Program-made: the position numbers and the translations under genes
Virus record (IMG/VR): IMGVR_UViG_3300043787_000148
Coordinates: 1-38,831 of that record
Source: a virus
Direction: 5' to 3' (one strand)
Length of the DNA: 38,831 bases
The notes under the pieces: model-generated
What the model saw: only the letters and a program-made list of their open reading frames with translations
What the model was told of the DNA's origin: nothing
Databases searched by the model: none
In this document: piece after piece, positions 1-38,831 of the stretch
How positions within the stretch are numbered: the first letter of the stretch is position 1
Layout: every line of letters begins with the position of its first letter

Positions 1-1
1 A

Positions 2-112
2 ACGACCGGAGATCATCGCACGGTCCAACTGTGCCGAGAATGCCGGACAATCTGTCTAAATGAACGCGCAATTATTGATGACGACGCCCCGGTGGAAGAA
101 CCGGGTGGATAG
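2..112 (+). CDS. C-terminal fragment of an upstream gene (partial)
   Basis: A 36-codon reading frame is open from the left edge to a TAG and is followed about 20 bases later by a strong hairpin terminator, which is how the 3' end of a gene normally looks. The visible residues include closely spaced cysteines (CREC then CLNE) and an acidic tail ending DDDAPVEEPGG. The four-cysteine-like spacing could be a small metal site, but too little is visible to name a family. Frame 1 is also open, though only as far as position 63, and looks less protein-like. The start lies outside the window. Confidence 0.4.
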   Translation, partial: TTGDHRTVQLCRECRTICLNERAIIDDDAPVEEPGG

Positions 113-132
113 CTCCAAACTCATGCAACATC

Positions 133-155
133 AGCCGCCTTTTTAGGCGGCTTTT
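133..155 (+). terminator. Rho-independent terminator upstream of the integrase
   Basis: AGCCGCC and GGCGGCT form a perfect 7-bp GC-rich stem around a T-rich loop, followed by TTTT. It would end transcription entering from the left before the integrase promoter region. Confidence 0.75.
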
Positions 156-279
156 CAATGCCTTAGCACCTGACACTGACGCCGTCGCCCATGGCGTCTA
201 GGTTGCCGGTTTGGCACATGATCCAGCGGCGTCTCCCAGCCAAGCCCCTGAAAAATCGAGCGTCTAGTGAAAATAAGTC

Positions 280-308
280 TTGCACAGCCTTGCCAGGTAT
301 GGCATAGA
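280..308 (+). promoter_or_regulatory. Candidate integrase promoter
   Basis: TTGCAC, 17 bases, then CATAGA gives a sigma70-like promoter 38 bases before the integrase ATG. The -10 box is weak, so this is a suggestion only. The surrounding 156-346 has no gene. It contains a small inverted repeat (GACGCC at 178-183 and GGCGTC at 193-198) and could hold the phage attachment site, which cannot be fixed without the host junction. Confidence 0.3.
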
Positions 309-346
309 GCGGCGCAACGCAGGTGGATAGGACAGGTGGAAAGAGA

Positions 347-1579
347 ATGCTCAAGCCATACGACGTGATGAAACTCCCGGAAGGCAAACACTGTGACGGC
401 GACGGGCTCTGGCTCTACGTCAAGGGCGCAAGCCGGTCGTGGGTCGTGCGCAAGGACATCGCCGGCAAGCGCCGCGAGGTCGGCCTCGGCTCGGCCGCCA
501 ACGTCGCGCTGGCGATCGCCCGGAAGCGGCGCGACGAGCTCCTCGAGCAGTGGCGCAACGGCGTCGACCCGGTCGAGGAGAAGCGCAAGATCAAGGAGGC
601 GGCGGCGACGGCCGCCAAGCGCAAGACCTTCGCCGAGGCGGCCGAGGCCGTGATCGAGAAGAACCGCCCGGGCTGGAAGCTGTCGCTCGAAGGCCGCTCC
701 TCGACGCTCGATCAGTGGCGGCGCGATGTGGCGACCTGCGCGCCGATCGCGCGCAAGTTCGTCGACGAGATCACGACCGCCGACATCAAGACCGTGATCC
801 AGCCATACTGGGACCGGGAGCAGCTCGACAGCGCCCGGGCCTTGCAGAAGCGCATCGAGGCGATCATCGACTACGCCACCGCGCACGGCTGGCGCGCCGG
901 CGACAATCCGGCGTCATGGAACATCTTCAAGCACCTTTGGCCCGGTCAGAAACCGGCGGACGTCCATCATGCCGCGCTGCCCTGGCGCGAGGTCCCGGAG
1001 TTCCTCCAGCGGCTGCGGCAGTCCGAGGCGACCAGCGCCCGCCTCCTGGAGTTCGTCCTGCTGACCGCGGTCCGGTCCAACGAGGCGCGCGGCGCGACCT
1101 GGTCGGAGATCGATCTGGAGGCCCGTGTGTGGACCATCCCGGCGGCGCGGATGAAGATGGCCCGCGACCACACCGTGCCGCTCAGCGACCAGGCTGTGGC
1201 CCTCCTTGGCCGGATGGAGACGGAGAAGGTCGTCGAGAAGATCGACAGCGAGTTCGTCTTCGTCGGCGGCCGCGGGGCCGACGCCAAGGAAGCGGGCAGG
1301 CCGATGCGCAACGCCAGCCTGCATAGCCTGCTCAAGCGGGTGACCAGCGACGCGACCACCCACGGCTTCCGCAGCACGTTCCGCGACTGGTGCGGCGAGA
1401 CCGGCGTCGACCGCGAGCTGGCCGAGCGCTGCCTTGCGCACAAGGTCGGCAGCGACGCCGAGAACGCCTATGCCCGCTCCAGCCTGATCGAGCGGCGGCG
1501 CCCGATCATGCAGGCGTGGGGCGCGTTCGTCGACGGCGTCCGCGACAATGTCGTGCCTTTCGAGAGGAAGATCGCGTGA
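347..1579 (+). CDS. int: Phage tyrosine integrase, DUF4102 / P4-type
   Basis: Site-specific recombinase that integrates and excises the phage at an attachment site. The 410-residue length is normal for the family. The N-terminus (about 15-85) has the arm-binding DUF4102 pattern (DGDGLWLYV, then VGLGSAANVALAIAR). The catalytic domain shows R243 (LTAVRSNEARG), H339 and R342 (HGFRSTFRDW), H365 (CLAHK) and the nucleophile Y375 (AENAYARSS), so all key residues seen are intact. The ATG at 347 is chosen over an upstream in-frame start because GGTGGAAAGAGA lies just before it. The stop overlaps the next start (GTGA), so the two genes are translationally coupled. It shows that the element is temperate. 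Confidence 0.95.
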   Translation: MLKPYDVMKLPEGKHCDGDGLWLYVKGASRSWVVRKDIAGKRREVGLGSAANVALAIARKRRDELLEQWRNGVDPVEEKRKIKEAAATAAKRKTFAEAAEAVIEKNRPGWKLSLEGRSSTLDQWRRDVATCAPIARKFVDEITTADIKTVIQPYWDREQLDSARALQKRIEAIIDYATAHGWRAGDNPASWNIFKHLWPGQKPADVHHAALPWREVPEFLQRLRQSEATSARLLEFVLLTAVRSNEARGATWSEIDLEARVWTIPAARMKMARDHTVPLSDQAVALLGRMETEKVVEKIDSEFVFVGGRGADAKEAGRPMRNASLHSLLKRVTSDATTHGFRSTFRDWCGETGVDRELAERCLAHKVGSDAENAYARSSLIERRRPIMQAWGAFVDGVRDNVVPFERKIA

Positions 1580-2184
1580 CGACCACCATCACCGGCCACG
1601 GCATCACCCTCCGGCTCCAGGAAGGCGAGCCCACGCGCCGCTGCGGCGATTGCCAGCTCTGCTGCAAGCTCCTGCCAGTCCGATCGCTGGACAAGGGCGC
1701 TGGCGAGCGCTGCAAGCACCAGCGCCACCACAAGGGCTGCGCCGTCTACCTGAAGCCGGGCTTCCCGCCCGAGTGCGGCGCCTGGAATTGCCGCTGGCTG
1801 GTCGGCGACGACACGGCCGACCTCTCACGCCCCGATCGATCGCACTACGTGATCGACGTCATGCCGGACTTTGTCACGCTCCGGAACAACGAGACGGGCC
1901 AGGCGAACCATGTCGAGGTGGTGCAGATCTGGGTCGATCCCGGCTACCGCGACGCCCACCGGGATCCCGCGCTCCGCGCCTTCCTCGAGCGTCGGGGCAA
2001 GGAGAACAAGGTCAGCATCGTCCGCTGGGACAATGAGGACGCCATGGTCATCTTCCCGCCGGCGCTCAGCGAGAACCGGCAGTGGAACGAGGTGAAGACC
2101 AACTTCCGGGCGAAGGAGCACAGCATCGACGAGGTGGTCGCGGCGCTGGGCGGGGCTTTACCAACTGGGCAGGCAGTTGCCTGA
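1576..2184 (+). CDS. Cysteine-cluster protein, YkgJ-like
   Basis: A 202-residue protein starting at GTG, the start overlapping the integrase stop. The first third holds a dense set of cysteines (CGDCQLCCKLLP, then single cysteines, then CGAWNC) resembling the YkgJ-type zinc or iron-sulfur cluster domain. The rest (about 90-195) has no motif I recognise and looks like a mixed alpha/beta fold. Such proteins occur in phages and bacteria with no settled role. Coupling to the integrase suggests co-expression and perhaps a role in recombination or excision, but that is inference from position. Confidence 0.8.
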   Translation: MTTTITGHGITLRLQEGEPTRRCGDCQLCCKLLPVRSLDKGAGERCKHQRHHKGCAVYLKPGFPPECGAWNCRWLVGDDTADLSRPDRSHYVIDVMPDFVTLRNNETGQANHVEVVQIWVDPGYRDAHRDPALRAFLERRGKENKVSIVRWDNEDAMVIFPPALSENRQWNEVKTNFRAKEHSIDEVVAALGGALPTGQAVA

Positions 2185-2211
2185 TTACCAACTAGGTGCT
2201 AGGAGCACGCA

Positions 2212-2385
2212 ATGATTATGCTAACCGTAGCCGTCGTTCTGGCGGTCCTCATCCCGATCATGTTGGCCATCCAGGGGCGCTCTCAGAAGCCGCCGCAGCT
2301 GACCGAGGACGAAAAGCGTCGGGCGGCCGAACTGCAAAAAGCGGCAGTGCACGAAGCCGCATTGCGGGCGTGGAAGCCTCAATAA
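2212..2385 (+). CDS. Small single-span membrane protein (57 aa)
   Basis: An AGGAG sits seven bases before the ATG. The product begins with a strong hydrophobic stretch (residues 2-20, LTVAVVLAVLIPIMLAIQ), followed by a charged, helical, Ala/Glu/Lys-rich tail, so it should be an inner-membrane protein with a cytoplasmic coiled tail. It is the last gene of the integrase operon and overlaps the converging structural operon by seven bases. Its function is unknown; a superinfection-exclusion or spanin/holin-accessory role would fit the size, but nothing in the sequence proves it. Confidence 0.65.
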   Translation: MIMLTVAVVLAVLIPIMLAIQGRSQKPPQLTEDEKRRAAELQKAAVHEAALRAWKPQ

Positions 2386-3965
2386 TTTCCTGCCGCTCCC
2401 TGGCTGAAGAGGAGGTTCGCCAGCGCGTTCCGAGTTGGCGCATTGCGCAGGAGCGGATCCTGGGCCTGCCCGGTTGAGAGCGCGACCCTAGCCGCATCGA
2501 TCGCGCGTTGTTGCGCCGGCCCCTGCAAGAATTTGCCGTAGGCCGCGGGGACGCCCTTGTGCACCCCGTAGCCGAGCAGTCCGCCCAGCGCCACCTCCCC
2601 GGCGAAGTGCGCCGGGTCGAAATGCCCCTCCGCGGCCTGGCCGCTGGCGCCGACGATCGCGCCTTCGATGAGGGGGCCGGCGATTGGATGCAAAAGATGC
2701 CGGACGTCCCAGATGCTCGGAACGCCCGAGACGGACGGAGCGGCGGACGTCTTGGCGAGCGCGTTGTACGCGCCGTATTGCGGTGAGCCGGGCGGGGCGA
2801 GCCGCTGGCCTTCATTTGACAGGAGGTAAGAACGAGCCTGTCCGCCCACGTCGGGGCCGCCGGCGACGCTAGCCGCCTTCTGAAAGTTCGCCAGGCGCTG
2901 GACATCTTGCAGCCGGCCGAAGACCTGGTCGCCGGCGTCACGCGCCGCCGCCATGTCGCCGGCCGCCAGGCCCGTGCCGCCGAGCTGCCCCGGGAGCATG
3001 AGGCTCATCCCCTGGCCAGGCGTCATGTTGCGCCCGTAAGGGGTCGTCTTCTGCATGATCCCCTCGAGCGCGTCGCTGAACTGAGGCGCAAACTCGCGGT
3101 CGGTGTCGCTGCCGGTTCTTCCGAGGCCATCGAAGATTTTTTGATAGCTCTGGATGTCGGATCCGGTCACCAGGCTCTGATCCTTCAATTTCTCGACCTT
3201 CGCCATGGTCGACTTGGCGAGATCCTGCTCGGCCCCAGTCATCGTGCTGGTGACGGCGTTGAGCGCCGGCGCGACCTGGCTCGGACCATGAAAGACGCCC
3301 GCATCGAGCGGCGCATATGCGACCGTTTTGGCCGCCTCGAGGGCCGCCGGCGTCTGCGCTGGCGGAAGCCCCGGGCCTGGCTGGCCGCGCACTGCGCCTG
3401 ATGCTGGTCGGCCTACGACGCCGCCAAGAACGCCGGTTGCCGCCCCCAAACCCCCGCCGATTGCCGACGCCTTGGCGATGTCTCCGACGTCGGGCGTCCA
3501 TCCCTGCTGCTGGCCATATGCGCCGACCCCGCTGGCGATCGCGCCCTCAGCCCCCGTGCCGAGCACCCCGCCCAACCACTTACCGACATAGGGTGCAGCC
3601 GCTTCGCCGATCGTTTGCGCGCCCTTGAGCTCGCCCGGGCCGGCCATGTAGCCGGCGACCGAGGCGGCTGTCGATCCGACCGGTCCGAGGCGCTGGGAAG
3701 CCGCGGCTGCGTCGGCCTGCGCCTGAGGGCCGAACGCCTTGTCAATGAGGCCGCCCGTCATCGCGGACTGCGCGGTGCGCGTCGCGTCGGAAAGCGTCTG
3801 ATTGGCCGAGGCCAAATGCCGCAGCAAATAGCTCGACCAGCTCTCGTCGGCCCCCGGGTCGGGCGATGCCGACGACGAGGACGCCGGCGCGCTATAGCCG
3901 GCGAAGGGATCGGCCCCCTGGGCTTGGCTTGGCGGCTTGTAGCCGGCGAAAGGATCGTCTGCCAT
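2379..3965 (-). CDS. Probable DNA-ejection / internal virion protein
   Basis: A 528-residue protein at the 3' end of the late operon. The N-terminus carries two copies of the motif DPFAGY (about residues 4-9 and 19-24), a short repeat I associate with ejection-type proteins of podoviruses. The middle is rich in Gly/Ala (about 120-215), with glycine-zipper-like patches that could insert in membranes during genome delivery. No enzymatic motif is visible. The ATG at 3965 is used, one base after the upstream stop; a longer in-frame start would run through the neighbour's coding end. Position after the wall-digesting protein supports the role, but the family is not firmly recognised. Confidence 0.6.
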   Translation of the reverse strand: MADDPFAGYKPPSQAQGADPFAGYSAPASSSSASPDPGADESWSSYLLRHLASANQTLSDATRTAQSAMTGGLIDKAFGPQAQADAAAASQRLGPVGSTAASVAGYMAGPGELKGAQTIGEAAAPYVGKWLGGVLGTGAEGAIASGVGAYGQQQGWTPDVGDIAKASAIGGGLGAATGVLGGVVGRPASGAVRGQPGPGLPPAQTPAALEAAKTVAYAPLDAGVFHGPSQVAPALNAVTSTMTGAEQDLAKSTMAKVEKLKDQSLVTGSDIQSYQKIFDGLGRTGSDTDREFAPQFSDALEGIMQKTTPYGRNMTPGQGMSLMLPGQLGGTGLAAGDMAAARDAGDQVFGRLQDVQRLANFQKAASVAGGPDVGGQARSYLLSNEGQRLAPPGSPQYGAYNALAKTSAAPSVSGVPSIWDVRHLLHPIAGPLIEGAIVGASGQAAEGHFDPAHFAGEVALGGLLGYGVHKGVPAAYGKFLQGPAQQRAIDAARVALSTGQAQDPLLRNAPTRNALANLLFSQGAAGNY

Positions 3966-3966
3966 T

Positions 3967-5493
3967 TCAGAGCCCCGAGGTGTCGTAGCCGCCCTGCTGC
4001 AGGTGCTGGAGCACCGGGCCGCGGCCATCGCGGGCGATGAGGGTCTGCGCCTGCGCCTTTTGCGCGTCGGTCAGCGGTTTGAGCGCCGGCGCCGGCTGGT
4101 TCGGCGCAGCCGGCGCAGCCACCTGGGCGGGCGACTTGATCGAAGTGTCCGGCGCCTGCATCGTCGCCCCGTTGTAAAGCGGGCTCTTCTTGTCGAGATA
4201 GCCGGGGTCGACCAAGCTGCTGTACTTGCCCGGGACTTGCCTGCCTGCCGCCGCGATCAGATTGCCGCGCGCCGCCTGCGCTGTGTCCCTTATTCGATTG
4301 GCCTCGCCTTTGATGAAGTCCGGGCTGGCCTGCGGATTGTCGATCGCCGTCATCGACGAGCCGATCTTGTTCGCCTCAGTCAGCGAGCGGACGTTCTTGG
4401 TGTCCCTTAAGCCAGCGGTGAATTGCTCGTCCTTCAATTCATCGAGCTTGGCTCGCGCATCGGCGGTGGCTTGATCGACCAAGCCCATCTTGACAGCCGC
4501 TTGTCCCGAAAAGCCCTTGGTGAGCGAAGGCCAATCCCGCACCGCTTTAACGGTCGCATCCGGATTGTTGGCAAGGTATTCCGCGTCCTGCTCGGCCTTT
4601 TCATACTGCCTGTCCAAACCTGGGAACGTGGAGATCGCGCCTGATTTCTCGGCAGCGTAATCCTCCGCGGTCTTCGTTCCGGCAGCGGAGGCGGCGGCGT
4701 GCTGGGCCTTCCAGGTCGCAAAGTCGACTGTCGGCTGACCGGCCTGTTGATTGGCCCGCTGCTCCTGGATGTACTGGCGCTGATCGAGATCCGTTCCCCC
4801 CACCATGCTCGTTTCGATCTGGCCAAACTGGCCGCTGGCGATGAGCCCTTGGGCCATCTGCAGCTGCTCGGGGGTCGGGTTGTTTCCATAGAGCTGTTTG
4901 GCGAGCCCGGGCGCGGCCGCGGCCAGCGCCTGCCGCTGCTGCTGCTGATAGTTGAAGTTCTGCAGCGACATGATGCCGTTCATGAGCGCGTTCGGATCGC
5001 CGCCCATGTTGTCCCATTCGTGCATGAGCGCGTTGCGCTGGCTCAAGGGTGAGAAGGCCGCGGTCAGGCCGCCGAGGCCGCGGTTGAACATCTCGCTGGC
5101 CTGCTGGCGCTGGTAGAGCTGCGCATAGAGCGACATCAGGTCGGGCTGCTGCTGCTGCGTCGGCTGCGGCCCCTGGGCGAGCTTGGCGTTGGCCTGGGCC
5201 ATGTCGGGCGGGCTCTGGTAGACCTGGGGCCCAGGAGGGGGCTGCTGGGGTCCTGGAGCCCCGCCAGGGCCGCCAGGGCCGCTAGGAGGCCCACCAGGGC
5301 CGCCCGGCCCCGCCGGGGCGCCAGGAGGGCCAGCAGGGCCCGCTGCAGGCCCTGCCGCGGGAGGAGGAGCGGCGGGGCCTGCGCTCGGCGGGGGGCCAGC
5401 CGGCGGCGGCCCCTGCTGACTGAGCGCGGCGATCTGCGTCATCGGGTCGGGATGGCCCGACAACTGTTGGATCAGATCGAAGATCCCGGCCAT
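3967..5493 (-). CDS. Virion protein with collagen-like segment
   Basis: A 508-residue protein. Residues about 28-90 are almost wholly Pro, Gly and Ala, including a GPPG/GPGG run that resembles a collagen-like triplet repeat. Then come Gln-rich helical segments (QQQQ around 115-120 and 180-185) and a longer helical region rich in Ala, Lys and Glu. Length, low complexity and position between putative ejection proteins fit a structural or internal virion protein. No catalytic motif is visible. It is one base from each neighbour, so it is part of one operon. The specific function is unknown. Confidence 0.6.
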   Translation of the reverse strand: MAGIFDLIQQLSGHPDPMTQIAALSQQGPPPAGPPPSAGPAAPPPAAGPAAGPAGPPGAPAGPGGPGGPPSGPGGPGGAPGPQQPPPGPQVYQSPPDMAQANAKLAQGPQPTQQQQPDLMSLYAQLYQRQQASEMFNRGLGGLTAAFSPLSQRNALMHEWDNMGGDPNALMNGIMSLQNFNYQQQQRQALAAAAPGLAKQLYGNNPTPEQLQMAQGLIASGQFGQIETSMVGGTDLDQRQYIQEQRANQQAGQPTVDFATWKAQHAAASAAGTKTAEDYAAEKSGAISTFPGLDRQYEKAEQDAEYLANNPDATVKAVRDWPSLTKGFSGQAAVKMGLVDQATADARAKLDELKDEQFTAGLRDTKNVRSLTEANKIGSSMTAIDNPQASPDFIKGEANRIRDTAQAARGNLIAAAGRQVPGKYSSLVDPGYLDKKSPLYNGATMQAPDTSIKSPAQVAAPAAPNQPAPALKPLTDAQKAQAQTLIARDGRGPVLQHLQQGGYDTSGL

Positions 5494-5494
5494 G

Positions 5495-6229
5495 TCACGA
5501 CCCCTTCAGCCCTTTGGCGAACGCTTGCTGGAACCCGCTGCCCGGGCCGCTCTTGGCCGGGGTCCAGTTGGCCAGGAATTGCTGCAGCACGCTGTTGTTT
5601 GGCTGATAGGCGCTCTGGCTCACCGGCACATTCGCGCCTGGCGTGACGACCGGGTTCGGATGCGCGAGCAGCTGCAGATATTGGGCGCTCGAGAGGCCGC
5701 TCGGGTTGGCCGCCGGCGCGGGAGCGGCGGGGGCGGCCTGCTGCGGCGCCTGAGCCTGGGCATAAGCTTGCTGCGCTAAGTTACCGAACGCGGCGCTCTC
5801 TGCAGCGTTGCCCCCACCTTGCTGACTGCCAAACCCGTTGCCTTGCGCACCAGCGGCGGCTCCAGCCATGGCGTATTGGTTCGCGATGTTGCCGTAATAG
5901 TGCTGCTGCTGCTGCTGCGGCGTCCAATTGTAGGCCGCACCATACCCCGGCGGCACGCCCGCACCATTGGAGTTCAGCGTCGTGCCTGGCGCGCTCGCCG
6001 GCGCTGCGGCCGCCGGCGCGGGCCCGCCGGCGATCTGCGCCGCCGACGGCTGTCCAATTCCGCTCCCTGCCTGCGGCTGGATCGGGTTGCCCATGCTGTC
6101 GGTCGGCCAGCCGGAGTAGGTCGACGGAAACGGGATCGGCCCGCTCTGGAAGGGCGAATAGGGGTCCGACCACTGCGAGGGATCGAAGTTCGCGTAGGGG
6201 TTCGGAGAGAACGTCGGCACGCTAGCCAT
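5495..6229 (-). CDS. Pro/Gln/Ala-rich virion-associated protein
   Basis: A 244-residue low-complexity protein with many prolines, a QQQQQ run near the middle and alanine-rich stretches; no domain is recognised. The ATG at 6229 is preferred to an in-frame TTG two codons earlier. It overlaps the end of the wall hydrolase gene by eight bases and ends one base before the next gene. Coupling inside the late operon suggests a minor virion or ejection component. Confidence 0.55.
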   Translation of the reverse strand: MASVPTFSPNPYANFDPSQWSDPYSPFQSGPIPFPSTYSGWPTDSMGNPIQPQAGSGIGQPSAAQIAGGPAPAAAAPASAPGTTLNSNGAGVPPGYGAAYNWTPQQQQQHYYGNIANQYAMAGAAAGAQGNGFGSQQGGGNAAESAAFGNLAQQAYAQAQAPQQAAPAAPAPAANPSGLSSAQYLQLLAHPNPVVTPGANVPVSQSAYQPNNSVLQQFLANWTPAKSGPGSGFQQAFAKGLKGS

Positions 6230-7655
6230 AGCCAAAGCCTCCGTAGCTGTTCAAACTGGTGCCCATGCCGCCGCCCATCATCTGCATCTGCTGCTGCATC
6301 TGCAGCTGCTGCAGCATCTGCTGCGCCTCGGGGTTGATCTCCGGGCCTTGCTGGCCTGCAGTGGCGTAGATCGGCGCGCCGACCGGGTTCGGGCCCCACT
6401 GCGGCGGCGTGCGCATGCTGTTGAGCGTCTGGCCGAAGGTCTGGGCCGCCTGCGCCGGGTTCGGGATGTGCGGCGGCGCGCCCTGGATGATCGGCGAGGG
6501 CTTCATGTCGCCGCCGCCACTCTGGCCGTCGCCGCTCTGGCCGCCGAGGCCCTGGCCGCCGAGCGCCTTATCGAGGCCGCTCGCGCCCTGCAAGAACCCG
6601 GTGGACTGCTGCTGGCTCATGCCGGGCAGAGCTGGGCCAGCCGGCGTGCCGAGGGCGCCTGCAGCGGCGGTGGCGGCCGTGGAGGCGTTGCTGCCGCTCG
6701 CGCCGGCGCTGGCGTTCCCCGGCGTGGTGGAGACGGGCGCGTTCGAGGCGGCCGTCAAAAGCGAGGACATGTCCGGGGCCACGCCAGTCCTCTTATAGGC
6801 CTCAGCGGCCAGGTCGCCCTTCCACGGGCCGAGGCCGCCGCTCTTCATCTGATCGAGCGCGAACTTGTCGGCCGCCTGCCATTGCTTCGGATCGGCAGGA
6901 TCGATGCCGGCCTGGCGCGCCATGGTGCCGAGCCCGTTGCGCACGTTGAGCTGGAAGTCGCCGAATGACCACGGCACGCCGTTGGTCACGTCGACCCCTG
7001 AGGCGGCGTTGGGGTTCTTCGCGCTCCAGGCGTTCAGGCCCTCGGCGTTGGCGATGCCCAGCGCCAGATTGGGATCGAGGCCGATCTGCTTGGCATAGTT
7101 CGCGATGAAGGCGGCGTGATTGGCGCCGAGCGGCCCGGTGGTGTTGATCGTGGTGTTGGCGTTGATCGGCTGCGGGTTGGGCGCGATCGGCGAGCCGCCA
7201 TTCGAGTTATAGGCGTTCCAGACATTCTGCATGTTGCCGGTGGCTTTGGCCGCCTTGAGCGACGCCAGCAGCGCCGGCTGCTGCTCGAGCGGCGTCGCCG
7301 GCAGCTGCCAATGGTTGAACTCGGCCCTGTCGTCGACCCCATACGGGTTGTGCAGCCCGTTGGCCTCGGCGATCTGCGCCCATCGGTTCGTGATCTTGCC
7401 GTTCGGCCCGTCGAGGCCGCTGATGTCTGACGCCAGGCCATAGGTGTGCGAGGAGTTGCCGCCGGCGTCATAGGCCGATCCGGTCTGGCCAGCCTCACGG
7501 AAGCCCGACATCACCCCCAGGTTCAGGCCCTGCGCGTTCGCCTGCTCGAGCGCCGTCGCCAGCCGCGTCGCGAACACGGGATTAAAGTTCGAGGTGTCGC
7601 CCGGGCGCCCTGGGTGGTCGCTTAAGCCCGAGAGATAACCATAGTCGTCAGCCAC
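6222..7655 (-). CDS. Two-domain virion peptidoglycan hydrolase: M15 peptidase plus lytic transglycosylase-like
   Basis: This 477-residue protein should cut the host wall during DNA entry. Residues about 25-120 match an M15/VanY-type D-Ala-D-Ala peptidase, with zinc ligands H70 and D77 in SSHTYGLASD and H115 in EFNHWQL. Residues about 178-290 look like a lysozyme-like transglycosylase, with a candidate catalytic E205 (GIANAEGLNAW) and the FGDFQLN motif. The C-terminal third is low complexity (Gly/Ser/Ala, then Gln/Met-rich). The start is GTG, with GAGGAG six bases upstream. Cleaving both peptide and glycan bonds with one virion protein is plausible. Activity of the second domain is less certain than the first. 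Confidence 0.75.
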   Translation of the reverse strand: MADDYGYLSGLSDHPGRPGDTSNFNPVFATRLATALEQANAQGLNLGVMSGFREAGQTGSAYDAGGNSSHTYGLASDISGLDGPNGKITNRWAQIAEANGLHNPYGVDDRAEFNHWQLPATPLEQQPALLASLKAAKATGNMQNVWNAYNSNGGSPIAPNPQPINANTTINTTGPLGANHAAFIANYAKQIGLDPNLALGIANAEGLNAWSAKNPNAASGVDVTNGVPWSFGDFQLNVRNGLGTMARQAGIDPADPKQWQAADKFALDQMKSGGLGPWKGDLAAEAYKRTGVAPDMSSLLTAASNAPVSTTPGNASAGASGSNASTAATAAAGALGTPAGPALPGMSQQQSTGFLQGASGLDKALGGQGLGGQSGDGQSGGGDMKPSPIIQGAPPHIPNPAQAAQTFGQTLNSMRTPPQWGPNPVGAPIYATAGQQGPEINPEAQQMLQQLQMQQQMQMMGGGMGTSLNSYGGFGYG

Positions 7656-9060
7656 GAGCAGCTCCTCGCAGCGGCGGCGGGTGCGGCCTTCGGACGGACG
7701 GCCGCCTCATGGTCGAGCCGAGCCCGCCGATCGCGCCGGAGACGCCCGGGCCCGAGAGCGGGCCTGGCACGATCGGGCCCATGTTGAAGCCCGGAGGCGG
7801 CGATCCGACCGGCCCTGCGCCGCCTCGCGGTCCGAAGTTCGGCATGCGCATGGGGGCGTTCACCACCGCCGGGCCCTTGGGCCGGCCGACCGCGGCCATG
7901 TTGACCGCCATCTTGCCGCCGGATCCGGGGATCTTGGCGACCGCGTGCGGGGCGATCTTGGCGACGTCCTCGGCCATCGGGCCGACGACCTTCGGGTAGG
8001 ACTTCGGGTCGCCCTTGTAGCGGAAGGCATACAGCGGCACGCCCGACGGGTGGTCGCCGACCTTGGCGATGTCGGTCTTCAGCCGCCGATCGGAGCCGAA
8101 CGGGTTTATGGCGCCGAGAGCCCCGGTCGGAGAGAACATGCTGCCGAGCATCTGCAGGCCCGAGGTCGCCGCCTGCAGGTAGTTCGGCGAGCTCTGGGTC
8201 TGGGTCGTCGACTGGCCCTGGGTGGCGTTGCCGTAGGGCGTCATGCCGAGCGCGCTCTGCAGCGTCCCGAGCTGCATGTAGGGGTACTGCCAGGCCTGCT
8301 GGAAGTTCGCCATGTTGGCGTTGATCTGGTTCTGCGCCTGTTGCTGCTCGAGGCTTCCGGCCGAGGTCTGCTCGCCGAAATTGCGCAGCTGCGACATCTG
8401 CGCCTGCTGGCCGAGGTTGCTGAGACCGCTGGCGGCGCTGATGTTGAGCCCGGCCTGGTTCTGCTGCGCGCCCTGGTTCGCCAGCTGGCCCTGTAGATTG
8501 GTGGCGATGTCCTGCTGGGCGGCGCCCTGCGCCTGGCCGAAATTGGCCTGGTTCAGCTGCGCGGCCATCTGGCCCATGCCCATCGCGCCCTGCGCCTGGG
8601 TCACCCCCTGCTGGATCGCCTGGCGCGATCCGCCATAGGCGTTCGACGCCGCCGCTGCGTCTTGGTTCTGGTTCTGCTGCAGCGCCAGGTTCTGCTGCAT
8701 GATCGGCAAGGTGCTGTTGATGACCGACTGGGTGTAGGGGTTCATGTACGGGCTGAGGTTGGTCGAGCTCAGCTGCCCCGGCGTCACCTGCTGCGGCTGT
8801 TGCCCCATCACCCCGAGAAGACCCGCCTGCGCGGCGCCGTACTGATCGGCCCCCGCGTTCGCGCCGCTCGCGGCGGTGTTCCAGGCCTGCTGCATCTGCG
8901 GCGCGACGCCGGCGACCTCCTGGCCCTGGTATTGCTGCAGCGGCTGCGCCGCCACGTTCTGGGCGAAGGCGTAGTTCTGTTGCGCCGCGGTGTTGATCCA
9001 AGGTGGGAGCTGCGTGGTCTGCTGGCTCTGGGTGGTCGAGGTCTGATCGGTGCCGCCCAT
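7648..9060 (-). CDS. Gln/Ala-rich virion protein with S74-type intramolecular chaperone
   Basis: A 470-residue protein. Residues about 10-300 are very rich in Gln, Asn and Ala and should form long helices. From about residue 320 comes a peptidase S74-like chaperone signature, SDRRLKTDI, followed by VPLYAFRYKG and GPMAEDVAKIAP. In known S74 proteins the serine of this motif (here S323) is the self-cleavage nucleophile that releases the trimerisation chaperone. A Pro/Gly-rich tail follows. ATG start with GGGAG six bases upstream. Fibre or ejection-tube subunit are both possible. The chaperone call is stronger than the overall role. Confidence 0.7.
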   Translation of the reverse strand: MGGTDQTSTTQSQQTTQLPPWINTAAQQNYAFAQNVAAQPLQQYQGQEVAGVAPQMQQAWNTAASGANAGADQYGAAQAGLLGVMGQQPQQVTPGQLSSTNLSPYMNPYTQSVINSTLPIMQQNLALQQNQNQDAAAASNAYGGSRQAIQQGVTQAQGAMGMGQMAAQLNQANFGQAQGAAQQDIATNLQGQLANQGAQQNQAGLNISAASGLSNLGQQAQMSQLRNFGEQTSAGSLEQQQAQNQINANMANFQQAWQYPYMQLGTLQSALGMTPYGNATQGQSTTQTQSSPNYLQAATSGLQMLGSMFSPTGALGAINPFGSDRRLKTDIAKVGDHPSGVPLYAFRYKGDPKSYPKVVGPMAEDVAKIAPHAVAKIPGSGGKMAVNMAAVGRPKGPAVVNAPMRMPNFGPRGGAGPVGSPPPGFNMGPIVPGPLSGPGVSGAIGGLGSTMRRPSVRRPHPPPLRGAARG

Positions 9061-9420
9061 CTACATCTCCCGATGATAGAGGTAGTTTTTTGCTTTGACG
9101 CGCCAGCCGTGCCGCTTCGCGTTCGGCATCCAGCCCATGCGCCCGTAGGTCGAGATCAGCCCGCAATTGTTTTCGCCGGCGTAGGCCAAAACCTTGGCGT
9201 GGAGCTCGTCGCCGTCGGCCAGGTCGCCGACCAGGGCGATGACTTGCAGCACCCGCGCGCGGGGAAATTGGTTCACCTGAGTGATCGCCCAGGAATTGTT
9301 GACGACGAACGACTGCATCCGGCCTTCGCCAAGCGCGGTCAGGATGTCGTTGAGCGTGTAGAGGCCGCCCATGCGGTCGAGCACCCGCTCCATGCGCTGA
9401 TGGTAAAGCGCCGCGCTCAT
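9061..9420 (-). CDS. Small tail-region protein, GNAT-like in its C-terminal half
   Basis: A 119-residue protein whose ATG overlaps the stop of the upstream gene (ATGA). The C-terminal two thirds (VLQVIALVGDLADGDEL, then AYAGENNCGLISTYGRMGW) resembles the acetyltransferase-like fold of small podovirus proteins encoded near the internal virion genes. I do not see a full acetyl-CoA binding loop, so catalytic activity is doubtful. Its stop directly abuts the next ATG. Likely an accessory to virion assembly; moderately sure it is real, unsure of function. Confidence 0.65.
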   Translation of the reverse strand: MSAALYHQRMERVLDRMGGLYTLNDILTALGEGRMQSFVVNNSWAITQVNQFPRARVLQVIALVGDLADGDELHAKVLAYAGENNCGLISTYGRMGWMPNAKRHGWRVKAKNYLYHREM

Positions 9421-9701
9421 GGGGCGCCCCCGCCGAGCGGCACCCGGGTCGTGATGTAGTTTCCTTGCTGATTGACCTGGAGCTGCCACACCGTCGGCGT
9501 GACGCCGGGGGGCGCGTCGTAGGCCACCAGCATGATGCTGTTCTGCGCCTGGCCGGCTTGCTGCTTGGTGTTGAGCGCGGTCATCGCCCACAAGCTGAAC
9601 CGGCGCAGATAGCCGAGCAGAAGGGGGTTGAGGTTCGGCGCCGAGGGGATGTCGGGCGGGGGAGGAGTGGTCGGAGGGGTCGCGGGGGCTGGGCTGGCCA
9701 T
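9417..9701 (-). CDS. Small tail-operon protein (94 aa)
   Basis: A 94-residue protein with a Pro/Thr-rich N-terminus (about 1-25), a short hydrophobic helix, and a beta-rich C-terminus (NSIMLVAYDAPPG, then WQLQVNQQGNY). It is coupled on both sides: its ATG touches the nozzle gene's stop (TGATG), and its own stop overlaps the next ATG. Family not recognised. The position after the nozzle suggests a tail accessory. Confidence 0.6.
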   Translation of the reverse strand: MASPAPATPPTTPPPPDIPSAPNLNPLLLGYLRRFSLWAMTALNTKQQAGQAQNSIMLVAYDAPPGVTPTVWQLQVNQQGNYITTRVPLGGGAP

Positions 9702-11497
9702 CAGCGGTCTCCCCTTGGCACGGCGTCGATCAAGTGCTGGCCGACGGTGACCGGCAGCACCGACGGGCCGGCGATCGCGATCAAGAGGCGGATGTCGCGG
9801 CCGGTGGTGCGGAAGTCGACATAGCCGTCGGAGCGCACCGGCCGCGGCGGGCTCTGGATCTCAGTGACCGGCTGGCCGGCGCTCAAGCTGCGGCTGTTCG
9901 AATAGAACAGCGAATAGAGCAGGCTCGAGACTGCGCCGCCGATGTCCGGGATCATCTGCTTGACCGTGGTCAGCTTCGACCCGCTGTTGATGTTGAGATC
10001 GTAGGTCTCGGCCCACGGCAGGTCCGCGTTGCCGTAGACGACGCCGAGCTCGTGCTCGAACGCCACCAGGCCGTCGGCCAGGATCGGCTGGGCGGTGTAG
10101 GACGAGGTGATGCCGGCCGAGCGGCTCATCTGGCCTTGCGACCACCACCCCTCTTTATAGTTGTAGATTATGCAGCGGGTGTTGTAGCCGGCGCCGGAGG
10201 CGTTGGTGGCCTCGCCCTGCGGGTAGAACCACCAAAACTCGTTGAAGCCGGCGATGTGCACCGCGGTCGCCTGCTCGCGCACATTGAGCAGATCGATGTC
10301 GTCGTCGACCCACGGCCTGACCATGCACTGCACTGGCAGGATCGAGGTGCCGTCGAACGAGAACACGCCCTGCTGGCTCATCCAGAGCGACATCGAGGAC
10401 GTCGAGGTGATTGAGCAGGGCGACCAGGGCGTGCAGTTGTCCGCCAATTCGACGTAGTTATAGATATAGGGCAGGCCGAGGAACTGGACGACGTAGGCCT
10501 TCTTGCCGGTGAAGAAGATCGTGCCGTTGCGGGTCGAATGCGCGGTGACGATCGGCGACGCCGGCTCGATGTCGAGATAGCCCGCCTGGCTGGTGACGTC
10601 AGAATAATTCCAGCTGTTGAAATTTTCCTGGTCGCACCAGGCGAAGCGCCGGAACGAGCCGCCACCGGAGGTCCCGTCTTCGGTGGTGCCGAACATCTGG
10701 ACAAAGCGCTCGGGGGTGACGACGAAACAGCGCCCGAGCGGCGCGCCGGCGGCTTTGGTGGCGATGTTGCCGAAGCCCAGCATATCGTTGGCCGAGCCCG
10801 GGTTCAGCGCGTTGGCGGTCAGTGTCAGCGTAGGGTCGGCGCTGGTCGGATAGGTCGCGACTGTGCCGACCGGGAGCCCGGTCGTCTGATTGTAGACGGG
10901 CATGCCCGCCGTGACGGAGCCGGGATTGAGCTCGAGCATCTGGATAGTGGTCTGAGCGGTGCCCCACGGCGTGTAGGCCCCGATGCTCGCCACGATCCCC
11001 GGCTGGCCCGCGCTGGGATCCCACTGCAACAGCCGCCCGTCGGGCGACGTCATCGCCAGCAGGATCTGGCCGAAGTTGTCGAGGCTCCAGGCGCTCGGCA
11101 GGGCGTCGATCGGGACTATCGATGGGTCGGTGGTCGGCACGCCGTAGTCGCCGGCGGAATAATAGCCGCCGCCATATCCGCCCTCGGCGATCGGTGGCGG
11201 GGCGACCAGAGGCGGGATCGGCGAGATGTCGATGAGCTCGCCGCCGACCTCGACGTAGAGGTTCGCCTCGCACAGATATGCGATGTAGTAGATGGCGTCG
11301 AGGCTATACCAGCCGTGGATGGCTTTGCAGCGCGAGGCGAACTGATAGTTGTACTGCGCCTGGCCGCCGACCGGGGCCATCTGGCCCTCGACCCAGCGCA
11401 TCAAGTTGACTTCCGCCCAATTGCTCGAGCGCTGGTTCTTGGTGGGCTTGGCGACGACGCCAGGCGGGATCTCAAGCGGTCTGAAGTCGGTGCTCAT
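9701..11497 (-). CDS. Tail nozzle / DNA-stabilisation protein, beta-propeller type
   Basis: A 598-residue protein, beta-rich throughout with repeated blades. Around residues 370-400 it has the phrase MSLWMSQQGVFSFDGTSI, which resembles the SxxGVxxFDG pattern of P22 gp10-like stabilisation and podovirus tail-tube proteins. Such proteins close the portal channel and form the short tail. ATG at 11497 is chosen; a much longer in-frame extension would overlap two upstream genes. It comes four bases after the preceding stop. The role is inferred from motif and order (portal, capsid, adaptor, fibre, nozzle). Confidence 0.65.
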   Translation of the reverse strand: MSTDFRPLEIPPGVVAKPTKNQRSSNWAEVNLMRWVEGQMAPVGGQAQYNYQFASRCKAIHGWYSLDAIYYIAYLCEANLYVEVGGELIDISPIPPLVAPPPIAEGGYGGGYYSAGDYGVPTTDPSIVPIDALPSAWSLDNFGQILLAMTSPDGRLLQWDPSAGQPGIVASIGAYTPWGTAQTTIQMLELNPGSVTAGMPVYNQTTGLPVGTVATYPTSADPTLTLTANALNPGSANDMLGFGNIATKAAGAPLGRCFVVTPERFVQMFGTTEDGTSGGGSFRRFAWCDQENFNSWNYSDVTSQAGYLDIEPASPIVTAHSTRNGTIFFTGKKAYVVQFLGLPYIYNYVELADNCTPWSPCSITSTSSMSLWMSQQGVFSFDGTSILPVQCMVRPWVDDDIDLLNVREQATAVHIAGFNEFWWFYPQGEATNASGAGYNTRCIIYNYKEGWWSQGQMSRSAGITSSYTAQPILADGLVAFEHELGVVYGNADLPWAETYDLNINSGSKLTTVKQMIPDIGGAVSSLLYSLFYSNSRSLSAGQPVTEIQSPPRPVRSDGYVDFRTTGRDIRLLIAIAGPSVLPVTVGQHLIDAVPRGDR

Positions 11498-11501
11498 GAC
11501 G

Positions 11502-12293
11502 TCAGCGCCTTCGCCTCGCGTAGAGAGAAGCCGTTGTCGGGAGGGTCCCGCCACCCGATCCATACAGACCGACGGTGAGATAAACGGTCTGCGCGACGGT
11601 CGTGTTGAAGCGCATCGGATGAACGCAAGCCGCTTGCGCCGCGTTGGCGGCCGGATTGGCGGGGCCGATGTAGCCGAAGGCGACGTTGTTTTCGTTGGCG
11701 ATAGTGGCGAGCGCGACCGACATCGCCTGCGCCAGCGTGCCGCCGGTCCCGGCCGCCATGTAGAAACTGCCCCACACGTCCCAATCGCCGGGGGAGAGCA
11801 CAACTCCGACGATGCTGGTCGGGGTGTTCCAGGACAGTTGTTCGGAGTTGGACGCGGTCATAAATTCGCCGACCTGTCCGGCGGCGGCGTTCGATCCGTC
11901 GGTCACTCCCACGGAAGCCATGGGCGCGCTGAACGTGACGCTTCCCGTCGCCCGGTTAACCGTCAGCGGCGTCGAGAGCAGCACGCCGCCGTCGCTATAG
12001 GCGCTGAGAGAGAGGTTCGAGCCGGCGTTGCCGCCGCTTTCAACGCTGGTGTCTTCCGCCAGCACCCATCGCGTCTGCTGGCCGGCGGGGGCCTGGCCGT
12101 TCAGGAACATCAGCTGCGCGGGCACGGCGGTGCTGGGCTCGCTGAGCAAAGTGAATTCAGACCCATTGGCCGCGCCCCAAACCTGGGCGTCGATCAGGTC
12201 CAAGTCGTCGTTGAGCTTCGCCCCCCAGGTCGTCGGCGAACCGGCGATTTGGGGCTTCACCCAGTTGTAATTGACCGTGACAGTGTCAGCCAA
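11502..12293 (-). CDS. Fibre-like structural protein
   Basis: A 263-residue protein that I start at TTG (12293), because GGAGG lies six bases upstream and no suitable ATG exists. The opening (MADTVTVNYNWVKPQ, then TWGAKLNDDLDLIDAQVW) is a common start of phage fibre proteins and attaches them to the virion. The remainder is Ser/Thr/Gly-rich beta structure (LSLSAYSDGG), typical of fibre shafts. The C-terminus ends in arginines (YARRRR). It overlaps the 54-residue gene upstream by eight bases. Probably a second fibre or short tail appendage. Confidence 0.65.
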   Translation of the reverse strand: MADTVTVNYNWVKPQIAGSPTTWGAKLNDDLDLIDAQVWGAANGSEFTLLSEPSTAVPAQLMFLNGQAPAGQQTRWVLAEDTSVESGGNAGSNLSLSAYSDGGVLLSTPLTVNRATGSVTFSAPMASVGVTDGSNAAAGQVGEFMTASNSEQLSWNTPTSIVGVVLSPGDWDVWGSFYMAAGTGGTLAQAMSVALATIANENNVAFGYIGPANPAANAAQAACVHPMRFNTTVAQTVYLTVGLYGSGGGTLPTTASLYARRRR

Positions 12294-12450
12294 GGGGGGC
12301 CTCCGGGCGCGTGTAGGCCGCCGGCGTGTTGCCCTCGTCGAGCCACGCCAGATAGTCCTGATAGTCGAGGTTGTTGGGGTCGAACGGGATGAACGCGCCG
12401 TCCTCGTCGCGAACAACAGTGTAAGGATGTTCAGTGAGCGTGTAGTTCAT
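12286..12450 (-). CDS. Small tail-fibre-assembly-like protein (54 aa)
   Basis: A 54-residue gene starting one base after the tail-fibre stop and overlapping the next fibre gene by eight bases. The product reads YTVVRDEDGAFIPFDPNN then LDYQDYLAWLDEGN. That pattern (a value line, then NxDYxxYLxWxxEGNTP) is typical of XkdW-like and fibre-chaperone small phage proteins. It is acidic and probably helps the neighbouring fibre fold. Placement between two fibre genes supports this. Confident that it is a gene; the chaperone role is inference. Confidence 0.7.
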   Translation of the reverse strand: MNYTLTEHPYTVVRDEDGAFIPFDPNNLDYQDYLAWLDEGNTPAAYTRPEAPLG

Positions 12451-12451
12451 C

Positions 12452-14269
12452 TCAAAGCTCCGCGCTCAATGTCATATTGCCCTCCCAACTTGCTTGCCCC
12501 ATCACTGTGACTAAAGCAGAAACCAGGACATTCCCGGCCTGACTATTGGTGGCGGAAGCAACACCGCAATTATTCTGCGAAATAACCCCAACAGTCGCGG
12601 TTGGCGCAGCGCGCATTGTTTGGAAAGTGACTGCCGCAGCTATCGGAGCAGCAGCAGCGTTATAACCAAGAATTCGTAAATCTAAGACAAGCTTGTAATA
12701 TCGTTCACAATCGGCTTGGACCTTCGCCAGCGACTGCCGGTTGAACGGCGTGGCGACGGCGCCGATCTCCAGCTTGGCCCTGGTCACAGTCCCCGTGTTG
12801 AACTCGATCGTGGTGTTGACGCCAGCAGGCAGCGACGCGGTGACGATCGGGCTTGCCGCATAAGCGCCGGCCGGCGTTCCCTGGTAGACGCGGGCCTGCG
12901 CCGTGCCTGTCCACGACAGGGTGTAAACGCCGCCTTCGATCAGGCCCGCTTCGATGATCTGGGTGAGCGACCCCGCAGTGATGGTGATGGCGGTGTCGGG
13001 AAGCGCGGCGGTGAATGAATAGGTGCAGCCGGCCGCCCCCGCCTTCCAGCGATCATGGCCATAAGCCGCGGCGGCGAGCGCGGTTGCGGAAACATAGCCG
13101 CGCTGATTGACGGCGAAGTTGCCGTTGATGACCCGATTGTCGCCCATAGGGACCAGCACGGTCGAAATCGTGCCGTCGGCCGCCGCCCTGATCGACGTCC
13201 CATCGACCTTGACGGCGCCCAAGACCGTCGTCGAAGCGGGCGGGAGCGCTTGGTTGGCCCAGGACAATATGCCCGATCCGTTGGTGCTGAGAACCTGACC
13301 AGCCGCGCCGCCGTAGATCGCGAGATTGTTCGGACTGGCGAGGGCGAGGAGGCCGTTGACCGCCAGACCGCCCGCGATGGTGACGCCGGAACCATTGAAG
13401 GCCGTAGAACCGTCGGCCCGCGCGATGGTCAGCCAGTTGCCGAGAAACGCGCCGGTGGTGCTGTACCCCGCAAGGGTGAAATTCGCCCCGGTGTTGTTCA
13501 ATCCCTCCGCAGTGCCGTCGCCTATCGCCATCTGCCAACGCGCGACATTGGCAGCCGTGCTCAAAATCGCTCGCTGACTGCCGCCGGTGACCGGCGCATT
13601 AAGCACCAGGCTGTTGGAGCCCTGCACCGTGAGAACCTGATTGACCGTCAGGCTCCCGGTGATGATGCCGCCGGTGGTCGGGAGGACCGTCGCCCAGGCG
13701 GTGTTGACCCGCCCATAGGCGTTGCCGTCGCTCGGCGCGTCGACCTGGATGGCGTCGAGCTGCCACGTCGAGTTGAACCGGCCAAACCGTTGACTGGTGC
13801 TCGGCGCTTCGGGAATGTAGGTCTGCGGCAGGCGCTCCCAGGTCGCCATATACCTGCCGTAGATGTAATTATCCATCGGCGCTTCTTCGACGTCGCCGCC
13901 CCCGCCGCCGTGCGCCTCGAGGTATTCAAGGGTCACCGCCTCCATCGGCTCGACCGGATCGCGGCTGAGCAGCACCGGATAGTCGAACCAGATCCCAGTG
14001 GGCGAGATCTCGGCCGCGGTCGAAACGAAATTGCCCTGACCGTCGAGCTGGTTGATCTGGAAGTTCGGCGGCGTGCTGCCGTCGTTCAGCGAAACCTGCC
14101 AGTAGGGCGAGCTCACCGTCGCCGGCACGCCGGTGATGACGATCCCATCGACGATCGACGGACCGCCGGGCGCGCAGCCGGAGGCGTCGCTCCAGTCGTT
14201 GGACGGCGGCAGCGGTTTGACCCATTGCGGAGGGGCTGGCGCTGGCCCAGGCACCCACTGGTCGGTCAC
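12452..14269 (-). CDS. Tail fibre / receptor-binding protein
   Basis: A 605-residue protein starting at GTG, coupled to the upstream stop by a GTGA overlap. The N-terminus is Pro-rich (about 1-35) and likely binds the virion. The middle is repetitive Ser/Thr/Gly beta structure (GSLTVNQVLTVQGSN; GGLAVNGLLAL). From about 385 a carbohydrate-binding-like region begins (NRVINGNFAVNQRG, then YGHDRWKAG), a motif common in phage receptor-binding proteins. The last 90 codons are clearly richer in A and T than the rest, suggesting an exchanged tip domain. Likely host-range determinant. Confidence 0.75.
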   Translation of the reverse strand: MTDQWVPGPAPAPPQWVKPLPPSNDWSDASGCAPGGPSIVDGIVITGVPATVSSPYWQVSLNDGSTPPNFQINQLDGQGNFVSTAAEISPTGIWFDYPVLLSRDPVEPMEAVTLEYLEAHGGGGGDVEEAPMDNYIYGRYMATWERLPQTYIPEAPSTSQRFGRFNSTWQLDAIQVDAPSDGNAYGRVNTAWATVLPTTGGIITGSLTVNQVLTVQGSNSLVLNAPVTGGSQRAILSTAANVARWQMAIGDGTAEGLNNTGANFTLAGYSTTGAFLGNWLTIARADGSTAFNGSGVTIAGGLAVNGLLALASPNNLAIYGGAAGQVLSTNGSGILSWANQALPPASTTVLGAVKVDGTSIRAAADGTISTVLVPMGDNRVINGNFAVNQRGYVSATALAAAAYGHDRWKAGAAGCTYSFTAALPDTAITITAGSLTQIIEAGLIEGGVYTLSWTGTAQARVYQGTPAGAYAASPIVTASLPAGVNTTIEFNTGTVTRAKLEIGAVATPFNRQSLAKVQADCERYYKLVLDLRILGYNAAAAPIAAAVTFQTMRAAPTATVGVISQNNCGVASATNSQAGNVLVSALVTVMGQASWEGNMTLSAEL

Positions 14270-15663
14270 GGCACCGTCGCCGTCATCGAAGCCCTGAAGA
14301 GGGGATTTATTCCCCCGCCAGTCACTGTCGTCAAAATACTCAACAATTCACTAGCCGAAGTTTGGTAAGTATCAGTTGTGTCCTGCTCAATATCCAATGT
14401 TGGACATACTGTTGAACCAGCAGGAAGGGTTACAGTCGGCGCTCGACTAACACTATTGCTGCGTAACGTCACGTTTCTCGAAACCGTTGCGCTGATCGCG
14501 GGACATTGCGCGGCGAGAAGATTGCCTAAAGTCATAGTCCCTGGCGAAATATTTTGAACCAATGTTTCGTTGGTGCTTACCGTCCCATTTTGAACTCCAG
14601 CCACTGCGAGATAATTTGTCGTCGCAGAGTTACTATTAGGATTGCTGAATAACACCGCCTGATGCAGCACCGCCGGTTGCCAACGTAGCGAAAAAGCTAT
14701 GGTAACGTTGCCAACACCCGCTCCCGCCGCGCACCCAGCGGCGTTGCTCGGACAAATTTGCAGTGAAATAGTGTCTTTCGGCGCGACGCTCAACGAATGG
14801 GTCAAATCCGTGCATTGTTGAGGCGGCGTGTTGTTTGGAGCAGAGCAAGTCGTCGTAATGCTAGTGGCGACGCCGTTTTTGAAGACAGTAAATTGAATAC
14901 TCGCTGTCGTCAGAAGAGCATAAGGAACCGATACATACAAATGATCCAATACACCATCAGTCGGCATCACCGCCGCGGCAAGTTGATCCGTAGTTACCGC
15001 CGCAAATCCACTTGGGCCAAGATAAGTAATCCCTGTTTGGGATATAAAATTATTGGTCGAACTACCAATCAAACTTTCTTGCCCGTTGGCGCTGGTGAAT
15101 AATGCAGAAAGACCAATATTCCCAGTAGCTGTCGGCGTTCCAGTCGGCTGAGATTGAAAAGCTATAATATTCCCAGCGTAAACATCAGCAGTATCAACCG
15201 TGTCAGAACATTGTTGGTTCGTCCCTAAATTAGGACCACCTTGACCAATAGAACATTGCACCGTCGTCGCGCCACCAACATAAAAACTAAACGTATAATA
15301 GCCAGTAACGATTTGAGCTAACGTGTGCACCGTCAAATTAGAAACAGTACCTGGAATAGGGCTCGGCGATCCCCTCAATGCTGCCGCATTCCAATTAGAG
15401 CCAAACGGATTTTGACCTTGGACTGTAGCAGCTACCGCCGCCGTATTGACCATTAGCGGCGTCACCATATTGGTGCCGCCCGCATTGGTCGCCGCGGCGC
15501 AAAGACGCCCCTGGGTATCCATCGTCAGCTGCTGAAGACCCGGACCTACCTGCTCCAGCTCGCGCCCCTGCGCGCACGTCGGCACCACCAGCGCCTTGGA
15601 CAGGCTCTGGGCGTGCGCCGCAGCTGACGTCGACAGCAGGAGAGCGAGCAGAAGTCGCTTCAC
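14266..15663 (-). CDS. Secreted protein in the tail operon, AT-rich, unknown function
   Basis: A 465-residue protein with a clear signal peptide (KRLLLALLLSTSAAAHAQ) and a GTG start overlapping the previous stop. Just after the signal comes VPTC, then LQQLTMDTQGRLCAAAT, which is shared with the next gene upstream. The remainder is Ser/Thr/Ala-rich with several cysteines (C-S-I, QQCSDT, QQCTDL, CPSNAAGC), suggesting disulfides and export. Base composition between about 14,290 and 15,470 is markedly more A/T-rich than the flanks, so most of the gene was probably acquired separately. Signal peptides are unusual for virion proteins; function unknown. Confidence 0.7.
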   Translation of the reverse strand: MKRLLLALLLSTSAAAHAQSLSKALVVPTCAQGRELEQVGPGLQQLTMDTQGRLCAAATNAGGTNMVTPLMVNTAAVAATVQGQNPFGSNWNAAALRGSPSPIPGTVSNLTVHTLAQIVTGYYTFSFYVGGATTVQCSIGQGGPNLGTNQQCSDTVDTADVYAGNIIAFQSQPTGTPTATGNIGLSALFTSANGQESLIGSSTNNFISQTGITYLGPSGFAAVTTDQLAAAVMPTDGVLDHLYVSVPYALLTTASIQFTVFKNGVATSITTTCSAPNNTPPQQCTDLTHSLSVAPKDTISLQICPSNAAGCAAGAGVGNVTIAFSLRWQPAVLHQAVLFSNPNSNSATTNYLAVAGVQNGTVSTNETLVQNISPGTMTLGNLLAAQCPAISATVSRNVTLRSNSVSRAPTVTLPAGSTVCPTLDIEQDTTDTYQTSASELLSILTTVTGGGINPLFRASMTATVP

Positions 15664-15908
15664 TTCTGCGGCTCCTGGCTCTGGTCTTGCTGCTGCTGCC
15701 GCCGCTGCGGCGCGCCCTTTTCAACCACGGTCGCGGTGGTCGTCGCACAGAGATAACCTGTCGTATTCATGGTCAACTGGTGCAGCGTGCCGATCGCGTT
15801 GCTGTAATTCGCACTGCCGCAAGCCGGCAGGACGATCGCCTGGCCGAACGCAGGCGTGCCGACCAATGAAACCAGCAAAGCCAGTCTGATCATGTTTCTG
15901 CTCCTCAT
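15660..15908 (-). CDS. Small secreted protein, paralogue of the next gene's N-terminus
   Basis: An 82-residue protein. ATG at 15908 is chosen because GAGGAGG lies six bases upstream; a second ATG five codons in is possible. The N-terminal hydrophobic stretch (MIRLALLVSLVGTPAFGQA) is a signal peptide. The mature part, LPACG then TLHQLTMNTTGYLCATTT, repeats the pattern seen after the signal of the 465-residue neighbour. The tail is Gln/Arg/Lys-rich (QRRQQQQDQSQEPQK). The two tandem secreted proteins look like a duplicated module. Role unknown. Confidence 0.7.
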   Translation of the reverse strand: MRSRNMIRLALLVSLVGTPAFGQAIVLPACGSANYSNAIGTLHQLTMNTTGYLCATTTATVVEKGAPQRRQQQQDQSQEPQK

Positions 15909-16543
15909 TAGAACCTCCTCACCCGGGTGCGGGTGAGACGCGAGCCGCTCGCTTTGGCCTTCAGATGAACGTTGTTGAGCTTGACGATCTCGTCCTCGAC
16001 CTCCTGCTTCATCAAGAGCGCCTTCTGCTCTTCGCCGACGGCGTAAAGGTTGGAATGGATCAGCGCCGCCTTGAGGTAGAGGCTCGGATATTTGGTGTAG
16101 ATCCAGCTCGAGCCGAGCGTCGCCATCACCGGCACTTCGCCGTAGTAGTTCATCGTGTAGGTGATGCCCTCGGTCGCATCGGGCGTGCCGCCGAAATACA
16201 TCGTGCGGCCTTCGATTGTATAATAGCCGTAGGCCCAGTTGTCGGAAAGATTGAAGAACTCGTCCCGGGACTTGTAGCGGATCGGCAGGAAGCCGTTCGC
16301 GCCGTTGGCGTTCTGGATCTGGACGAAGTCGGCCTCGAGCCAGTCGTCGGGCAGGGCCGAGCAGCGCTGGGTGACGACGTTGGTGGTGAAGTTGATCATC
16401 CGGTCGACGCGGAGCTCGGCGTTGAACTTCTCCTCGGCCATCGACACGAACGAGGCGACGAGCGCCGACGACCAGTCCTGCCGGTTCGCCCAGTCGGCGA
16501 TCTGGGCGCAAAACGTGGTGTAGTCGCTCGTGCCGTTGCTCAT
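15908..16543 (-). CDS. Head-tail adaptor protein
   Basis: A 211-residue protein. The sequence (DYTTFCAQIADWANRQD at the start, then LPDDWLEADFVQI and YYGEVPVM) matches the adaptor/gatekeeper family (DUF6682-like) that sits under the portal in podoviruses. The body is helical and polar; the C-terminus is basic (SRLTRTRVRRF). ATG at 16543 is set by the TGATG overlap with the upstream stop. Its place between capsid and tail genes agrees. Family assignment is from pattern memory. Confidence 0.7.
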   Translation of the reverse strand: MSNGTSDYTTFCAQIADWANRQDWSSALVASFVSMAEEKFNAELRVDRMINFTTNVVTQRCSALPDDWLEADFVQIQNANGANGFLPIRYKSRDEFFNLSDNWAYGYYTIEGRTMYFGGTPDATEGITYTMNYYGEVPVMATLGSSWIYTKYPSLYLKAALIHSNLYAVGEEQKALLMKQEVEDEIVKLNNVHLKAKASGSRLTRTRVRRF

Positions 16544-16722
16544 CAGATCCTGCCGAGCAGCCACAAGATGACGACGATGATCAGGATCAGGCCGACGACG
16601 CTGACGCCGCCGCGGCCATAGCCGTAGCCGTAGGGCCACTGCTGGATGTATGTGCCGCCGCCGAGGCCGCCGAACAGCACCAGGATCAGGATGACGACCA
16701 GGACGATGCCGAGCGGGCTCAT
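16543..16722 (-). CDS. DUF3309-like double-span membrane protein (59 aa)
   Basis: A 59-residue gene that fits exactly between two coupled neighbours (ATGA overlap upstream, TGATG downstream). It has two hydrophobic helices (about 4-20, GIVLVVILILVLF; about 41-57, VVGLILIIVVILWLLG) joined by a Gly/Tyr/Trp loop (WPYGYGYGRGG). This two-helix pattern with a WPY/GYG loop ending LLGRI matches the DUF3309 family of alphaproteobacterial membrane proteins. Role unknown; here it could be holin-like or act at virion exit. Confident that it is expressed, because the overlaps fit on both sides. Confidence 0.75.
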   Translation of the reverse strand: MSPLGIVLVVILILVLFGGLGGGTYIQQWPYGYGYGRGGVSVVGLILIIVVILWLLGRI

Positions 16723-17027
16723 TTCGGGCCCTCCTTGGTTCGGCCGAGCCAGTGGGCGACGACCGCGCCGAAGCCCGCCACCAGGCCGCCCAGGATCGCT
16801 GCTGTCGCTTCGTCGGTGGGGATGGTGAAGAACAGGCTGAACACCGCGGCGCTGATGAACGCCAGCACCACCAAAAGCGAAATCGTCAAGACGCCGCCGG
16901 TCGGATCAAACCGCGCCGCCATGAACACCAAAAGCGCCACCGCGATGACTTCGCCACAGATCGTCCAGGCGACCGGATAATCGCTGAGCTTCGGCGTGGG
17001 AGGCGGGATGACGAGCTGGTCGGCCAT
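16719..17027 (-). CDS. Three-span membrane protein, holin candidate
   Basis: A 102-residue protein with three hydrophobic segments at about 18-39 (WTICGEVIAVALLVFMAA), 44-68 (VLTISLLVVLAFISAAVF) and 75-96 (AAILGGLVAGFGAVVAHWL), and a charged end (GRTKEGPK). Size and topology fit a class I-like holin, although the gene lies between capsid and adaptor rather than beside the endolysin. Starts at ATG overlapping the previous stop (TGATG). Alternatives are a membrane anchor for assembly or a superinfection protein. Confidence 0.6.
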   Translation of the reverse strand: MADQLVIPPPTPKLSDYPVAWTICGEVIAVALLVFMAARFDPTGGVLTISLLVVLAFISAAVFSLFFTIPTDEATAAILGGLVAGFGAVVAHWLGRTKEGPK

Positions 17028-17326
17028 CACACCCTCCCCCGCCAGACGCGGAACGGGGCGGCATCGGGCCCATTGAGAAACCGCCGCCAGTCGCCCTCGT
17101 CCCAGTTCTGCTGAACGGCGCGTTCGAAGATCTCGACCGGCAGGCGCGCGACCAGCTTGTTCACGCCGGCGTGCGACATGATCTCGCGATCGCGCGCGAC
17201 GCCGTCGAGGATCGGCTCGACGTCCTGCTCGGTGTGGACGACGAAGCGGTCGGGCCACTCGTCGTCCACGATCATCGTCCGCCGAACGCCATTGGCGTCG
17301 GCGTAGACGTAGCGCTGCTCGGTCAC
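17027..17326 (-). CDS. Small head protein (99 aa)
   Basis: A 99-residue protein with a GTG start overlapping the capsid stop (GTGA). It contains RYVYADANGVRRTMIVDDEW, then a helical middle (VEPILDGVARDREIM) and an Arg/Trp-rich end (FRVWRGRV). Similar small proteins follow the capsid gene in related phages; it may be a decoration or completion protein. No recognised motif. The coupling argues for stoichiometric expression with capsid. Confidence 0.6.
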   Translation of the reverse strand: MTEQRYVYADANGVRRTMIVDDEWPDRFVVHTEQDVEPILDGVARDREIMSHAGVNKLVARLPVEIFERAVQQNWDEGDWRRFLNGPDAAPFRVWRGRV

Positions 17327-18342
17327 TGAGTGATGCCGTTGAACAGCACGTGCGCGAGCGGGTTGCGCATCTCGAGGCCCCACTCGACCACGATCATGCG
17401 GGTCTCGGCGTCGCCGACGCGGGCCATCAGGTACTGACGGAACGCGCGGAAGAACGAAATCGCGGCATAGTCGGGATCGATCAAGAGCCCGATGTCGGGC
17501 GCGACCCACCGCGACGGGGCGACCTTGATCCGGCCGAAGTCGGTGGCGATCACATCGATGGTGCTAACCACCTCAGTCTTGCCGACCAAGACCTGGGTGG
17601 TGGCGCGGCCGGTGAAGGTCGAGATGGTCCTCTTGGGCCCCGGCGGCACGATCCATAATGACGGGCTCGCCCCGTTAGTATAGGCCTGCTGCATCGCGTT
17701 GCCGAGCATCGCCTCGGTGACTTGCTGGGGCGTGCCAGGAACTGCGAAGGCGTCGGTCGCCAGCACCGGCAGGCCGGTGGTGACGCCGGCCACCGCCGCG
17801 CCCGCTGTGCCGATCTTGCTGACCGCGCGCGCCACCCAATGGGCGAAGCCCTCGGTCACGCGGGCGACCGGCGTGGTGGCGTCGGTGCCGCCGTTGTAGG
17901 CCTGGCGGCTGCATGCGGCCATTTCCAAGTCGGACTTGAGCACCTTGCTGGCGAGCGCCATCTGATGCGCCATTTCCGACCCCTTGCCCGCCGCGTCGCT
18001 TTCCTCCTGGGTGCCCGACACGGTCGCGTCGCGCTCGGAGATCTGCGTCACGTTGTTGAGGCGGATGGTCGGCGTCGCCGGGGCGTTGGCGAGCGAGAAA
18101 CCTTCGACCTGGGCGTTGGGAGCGCCAGGCGTGCCCGCAGCAGGCGCGCCAGCGATGGACGGCTGAGAAACGAGCGGCAGAAACTCGGTCTGCCAGTCGA
18201 AGATCCGGTTCTTGACGTTGCGCCGGCGAATGGCCGACATAACAGGCGTGTCGAATGGATCGATGTTATAGATGGCGTTCGACAGATCTTCTCTATTCGA
18301 AGTCGCCTGGTAGGTGGTGAAGGCGTTCGTTACTTTTGGCAT
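17323..18342 (-). CDS. Major capsid protein, DUF5309 / SU10-type
   Basis: A 339-residue protein. The N-terminus (TNREDLSNAIYNIDPFDTP in essence, then MSAIRRR) and the central EVVSTIDVIATDFG with GRIKVAPSRW match the DUF5309 major capsid family with the HK97 fold. It forms the shell of the head. ATG with GAGGACGCA just upstream. It follows the scaffold gene with a 15-base gap, normal for capsid operons. Length is typical. Confidence 0.85.
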   Translation of the reverse strand: MPKVTNAFTTYQATSNREDLSNAIYNIDPFDTPVMSAIRRRNVKNRIFDWQTEFLPLVSQPSIAGAPAAGTPGAPNAQVEGFSLANAPATPTIRLNNVTQISERDATVSGTQEESDAAGKGSEMAHQMALASKVLKSDLEMAACSRQAYNGGTDATTPVARVTEGFAHWVARAVSKIGTAGAAVAGVTTGLPVLATDAFAVPGTPQQVTEAMLGNAMQQAYTNGASPSLWIVPPGPKRTISTFTGRATTQVLVGKTEVVSTIDVIATDFGRIKVAPSRWVAPDIGLLIDPDYAAISFFRAFRQYLMARVGDAETRMIVVEWGLEMRNPLAHVLFNGITQ

Positions 18343-18357
18343 TGCGTCCTCGCAGGG

Positions 18358-19566
18358 TCATGTGATGAGCCTCATGAAGACGGCAGTCGCGTCGTCGAGC
18401 TTCCCCGTCTTCGCTAGTCTGCGTTGGGCGTCATCAATGCCTCTGCGGGCGGCGCTGCCGATTGGCTTTGCTGCTCCGGGAGCTAACGTGCGTCCTCTAT
18501 CTGGCATGACCGGTCTAGGTCTATTAGCCATCATGCGCCTATACTTGCTGGCGTCGTGCAGCACGGCCAGCATGCGCGGGTCGTAGGTGGTCGCGACCTC
18601 GTGCTCCCCGAAGCCGTAGTGCTCCAGGGCGACTTTGCGCATCGCCGACACCTCGTTGTTGAGGGTCGATTGGTCGGTGATGCGGGTGTATCTTCTGAAC
18701 TGCTCCCATCCGTTATTGGCGTATTCGGCCAGCCGGCGGGAGTTCTCCTGGTCGCGCGCCTGCATCTCCTGCACCCGCCGCTGGCGGATGCTGAGCAGCA
18801 CGTTCTGCGCGGCCTGGTAGTTCTTCTGGACCTGGCGCGCGTTCAGCGGGTTCTGGGCGTAGAGCGCGTCCCAGTCGGGCTCCCTCGGCAGGAGCGCCGC
18901 GTATTCCTCTTCATGGTGCTGTAGGTTTTGGATATAGGCGTCGCGGAACTGGGTCGCGCGCTGGTATTCGCTCTCGATGACCTTGGCCGCCTCGCCGACC
19001 TGCTGGGCGCGCCGGTTGAAGGTCTCGCCGTCGATATAGCCCTGGAGGGCCTCCTGCAGCGTCACCTCGACCGGCTTGCCGTCGACGGTGACCTCAATCT
19101 TCTCGACCGGCTTGCCGTCTAGCGAGACTTGCCAGAGCGGGCCGTCGGCGTCTTGCTCGGGTGCCCCTTCGGCATCCCCGCCGTCGCCTTCGGCCGCCCG
19201 CTGGCCGTCTGGCCCTTGAGCGTCTTGATCGCCGGGCTCTTGCTGACCGACCCGCTCCGGCTCCTGCTCGGTTGGCTCGTGTCGCTCGTTGCGGGGGGCA
19301 TTCCTGGGGCGCGCGCGGTTCTGTAGGGACTGCTCATCCCCTTCCTCAGCCCGGCCATCGGCAATTCTCCTCTCTGCTGCAGCGAGACGCTCATCTTCAC
19401 CGCCATCGCGCGTGTCGCCAGTTAACGGGTCGCCCTCGACGGGCCGCGGTTCGAACATCGGCTCGGGCCGCGCAGCGAAGCGGCCGCCGTCGTCGCGCGG
19501 TCGCTGGGCTTGCGGATTGATCTCGGTGTGGAAGGCCTGCGCGGCCTGGTCGAGGCCTTCAGCCAT
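18358..19566 (-). CDS. Scaffolding-like protein
   Basis: A 402-residue protein, very polar and acidic over the first 150 residues (Glu/Asp/Arg/Gln-rich, little structure), then helical with long coiled-coil-like regions (RQVQKNYQAAQNVLLSIRQ), and a basic C-terminal tail (about 360-402). Acidic disordered start, helical middle and basic end are what scaffolds look like, and the gene lies directly between portal and capsid as scaffolds do. It overlaps the upstream gene by eight bases. No sequence-level family match is claimed. Confidence 0.65.
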   Translation of the reverse strand: MAEGLDQAAQAFHTEINPQAQRPRDDGGRFAARPEPMFEPRPVEGDPLTGDTRDGGEDERLAAAERRIADGRAEEGDEQSLQNRARPRNAPRNERHEPTEQEPERVGQQEPGDQDAQGPDGQRAAEGDGGDAEGAPEQDADGPLWQVSLDGKPVEKIEVTVDGKPVEVTLQEALQGYIDGETFNRRAQQVGEAAKVIESEYQRATQFRDAYIQNLQHHEEEYAALLPREPDWDALYAQNPLNARQVQKNYQAAQNVLLSIRQRRVQEMQARDQENSRRLAEYANNGWEQFRRYTRITDQSTLNNEVSAMRKVALEHYGFGEHEVATTYDPRMLAVLHDASKYRRMMANRPRPVMPDRGRTLAPGAAKPIGSAARRGIDDAQRRLAKTGKLDDATAVFMRLIT

Positions 19567-19846
19567 GTCGCTGCCTCGGGCTGTTATGCACTGCCATCTT
19601 GTAATTGTTGATGATCACGCCGAGCTCGTCGGTGATGCCCCGGAGGGCCTTCGACATCGCCATGAGCTCGTCCCGGTGAGCCTGGTCGAGGGTGGTCATC
19701 ATCTCCTCGTACCAGCGGATCCGGAGCTCGCTGACCGCCTGTTGGAACGCCTTGTTGTTCAGGAGCTCCGAGGCCTCGTCGGCGAGCGCCCTTTTCTTCT
19801 GCAGGTCGTCGTTCGGCGGCGGCCGATTGCCGGGGTCGTCGATCAT
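19559..19846 (-). CDS. Small helical protein between portal and scaffold (95 aa)
   Basis: A 95-residue, mostly alpha-helical, charged protein (LADEASELLNNKAFQQAV, then LRIRWYEEMMTTLDQAHRDE). ATG overlaps the portal stop (ATGA). Its position and size are common in this group of phages. It could be a portal-bound accessory or a scaffold cofactor. Function unknown. Confidence 0.65.
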   Translation of the reverse strand: MIDDPGNRPPPNDDLQKKRALADEASELLNNKAFQQAVSELRIRWYEEMMTTLDQAHRDELMAMSKALRGITDELGVIINNYKMAVHNSPRQRHG

Positions 19847-22155
19847 GACCCGCCGCCGTTATTCGACTGCTGCGCGGCCTGCTGCTGGGCCGTCTCGGCC
19901 TGCAACTGCGCCGCCTGGCGCTGCTGATCGATCTTGGCCAGGTCGACCGCGGCCCCGAGGTGAGCAGTGTGGAGGTCGACGCCGGCGTCGAGGTGGGCCT
20001 GGTGGACGTCGGCCATGACCTTCGCCGCTTCGACCGGATCGACTGCGGTCGGGCCCTCGGGGCCGGCGCCGACGAAGATCTTGGCCCGCTCGATGTCGAG
20101 CTTCTGCTGGTCGTAGTCGGCTTTCTGCTTGAGCGCCGCAATTCGGTAGGCGTTGTCCTGGTCCTGCTTGTCCTTGCGCAGCTGCTGCTCGCCGATCGCC
20201 TGGGCGCCCTCGCTCTTGACCTTCTCGAACTGGGCCTTGGCGGCGACCGTTTGCGCGTCGGGCTCCTGCGGGGTCGCGGCGATCGCCGCCAGCACCTGCG
20301 GGCTTGGGGTCTTGAAGTAGCGCCCGGGGTTCTTGATGTTGGCGATGTCGAGCATGTCGCTGATGGTGTTCAAAAACTCCTGGATGCCGCAGACCGGATT
20401 GGTCGGGCCGAACTTGGCCATGATCATCATCTGATCGTTCTTGATCTGCTGCAGGGTCATCATCCGGATCGCGTCGGAGCCCTTGCCGAGCGTCGGGTTG
20501 ACCTCGACCCCCATGGTGGCGTCGAAGGTGCCGGTGTCGAGATCGGTCCATTGTCCGTTGATCCGCAGCGTCCGGCGCTGGTTCGGGGCCTCGGTGATTT
20601 CGTTGTAGAGGCCGTGGAATAAGTCCCTGAAGCCGGTTTCGGCGAGCACCCGGGCGACGAGCTCGGTCCGCTCCTGCTGGCCGTTGATGATCGCCTGGAC
20701 GCCGATCTCGGTGGACGACTGCAGCTGCTTGGGGTCGAGGCCCTTGGCGGCGTCGGATAAGCCGGTGCGGCGCTGGAAGATGGCGTTGAGCATGTCCAGG
20801 ACCGGCATCGCCTGCTGGCCGACGAACGGGGTCGTGGAGAAGCTGACGGCGGCCCTGGGATCGCCGCGGGTGCGGATGACGGCGCCGAGATCGTCGTTGA
20901 GCGCGTCGTCGATGTTGGTGGTGAGCTCGTTGACGACGGTCTTGGGGTTGATGCTCTCGGCCAGGCTGTCGAGCACCCCGCGCATCATGTTGGTTTTGAT
21001 GCGCTGGATGTCGATGGTGTAGTCGGCCATGCTGTCGCCGACGATGGTGTGGGAGATTGGGTCGCAGCCGAAGACGGCGAACTTGACCCGATTGGCGGTG
21101 GTGTCGTGGACGATCTCGTTGTCCTCGCCCATCGTGCAGATGTAGCGGAGCTCGGGCACGCCATCGCCGTCGGCGTCGACCTTGATGTACCACTCGCCGT
21201 AGAGGACGCCGTCGCCGACCCGGGTCGAGTTGTAGCGGCCCGGGTTTCTGAGCTGGGCCTCCATGGTGAAGTTCTGGATGTCCTGGCTCTGCAGGAAGTT
21301 GGCGCACTGCTCGCGCGGGTAGCCCATGGCGACGAGCTCGTCGATCGCCACCACCCGCTGGTGCCCGACGATGCGTGAGGTGCCGAAAGTTCTGGCGTAG
21401 CGGTCGAGCCGCATCTCCTCCGGCGGCACCCCCATGACTTTGATCAGGGGCTTGTCGACCAGGTATTCGAAGGTCACCTCCTGATAGGTGCCCATCTGCG
21501 GGTCGAGCTCGCCCAGGTGGACGATCTGGGCGGTGGCGTCCTGCTGCTGCAGGAGCTGGATCTGTTGCTGGTTGACGTTGATGAAGGTCTTGCGCTTCTT
21601 CTCGCGGTGGTCGTCGGTCCACCATTTGACGAAGCCGGTCTTGACGGTGAGCGCGTCCTTGAACGCCCCGTAGAGGATCAAAAAGCCCGGGTTATCCTGC
21701 CAAAAGACGTAGTTTATATAATTGGTCTGTTCTTGGGCGATCGCGACGTCGGCTTGGGTGCGCGGGGCGAGGTAGACGACGCTTTCGTGCGACGCGAACA
21801 GCCGGACCAGGCTCGGCAGCATCAGCATCACGGCGTCGCGCACGTCGGTCGAGACGTAGCTCGACTTGGTGGCGCTGTCCTGGTCGTAGCCGAGGATCTG
21901 CTCCCAGGTCTGGGTCGGATCCTGGATGATCATGGTGTCGGTGTAGGGGGAGCCGTCCGGGTTTAAGGACGGCAGATATCCGTAATAATATTTCTGCGCC
22001 TGGTCGCGGGCCGGGGCGAGGACCGAGCCCTCGTAGTCGCGGCTGTCGCGGATCAGGGCCTGGATGAACTGCTCATAGGTGGCCGGATCGCCTGGATCGT
22101 AGGCGTCGGGGCTTCCACCCTCTTTGAATGTAGCGAAAATGCGTTCTAGCGCCAC
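19843..22155 (-). CDS. Portal protein, P22-type
   Basis: A 770-residue protein, the right size for a large podovirus portal. It begins with a helical arm (ATYEQFIQALIRDSRDYEGS, then ARDQAQKYYYGYLP), has beta-rich wing and stem parts, and ends with a long Gln/Ala coiled tail like the barrel of P22 portals (AAQLQAETAQQQAAQQ). It forms the DNA channel at one capsid vertex and docks the terminase. GTG start, with GAGG seven bases upstream. It is the first gene of the 20-kb late operon. Confidence 0.85.
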   Translation of the reverse strand: MALERIFATFKEGGSPDAYDPGDPATYEQFIQALIRDSRDYEGSVLAPARDQAQKYYYGYLPSLNPDGSPYTDTMIIQDPTQTWEQILGYDQDSATKSSYVSTDVRDAVMLMLPSLVRLFASHESVVYLAPRTQADVAIAQEQTNYINYVFWQDNPGFLILYGAFKDALTVKTGFVKWWTDDHREKKRKTFINVNQQQIQLLQQQDATAQIVHLGELDPQMGTYQEVTFEYLVDKPLIKVMGVPPEEMRLDRYARTFGTSRIVGHQRVVAIDELVAMGYPREQCANFLQSQDIQNFTMEAQLRNPGRYNSTRVGDGVLYGEWYIKVDADGDGVPELRYICTMGEDNEIVHDTTANRVKFAVFGCDPISHTIVGDSMADYTIDIQRIKTNMMRGVLDSLAESINPKTVVNELTTNIDDALNDDLGAVIRTRGDPRAAVSFSTTPFVGQQAMPVLDMLNAIFQRRTGLSDAAKGLDPKQLQSSTEIGVQAIINGQQERTELVARVLAETGFRDLFHGLYNEITEAPNQRRTLRINGQWTDLDTGTFDATMGVEVNPTLGKGSDAIRMMTLQQIKNDQMMIMAKFGPTNPVCGIQEFLNTISDMLDIANIKNPGRYFKTPSPQVLAAIAATPQEPDAQTVAAKAQFEKVKSEGAQAIGEQQLRKDKQDQDNAYRIAALKQKADYDQQKLDIERAKIFVGAGPEGPTAVDPVEAAKVMADVHQAHLDAGVDLHTAHLGAAVDLAKIDQQRQAAQLQAETAQQQAAQQSNNGGGS

Positions 22156-22345
22156 ACTTCAACCTCAAATGCAGAGGTTCCGCGACCGTTCCTTATTCGT
22201 TCGCGGGTTGTTTGAGCGCCACACACTCTCAACTTGGCGAAGACTTAACGTCAAAATTCCAACCCGGCAACTGGCATGCGTCATCGGGGTTTCGCAGGGC
22301 CGAAATAGGGGTTAGATGTGACAATCAAGCATATGGAGACCGGCA
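22156..22345. promoter_or_regulatory. Divergent intergenic region between portal and endolysin
   Basis: This region must hold the late promoter for the structural operon (leftward) and that for the lysis genes (rightward), but I see no convincing -35/-10 pair for either. Features seen: inverted repeat CCGCGA (22180-22185) / TCGCGG (22201-22206), and an imperfect direct repeat of AGCGCCACAC followed by TCAAC at 22148 and 22215. These could be activator sites; late promoters often need a phage activator. Confidence 0.4.
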
Positions 22346-22882
22346 ATGCCGAAGACCCCGGCCGAGTGGCGGGCCGCGCTGGTCAAAATCGAGCCTCGAG
22401 GCAAGCCGTGGATCCTGGACGGCTTCGCCGACGCGCTGCCGGAATTGTGCGAGCGCTACAAGATCGACACGCCGCTACGGCAGCAGCACTTTCTCGCCCA
22501 GTGTGCGCATGAGAGCGACCACTTCCAGACCACCCAGGAATACGCCAGCGGGGCGGCCTATGAACGGCGCAAAGACTTGGGGAACACGCAAAAGGGCGAC
22601 GGGCCGCGGTTCAAGGGTCGCGGGCTGATCCAGCTCACTGGCCGGTACAATTACACCCAGGCGCAGCGCGAGTTCGGCCAGCCGTTCGTCGACAAGCCCG
22701 AGATGGTCGAGCGCTTCCCCTGGGCGGCCAACGTCAGCGGCTGGTTCTGGCACAAAAACGAAATCAACAAGCACGCGGATCGAGACGACGTGCGGTCGGT
22801 GACGAAGGTCGTCAACGGCGGCCTGAACGGCCTCGACAGCCGGGTTGCGGCCCTCGGCAAGGCAAAGACCGCATTCGCATGA
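22346..22882 (+). CDS. Endolysin, glycoside hydrolase family 19
   Basis: A 178-residue lysozyme-type GH19 enzyme that cleaves the peptidoglycan glycan strand at lysis. Key signatures: AHESDHFQTTQEY (candidate catalytic Glu near 56), AYERRKDLGN, and GDGPRFKGRGLIQLTGRYNY, a hallmark of the family. No signal peptide, so it needs a holin. GGAG lies seven bases before the ATG. Followed 15 bases later by the Pro/Gly repeat gene. It stands apart from the late operon, on the opposite strand. Confidence 0.9.
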   Translation: MPKTPAEWRAALVKIEPRGKPWILDGFADALPELCERYKIDTPLRQQHFLAQCAHESDHFQTTQEYASGAAYERRKDLGNTQKGDGPRFKGRGLIQLTGRYNYTQAQREFGQPFVDKPEMVERFPWAANVSGWFWHKNEINKHADRDDVRSVTKVVNGGLNGLDSRVAALGKAKTAFA

Positions 22883-22897
22883 CCCAAGGAGCAGAAG

Positions 22898-23605
22898 ATG
22901 GCAGGCAAGTGGGCGTACATTACTTTCGTTGAGGACTGGGAGCGGCCCGTCGACCCGGGCTGGGGCGTCGGCCCAGGCGGCGGCCATCCCGATCAGGGCC
23001 TTCCTGGCCGTCCGGGCCGTCCGCCCCACGCCGGCCACCTGCCGAGCTTTGGCGGCCGCCCGGTCGACCCGGGCTGGGGCTGGGGCGGGGGCGAGCATCC
23101 GGGCCATGGGCTTCCGTGGCCTGGCCGCCCGACCGATCCGGGCTATGGGATCGAGGAGGAAGGCCCGTCAGCTGGTCAGCTGCCGGTCTGGCCGCTCGAT
23201 CCGGAGAAGCCCGAGCATGGCCTGCCGCCGCACCCTGGCCAGCCGCTGCCGCCGATGGATCCGCCTCCGGGCACGATCTGGCCGCCGCTGCCGCCCTATG
23301 TGCCGGCGGGCAAGGCGATCGTCCTGGTGGCGATCTCGGGCGTCGGCTACCGCTATGTCGTGGTCGAGATCCCCGAGCATCCGGAAGGGCCGGAAGTCGA
23401 GCCGCCGGAAGTCGAGCCGCCGCCGGAGCATCCTGATCAGGGTCTGCCGGGCCGGCCTGGCCGTCCGCCGGTCGCGGGCCAACCGCTGCCGCCGCAACGT
23501 CCGGGCGCCCCGCCGCCGGTCGCCGGTCAGCCGCTGCCGCGTCCTCCGGGGGCGCCGCCCCGCCCGGGTCAGGGCTTGCCCCCGACCGCACAGCCGAAGC
23601 GCTAA
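22898..23605 (+). CDS. Pro/Gly-rich repeat protein downstream of the endolysin
   Basis: A 235-residue protein, about half Pro, Gly and charged residues. Short repeats recur: HPDQGLPGRPGRPP occurs twice (about residues 29 and 183), VDPGWG twice near the start, and GQPLP several times. A short beta segment (AIVLVAISGVGYRYVVVEIP, about 140-160) is the only ordered-looking part. GGAG precedes the ATG. Possible roles are a spanin-like or surface-binding linker or a virion decoration protein; none is proven. At DNA level the repeats suggest growth by slippage. Confidence 0.6.
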   Translation: MAGKWAYITFVEDWERPVDPGWGVGPGGGHPDQGLPGRPGRPPHAGHLPSFGGRPVDPGWGWGGGEHPGHGLPWPGRPTDPGYGIEEEGPSAGQLPVWPLDPEKPEHGLPPHPGQPLPPMDPPPGTIWPPLPPYVPAGKAIVLVAISGVGYRYVVVEIPEHPEGPEVEPPEVEPPPEHPDQGLPGRPGRPPVAGQPLPPQRPGAPPPVAGQPLPRPPGAPPRPGQGLPPTAQPKR

Positions 23606-23606
23606 C

Positions 23607-23698
23607 CTTCGGGAGCCACGCCCCGAAGCGAGGCCGCGTCGCCCTAGAGCCCCCTCCCGGGCGGCGCGGCTAAGCTCATTTTTTCCCGAAAAACGGGA
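23607..23698 (+). promoter_or_regulatory. Two hairpins before the terminase gene, one covering its ribosome site
   Basis: CTTCGGG (23607-23613) pairs with CCCGAAG (23622-23628), right after the previous stop but without a T-run. TCCCG (23684-23688) pairs with CGGGA (23694-23698) around AAAAA. The GGGA of the second stem is the terminase Shine-Dalgarno, so folding could hide the ribosome site and lower terminase expression. Confidence 0.45.
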
Positions 23699-23703
23699 TT
23701 GAC

Positions 23704-25020
23704 ATGCTCGCTGCCGAAGAGGCCCCGGCCGTCGACGACGGCAAGATCCAGATCCCCTACCGGCCGCGCCCGCATTTCCGCGCCCTGCACGCCACCACCA
23801 AGCGCTGGATCTTCTGCTGCTCGCACCGCCGCGCCGGCAAGACGGTGGCGATCTCCAACCACCTGATCCGCGCCGGAAGCTTAAACCCGCGCAAATGGCC
23901 GCCGCCGCGCTACGGCTATGTCGGCCCGAGCTTTGAGCAGGCCAAAGACTTGGTGTGGGCGTACCTCAAGCAATACACGGAGAATATCCCCGGCACCCGC
24001 TACCTCGAGGGCGAGCTCTGCTGCATCCTGCCGACCGGGGCGATCATCAAATTGTACGGGGGAGCCGCCGCCTACGAGCGCATGCGCGGCATGTATTTCG
24101 ACGGCATCGCGCTCGACGAATACCCGTTGCTCAACCCGGCGGTGTTCTCAACCGTGGTCAGGCCGTGCCTGGCCGACTATGGCGGGTTCGCCATCGTCTC
24201 CGGCACCTCGAACGGCGACGATCACTTCAACCAGCTCAGGATCAAGACCGAGAACGACCCGCGCTGGGACCAGTTCATCATCCCGTTGTCGTCGACCGGC
24301 GAGGACGCGCTCTCCCAGGCGGAAGCGAAAGAGCTCACCCAGGACATGAGCCCGGACGAATACGCGCGCGAGATGGAGTGCGCCTTCGACGCTCCGGTCG
24401 AGGGCTCGTACTACGGCGAGATCCTCAACACGCTCGCCCAACAGGGCCGGATCTGCTCGGTGCCGGTCGATCTGGCCGCGCCGGTGATCACCGCCTGGGA
24501 CCTCGGCATCCACGACTATTGCTGCATCTGGCTCTACCAGATCGCCGGCAAGGAGATCCATTTCATCGACTACATCCAGGGCAGCGGCAAGGGCCTCGAC
24601 TTCTACGCCCAGGAGCTCCGGTTAAGGGCGAAGAAGGGCGGCTTCGTCTACAAGTGCCACTGCCTGCCGCACGACATCGAGACCCGCGAGATCTCGACCG
24701 GGGCGGCGCGCCGGCTTTACCTCGAGGAGCATCTCGACGAGCCGATCATCGTCGCGCCGTTCTCCGCGGTCGAGGACGGCATCGCCGCCGCGCGCGGGCT
24801 TCTGGGCTTAAGCTGGTTCGACCTGGTGCACACCAAGCAGGGCGTCAGCATGCTGCGCGGCTACCGGCGCAACAAGATGGGCAATCCGGTGCACGGGCCT
24901 GAGCCCTACTCGCACGGGGCGGACGCCTACAGGACCTTCGCCTGCACCTTCCACATGGTCGGCGGCTTGAGCGCGCGCGGCTCCGGCCGGCTGCGGCGCA
25001 AGATCCGCGGGATCATGTAG
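23704..25020 (+). CDS. terL: Terminase large subunit
   Basis: ATPase-nuclease that packages DNA into the head. In this 438-residue protein the Walker A motif is at about 40-47 (SHRRAGKT), Walker B with catalytic Glu at about 132-139 (FDGIALDE), the coupling motif is near SGTSNGDDHF, and the nuclease acidic residues are in TAWDLGIHDY (D266), LPHDI and HGADAYRTF. Length is normal. ATG with GGGA upstream, itself in a hairpin. It is on the strand opposite to portal and overlaps the converging 94-residue gene by eight bases. Confidence 0.93.
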   Translation: MLAAEEAPAVDDGKIQIPYRPRPHFRALHATTKRWIFCCSHRRAGKTVAISNHLIRAGSLNPRKWPPPRYGYVGPSFEQAKDLVWAYLKQYTENIPGTRYLEGELCCILPTGAIIKLYGGAAAYERMRGMYFDGIALDEYPLLNPAVFSTVVRPCLADYGGFAIVSGTSNGDDHFNQLRIKTENDPRWDQFIIPLSSTGEDALSQAEAKELTQDMSPDEYAREMECAFDAPVEGSYYGEILNTLAQQGRICSVPVDLAAPVITAWDLGIHDYCCIWLYQIAGKEIHFIDYIQGSGKGLDFYAQELRLRAKKGGFVYKCHCLPHDIETREISTGAARRLYLEEHLDEPIIVAPFSAVEDGIAAARGLLGLSWFDLVHTKQGVSMLRGYRRNKMGNPVHGPEPYSHGADAYRTFACTFHMVGGLSARGSGRLRRKIRGIM

Positions 25021-25297
25021 GCCGCTTCTCGCTCTGCAAAAACGCCCGGAGCGCGCCCTGGACCTTCCGGATGTCGGCCATCTCGTCGAACGAGAGCGCG
25101 GCGAGCTCCTCCGCGGTCATCTTCTCGATCTTCAGGTCATCGCCGAACTGCAGGATCTCGGCGCAGCCGAAGCACACCGCCATGTCGCCCTTCTTCGGCG
25201 GCGGAACGTCGCCTTCCAGCACCGAGGCGCTGTCGACCCCGTAGCCGCAATAGGGGCAGACGGTTTTAGCGAACCGGACGTGCGGGACGTCGCTCAT
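25013..25297 (-). CDS. Zinc-ribbon protein (94 aa)
   Basis: A 94-residue protein with CPYCGYG near the start and CFGCAE about 25 residues later, together a CxxC...CxxC zinc ribbon, then an acidic helical C-terminal half (KMTAEELAALSFDEM). ATG overlaps the upstream gene's stop (ATGA). It is the last gene of the leftward accessory operon and may bind nucleic acid or protein. Function not known. Confidence 0.65.
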   Translation of the reverse strand: MSDVPHVRFAKTVCPYCGYGVDSASVLEGDVPPPKKGDMAVCFGCAEILQFGDDLKIEKMTAEELAALSFDEMADIRKVQGALRAFLQSEKRPT

Positions 25298-25665
25298 GCC
25301 TTGACCGGGTGGTTGACGGCGATCGCCCGCTTGAGCATCTCGACGTGGCCGTCCTCGGCCTCCTCCCAGGTCGAGTAGCGTTGGCAGTCCTCGCCGCTCG
25401 CGCCAAGGTTGATCGTGAGCCCGTCGATCGTCGGCATGGGGCCCCTGAACACCAGCGTCTCGAACAGCAGCGGCGGCCCGTCGCCATACTGGTGGTCGAG
25501 GCCGAGGAACACGGTCGAGATGGCTGTGCCGCCCTCGAGCACGTTGAAGCGGACGACCCGGTCGGCGTCCTGCATCCATCGGCCCCAGATGAAGAGGTCG
25601 GGCTCTTCGACCGGCCGATGGCCGTCGAGGATGTAGCGACCGTTGGCCGGCCCGCGGGCGCTCAT
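25294..25665 (-). CDS. Conserved phage protein (123 aa), unknown function
   Basis: A 123-residue protein opening NGRYILDGHRPVEEPDL, then WGRWMQDADRVVRFN and TVFLGLDHQYGDGPPLLFE. I recognise this arrangement from many phages and prophages, where it is left as hypothetical. No catalytic motif visible. ATG overlaps the previous stop by four bases. It ends in a helix-rich tail. Real gene with high confidence; role open. Confidence 0.7.
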   Translation of the reverse strand: MSARGPANGRYILDGHRPVEEPDLFIWGRWMQDADRVVRFNVLEGGTAISTVFLGLDHQYGDGPPLLFETLVFRGPMPTIDGLTINLGASGEDCQRYSTWEEAEDGHVEMLKRAIAVNHPVKA

Positions 25666-26216
25666 GCGATGGCGATGTTGTTGCTGATCGCTGCAGCAAG
25701 GCTGCGACCCGCGGTGTTGAAGGCGAATACCGCACAGCTGATGTTGGTTCCGCTGTCGGCGGCGACCGTCGTATAGGTCACCGCAGCATTGGAGATGACG
25801 GTGCCGTTGCGCCGCCATTGGTACTGGTAACTGGTCGCCGAATAGAGCCAGGTCCCGGTGGTCGAGGTCAGCACGCTGCCGACCGTGGCGGTCCCGCTGA
25901 CCACCGGCGCAACGGTGTTGACCGGGACCAGGATCGTGCCGAGGGCGGCGCTGATCTGGGCCGCCATCACTGAGTTGGCGAGATTGCCGGCCTTGCCCTT
26001 GTTGACGATCAGGAGCGCCTCGTTGGTGAACGGGGTCTTGTTCGCGGCGGGCTTCAGCGCCGCCGGCGGGTTGGTGATGGTCAGATCGTGGGTGGTGACG
26101 TCGGTCCCGAGCGCGGCGACGATGGCGTTCAATTCCGCCGCCAGGGTGGGATATTTGGCGTTCTTCTTGCCGAGCAGGATGATGTCGTTCTGGAAGTTGT
26201 TGGCAAAGACGGTCAT
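25662..26216 (-). CDS. Phage protein with C-terminal Ig-like domain
   Basis: A 184-residue protein. The first 90 residues are helical (FANNFQNDIILLGKKNAKYP). From about 100 an Ig-like domain follows (PVVSGTATVGSVLTSTTGTW, then SYQYQWRRNGTVI and GTNISCAVFAFN), a fold phages place on exposed virion surfaces to bind carbohydrates. ATG at 26216 used. Coupled with both neighbours by ATGA overlaps. It may be a capsid or tail decoration despite its distance from the late operon. Confidence 0.7.
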   Translation of the reverse strand: MTVFANNFQNDIILLGKKNAKYPTLAAELNAIVAALGTDVTTHDLTITNPPAALKPAANKTPFTNEALLIVNKGKAGNLANSVMAAQISAALGTILVPVNTVAPVVSGTATVGSVLTSTTGTWLYSATSYQYQWRRNGTVISNAAVTYTTVAADSGTNISCAVFAFNTAGRSLAAAISNNIAIA

Positions 26217-26653
26217 GGGCCTTCTCCTTCTTGGCTGTCGAGCCACTTCAACGTCAGGGTGGCGGGGGTCAAGGGCTTGACCTCGAGCGCGGCGTGCTCG
26301 CGCGGGCCGAAGCCCCGCCGGCGGCCGGCGTCGGAGCGCAAGAACTCCTTGGCGGCGTAATAGCGGTTCTGGAAGCTCGCCTGGTCGCGCAGCGCGGTGA
26401 ACAGGACGTCGACCGCCGCGTCGACCCCCTGGGCGAGGGTCTCCTCGATCGCGCGCTTAAGCGCCGGGATGGCGTAGACGTAGGTGCGGAGCCGCTCCGG
26501 GTCGACGTCGAGCTCCTTCGCCGCCGCGGTGACGTTGCCGTCATGGGCCATCAGGATCTCGCGGACCTCCTCCTGGTCGAGGTTCGGCGCATCAGAATAT
26601 TCTGAGTTTTTTGATTTTTTTGATTTTTCTGCTTCCCGATGTTCAGAAATCAT
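26213..26653 (-). CDS. HTH protein, terminase small subunit-like (copy A)
   Basis: A 146-residue protein. After a Lys/Glu-rich start comes a helix-turn-helix (about 40-60: HDGNVTAAAKELDVDPERLR), then a helical oligomerisation region (ALKRAIEETLAQGVDAAVD), then RRRGFG and PATLTLKW. This arrangement fits small terminase subunits that recognise packaging sites. A paralogue with the same order lies at 34552-34917. It is 1.2 kb from the large subunit, on the other strand. A regulator is the main alternative. Confidence 0.55.
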   Translation of the reverse strand: MISEHREAEKSKKSKNSEYSDAPNLDQEEVREILMAHDGNVTAAAKELDVDPERLRTYVYAIPALKRAIEETLAQGVDAAVDVLFTALRDQASFQNRYYAAKEFLRSDAGRRRGFGPREHAALEVKPLTPATLTLKWLDSQEGEGP

Positions 26654-26919
26654 ACCCAGCTCTCCACGATCTGCGGCTCGTCCAGCGGATCGCGCATCAG
26701 TTTGAGCAGGCCCGCCTTCCACAACGTCTCGCGCATGTCCTCGAGATCGCCGGTCATGATGTCGCCGGTCGGGACCGGGCCGTCGGCGCCGACTTCGAAC
26801 CGGCGGGCGATGAAGCCGTCAGGGTGGTCTTTCGGCTTGTCGTAGATGGTCCAGATGGTGAGGAGGCCGCGGTGGGCCGCCCCCTGCTGGGTGTCGAAGA
26901 CCTCGAACTCATCCATCAT
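26650..26919 (-). CDS. Conserved small phage protein (89 aa)
   Basis: An 89-residue acidic alpha/beta protein (EFEVFDTQQGAAHRGLLTIW, then DKPKDHPDGFIARRFEV). Two ATGs lie in tandem at the start (MMDEF); either could be used. The start overlaps the end of the 53-residue membrane gene, and its stop overlaps the next ATG. This type of protein is widespread in phages of this host group; function unknown. Confidence 0.65.
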   Translation of the reverse strand: MMDEFEVFDTQQGAAHRGLLTIWTIYDKPKDHPDGFIARRFEVGADGPVPTGDIMTGDLEDMRETLWKAGLLKLMRDPLDEPQIVESWV

Positions 26920-27070
26920 GGGCCACCAGCCAGAGGCCCCGGGCGACGAAAAAGGCCCCGGGGACGAAGAGGACGAACCAGCCGATCAAGTTGTGGGTCA
27001 TCCGCCAGGTGAGGAGCGCGAGGAACAGGATGAAGACCCCTTGAAAGATCTCGCCCGTCCCTCGCGGCAT
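26909..27070 (-). CDS. Small membrane protein (53 aa)
   Basis: A 53-residue protein with two hydrophobic stretches (about 9-22, FQGVFILFLALLTW, and 29-49, IGWFVLFVPGAFFVARGLW). Begins five bases after the PEP-CTERM stop and overlaps the next gene by eleven bases. No clear Shine-Dalgarno, so it may depend on translation from the upstream gene. Could be a small membrane effector. Confidence 0.55.
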   Translation of the reverse strand: MPRGTGEIFQGVFILFLALLTWRMTHNLIGWFVLFVPGAFFVARGLWLVAHDG

Positions 27071-27075
27071 TGTTT

Positions 27076-27636
27076 TTAGACCGCGTAGCGGGCCGGCCGG
27101 CGCTTCCAGCCCAGGGCGCCCAAGAGGGAGAAGCCGGCGAGCGCCATCGCCCAGGTCGGGGCCTCCGGCACCGTCGCCGTCGCCGTCCCGTCAATGGCGA
27201 TGTGGATCGGCGATGCTCCGCTGAAGCCCGAGATCTCGGCGAAGTAATCGCCGGCGGCGAGCCCCTTCGGCAGGACGGTGGCTTCCTGGCCGCCGACGAC
27301 GTCGGCGATCGGCGAGCTCTCGATCAGCGCGCCCGCCGGGATGAACGGCGGGGTCGAGCCGGTCGACGTCCAGTCGTTGAGGCTGAGCGAGCCGAGAGTG
27401 ACCCGCTCAGAGCCGGTGGCGCTGTCGCTCATCGACAACGTCACGGTCTCATCGACCGGGATGTTGAACTCGAAGAACTGGGCGAAAGCCGCGCCTGAGC
27501 CCGGCGTCTGCTCGGCCGGCAGCGGCAGGCTTTCGTTAAGGATGCTACCGATATCCTCGACCGTCACCACGACCGCGTGGGCGGGGCCGGCGGCGATCGC
27601 GGCGATCGCGGTCGCCAGCAGCAGTTTTTTCAACAT
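27076..27636 (-). CDS. PEP-CTERM surface protein carried by the phage
   Basis: A 186-residue exported protein. Residues 1-21 are a signal peptide (KKLLLATAIAAIAAGPAHA). The mature part is acidic and beta-rich (FAQFFEFNIPVDETVTLSMS), like many small PEP-CTERM proteins. The C-terminus is a complete sorting signal: VPEAP (156-160), a hydrophobic helix to about 177 and KRR at 178-180. In hosts with exosortase, such tails are cut and the protein is placed on the surface or in exopolysaccharide. AAAGGGTGA precedes the ATG. It looks like a moron gene changing the lysogen's surface. Confidence 0.8.
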   Translation of the reverse strand: MLKKLLLATAIAAIAAGPAHAVVVTVEDIGSILNESLPLPAEQTPGSGAAFAQFFEFNIPVDETVTLSMSDSATGSERVTLGSLSLNDWTSTGSTPPFIPAGALIESSPIADVVGGQEATVLPKGLAAGDYFAEISGFSGASPIHIAIDGTATATVPEAPTWAMALAGFSLLGALGWKRRPARYAV

Positions 27637-27683
27637 GAAGTCACCCTTTCAAACACCCTCGGGCCAATCCCGATGGGATCTCA

Positions 27684-27899
27684 TCAATCGTCGTCAAAGT
27701 TCATCAGGCCCCACCACTCTCTCTGGCAGGCGACGCAGAATTTTGCCGCATGGCCGTCAGTGGTCCACATCATCAAGGGCACGTCGTCGTCTCTGAACGC
27801 GGCCGAGCAGTAGGAGCAGAGCGGGCTCACCACGCTGTCCGGGCGCCCCCAGATCACCTTCTTCCAGTCGAAGCCCGGTTTCGGCGCAAGCGTCGTCAT
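27684..27899 (-). CDS. Small CxxC...CxxC zinc-finger protein (71 aa)
   Basis: A 71-residue protein with CSYCSAAF and, about 25 residues later, CVACQREWWG, a four-cysteine metal site. ATG at 27899 overlaps the upstream stop by one base. A common type of phage small protein of unknown function, separated from the PEP-CTERM gene by 47 bases. Confidence 0.6.
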   Translation of the reverse strand: MTTLAPKPGFDWKKVIWGRPDSVVSPLCSYCSAAFRDDDVPLMMWTTDGHAAKFCVACQREWWGLMNFDDD

Positions 27900-28588
27900 C
27901 AGACTGCCCCCGCCGGCATGAACTTCATCGCCGCCAGGTGCATCCGGCCGAGGTCGTGGATCGCCTCGGGCCCGTCCTTTTTCGCCTCCGCGAACAAGAG
28001 CGGATAGCCGCTCTCGATCGAGGCCATGACCTCGCCCCGGGTGGCGCCCCGGCCTTCGGCCCACCAATCGATGCGGTCGGGCGCGCCAAGCCGGATCAGC
28101 CAGCCGCCGCCGTCATAGCCCGGCGAGCCCATCATCACCGCCTCACGGGTCTCGTAGAGCGCCATGCAGCCGGGGTTGCGCCTGATCATCGTCCCGCCGG
28201 GCGACCCAGCCTCGGGATCGAGCCCCTTCTGGTTGCGCTTCTCCCTCGGGTTGATCAGGAACGGGCAGGCCCTGGCGGCGTATTCGGCGCAGTCGCGGTG
28301 GCAGGCCGGCTCCGAGGTGGTGCGGTTGATCACGCACATCGGCCCGATCACGTAGATCTTGTGGGTCCCGGTCGGCTCGCCGCAGAGCCAGCACAACCCG
28401 CGCTTGAACGCCAGGTAGCGAAAGCCCTGGTCGGCGTAGCGGAAATCGGGCTTGTCGCTTTCGCGCGGCAATTGGGCGGGCTTGCCGGCCTTGGTGAACC
28501 ACATGACGAAGCGGGGCACCGGATAGCCGCGCTCGTCCCGCGCCAGGCGCTTGATCCGGTCCGGCATCTCAGGCAGGCTAACGGGCAC
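27899..28588 (-). CDS. Cysteine-rich phage protein (229 aa), unknown function
   Basis: A 229-residue protein starting at GTG with GAGGGGG six bases upstream. Residues about 66-110 contain CWLCGEPTG, then CVINRTTSEPACHRDC and ARACPFLIN, enough Cys/His for one or two metal sites. The remainder is mixed alpha/beta with many conserved-looking Gly and Trp (GSPGYDGGGWLIRLG). I know this family only as a conserved phage protein. It overlaps its upstream neighbour by eleven bases. A nucleic-acid-binding role would fit the metal sites but is not shown. Confidence 0.65.
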   Translation of the reverse strand: MPVSLPEMPDRIKRLARDERGYPVPRFVMWFTKAGKPAQLPRESDKPDFRYADQGFRYLAFKRGLCWLCGEPTGTHKIYVIGPMCVINRTTSEPACHRDCAEYAARACPFLINPREKRNQKGLDPEAGSPGGTMIRRNPGCMALYETREAVMMGSPGYDGGGWLIRLGAPDRIDWWAEGRGATRGEVMASIESGYPLLFAEAKKDGPEAIHDLGRMHLAAMKFMPAGAV

Positions 28589-28766
28589 GTTTTTCCCCCT
28601 CGATGATCGCTCGCGCGCGCCGTGTCGTCACCACGATCGTCGCCGAGCCGATCGCCAGCGACGCATTGAGCTGGTCGTAGAGGTGCATCGCCTCGTAAAC
28701 CTCGGTGCATTGCACCCGGATGGTCACCCGGGTCCCGTCGCGCTCAACTTCCGCCGTCTTGGCCAT
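28578..28766 (-). CDS. Small phage protein (62 aa)
   Basis: A 62-residue basic alpha/beta protein (RDGTRVTIRVQCTEVYEAM, then ASLAIGSATIVVTTRRARA). ATG with GAGGAGG six bases upstream, a strong ribosome site inside the end of the previous gene. Short and unrecognised; may bind nucleic acid given its basic end (IIEGEKRAR). Confidence 0.6.
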   Translation of the reverse strand: MAKTAEVERDGTRVTIRVQCTEVYEAMHLYDQLNASLAIGSATIVVTTRRARAIIEGEKRAR

Positions 28767-29121
28767 TTTTGGCCTCCTCAACAGCGGCCGCCGCCTCCCA
28801 CTGGCGAAAGCCCTCGAGCACCTCGAGCCCGACCAGGTTGGTCGCGCCGGCGAGGGCAAAATAGGTCCCCACCGCCGCCGCAAACCCGGACAGCGCCACC
28901 CCGTCGACGGTGACGAAGGCGATCGCCAGCCCGGCGATCTTCTTGTCCAAGACGCGCCGCCTGAGATCGTCGGCCAAGGTCGTGATCTCGCCCGAAATGC
29001 GGCCCTCGGCGGCGTATTTGGCCGCCCCGGCCGCCTTCAGCTCGTTAACCGCGGTCTTCAGCCGCACGTCGAACGAATGCAGCTGCCCCCGGGTCCAGTC
29101 GCGGAACTCGCTTTCGTTCAT
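28744..29121 (-). CDS. Helical protein with a membrane segment (125 aa)
   Basis: A 125-residue protein: charged helical first half (FRDWTRGQLHSFDVRLKTAV), a hydrophobic patch at about 65-95 (AGLAIAFVTVDGVALSGF then AVGTYFALAG), and a charged end. Suggests a membrane-attached small protein. It overlaps the next gene by 23 bases. No family recognised. Confidence 0.55.
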   Translation of the reverse strand: MNESEFRDWTRGQLHSFDVRLKTAVNELKAAGAAKYAAEGRISGEITTLADDLRRRVLDKKIAGLAIAFVTVDGVALSGFAAAVGTYFALAGATNLVGLEVLEGFRQWEAAAAVEEAKNGQDGGS

Positions 29122-29137
29122 TCTGACCTCGGCTCGT

Positions 29138-29377
29138 TCATTTGCGCCGCCTTTTGGCCCGCCGTTCGGCCTTCATCTCGCGGATGAGCCGGTCGACGTC
29201 GCTCTTCTTCACCATGACCGTGATGTAGGCCGGCATCGGCCCCTGGAAGTCATTCATCCGCCAGAACCGCTCGAGCAACTCGCCCTCGATCCGGCCAGTC
29301 CGGCACATTTCCGCAAATTCAGCGTCGGTGACGGAGCGCCCCCACGGGGTGTTCGGCGAGATGGCGAACTCCGTCAT
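29138..29377 (-). CDS. Small basic phage protein (79 aa)
   Basis: A 79-residue protein with a very basic tail (EMKAERRAKRRRK) that could bind nucleic acid, after a helix-rich body (DAEFAEMCRTGRIEGELLER). ATG overlaps the previous stop (ATGA). Function unknown. Confidence 0.55.
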   Translation of the reverse strand: MTEFAISPNTPWGRSVTDAEFAEMCRTGRIEGELLERFWRMNDFQGPMPAYITVMVKKSDVDRLIREMKAERRAKRRRK

Positions 29378-29556
29378 CGCACCCGCCTATGCTCCCGCCG
29401 GACAGTGGCCAACGCCTTCTTCGACGCCTCGATGAACGCCTCAAGCAGCTTCCGCACCTCTTCGGTCTCGCAATCAGGCAGCACCTTCGGGACGGTCTCC
29501 AGCACCCGCTCGAGATCCTCCTCGATCAGCTCCAGCCACTCGGCCTCACCGCTCAT
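29374..29556 (-). CDS. Acidic helical small protein (60 aa)
   Basis: A 60-residue helical protein, acidic in front (EAEWLELIEEDLERVLETV) and basic at the end (VRREHRRVR). ATG overlaps the stop of the Acb2/Tad1-like gene by four bases, so the two are co-translated. No known family. Could be a partner of its neighbour. Confidence 0.5.
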   Translation of the reverse strand: MSGEAEWLELIEEDLERVLETVPKVLPDCETEEVRKLLEAFIEASKKALATVRREHRRVR

Positions 29557-29777
29557 GGCTCGTCCCGCCAGGTCTGGGCCTTGACCGCCCACATCTGCGC
29601 ACCCTGGGCCTCGGTGATGGCGATCGACCACAGCCGCGCCTTCTCGCCAGTCGTCCTCGCCCGCTCCTCAGCGCAAAAGTCGATGATCTCGGCAAAAAGC
29701 TCCTTCAGCTGCTTGACCCCAGGATCGCCGCTCGGGTTGAACCCCAGCCCCACCGCCTTCTCGCCATAAGTCGCCAT
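29553..29777 (-). CDS. Acb2/Tad1-like signal-molecule sponge (anti-CBASS / anti-Thoeris candidate)
   Basis: A 74-residue helical-hairpin protein. It reads VGLGFNPSGD, then VKQLKELFAEIIDF, then a second helix ending AQMWAVKAQTW. The FNPSG opening and MWAVKAxT ending are what I associate with the Acb2/Tad1 hairpin family, which binds cyclic nucleotides or cyclic-ADP-ribose signals and so blocks CBASS or Thoeris defence. ATG at 29777 is chosen for GAGGG just upstream; an ATG at 29795 is possible. Only homology search or structure can settle the specificity. Confidence 0.7.
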   Translation of the reverse strand: MATYGEKAVGLGFNPSGDPGVKQLKELFAEIIDFCAEERARTTGEKARLWSIAITEAQGAQMWAVKAQTWRDEP

Positions 29778-29784
29778 TTTTCCC

Positions 29785-29988
29785 TCACCGCTCATGGTCG
29801 AAGTCCCCATTCCGAGCCCGCGCCGCCAGGTCCTTGTGCCCGGCCGCCTCAAGATCCCTCACCAGCCTGATGTCCGGGAAGACGTGCGGCGAACTCAAGT
29901 CGCCGTATTCCCCGTCCTTGGCCTTGGCCGCCATCTCCTTCAGCCCCCGCTCCTCCAAAACCCGGATCAACTCCTGCTTGGCGTTCAT
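29785..29988 (-). CDS. Small protein made of two tandem repeats (67 aa)
   Basis: A 67-residue protein in which ELIRVLEERGLKEMAAKAKD is repeated about 38 residues later as RLVRDLEAAGHKDLAARARN, each followed by a G-D/E-Y/F-D type end. Two helical repeats probably pack as a small bundle. ATG overlaps the upstream stop by four bases. It is a neighbour of the Acb2/Tad1-like gene. Function unknown. Confidence 0.6.
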   Translation of the reverse strand: MNAKQELIRVLEERGLKEMAAKAKDGEYGDLSSPHVFPDIRLVRDLEAAGHKDLAARARNGDFDHER

Positions 29989-30377
29989 CGCTCGCGCGCC
30001 AATCGCTCAACCGCATCAGGGAAAGTCAGCCCCTCAGCCTTCATCAGCGCCGCAATCGGATCCTCCCCCGCAGCCTTCCGCCGAAAATACGCCGCACGAC
30101 TGATCTTCAAAGCCTTCCACGGCTCCCCCAACCCTGGCCGACCTCCCTTCCGAGGGGCCAAGGGGGCCACGTTCGAGGCGGCCAACACCCGCCCCTCCAG
30201 CCGCACAGCCGAAGGGGCGGGCTCGGAGGACGCGGAAGGCGAACCGACGAAGCAACCCTCCACTCCCGGCCGGCCAGCCGGCCCCCGATCCGCAAACAGC
30301 GCCCGACGCCCCAACCCCTGGATCTGACCAAGCCTCGCCCCATGCCGAGGATCATGCGCCTTAAACTGGTCCACCAT
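29985..30377 (-). CDS. Small protein with a C-terminal DNA-binding-like segment (130 aa)
   Basis: A 130-residue protein. The C-terminal part reads WKALKISRAAYFRRKAAGED, then ALMKAEGLTFPDAVERL, which resembles a HTH-like nucleic-acid-binding helix pair; the middle is low-complexity and basic. ATG at 30377 is used; an in-frame TTG 57 bases upstream is possible, but it would place the start within the four GAGAC repeats. First gene of the leftward accessory operon, just downstream of those repeats, so it may regulate the operon. Confidence 0.5.
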   Translation of the reverse strand: MVDQFKAHDPRHGARLGQIQGLGRRALFADRGPAGRPGVEGCFVGSPSASSEPAPSAVRLEGRVLAASNVAPLAPRKGGRPGLGEPWKALKISRAAYFRRKAAGEDPIAALMKAEGLTFPDAVERLARER

Positions 30378-30384
30378 CCGTTCC

Positions 30385-30432
30385 GTCTCACCCACTCTCA
30401 GTCTCAGGTTTAGTCTCGACCCCTTTAGTCTC
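30385..30432 (-). repeat. Four spaced GAGAC repeats upstream of the accessory operon
   Basis: On the minus strand, GAGAC occurs at 30432-30428, 30417-30413, 30405-30401 and 30389-30385, the first two within the longer word GAGACTAAA. Spacing is 15, 12 and 16 bases, close to one DNA turn or one and a half. They lie just before the first gene of the leftward operon and beside the parS site, so an operator or iteron role is likely. Confidence 0.6.
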
Positions 30433-30461
30433 AATTGTCAATCCGGTATATGTAGAACGGT

Positions 30462-30477
30462 TGTTTCACGTGAAACA
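30462..30477. promoter_or_regulatory. parS: Perfect parS (ParB-binding) site
   Basis: TGTTTCACGTGAAACA is a perfect 16-base palindrome and identical to the consensus chromosomal parS centromere bound by ParB. It lies in the control region beside the GAGAC repeats. No parA or parB is seen in the window, so any ParB would come from the host or from outside the window. Confidence 0.75.
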
Positions 30478-30951
30478 TTCCGGGGGCCACACAGCGGGAA
30501 GAGCCTCCCGGGCCCGGTCCAGCCGAGGCCGCCGGGGCGGGGGGGCCGATCGCCGATCGCTGGCCAGAAAAAAGGGCATCTCCTCACCATGGCAGGACAC
30601 TAACGCCAATAGCCATGGCGTCAACATGCGCGCTAAGCGATTGATATCATTGCGCAATTGCTATGGACGAGGCGCTACGCTCGAGCTATCCACCTGGCCA
30701 TTCCACCCGCATGCTCACGATCCTGGCGAACGTTCGCGCCTTCGTTCGTGAGGATTAGCGGCGTTCGCGCGCGGATTGAAACGCCGTCGCAAGTTGGCGG
30801 GCGACCCCGCGAACTTTGGCGCAGAGGCCGCAAGGCGGGTTTGGTTTGGGCTGCTTTGGTGAGACTGAATGATGTCGTATTGGCACGCCAATTGGTCGCT
30901 TTAGGCCTTGGGAAGGCCAAGCTTGGCGTTTCATGGGGCTAGCAACCTGGA
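30478..30951. other. Gene-poor control stretch
   Basis: No convincing gene: three short open frames exist on both strands but have no ribosome site and no protein-like composition. It contains the perfect palindrome GCGAACGTTCGC at 30726-30737, with further CGTTCG half-sites at 30743 and 30762, and a small inverted repeat (ACGCCA 30603-30608 / TGGCGT 30616-30621). An origin, packaging site or operator array would all fit. Confidence 0.4.
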
Positions 30952-31266
30952 TTAGGCGGCCGCGGGCGGTTCGGGCGGCTCTTGCTGCGCCGATGTCTCA
31001 AGAGTTGATGGTTTGAGGCCAGCGGGCGGCCATTGCGCCAAGTGAGACTGAAGCTTGCGCGCTTCGGGCGAGTTGGCGGCCGCGACTTCAATCTCGGCTT
31101 TCGTGAGCGCATTGGCCACGATTGACCATCGTTTGGCCTCTTCGGCCGTAATCCAGCCTTTGGCGCCCTCTTCGGCCTTTTCGGCGCATCGGCGCAACAG
31201 GATCGCGATTAACGCCTCCGGCTCATTAAGGCTGAAATTGAGGTTCAGCTGATCTTTCAATGGCAT
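30952..31266 (-). CDS. Small helical protein from a leaderless strong promoter (104 aa)
   Basis: A 104-residue protein: NEPEALIAILLRRCAEKAEE, then WITAEEAKRWSIVANALTKA, then a Pro/Glu/Ala-rich tail. No clear HTH. Its promoter is near consensus and would place the mRNA start on the ATG, as for phage repressor genes such as lambda cI from PRM. Together with its divergent layout against the operator-controlled gene at 31419, it may be an immunity-region regulator, but the sequence itself shows no DNA-binding motif. Confidence 0.65.
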   Translation of the reverse strand: MPLKDQLNLNFSLNEPEALIAILLRRCAEKAEEGAKGWITAEEAKRWSIVANALTKAEIEVAAANSPEARKLQSHLAQWPPAGLKPSTLETSAQQEPPEPPAAA

Positions 31267-31272
31267 AGGCGG

Positions 31273-31300
31273 ATTATACGCCTTGCCTCTGAGCCGTCAA
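31273..31300 (-). promoter_or_regulatory. Near-consensus sigma70 promoter, leaderless
   Basis: On the minus strand TTGACG (31300-31295), a 16-base spacer and a perfect TATAAT (31278-31273). Only six bases separate the -10 box from the ATG at 31266, so transcription should begin at or next to the start codon. This is the best promoter seen in the window. Confidence 0.8.
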
Positions 31301-31317
31301 TCTCAATCTCATAAAAA

Positions 31318-31397
31318 GGACATTTTGCCCTAAGATTGCGCTTGACATTAGGGCATTATGTCCTTATCTCCGGACTTCCCATTAGGGCATTATGCCC
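31318..31397. promoter_or_regulatory. Three operators (O1-O3) over the promoter of the gp88-like gene
   Basis: 13-base near-palindromes: O1 at 31318-31330 (reverse strand GGGCAAAATGTCC), O2 at 31351-31363 (GGGCATTATGTCC), O3 at 31385-31397 (GGGCATTATGCCC). Centres are 33 and 34 bases apart. O2 lies exactly between a TTGACA (31342-31347) and a candidate -10 (TATCTC, 31365-31370), so a bound protein would block RNA polymerase. The same sites occur at 33247-33294. Confidence 0.75.
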
Positions 31398-31418
31398 GAA
31401 CGGCCGGAGATCAAGAAC

Positions 31419-32135
31419 ATGCAATTCCGTCGGTTTTTCTCACTCGATAGCGCCAAAGCGATCAAGGCGCGTTCATATGGATATCTCAACGCAATCAACT
31501 ATATGGCCCCGGCAAACACCGCTGGCGTCGGCAACCTTTGCCCGCATGCTTCGCCAGGATGTCTGGCGCTTTGCCTTGGCTGGTATTCCGGCCAAGCTTC
31601 GATGGTCAAAGACCAAGAAAACGACATGAACGGCGTGCGCAATTCACGCGTGGCCAAGGCCAAGCTTTTCATGAGCGACCGCAAGGCGTTCATGGCCGAG
31701 CTCATCTCCGGTATTCAGCGTTCACAGAAAACCGCCGCGAACGCTGGCCTTAAGCTTTGCGTGAGATTGAACGGGGCGACCGATATCAACTATCCCCGCT
31801 CCGTTTATGATCAATTCCCGGATGTCCAGTTCGTCGACTATACCAAGTCGGTTCGCAAGGCGCTTGACCATGCGGCCGGCCGTTTGGCGCCGAACTATAG
31901 CGTCACTTTCTCGCGCTCAGAGACCAATGAGGCCGATTGCCTGCTGGTCTTGGCCGCGGGTGGCAATGTCGCGGTCGTTTCCTCGCGCGCCATGCCCGAC
32001 GCCTATCTCGGCTTCCCCGTGATCAATGGCGATGAGCATGACCTGCGCCACCTCGATCCGAAAGGCGTGGTCGTTTGGCTGTCGCCGAAGGGTCTGAAGG
32101 CCAAGCGCGACACCAGCGGCATGGTCCTGCGCTGA
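31419..32135 (+). CDS. Phage protein, gp88 / DUF7227-like with CX6CX3C motif
   Basis: A 238-residue protein. Near the N-terminus is LCPHASPGCLALC (three cysteines, CX6CX3C), a possible iron-sulfur or zinc site, followed by conserved-looking KLCVRLNGATDINYPR, VQFVDYTKS and the C-terminal GDEHDLRHLDPKGVVV. I recognise this as the gp88 / DUF7227 type known from many phages and plasmids, function unsettled. Start: ATG at 31419 with GGAG nine bases upstream; the ATG at 31392 lies inside operator O3 and has no ribosome site. Controlled by the O1-O3 promoter. Confidence 0.75.
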   Translation: MQFRRFFSLDSAKAIKARSYGYLNAINYMAPANTAGVGNLCPHASPGCLALCLGWYSGQASMVKDQENDMNGVRNSRVAKAKLFMSDRKAFMAELISGIQRSQKTAANAGLKLCVRLNGATDINYPRSVYDQFPDVQFVDYTKSVRKALDHAAGRLAPNYSVTFSRSETNEADCLLVLAAGGNVAVVSSRAMPDAYLGFPVINGDEHDLRHLDPKGVVVWLSPKGLKAKRDTSGMVLR

Positions 32136-32187
32136 AGGCGCCAGCGCTAGCCGGTCGCCCCGTGCGGCCGGCTGTCGCGGGCGCCTT
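32135..32187 (+). terminator. Nested hairpin after the gp88-like gene
   Basis: AAGGCGCC (32135-32142) pairs with GGCGCCTT (32180-32187), enclosing AGCCGG (32149-32154) / CCGGCT (32168-32173). A strong, large hairpin, but followed only by TG rather than a T-run, so it may be an attenuator or an mRNA-stabilising structure rather than a full terminator. Confidence 0.45.
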
Positions 32188-32208
32188 TGCCCGATTGGAG
32201 AAACGACC

Positions 32209-32430
32209 ATGCGCAAGATGTTCGTAGACCGTCTACCAAGCATAAAAGTGGGCGACCGAATTTTGTTCGACACACATAGCAACTTGGGTGTGCGCGAAGA
32301 CGTGGTGCGAGGAAAATTCGCCGCTGAAACGCTGCTTGAACCTTACGCGCGCAATACAAAAGCCGCCGCCCTAACTCTAACGCACCACTCTTGGACTTTT
32401 GAGAGCAATGTTATTGCGATCATCCGCTGA
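32209..32430 (+). CDS. Small phage protein (73 aa)
   Basis: A 73-residue alpha/beta protein (RLPSIKVGDRILFDTHSN, then AALTLTHHSWTFESNVIAII). ATG with GGAG nine bases upstream. Ends at the TGA shared with a tiny coupled frame. Unknown family. The third positions are less GC-rich than those of the structural genes, like the rest of this early region. Confidence 0.6.
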   Translation: MRKMFVDRLPSIKVGDRILFDTHSNLGVREDVVRGKFAAETLLEPYARNTKAAALTLTHHSWTFESNVIAIIR

Positions 32431-32501
32431 TGGGCCCGGAGCTCGCTTCAATCTTCGCCGCGGCCATGGTCGCGGCTCTTCTCTTCACTGGAAAGGTTTA
32501 A
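32430..32501 (+). CDS. Possible 23-residue membrane peptide
   Basis: A TGATG overlap follows the previous stop, and the reading frame encodes 23 residues, mostly hydrophobic (ELASIFAAAMVAALLFTG), enough for one short membrane helix. Supported only by the coupled start and hydrophobicity; could be chance. Confidence 0.25.
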   Translation: MGPELASIFAAAMVAALLFTGKV

Positions 32502-32505
32502 CCAA

Positions 32506-32664
32506 ATGAAACACGATGATAATTTTGAGCAAGCGGTCACGCGCGCCCTGCGCGAGATCATGGCAACACGGGCGCCCGAACGTTTCGCCATTCATGACGA
32601 CCTACAGCGCGCGCTAGATCAGTGGAACGCGGCAAGGTGCCCTCTTGTGGTTCAACCTGGATGA
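32506..32664 (+). CDS. Small helical protein (52 aa)
   Basis: A 52-residue frame, with GGAAAGG before the ATG. Product: FEQAVTRALREIMATRAPE, then DDLQRALDQWNAARCPL, an amphipathic helical protein. It ends 43 bases before a strong terminator, as expected for the last gene of this small operon. Confidence 0.5.
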   Translation: MKHDDNFEQAVTRALREIMATRAPERFAIHDDLQRALDQWNAARCPLVVQPG

Positions 32665-32706
32665 GGTAGCCTGGCGCCGTTGAGATGTCCTGAAAAACCG
32701 AGACTG

Positions 32707-32731
32707 AAGGGCCCGCGAGGGCCCTTTTTTT
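32707..32731. terminator. Bidirectional terminator between converging operons
   Basis: AAGGGCCC and GGGCCCTT form a perfect 8-bp stem with loop GCGA, followed by seven T on the plus strand. It lies where the rightward operon and the leftward 165-residue gene converge and could serve both. Confidence 0.85.
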
Positions 32732-33227
32732 ATGCGCCAGGGCAGTCCCCGACCAGCGCTCGCGATCGCGACGGCGAGCAGTCGCATTGCCAGCCCACAG
32801 GCAGCGCCCCGTAGGCCTGCTGTGGCCCGTCCTGCAAATAGTTCTGCTGCGCCCCCGCCAGGCCTTGGGAATAGGCCTGCTGCTGGATGTTTTGGGCGCT
32901 TTGCATCATCTGCAGCTGCAGTTGTTGGCTGGCCTGCTGCGCCATGGCGTTGTGCTGCTCCCATACGGTCTGCGGCGGCGGAAACTGCGGCAAGGCGTGC
33001 TGTCCGCCCATCGGCATCGGATCATTGTGGCGCAAGCGCCAGGCCTCATTGCGCCACAGGCCTGCTCGCTCGCGCTCGGCCATCACCTCGCGTTCGAGCG
33101 TGACGCAGTCGACCCGCGCCTGGCGGAGCGCGCATTCGAGCTCGAGCTCGCGCGCGCTCTTCTCAGGCTTTTCGAAACGCGCCGCGATCGCAGGCGCGAA
33201 CGCCAAAAGCAGGCTTGTTAGGCTCAT
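32730..33227 (-). CDS. Coiled-coil protein with hydrophobic N-terminus (165 aa)
   Basis: A 165-residue protein: a short hydrophobic start (SLTSLLLAFAPAIAARFE) that may be a signal or anchor, a charged coiled coil (ARELELECALRQARVDCVTL), then a Gln-rich stretch (QQASQQLQLQMMQSAQNIQQ) and a Cys-containing tail. GGAGGG lies eight bases before the ATG. It is divergent from the early operon at 33306, and its promoter overlaps operator O4, so it is probably controlled by the same repressor. Function unknown. Confidence 0.6.
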   Translation of the reverse strand: MSLTSLLLAFAPAIAARFEKPEKSARELELECALRQARVDCVTLEREVMAERERAGLWRNEAWRLRHNDPMPMGGQHALPQFPPPQTVWEQHNAMAQQASQQLQLQMMQSAQNIQQQAYSQGLAGAQQNYLQDGPQQAYGALPVGWQCDCSPSRSRALVGDCPGA

Positions 33228-33246
33228 CCGAGCGACCCTCCGCGAC

Positions 33247-33300
33247 GGGCATAATATCCTCTTTCCGGCAATTGACAATGCGGGCAAAATGTCCATATTG
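33247..33300. promoter_or_regulatory. Divergent promoter pair with operators O4 and O5
   Basis: O4 GGGCATAATATCC (33247-33259) and O5 GGGCAAAATGTCC (33282-33294), centres 35 bases apart. O5 lies between TTGACA (33272-33277) and a -10 (ATATTG, 33295-33300) of the rightward promoter. O4 covers TATTAT (33256-33251), the -10 of a leftward promoter whose -35 TTGTCA overlaps the rightward -35. The rightward transcript would start next to the ATG at 33306, so it should be leaderless. Confidence 0.75.
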
Positions 33301-33305
33301 GCGCG

Positions 33306-33551
33306 ATGACCGAACAAATGAACCTTCGCCACTACCTCGCTTCGCGCACGTTTCCGCAGCTGCACGCCAAGCTAAACGCCTGGCTTGCCAAGCCCGAAAA
33401 CGCGCACCTCAAGGTTGAACAATCGGGCCCGCTGTTTGGAGACGCCGAGCAGGCCGTCCGCTTCGCAATCGGGCCAGGAACCCTGACGGACGATCAACGT
33501 CTTTGGCTCGGCGAATACGCCCGCGCTTGGCATAGGCTGGCCGATCAATGA
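33306..33551 (+). CDS. First gene of the early operon (81 aa)
   Basis: An 81-residue protein (LRHYLASRTFPQLHAKLNAW, then TLTDDQRLWLGEYARAW). No motif recognised. ATG follows the O5-controlled promoter by five bases, so the mRNA is probably leaderless. Its stop overlaps the next ATG (ATGA). It heads a coupled series of six genes. Confidence 0.65.
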   Translation: MTEQMNLRHYLASRTFPQLHAKLNAWLAKPENAHLKVEQSGPLFGDAEQAVRFAIGPGTLTDDQRLWLGEYARAWHRLADQ

Positions 33552-33739
33552 TCCGCATCACCGTCACCGCGGCCGCTTATGCGGCCATTCATGGCCAGGA
33601 GCCCCAAGGAAGCCCGCTGGCGGCCGTCTCGCTCTGGCTGGACAAAGCGACCGCCGAGCGGCTCGAGGCCCTCAGGGCCCCGGATATGAGCTACAGCGAC
33701 GTGATTTTGCGACTTGCCGAGATGGAGCGCGCGCTATGA
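33548..33739 (+). CDS. Small phage protein (63 aa)
   Basis: A 63-residue protein: RITVTAAAYAAIHGQEP, then SLWLDKATAERLEALRAP and SYSDVILRLAEMERAL. It has the beta-start/two-helix look of small DNA- or protein-binding phage proteins. Coupled by ATGA on both sides, directly before the HTH gene. Confidence 0.6.
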   Translation: MIRITVTAAAYAAIHGQEPQGSPLAAVSLWLDKATAERLEALRAPDMSYSDVILRLAEMERAL

Positions 33740-33966
33740 CCCCCGAAGAGTTCAAGCAAGCCCGCGCGGCCCTCGGCCTGACCGCGGCCGAGTTCGGCGC
33801 AGCGTTCGACGTCGCCGGCCGCACCGTGCGCGGATGGGAGCTCGGCCAGCGCAATGGCAAGCCCCAGTCGGTTCCGCGATCGGTCGCGGTCCTGGTGCGC
33901 CTGGCGCTGAAGAGCCCGAGCGTGCGGCGCGAATTGGGCATCACCACCAAAATCGCGGCCGAGTGA
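33736..33966 (+). CDS. Cro/XRE-type helix-turn-helix regulator
   Basis: A 76-residue protein with an XRE-like HTH (TPEEFKQARAALGLTAAEFG, then DVAGRTVRGWELGQ). A single domain with no sensor fits a Cro-like or antitoxin regulator. It lies in the early operon whose promoter has the repeated GGGCAWWATGTCC sites, so it is the leading candidate in view for their binder, though this is untested. Coupled with both neighbours. Confidence 0.75.
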   Translation: MTPEEFKQARAALGLTAAEFGAAFDVAGRTVRGWELGQRNGKPQSVPRSVAVLVRLALKSPSVRRELGITTKIAAE

Positions 33967-34118
33967 TGAAGAGTGACCGCGCCGCAGCGATCGCCGCCAG
34001 CGACGCTTTACTTGAGCTGATTGAGGCCTATCGTCGCCATCCGACCCCGGAAGCTCGAGCTGCGCTGATGGCCGCCATGGAAGCTTTCATGAAACGTTTG
34101 GAAGGTTTGAGCGATTGA
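33966..34118 (+). CDS. Small helical protein (50 aa)
   Basis: A 50-residue gene with a TGATG start directly after the HTH gene. It is almost wholly helical and Ala-rich (AAAIAASDALLELIEAYRR, then AALMAAMEAFMKRLEG). Its stop overlaps the next TTG. It may pair with the HTH protein. Function unknown. Confidence 0.5.
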   Translation: MKSDRAAAIAASDALLELIEAYRRHPTPEARAALMAAMEAFMKRLEGLSD

Positions 34119-34555
34119 GCAAGGCCGAGCGGCCGCGGCGCGACGATCTGCCGACGGTGCGCGTCTCGCCCTTGCGCGCCTCTGGCTGGATCACTCCCGA
34201 CATGAAATCGGTTCTCGTCGCGTTCACCAAGGGCGACGAGGTGCACGCCCGCGAGGTGCGCCTCTCGCATCGAAAATTCCCCAACGGGGGATCCTGGTCG
34301 TTTTTCCTCTGCCCGACCTGCTCGAGGCGCGCGCGCACGCTGCGGCTCTACGATGGGCGCGCAGTCTGCTGCCGCTGCGACGGATTGCTGCTCAGATGCC
34401 AAATGGAGGGCCGAGGGACCCGCGAGCGCATCGAGCGGCTGCGAAATCAGCTCTACGGGCCCAAGCCCGCCAGGCACCGGCGCAAGGCGCTTGAAATGTC
34501 GCTCCGGCGCGCGCTAATCGTCGATCGGCGCAAACGGTTAGGCCTGCCCCCATGA
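34115..34555 (+). CDS. Zinc-finger phage protein (146 aa)
   Basis: A 146-residue protein starting at TTG (GGAAGG nine bases upstream, overlapping the previous stop). Around residues 66-95 is CPTCSRRA, then LRLYDGRAVCCRC, a CxxC...CxxC zinc ribbon, followed by a very basic helical end (KALEMSLRRALIVDRRKR). Such basic zinc-ribbon proteins occur in many phages and may bind DNA. Stop overlaps the next ATG. Confidence 0.65.
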   Translation: MSKAERPRRDDLPTVRVSPLRASGWITPDMKSVLVAFTKGDEVHAREVRLSHRKFPNGGSWSFFLCPTCSRRARTLRLYDGRAVCCRCDGLLLRCQMEGRGTRERIERLRNQLYGPKPARHRRKALEMSLRRALIVDRRKRLGLPP

Positions 34556-34917
34556 CCAACATCCCGGCGAGCTGCAAGGGCCTCGAGGCCTTCAGGGTGC
34601 GCCGCCTGCTGATCAAGAAACATGGCAACATCACCGCGACCGCGCGCAAGCTTCGCGTCCCGCCCCACGATCTGCGCCTGGCTGTGCTCGCCCTTCCGTC
34701 TTTGCTCCAGGCTTCGCTCGAGGCCGAAGAGCAGGCGCTCGACGAGGCCGAGGCGGTCATTCGCCGGGCGCTGAAAGACCCTGACGCATCGCGCCGCATC
34801 GCGGCCGCCGGCCATATTCTCAGGACCAGCCCGGCCGCCAAGCGCCGCGGCTTCGGCCGATCGAACGACGATCCGCCGCCGGCGCCGCCCGCCACCGTGA
34901 TCAAATGGCAGTCGTAA
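34552..34917 (+). CDS. HTH protein, terminase small subunit-like (copy B)
   Basis: A 121-residue paralogue of the protein at 26213-26653. The same order is seen: HTH (KHGNITATARKLRVPPHDLR), helical oligomerisation region (SLLQASLEAEEQALDEAEAV), then KRRGFG and a closing PATVIKW. One of the two is probably the packaging small subunit; the other may regulate or bind a second site. It is coupled to the zinc-finger gene by ATGA and ends 57 bases before the next gene. Confidence 0.6.
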   Translation: MTNIPASCKGLEAFRVRRLLIKKHGNITATARKLRVPPHDLRLAVLALPSLLQASLEAEEQALDEAEAVIRRALKDPDASRRIAAAGHILRTSPAAKRRGFGRSNDDPPPAPPATVIKWQS

Positions 34918-34974
34918 GCCCCTCGAGCGCGTGCTAAGAAGCCCAGTCAATCGACCCAGGAAAGGGAGATTGAC

Positions 34975-35346
34975 ATGGCCACGCGCCCACCGCCCCCCCG
35001 CCAGCCCGTACGACCCGGCGCTCGGATCCCGCCTCCTCCTCCGCGCCTGCCCGAATATATTCCGATCGAGCAGCAAGCGGAGCCGACCCAGCCGGGTTAT
35101 TGGCCCGACGAGCAGCCGCCGGACAACCAATGGCCCGATGAGCCCGGAGAGGCCGAACAGCTGCCCAACACAATGGCGGCGATCACCACCATCGTCGACG
35201 AGCAGCGCGCGCGCAGCCTCGAGATCCAACGGCTGGGCCCCACCGCCTACATGGCCCAGTTCGACACCCGCACAGCTGAGGACTTCAACGAGCCTGTCGA
35301 GGGCATCAGCACAACCCAGGTCTCCGAGGCCGAGCTGAGGCGCTGA
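34975..35346 (+). CDS. Pro-rich small protein (123 aa)
   Basis: A 123-residue protein. N-terminal third almost wholly Pro/Arg (PPPPRQPVRPGARIPPPPPR), the middle acidic and Pro/Trp-rich (PDEQPPDNQWPDEPGEAE), the end helical. GGGAGA precedes the ATG. Likely a disordered linker or virion-associated protein; not recognised. Confidence 0.55.
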   Translation: MATRPPPPRQPVRPGARIPPPPPRLPEYIPIEQQAEPTQPGYWPDEQPPDNQWPDEPGEAEQLPNTMAAITTIVDEQRARSLEIQRLGPTAYMAQFDTRTAEDFNEPVEGISTTQVSEAELRR

Positions 35347-35347
35347 C

Positions 35348-36382
35348 ATGCCCGCCAACCCGGACCCAAACAGCGGCTGGGCGAGCTGGCTGCAGCAATT
35401 CCTGCCGCAAATCGGCGCTCCCCAGCCTGGCAACATCCTGAACAGCCCAGCCGCCGGACCCAGCGCCGGGCAAATTCAGGTCGGCGCGCCCCAACCCGGC
35501 AACATCATCAACAGCCCCGCAGCTGGGCCGAGCCTTGGACGGCTCGGCCTGCCCCAGTTCATGGGCGGTAATGGGGTTTACCAGCCGCCGCCGGGGGCGC
35601 CGACGCAGTTGCCAGGCGCGGCGCCGGCCACGCCGCTCGGCGGGTCAGCCAATCCGTTCGTCGCCTCGGCGCAAGGCCCGATGGATCCGAGCATCATGGC
35701 TAGGATGGCCCAGCAAGGCCAAGGGCCAGCGGGCGGCGCCACAGGCTCCTGGGGGCCGCCCAGCCCTGCAGCGGCGTCGACCGCAGCGCCTGGCGCCGGC
35801 GGCATCGGCAGCGATGCGCGCTTTCCATTGACGGCGCTGGGCGGCGCGACAGGCTCTTGGGGCCCTCCCAGCGGCCAAGGCGGCATCGGCAGCGATTATG
35901 TCGCAGGCGGGGCGCCGGTGTCGGGCGCGCCTCCGAACACCAGCCCCAGCGGCGGCGGCATCGGCAGCGATTATGTTGCGAGCCGCACCGCGCCAGGACG
36001 GCCGGCGCCGGTCGCGTCTGCTCCAGCCGGGCCGCTGGCACCGAACTCGCGCTTCACTCTGATCGACCGCCCCAACGCGCCCGCCGGCGGCGGCCCATAC
36101 GGAGGCGGGCCGCCGAAGGCCACGGCGCTCGATCTGAGCGGCATGTTCAACCGCGGTCAGCCGGCGGCGGCCGCGCAGCCCGCTGCCGGAGGAGGGATGC
36201 GACCCGGTAACTTCCCCTATGGTCGGTCGACGACGCCGGGCGGCCCGTTCATGCCGTTTGACATCACCGGCTACCCGGTCGCGGGGGTCAACGCGCCGGC
36301 GGACGCGACCCAACAATGGCTGCGGGGCCTGTTCGGACCGCCAGGGACGGCACTGCAACGGGTGAGGAACGACATTGGCTAA
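35348..36382 (+). CDS. Pro/Gly-rich repetitive protein (344 aa)
   Basis: A 344-residue low-complexity protein with three kinds of repeat: GAPQPGNIINSPAAGPS (two copies near the start), GGATGSWGPPS (two copies), and GGIGSDYV-type (three copies). No ordered domain is evident. ATG comes one base after the previous stop. Composition and the neighbouring Pro-rich gene suggest a virion-surface or internal protein. Its repeats resemble those of the ejection-type proteins in the late operon in style, not in sequence. Confidence 0.6.
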   Translation: MPANPDPNSGWASWLQQFLPQIGAPQPGNILNSPAAGPSAGQIQVGAPQPGNIINSPAAGPSLGRLGLPQFMGGNGVYQPPPGAPTQLPGAAPATPLGGSANPFVASAQGPMDPSIMARMAQQGQGPAGGATGSWGPPSPAAASTAAPGAGGIGSDARFPLTALGGATGSWGPPSGQGGIGSDYVAGGAPVSGAPPNTSPSGGGIGSDYVASRTAPGRPAPVASAPAGPLAPNSRFTLIDRPNAPAGGGPYGGGPPKATALDLSGMFNRGQPAAAAQPAAGGGMRPGNFPYGRSTTPGGPFMPFDITGYPVAGVNAPADATQQWLRGLFGPPGTALQRVRNDIG

Positions 36383-36593
36383 AGGTCTCAGCCGCGGCCG
36401 CAAGCTGCCGGCGATCATGGAAAAGGCGGTGCTGAGGATCAAGGCCTCGAGCCCCGGCGTGAACCCCTACGCCGCCGCCTCGAGCGTGCTGCAGAAGAGC
36501 GGATCGCTGCGCAAGGGCACCAACACTCCGACCAAGAAGGGCGTCACCCGCGGGGCGAAGAGCCGGGCGTGGCGCCACGCCCACCCGGCATAG
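36375..36593 (+). CDS. Small basic phage protein (72 aa)
   Basis: A 72-residue basic protein starting at TTG (GAGG before it), overlapping the previous stop by eight bases. NPYAAASSVLQKSGSLRKG, then TPTKKGVTRGAKSRAWRHA, is a pattern I associate with small conserved phage proteins that may bind DNA. It overlaps the converging gene on the other strand by 50 bases. Confidence 0.65.
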   Translation: MAKGLSRGRKLPAIMEKAVLRIKASSPGVNPYAAASSVLQKSGSLRKGTNTPTKKGVTRGAKSRAWRHAHPA

Positions 36594-36837
36594 TCGACGA
36601 CCAGAGCTCTTTGCCGTTGCGCTTGAACTCGACCAGCACAATCCTCTTGCCGGTGAGCTCGCTCATTTTCTGGGCGCGGAGCTTCATGATCTCGAGCGAC
36701 TTCGGGTTCGAGACCACCATCGGAAAGTGCACATCGTCGATCTGGGTCGCGCAGATGCCCTCGCCGCCCTCGTCGATCGACAGGAACGCATAGAGCGTCC
36801 GGATCGGCCAGCCGTTCCTCGGCGAGTGAACCTCCAT
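36544..36837 (-). CDS. Conserved small phage protein (97 aa)
   Basis: A 97-residue protein (RTLYAFLSIDEGGEGICATQ, then HFPMVVSNPKSLEIMKLRA). ATG at 36837 is chosen because the GGAGGAGGAG run lies just before it. The alpha/beta core looks well conserved; function unknown. Its 3' end overlaps the small basic gene on the other strand by 50 bases, so the two genes are likely not highly expressed together. Confidence 0.65.
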   Translation of the reverse strand: MEVHSPRNGWPIRTLYAFLSIDEGGEGICATQIDDVHFPMVVSNPKSLEIMKLRAQKMSELTGKRIVLVEFKRNGKELWSSTMPGGRGATPGSSPRG

Positions 36838-36858
36838 CAATTGCTCCTCCTCCACCGG

Positions 36859-37176
36859 CTATTTCTTCCGCGGCGGCGGCTTGGCCGCCTCCTCTAGAGC
36901 GTCCATGAACCGTTTGAGCCGGCTGAGCTCGTCGACGTCGCCACGCAGGCCGCCGCGGATCTCGATGTCGTCAATCCTCTTCCAGATCCGCTCCATGCGC
37001 TCCTCCATCTCGGTTTGGCTGCGCAACGTCTCGGATTGGCTGCGCAACAAGGCCCTTAGGTCTTCCATCGACTTGCCCAACTGTCGGCGCAGCATGTTGA
37101 ACGCCCAGACCACGGCCGTCATCCCCGTGATCAGGGCCGCAGTTTGGATGCAATCAATCCACTGATCCGCTCGCAC
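36859..37176 (-). CDS. Single-span membrane coiled-coil protein (105 aa)
   Basis: A 105-residue protein starting at GTG (AGAGGGG just upstream). N-terminal helix (IQTAALITGMTAVVWAFNML) spans the membrane once, then a coiled coil (SMEDLRALLRSQSETLRSQT, then EERMERIWKRIDDIEI) and a basic end. Topology resembles holin or antiholin helpers and exclusion proteins. It overlaps the upstream gene by 23 bases. Confidence 0.55.
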   Translation of the reverse strand: MRADQWIDCIQTAALITGMTAVVWAFNMLRRQLGKSMEDLRALLRSQSETLRSQTEMEERMERIWKRIDDIEIRGGLRGDVDELSRLKRFMDALEEAAKPPPRKK

Positions 37177-37408
37177 CTTGCCCCTCTGAAGGCGTCTCCT
37201 CGTCAAGCATCGCTCTGACGACGTCGATCTCCTGCAGCACCGCGAGCAGGGCGTTGAGCGACGGATAGACGACCACCAACCGCGCGCGGCCGTCCGGCAA
37301 GACGTCGATCTTTTCGCGCCGGCCGGCGCTGAACCGCCGCCCGAAGCTCCGCAGCCACTCGAGCAGATGCTCGTGCCCATCCGCTTGTCCCGGGGCTAGA
37401 ATGTCCAT
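37154..37408 (-). CDS. Small early protein (84 aa)
   Basis: An 84-residue protein (HEHLLEWLRSFGRRFSAGRR, then RLVVVYPSLNALLAVLQEID) with an acidic, Gly-rich end. ATG at 37408 is used, with AAGGAA upstream; an ATG at 37468 would add 20 residues but has no ribosome site. Function unknown. Confidence 0.5.
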   Translation of the reverse strand: MDILAPGQADGHEHLLEWLRSFGRRFSAGRREKIDVLPDGRARLVVVYPSLNALLAVLQEIDVVRAMLDEETPSEGQGASGSVD

Positions 37409-37515
37409 CTTCGCTGGCTTCCTTGCCCCCCCTCTATCCGCCCTATTAAGCAGAGCTATTACCTCCATGGCAACTGCAATCTGACAGTTGTTGCGAAAAA
37501 AATTGGCCCGCTCAG

Positions 37516-37659
37516 CTACAACCCCTCGGTTGCTTGCTCCCTGCTTACTTGCAGGTGTTTCGCCGCCTCTTTATCCGCGGCCGCATAAGAACTTGCGAGC
37601 TCGGCAAGTCGGGCGTCATGATATGCAACCGCCTGGGCGCTGAACTCGGGTGGCGCGGT
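37516..37659 (-). pseudogene. Remnant of a second copy of the 37957-38556 gene
   Basis: On the minus strand, starting directly after a TGA, the frame reads TAPPEFSAQAVAYHDARLAE, then LASSYAAADKEAAKHLQVS. This matches the C-terminus of the gene at 37957-38556 (TAPTPELRAQAVAYHEKRLA, then ELARIYAASDDDARRQ). It has no start and no upstream coding part, so it is a leftover from duplication or recombination. Confidence 0.65.
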
Positions 37660-37797
37660 TCAGGCGCCAGGCGTTGGCGCGCATCCGGCGCGTGCCACGC
37701 GGGTACGCGGCTTACTTATCGTTGCATAGTATGTCAAGCATGCCATGGGCATACTCTTCGCATTTACTGTTGAGGTGACAAGTGGCATGATAGCTGT

Positions 37798-37962
37798 GTG
37801 GCTGCTCCCAAGAAGATCGAACGCATCATCACGCCCATGCCTCGACGGCTCCTCGAGCGCATCGAAGATTTCCGCTATGCTCACCGCATCCCCACCCGCG
37901 CCCAAGCGATCCGGCGGCTGATCGAAATCGGCCTGAAGCACGCTGACGCCGCGCAATCATGA
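37798..37962 (+). CDS. Ribbon-helix-helix (Arc/CopG-type) regulator (54 aa)
   Basis: A 54-residue protein starting at GTG. The product (APKKIERIITPMPRRLLERI, then EDFRYAHRIPTRAQAIRRLI) has the short beta strand and two helices of ribbon-helix-helix DNA-binding proteins. Such proteins usually repress their own promoters; an AGTATG / CATACT inverted repeat lies just upstream (about 37727-37755). It ends six bases into the converging gene. No strong ribosome site is visible, so the start is moderately sure. Confidence 0.65.
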   Translation: MAAPKKIERIITPMPRRLLERIEDFRYAHRIPTRAQAIRRLIEIGLKHADAAQS

Positions 37963-38556
37963 GCTTTCGGCCTGCCGCCGGGCGTCATCGTCCGAGGCCG
38001 CGTATATCCTGGCGAGCTCGGCGAGCCGTTTCTCGTGGTATGCGACCGCCTGCGCTCTGAGCTCCGGCGTGGGCGCGGTGCGCGCGTCCAGGATGCGATC
38101 GGCCTGCGACGGGCTATCAGCTGCGAGCGCCTCACGAAGGCGCCTGAAGTCCTCGACGACGCTCTGGTGCTCAGCCGAGCCGAGCCGCGCCTTCCCGGTC
38201 CTCCGGCCCGCCAGTGTCTCGGCGCGCACCCGATCGCGACGCTCCAGATCGCGCTGCGGCTGCATCCGCTTGTCGCATTCCACCCGGATCCGGTTGATCG
38301 ATGGAAGCCAGCTGTCCTCCGCGGGGAGGCCCCTGATCGGATTGCAGACCTCCCGGGCAACTTCCTCTGGGTAGCACGCCAGGGTGAGGGCCGCCGCGGC
38401 CACGTACGTCTCAGGATCGTTCGCGTCCGAAGCCCGGTAACAGCCGAAGAGGATCGTCGCTAAATGCGCCGCTTCCTGCGGGTCGCACGTCGGTTCGCGC
38501 TTCGCCAAGGCGCCTGACGAGGTCGCGCCCAGCTTCAACCAATGACCCTTTGCCAC
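37957..38556 (-). CDS. Conserved phage protein downstream of the replication gene (199 aa)
   Basis: A 199-residue protein starting at GTG, with AAAGGA eight bases upstream. The core (FGCYRASDANDPETYVAAAA, then YPEEVAREVCNPIRGLP and SWLPSINRIRVECD) is a pattern I know from phage proteins next to replication genes, followed by a charged helical C-terminus. The start lies 146 bases inside the upstream gene, so the overlap is long; a later start is possible. A remnant of its C-terminus is duplicated at 37516-37659. Confidence 0.6.
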   Translation of the reverse strand: MAKGHWLKLGATSSGALAKREPTCDPQEAAHLATILFGCYRASDANDPETYVAAAALTLACYPEEVAREVCNPIRGLPAEDSWLPSINRIRVECDKRMQPQRDLERRDRVRAETLAGRRTGKARLGSAEHQSVVEDFRRLREALAADSPSQADRILDARTAPTPELRAQAVAYHEKRLAELARIYAASDDDARRQAESS

Positions 38557-38831
38557 GGCCTGGTCCTTTCTTGCGAGCTGCAGTTTCCCGCAGCCGGTTG
38601 CGGAAGGTGGCGTCCCAATCGAGCTTTCTGGCTCGCTGGCCAGGGACGCCGCGCCAGTAGTCGCGGAACTCGGCCACCGCCTCGTCGAGCGACTGCTCCG
38701 CGAAGCCCAAGCCCTTGGCGAAGGCGCGAAGGGCATCCGAGGGGGCCCAGCCTTCGGGAAGGCGAGCGCCAAGCTTCGTGCCCGCGCGCACGCCCGCGTT
38801 CTCATCGGGAAGTGGGGAAGAGGGGGGGTTT
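38411..38831 (-). CDS. C-terminus of a probable replication / primosomal protein (partial)
   Basis: The frame is open to the right edge, so the start is missing. It reads KLGARLPEGWAPSDALRAFA, then LDEAVAEFRDYWRGVPGQ and KLDWDATFRNRLRETAARK. FxDYW...KxDWxATxRNxL is typical of the C-terminal DNA-binding part of phage replication initiators and DnaT-like proteins that load helicase. The last 50 residues overlap the next gene. Only the C-terminal part is in view. Confidence 0.65.
   Translation of the reverse strand, partial: NPPSSPLPDENAGVRAGTKLGARLPEGWAPSDALRAFAKGLGFAEQSLDEAVAEFRDYWRGVPGQRARKLDWDATFRNRLRETAARKKGPGRGKGSLVEAGRDLVRRLGEARTDVRPAGSGAFSDDPLRLLPGFGRERS

Follow-up and report, generated by a model that had tools for sequence, protein, structure and literature searches.

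The DNA analysed here, referred to below as the window, corresponds to a 38,831-base IMG/VR virus record that encodes a capsid protein, a portal protein of the SU10 type, a terminase and a tyrosine integrase (Table 1), and because it encodes this integrase the phage is probably temperate. One of its genes specifies a protein of the family designated F1 in this work, which begins with the signal peptide MLKKLLLATAIAAIAAGPAHA, recognized by eye and likewise readable in the homologues, and ends in the tail VPEAPTWAMALAGFSLLGALGWKRRPARYAV. Within about 25-30 residues of the C-terminus this tail combines a PE(P) motif, a hydrophobic helix and a basic cluster, which together with an N-terminal signal peptide are the elements by which PEP-CTERM proteins are recognized. 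The third residue of the PE(P) motif is alanine in the window protein and not proline, the commonest residue at this position in F1 (70%).

The Pfam profile PF07589 matches residues 155-180 of the protein with 23.7 bits (hmmscan; cut-off 20.7). A six-frame search of the window DNA with this profile gave no match, since no candidate got past its initial step. The NCBIfam profile NF038126 (FxDxF PEP-CTERM) aligns with residues 7-179 at 43.5 bits, which lies below its curated cut-off of 50 bits, and the protein is classed by its sequence as a relative of this family and is not filed as a member. A strict pattern for the tail is matched 19 times across 21 records and not once in 20 codon shuffles of those records, which rules out a chance origin. 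The preliminary description, in which the protein was read as having a signal peptide and a PEP-CTERM tail, is borne out by these results, and the open reading frame can be taken to encode a genuine PEP-CTERM protein; the proposal that it is a substrate of the exosortase type also holds as far as the class of the sorting tail is concerned, given the PF07589 match and the invariance of the PExxTWxM...G pattern described below.

Table 1. Positions of the PEP-CTERM gene, its parts and the phage genes of the window
Feature	Position	Strand	Evidence
PEP-CTERM protein, family F1, 186 aa	27076..27636	-	PF07589 above cut-off; NF038126 over residues 7-179; 51 homologous virus loci; substitution ratios indicate purifying selection
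Sec signal peptide, residues 1-21, cleavage expected after AHA	27574..27636	-	read by eye; M1 invariant, A21 at least 90% conserved
Passenger domain, residues 22-154, predicted beta-sandwich	27175..27573	-	AlphaFold2 model; dN/dS 0.21, lowest of the protein
Sorting tail, residues 157-180: PEAPTWAM, transmembrane helix, KRR	27097..27168	-	PF07589 match 155-180; invariant motif; model helix 161-177
Possible ribosome-binding site gaaagggtga	27641..27650	-	read from sequence
c7, two-helix membrane protein, 53 aa	26909..27070	-	adjoins a PEP-CTERM gene in 16/16 c7-only loci
Possible small terminase subunit, flanking phage gene	26213..26722	-	homologues near terminase genes in related phages; weak HTH matches
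Terminase large subunit	23704..25020	+	PHROG 2, 1e-27
SU10-type portal protein	19843..22155	-	PF23899, 4e-149
SU10-type major capsid protein	17323..18342	-	PF17236, 5e-79
Tyrosine integrase	323..1579	+	PF00589 and PHROG 1

The AlphaFold2 model on which the predicted beta-sandwich and C-terminal helix in Table 1 rest has a mean pLDDT of 69, with values mostly of 65-91 in the core from about residue 41 onward. The structural neighbours of the F1 passenger are common beta-sandwich domains (best VIA Z 9.0, for the C-terminal domain of a Thermococcus protease, followed by collagen-binding and carbohydrate-binding modules), and a Foldseek search of the PDB returned no match for the passenger fold at E<1e-3. 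A collagen-binding or carbohydrate-binding function was not adopted from the fold, since the matches are weak (Z at most 9.0) and the beta-sandwich is common.

The gene belongs to the phage. The earlier reading had placed it there, and this is upheld, since the alternative that it is host DNA beside the phage is ruled out by the flanking phage genes and by the conserved synteny in relatives, among them a 46-kb virus contig (L002, G002) in which the same PEP-CTERM gene occurs in the same setting and with the same neighbours toward the terminase. It is an accessory gene among phage genes, the position of which varies between relatives, as is typical of phage cargo. The nearest deposited phage, Ochrobactrum phage vB_OspP_OH (Wolominvirus), shares the capsid, portal and terminase type of the window phage (its capsid is 62% identical), but searches of it revealed neither an F1 homologue nor a PEPSTWAM tail nor c7.

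Spread and conservation of the tagged proteins

Homologues of F1 were found in 51 metagenomic virus loci by a profile-guided scan of viral contigs. The signal peptide and the PExxTWxM tail are readable in 50 of them, and in the remaining locus the sequence stops short of the tail. Each of the 40 aligned members matches NF038126 at E<=1e-3, the window protein over its whole length; F1 differs from that family, however, in that the window protein stays below 50 bits and in that F1 was not found in the sampled host genomes. PF07589 is matched by 33 of the 40 members and NF033554, weakly, by seven.

Judged by the gene neighbourhoods, F1 occurs in at least three types of phage that are unrelated to one another. 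One is the SU10 type; in a second, which differs in its terminase and capsid, F1 lies within the operon of head genes; and a third has a terminase of PHROG 9. Across the F1 phages the terminases belong to PHROG 2 or PHROG 9 and the capsids to PHROG 1328 or 9953, and an integrase adjoins F1 in ten loci.

The median dN/dS of F1 is 0.27 overall, 0.21 in the core formed by the passenger and 0.35 in the tail, these being approximate values obtained with a simple counting method from pairs of 72-98.5% identity. The ratios indicate that F1 is under purifying selection, in the tail and passenger alike. Among 43 non-redundant members no substitution is seen at P157, E158, T161, W162, M164 and G168, whereas the majority of helix residues vary, and this persistence of particular tail positions in a drifting helix implies that the tail behaves like a recognized sorting signal and not like a plain anchor.

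PEP-CTERM proteins are not restricted to this family, and they occur at differing positions in 11 of the 13 SU10-type records that are 36 kb or longer. These records carry F1 or one of the other passenger families F2, F3 and F4; F2 and F3, which may be distantly related, end in the same motif as F1. The DNA pattern for PEPSTWAM matched at least 120 stretches in viral contigs, a number which is not a census because some contigs may include host flanks, and among the matches listed 122 of 124 translated ones lie near the C-terminus of an open reading frame, nearly all of them in typical tails. The same tail used as a query gave matches at chance level only in 50,697 deposited phage records, among which homologues of F1, F2 and F3 were likewise not found, and F1 was not found in 72,556 plasmid records. 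The preliminary description had held that PEP-CTERM proteins are not a usual phage cargo and had proposed a search of phage databases for their tails; the claim is correct for deposited phages and fails for soil virus contigs, in which such proteins are common. That many unrelated soil phages carry tagged proteins suggests that phages routinely use the host sorting pathway to alter the cell surface, and the disparity between the deposited phages and the soil virus contigs marks a blind spot of the cultured collections.

Several arrangements of these genes were observed in passing. In one unrelated phage type F1 lies between the gene in the scaffold position and the capsid gene (L159, L160, L187, L195, L197-L200, L203 and L205), a surprising location, among the head genes, for the gene of an exported protein. 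One 52-kb phage contig (G039, with loci L127 and L129) carries two copies of F1 about 42 kb apart, each by an integrase-family gene cluster. In the virus contigs of L105-L107 (G015), L246, L391, L397 and L402 two different PEP-CTERM genes lie close together, with c7 beside or between them.

The small membrane protein c7

The c7 gene begins 5 bases past the stop codon of the PEP-CTERM gene, directly downstream of it, and its product contains two hydrophobic segments. A search of viral contigs for c7 alone, in which a single-sequence query matched nothing and an alignment query was needed, gave 16 loci, and in all 16 a PEP-CTERM gene is directly adjacent, either before or after c7. The neighbours belong to several passenger families; in one of the loci the contig ends within the neighbouring gene, which could be identified by its F2 passenger. 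Over all the loci examined, 20 distinct c7 proteins were found, each beside a PEP-CTERM gene, and c7 accompanies 22 of 165 distinct PEP-CTERM open reading frames. This wider set is biased, because it was gathered mainly via PEP-CTERM genes; the set of 16 is the cleaner test, though part of it coincides with the loci gathered first.

It is likely, from this arrangement of the genes, that c7 and the PEP-CTERM gene are co-transcribed partners. No PHROG family matches c7, and Pfam and NCBIfam entries match it at chance level only; in a comparison with holins the best match was to PF07332, in one member only, with an E value of 1.4 and 9.4 bits (cut-off 28.4).

Exosortase and host genomes

A profile search of about 3.35 Mb of phage loci (with overlaps) found no exosortase, and the same profile check recovers 32 of 32 of its own exosortases. 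Given that none was found in the phages, it is the exosortase of the host that would have to act. An exosortase (PF09721) is present in 51 of 385 sampled Alphaproteobacteria (13%), a sample which is not tied to the host of the phage. Among named genomes, the closest prophage relative is found in Enterovirga aerilata, with a capsid about 50-54% identical to that of the window; this genome has no match to PF09721 or to PEP-CTERM, and its prophage region contains no PEP-CTERM tail. PF09721 is matched in two of six further genomes with distant capsid relatives, and the distant prophages of the sampled genomes contain no PEP-CTERM protein, which is uninformative at such low capsid identity.

Full-length F1 is absent from the 385 alphaproteobacterial genomes. 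Partial matches that reach into the tail occur in one genome only, and they look like ordinary host PEP-CTERM genes. The PEPSTWAM DNA pattern also occurs in one genome only of the class sample, in three copies and with an exosortase present, but this pattern cannot name the host, because it excludes the PEPAxW variant and because few genomes of the order that was searched first were apparently sampled.

Possible role of the tagged proteins

In the model put forward for the PEP-CTERM/exosortase (EpsH) system (Haft et al. 2006, PMC1569441), such a protein passes through the inner membrane and stays fixed there by its tail, and it is at this membrane that the exosortase acts on it. The window protein resembles the proteins of that system in its signal peptide, PE motif, helix and basic end and in having a passenger without known function, whereas the substrates of the EpsH system are chromosomal and usually number several per genome, and those described here are carried by phages, one or two at a time, with no phage exosortase and with a linked small membrane protein. 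A second precedent is PepA of Zoogloea (NF033554), a secreted PEP-CTERM protein associated with flocculation; according to PMC9012009 its overexpression bypasses the regulators needed for floc formation, and one such protein is thus able to alter aggregation. PepA differs in being chromosomal and betaproteobacterial, and its likeness to F1 may be mainly in the tail. Since PepA overexpression alone has this effect, one substrate supplied by a phage could be enough to alter the surface.

The most probable explanation, which is favoured on balance, is that the F1 protein is a cargo of temperate phages, encoded in a two-gene cassette and displayed on the cell surface or shed into the surface matrix by means of the host exosortase. 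The protein would be exported by Sec across the inner membrane and held in that membrane by the tail helix, after which the host exosortase would recognize PExxTW, cut the protein and thereby deliver it to the cell surface or the exopolysaccharide matrix; c7, probably made together with F1, would be the partner that assists or directs the exosortase step. The class model and the precedent of PepA together point to lysogenic conversion, affecting the surface or matrix, as the most likely benefit. Reduced superinfection can be named tentatively as the likeliest specific gain, followed by a change in adhesion or in the matrix; a PADLOC search gave no match. Against the explanation as a whole stand the nearest prophage-bearing genome, with its lack of an exosortase or PEP-CTERM match, and the fold matches, which are weak and name no function.

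Other explanations account for parts of the same evidence. If the tail were a decoy or inhibitor that occupies the exosortase, then fewer host PEP-CTERM proteins or less exopolysaccharide, which are possible phage receptors, would reach the surface; in this case c7 would contribute to the block, and the passenger would serve largely as a carrier. The constancy of the tail and of c7 while the passengers differ between families is in keeping with such a block, as is the presence in some phages of two PEP-CTERM genes around or before c7, but because the F1 passenger is more conserved than the tail (0.21 versus 0.35) it is disfavoured as a mere carrier, and the decoy is considered unlikely. A late lytic role, more than that of a lysogen gene, would fit the presence of F1 in the head-gene operon of one phage type, between the scaffold-position and capsid genes and on one strand with them: the pair would be made late and would act at the membrane or on exopolysaccharide for release or spread, with c7, a small two-helix membrane protein, resembling a holin. 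We regard such an envelope factor as improbable, given that c7 has no match to a holin family beyond the one noted above, that the integrase found beside F1 in ten loci has a counterpart in the window phage, and that lysis needs no sorting tail.

The two remaining explanations give the tagged protein less to do. The resemblance of F1 to the host family NF038126, together with the fact that genomes which have PEP-CTERM genes usually have several (Haft 2006, PMC1569441), is what would be expected if a host gene had been captured neutrally or recently with no benefit to the phage; this is quite improbable in view of the presence of F1 across unrelated phages, the purifying selection on it, the absence of its full-length form from the sampled alphaproteobacterial genomes and the recurrence of c7 as its partner. 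The tail might also be a generic membrane anchor that is read by no exosortase, since a helix with a basic end would appear in any stop-transfer segment and the host exosortase is putative, but six tail positions (P, E, T, W, M and G) never vary among F1 members, unlike the rest of the helix, and the motif is common to other passenger families, so that a plain anchor is very improbable indeed.

The favoured explanation, cargo sorted by the host exosortase, admits a more far-reaching form, which we consider possible though doubtful: c7 and the substrate would commandeer the host exosortase, with c7 engaging either the enzyme or the substrate while interchangeable passengers remodel the surface, for example to exclude competitors, along a route common to unrelated soil phages. 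In any form of the explanation c7 may offer a new handle on the handling of exosortase substrates, a poorly known step, and the PEP-CTERM tail a sequence tag by which such phage genes can be found and exosortase-bearing hosts predicted. Should exosortase substrates prove widespread in phages, lysogeny may influence the biofilms and flocs of soil bacteria as well as the properties of their surfaces.

So far, exosortase substrates have been known as products of chromosomal genes that are linked with exopolysaccharide and flocs. Lysogenic conversion genes, or morons, are accessory genes which occupy varying places in related phages and whose products are destined for the host surface; F1 resembles them in being accessory, in its varying position among relatives and in its predicted surface destination, and we know of no moron that uses an exosortase. 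No paper on phage PEP-CTERM genes or on exosortase-using morons was found in the literature searched, a search which was thin on subscription journals and preprints and leaves priority uncertain; the sorting system itself was already known, while no account of its substrates being carried by many unrelated phages, or of the linked c7, was found there. A study of hot-spring viruses describes 13 horizontally transferred proteins of the TIGR03118 family in the viral community, with a putative exosortase-interaction C-terminus.

Two other genes of the window were noted in the course of the analysis. At 22898-23605 lies a gene for a proline- and glycine-rich repetitive protein with PGRPG-type repeats; members of its protein cluster occur again in some 20 related loci, close to the portal gene or to F1. 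Upstream of the PEP-CTERM gene, at 27899-28588, a protein containing cysteine and histidine is encoded, which is conserved in relatives and has no family match, and a protein similar to it adjoins a pair of c7 and F3 genes in L223.

Follow-up and report, generated by a model that had tools for sequence, protein, structure and literature searches.

A putative Acb2-type cyclic-nucleotide sponge encoded in a row of small genes of a GC-rich environmental phage

A 74-aa protein of an environmental phage is supported as a member of the Acb2-type family, and its gene very probably encodes an oligomeric cyclic-nucleotide sponge that keeps CBASS effectors silent, where the oligomer, the ligand and the protection are argued by analogy with characterized family members. 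The window analyzed here is the whole 38,831-nt stretch of IMG/VR record IMGVR_UViG_3300043787_000148 (38.8 kb, 60-69% GC). The record encodes an integrase (323-1579, plus strand), a portal (19843-22155, minus strand), a large terminase (23704-25020, plus strand), a major head protein and an endolysin. Two other genes were recognized along the way. The product of 27076-27636 (minus strand) has a signal peptide and a C-terminal PEP-CTERM motif (PF07589, 23.7 bits against a cut-off of 20.7), which points to export and to handling by an exosortase of the host, and it has homologues in 14 related phage contigs; 31392-32135 (plus strand) encodes a Gene product 88 family protein (PF17338, 7e-34; phrog_1617).

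The acb2-type gene (P0002) occupies 29553-29777 on the minus strand, with its ATG at 29777 and a TGA at 29555-29553; the sequence-only reading had given exactly this interval and had left the strand unstated. The translated product is MATYGEKAVGLGFNPSGDPGVKQLKELFAEIIDFCAEERARTTGEKARLWSIAITEAQGAQMWAVKAQTWRDEP. The same reading described an FNPSG opening and an MWAVKAxT end. The FNPSG motif is indeed present, but it constitutes residues 13-17 (codons at 29727-29741, minus strand); a MATYGEKAVGLG leader precedes it, and it is not the very start of the protein. The other motif was found as MWAVKAQT, residues 62-69, at the end of the second long helix (codons at 29571-29594, minus strand). A GAGGG, the likely ribosome-binding site, is just ahead of the start (29782-29786, minus strand). 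The upstream neighbour (29785-29988, minus strand, 67 aa) ends 7 bases ahead of the acb2 ATG, and the downstream neighbour (29374-29556, minus strand, 60 aa) overlaps acb2 as ATGA; both are without a family. The junctions with both flanking genes are thus operon-like, and the GAGGG, the short upstream gap and the ATGA overlap together indicate that acb2 is translated as part of a row of small genes running leftward. Ahead of this row a consensus scan, the sole basis for the feature, finds a sigma-70-like site, TTGACG-16-TATAAT (11/12; 31273-31300, minus strand). It had been proposed that some of the small genes around acb2 may also be anti-defence genes; because searches of Pfam, PHROGs, NCBIfam and PADLOC returned nothing significant for them, that label is unsupported.

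Assignment to the family comes from several searches. Against Pfam PF24729 (Acb2/Tad1 hairpin) the window protein scores 30.6 bits, above the gathering score of 27, and T4 Vs.4, the established Acb2 of T4 and the positive control, scores 71.4 bits. The protein also matches phrog_717 (6.5e-06), to which T4 Vs.4 itself is assigned at 2.3e-32 (114 bits); Jenson et al. 2023 used PHROG 717 to define the homologues of T4 Vs.4 (Acb2) (PMC10097602). A profile of the relatives retrieves T4 Vs.4 from the PDB at E 0.0012, and when the comparison is made between profiles, the C-terminal 29 residues match T4-like Acb2s at a local E of 1.8e-05. Moreover, PF24729 is matched at E <= 0.001 by all of the 57 relatives in a diverse alignment (A2), which is the basis of the residue counts below and the input for AlphaFold2. 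The single window sequence gave no match to the PDB with phmmer, a search of NCBIfam gave none, and the sole PADLOC match, HamA at E 0.019, is at chance level. One PDB entry that scored above Vs.4 in the profile search, 7mcd, was rejected as a designed repeat protein with four weak repeats.

Relatives of the gene are numerous. The first viral scan of IMG/VR yielded 13 close relatives at 60-76% identity, and a profile scan with the alignment of these 13 yielded 412, of which 80 were kept. Related genes were found on hundreds of environmental phage contigs, at 45 loci in bacterial genome contigs and, by tblastn, in 158 phage records at ~38-57% identity; at the DNA level, a search of 50,697 phage records with the first 25 kb of the window found nothing closely related. 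When the gene is compared with its relatives, changes at third codon positions are ~2-4 times those at first or second positions, and dN is 0.15-0.27 against a dS of 0.78-1.36 where dS is calculable. Purifying selection therefore acts on the protein. Together with the relatives in IMG/VR and in the phage records, the codon-position pattern also means that the open reading frame is not a chance one. Among the relatives the loop between the two long helices (~residues 41-46) varies in length by more than 10 residues, and both protein ends are nearly fixed. Two genomes carry more than one copy: the same homologue is found at five loci in Avibacterium paragallinarum NCTC11296 (L112-L116) and at seven in one Rhodobacteraceae MAG (L137-L143), which suggests multiplied prophages. 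On contig L057, a second, diverged hairpin-like open reading frame (2025-2228; 67 aa, with FMWASRAAT; 17.6 bits, below the cut-off) shares an ATGA overlap with the acb2 homologue; the two may form a tandem sponge pair.

The position of the gene raises an alternative, namely that the FNPSG branch keeps the hairpin and serves packaging or virion assembly. Indeed, in 16 of 19 non-redundant contigs no more than 6 kb separates acb2 from the large terminase, where 6.5 would be expected from random placement on the same contigs, and it is likewise near the terminase in named phages. The junction between lysis and packaging genes is, however, a usual site of cargo genes. The presence of the gene is also patchy: among 40 contigs from phages whose terminases are related, only 5 match PF24729 above the cut-off (2 more matches are weak), and several such contigs longer than 40 kb have no hairpin gene. 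In L183, with a terminase ~80% identical, the neighbour order is kept and an unrelated 81-aa gene sits in the acb2 slot. L229 has a homologue of the upstream neighbour, with nearly the same DNA at the 3' end, and no acb2 after it. Finally, most ligand residues stay conserved, as described below, and we consider a packaging role very improbable. The gene is also framed by a 15-bp perfect direct repeat, CCATGAGCGGTGAGG, with a downstream copy at 29544-29558 and an upstream copy at 29783-29797 (both minus strand). These are the only two copies in the window, two copies occurred in 0 of 100 shuffles, and 45 relatives have, at the corresponding places, no repeat better than one of 11 bp. The pair may point to the way in which the cassette was acquired or might be lost; if the DNA between the copies were excised exactly, neither neighbour would be damaged. 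Since acb2 is often absent from near relatives that keep its neighbours, and since the repeat frames it, the gene is dispensable, replaceable cargo and not packaging machinery. Its patchy presence in near relatives fits an anti-defence gene.

Structure prediction had been named as a check, with loss of the helical hairpin or of the ligand pocket as the outcome that would count against a sponge. Neither loss is found: the hairpin is present in the model, and most of the pocket residues have counterparts. The AlphaFold2 model of the monomer, built with the 57 relatives, has a mean pLDDT of 95.9 and consists of one short helix (residues 4-9) and two long ones (19-41 and 44-69), with no further domain. 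This is the helix order of Acb2, in which one short N-terminal helix precedes two long antiparallel helices (PMC12043709). The top two matches in a BFVD search are annotated as Acb2/Tad1 hairpin (E 2.7e-4 and 6.9e-4). Comparison with the PDB is less specific. Foldseek returned nothing at E < 1, its best matches being unrelated helical bundles (best E 1.2). A second structure comparison placed T4 Vs.4 at rank 2 (Z 7.1, 3.2 Å over 61 residues, 20% identity) and gave PaP2 Acb2 a Z of 5.4, but a Z of ~7 is common among helical hairpins and many unrelated hairpins score similarly, so these values were used as support only. For the modelled protein, then, the PDB comparison is consistent with the Acb2 fold and not decisive.

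The same model bears on the second half of the earlier label, which was Acb2/Tad1-like. A Tad1-type sponge would sequester gcADPR and block Thoeris, and PF24729 covers the hairpin of Acb2 and Tad1 alike, so the Pfam match would suit either. In Tad1, however, an antiparallel beta sheet lies at the N-terminus, and its loops help to shape the ligand pocket (PMC12043709). The window protein is 74 aa and all helix, and the frame upstream of its start adds at most 25 residues. The Acb2 part of the label is upheld by Pfam and PHROG 717, by the fold prediction and by the ligand residues that could be mapped, and the missing beta domain speaks against the Tad1 part; a Tad1-type protein is very unlikely here. 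For the same reason, an anti-CBASS role is likelier than an anti-Thoeris one.

In T4 Acb2, base stacking is the role of Y8 and F82, the hydrogen bonds or salt bridges come from Y8, H11, K23 and R79, and the hexamer interface is made up of L29, A66, A73 and A77 (PMC10097602); T68M is reported to lower binding (PMC12657230). Plain MAFFT misaligned the N-terminus of the T4 protein, and the global hhalign register with Pfam/PHROG coordinates was taken instead. In this register, which has a low overall probability and at the N-terminus also leans on Pfam coordinates, FNPSG lies opposite T4 YKPHT, and the ligand positions pair as Y8-F13, H11-S16, K23-K25, T68-T55, R79-K66 and F82-T69 (T4 residue first); R79-K66 is found in both the local and the global hhalign alignment. 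Further pairs are P10-P15, L29-I31, A66-A53, A73-A60 and A77-A64. F13 and K25, both outside the patterns of the two main scans, are each conserved in 57 of 57 relatives; T55 (54/57), K66 (56/57) and the interface alanines A53 (55/57), A60 (55/57) and A64 (48/57) are also well kept, with conservation toward the C-terminus inflated by scans that used motifs from that end. Overall, conservation among the 57 relatives is higher at the published functional positions than in randomly drawn columns (P ~0.001).

Two ligand positions differ from T4: F82 is replaced by T69, invariant in the FNPSG branch, and H11 by S16. At these positions PaP2 Acb2 has Ala (for F82) and Leu (for H11), so neither residue appears to define Acb2, and the two changes are not decisive. 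The next residue, W70, is aromatic in most of the FNPSG branch and might stand in for F82. Loss of the F82 and H11 equivalents could also mean that the hairpin has degenerated or been repurposed and has ceased to bind cyclic nucleotides, an explanation of very low probability given the purifying selection and the invariance of F13 and K25 in the 57 relatives.

In other phages, Acb2 proteins capture the cyclic nucleotides by which bacterial immunity signals infection. A sponge of the Acb2 type would act as follows, if the window protein behaves as its family does. It would assemble as an oligomer, T4 Acb2 being a hexamer, and its protomers would hold cyclic di- and/or trinucleotides between them; F13 would stack on a base, and K25, K66 and T55 would sit at the ligand. 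CBASS effectors would stay silent, or be delayed in their activation, during phage replication. As a sponge, the protein could likewise set off Panoptes where the host has that system (PMC12657218).

Phage relatives of the window protein already carry the Acb2/Tad1 hairpin annotation, and Acb2 is by now routinely called in new phage genomes (PMC13348362). The gene is in this sense one more member of an annotated family, a further anti-CBASS candidate from a GC-rich, integrase-bearing environmental phage. What it adds is an Acb2 branch with a changed pocket that is widespread in environmental phages. Provisionally, we found no test of any FNPSG-branch protein in the openly accessible literature. 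That this branch (TxGExxVxxxFNPSG...MWAVKAxT, with an invariant Thr at F82) forms a separate sponge subfamily, for a signal that no characterized Acb2 prefers, is a speculative idea and rather doubtful; should its ligand differ, it would hint at immune signals not yet catalogued.

Among known systems, T4 Acb2 (Vs.4, PDB 7UQ2) has its Pfam family, PHROG 717 and helix order in common with the window protein, at ~20% identity. T4 residues Y8, K23, T68 and R79 have counterparts in F13, K25, T55 and K66, as A66, A73 and A77 do in A53, A60 and A64. In contrast, Y8 is changed to Phe, R79 to Lys, F82 to Thr (with W70 next to it) and H11 to Ser; the loop after FNPSG is three residues shorter, the helices are shorter, and there is a TYGEKAVGL leader. 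Tad1 shares the C-terminal helical hairpin (PF24729), its N-terminal beta domain being absent from the window protein. PaP2 Acb2 (p26, PDB 8H2J/8H2X) resembles the window protein in its hairpin fold (Z 5.4), in having an aromatic residue and a Lys in the same register, and in doing without F82 and H11; unlike the window protein, it is without the MW motif, and the two have no detectable pairwise sequence match. Two related phage proteins whose identity as Acb2/Tad1 hairpins comes from annotation alone, A0A411AWH0 of Providencia phage vB_PstP_PS3 and A0A6J5LWM4 of an uncultured phage, have the same predicted fold as the window protein (TM 0.80-0.88, by query length).
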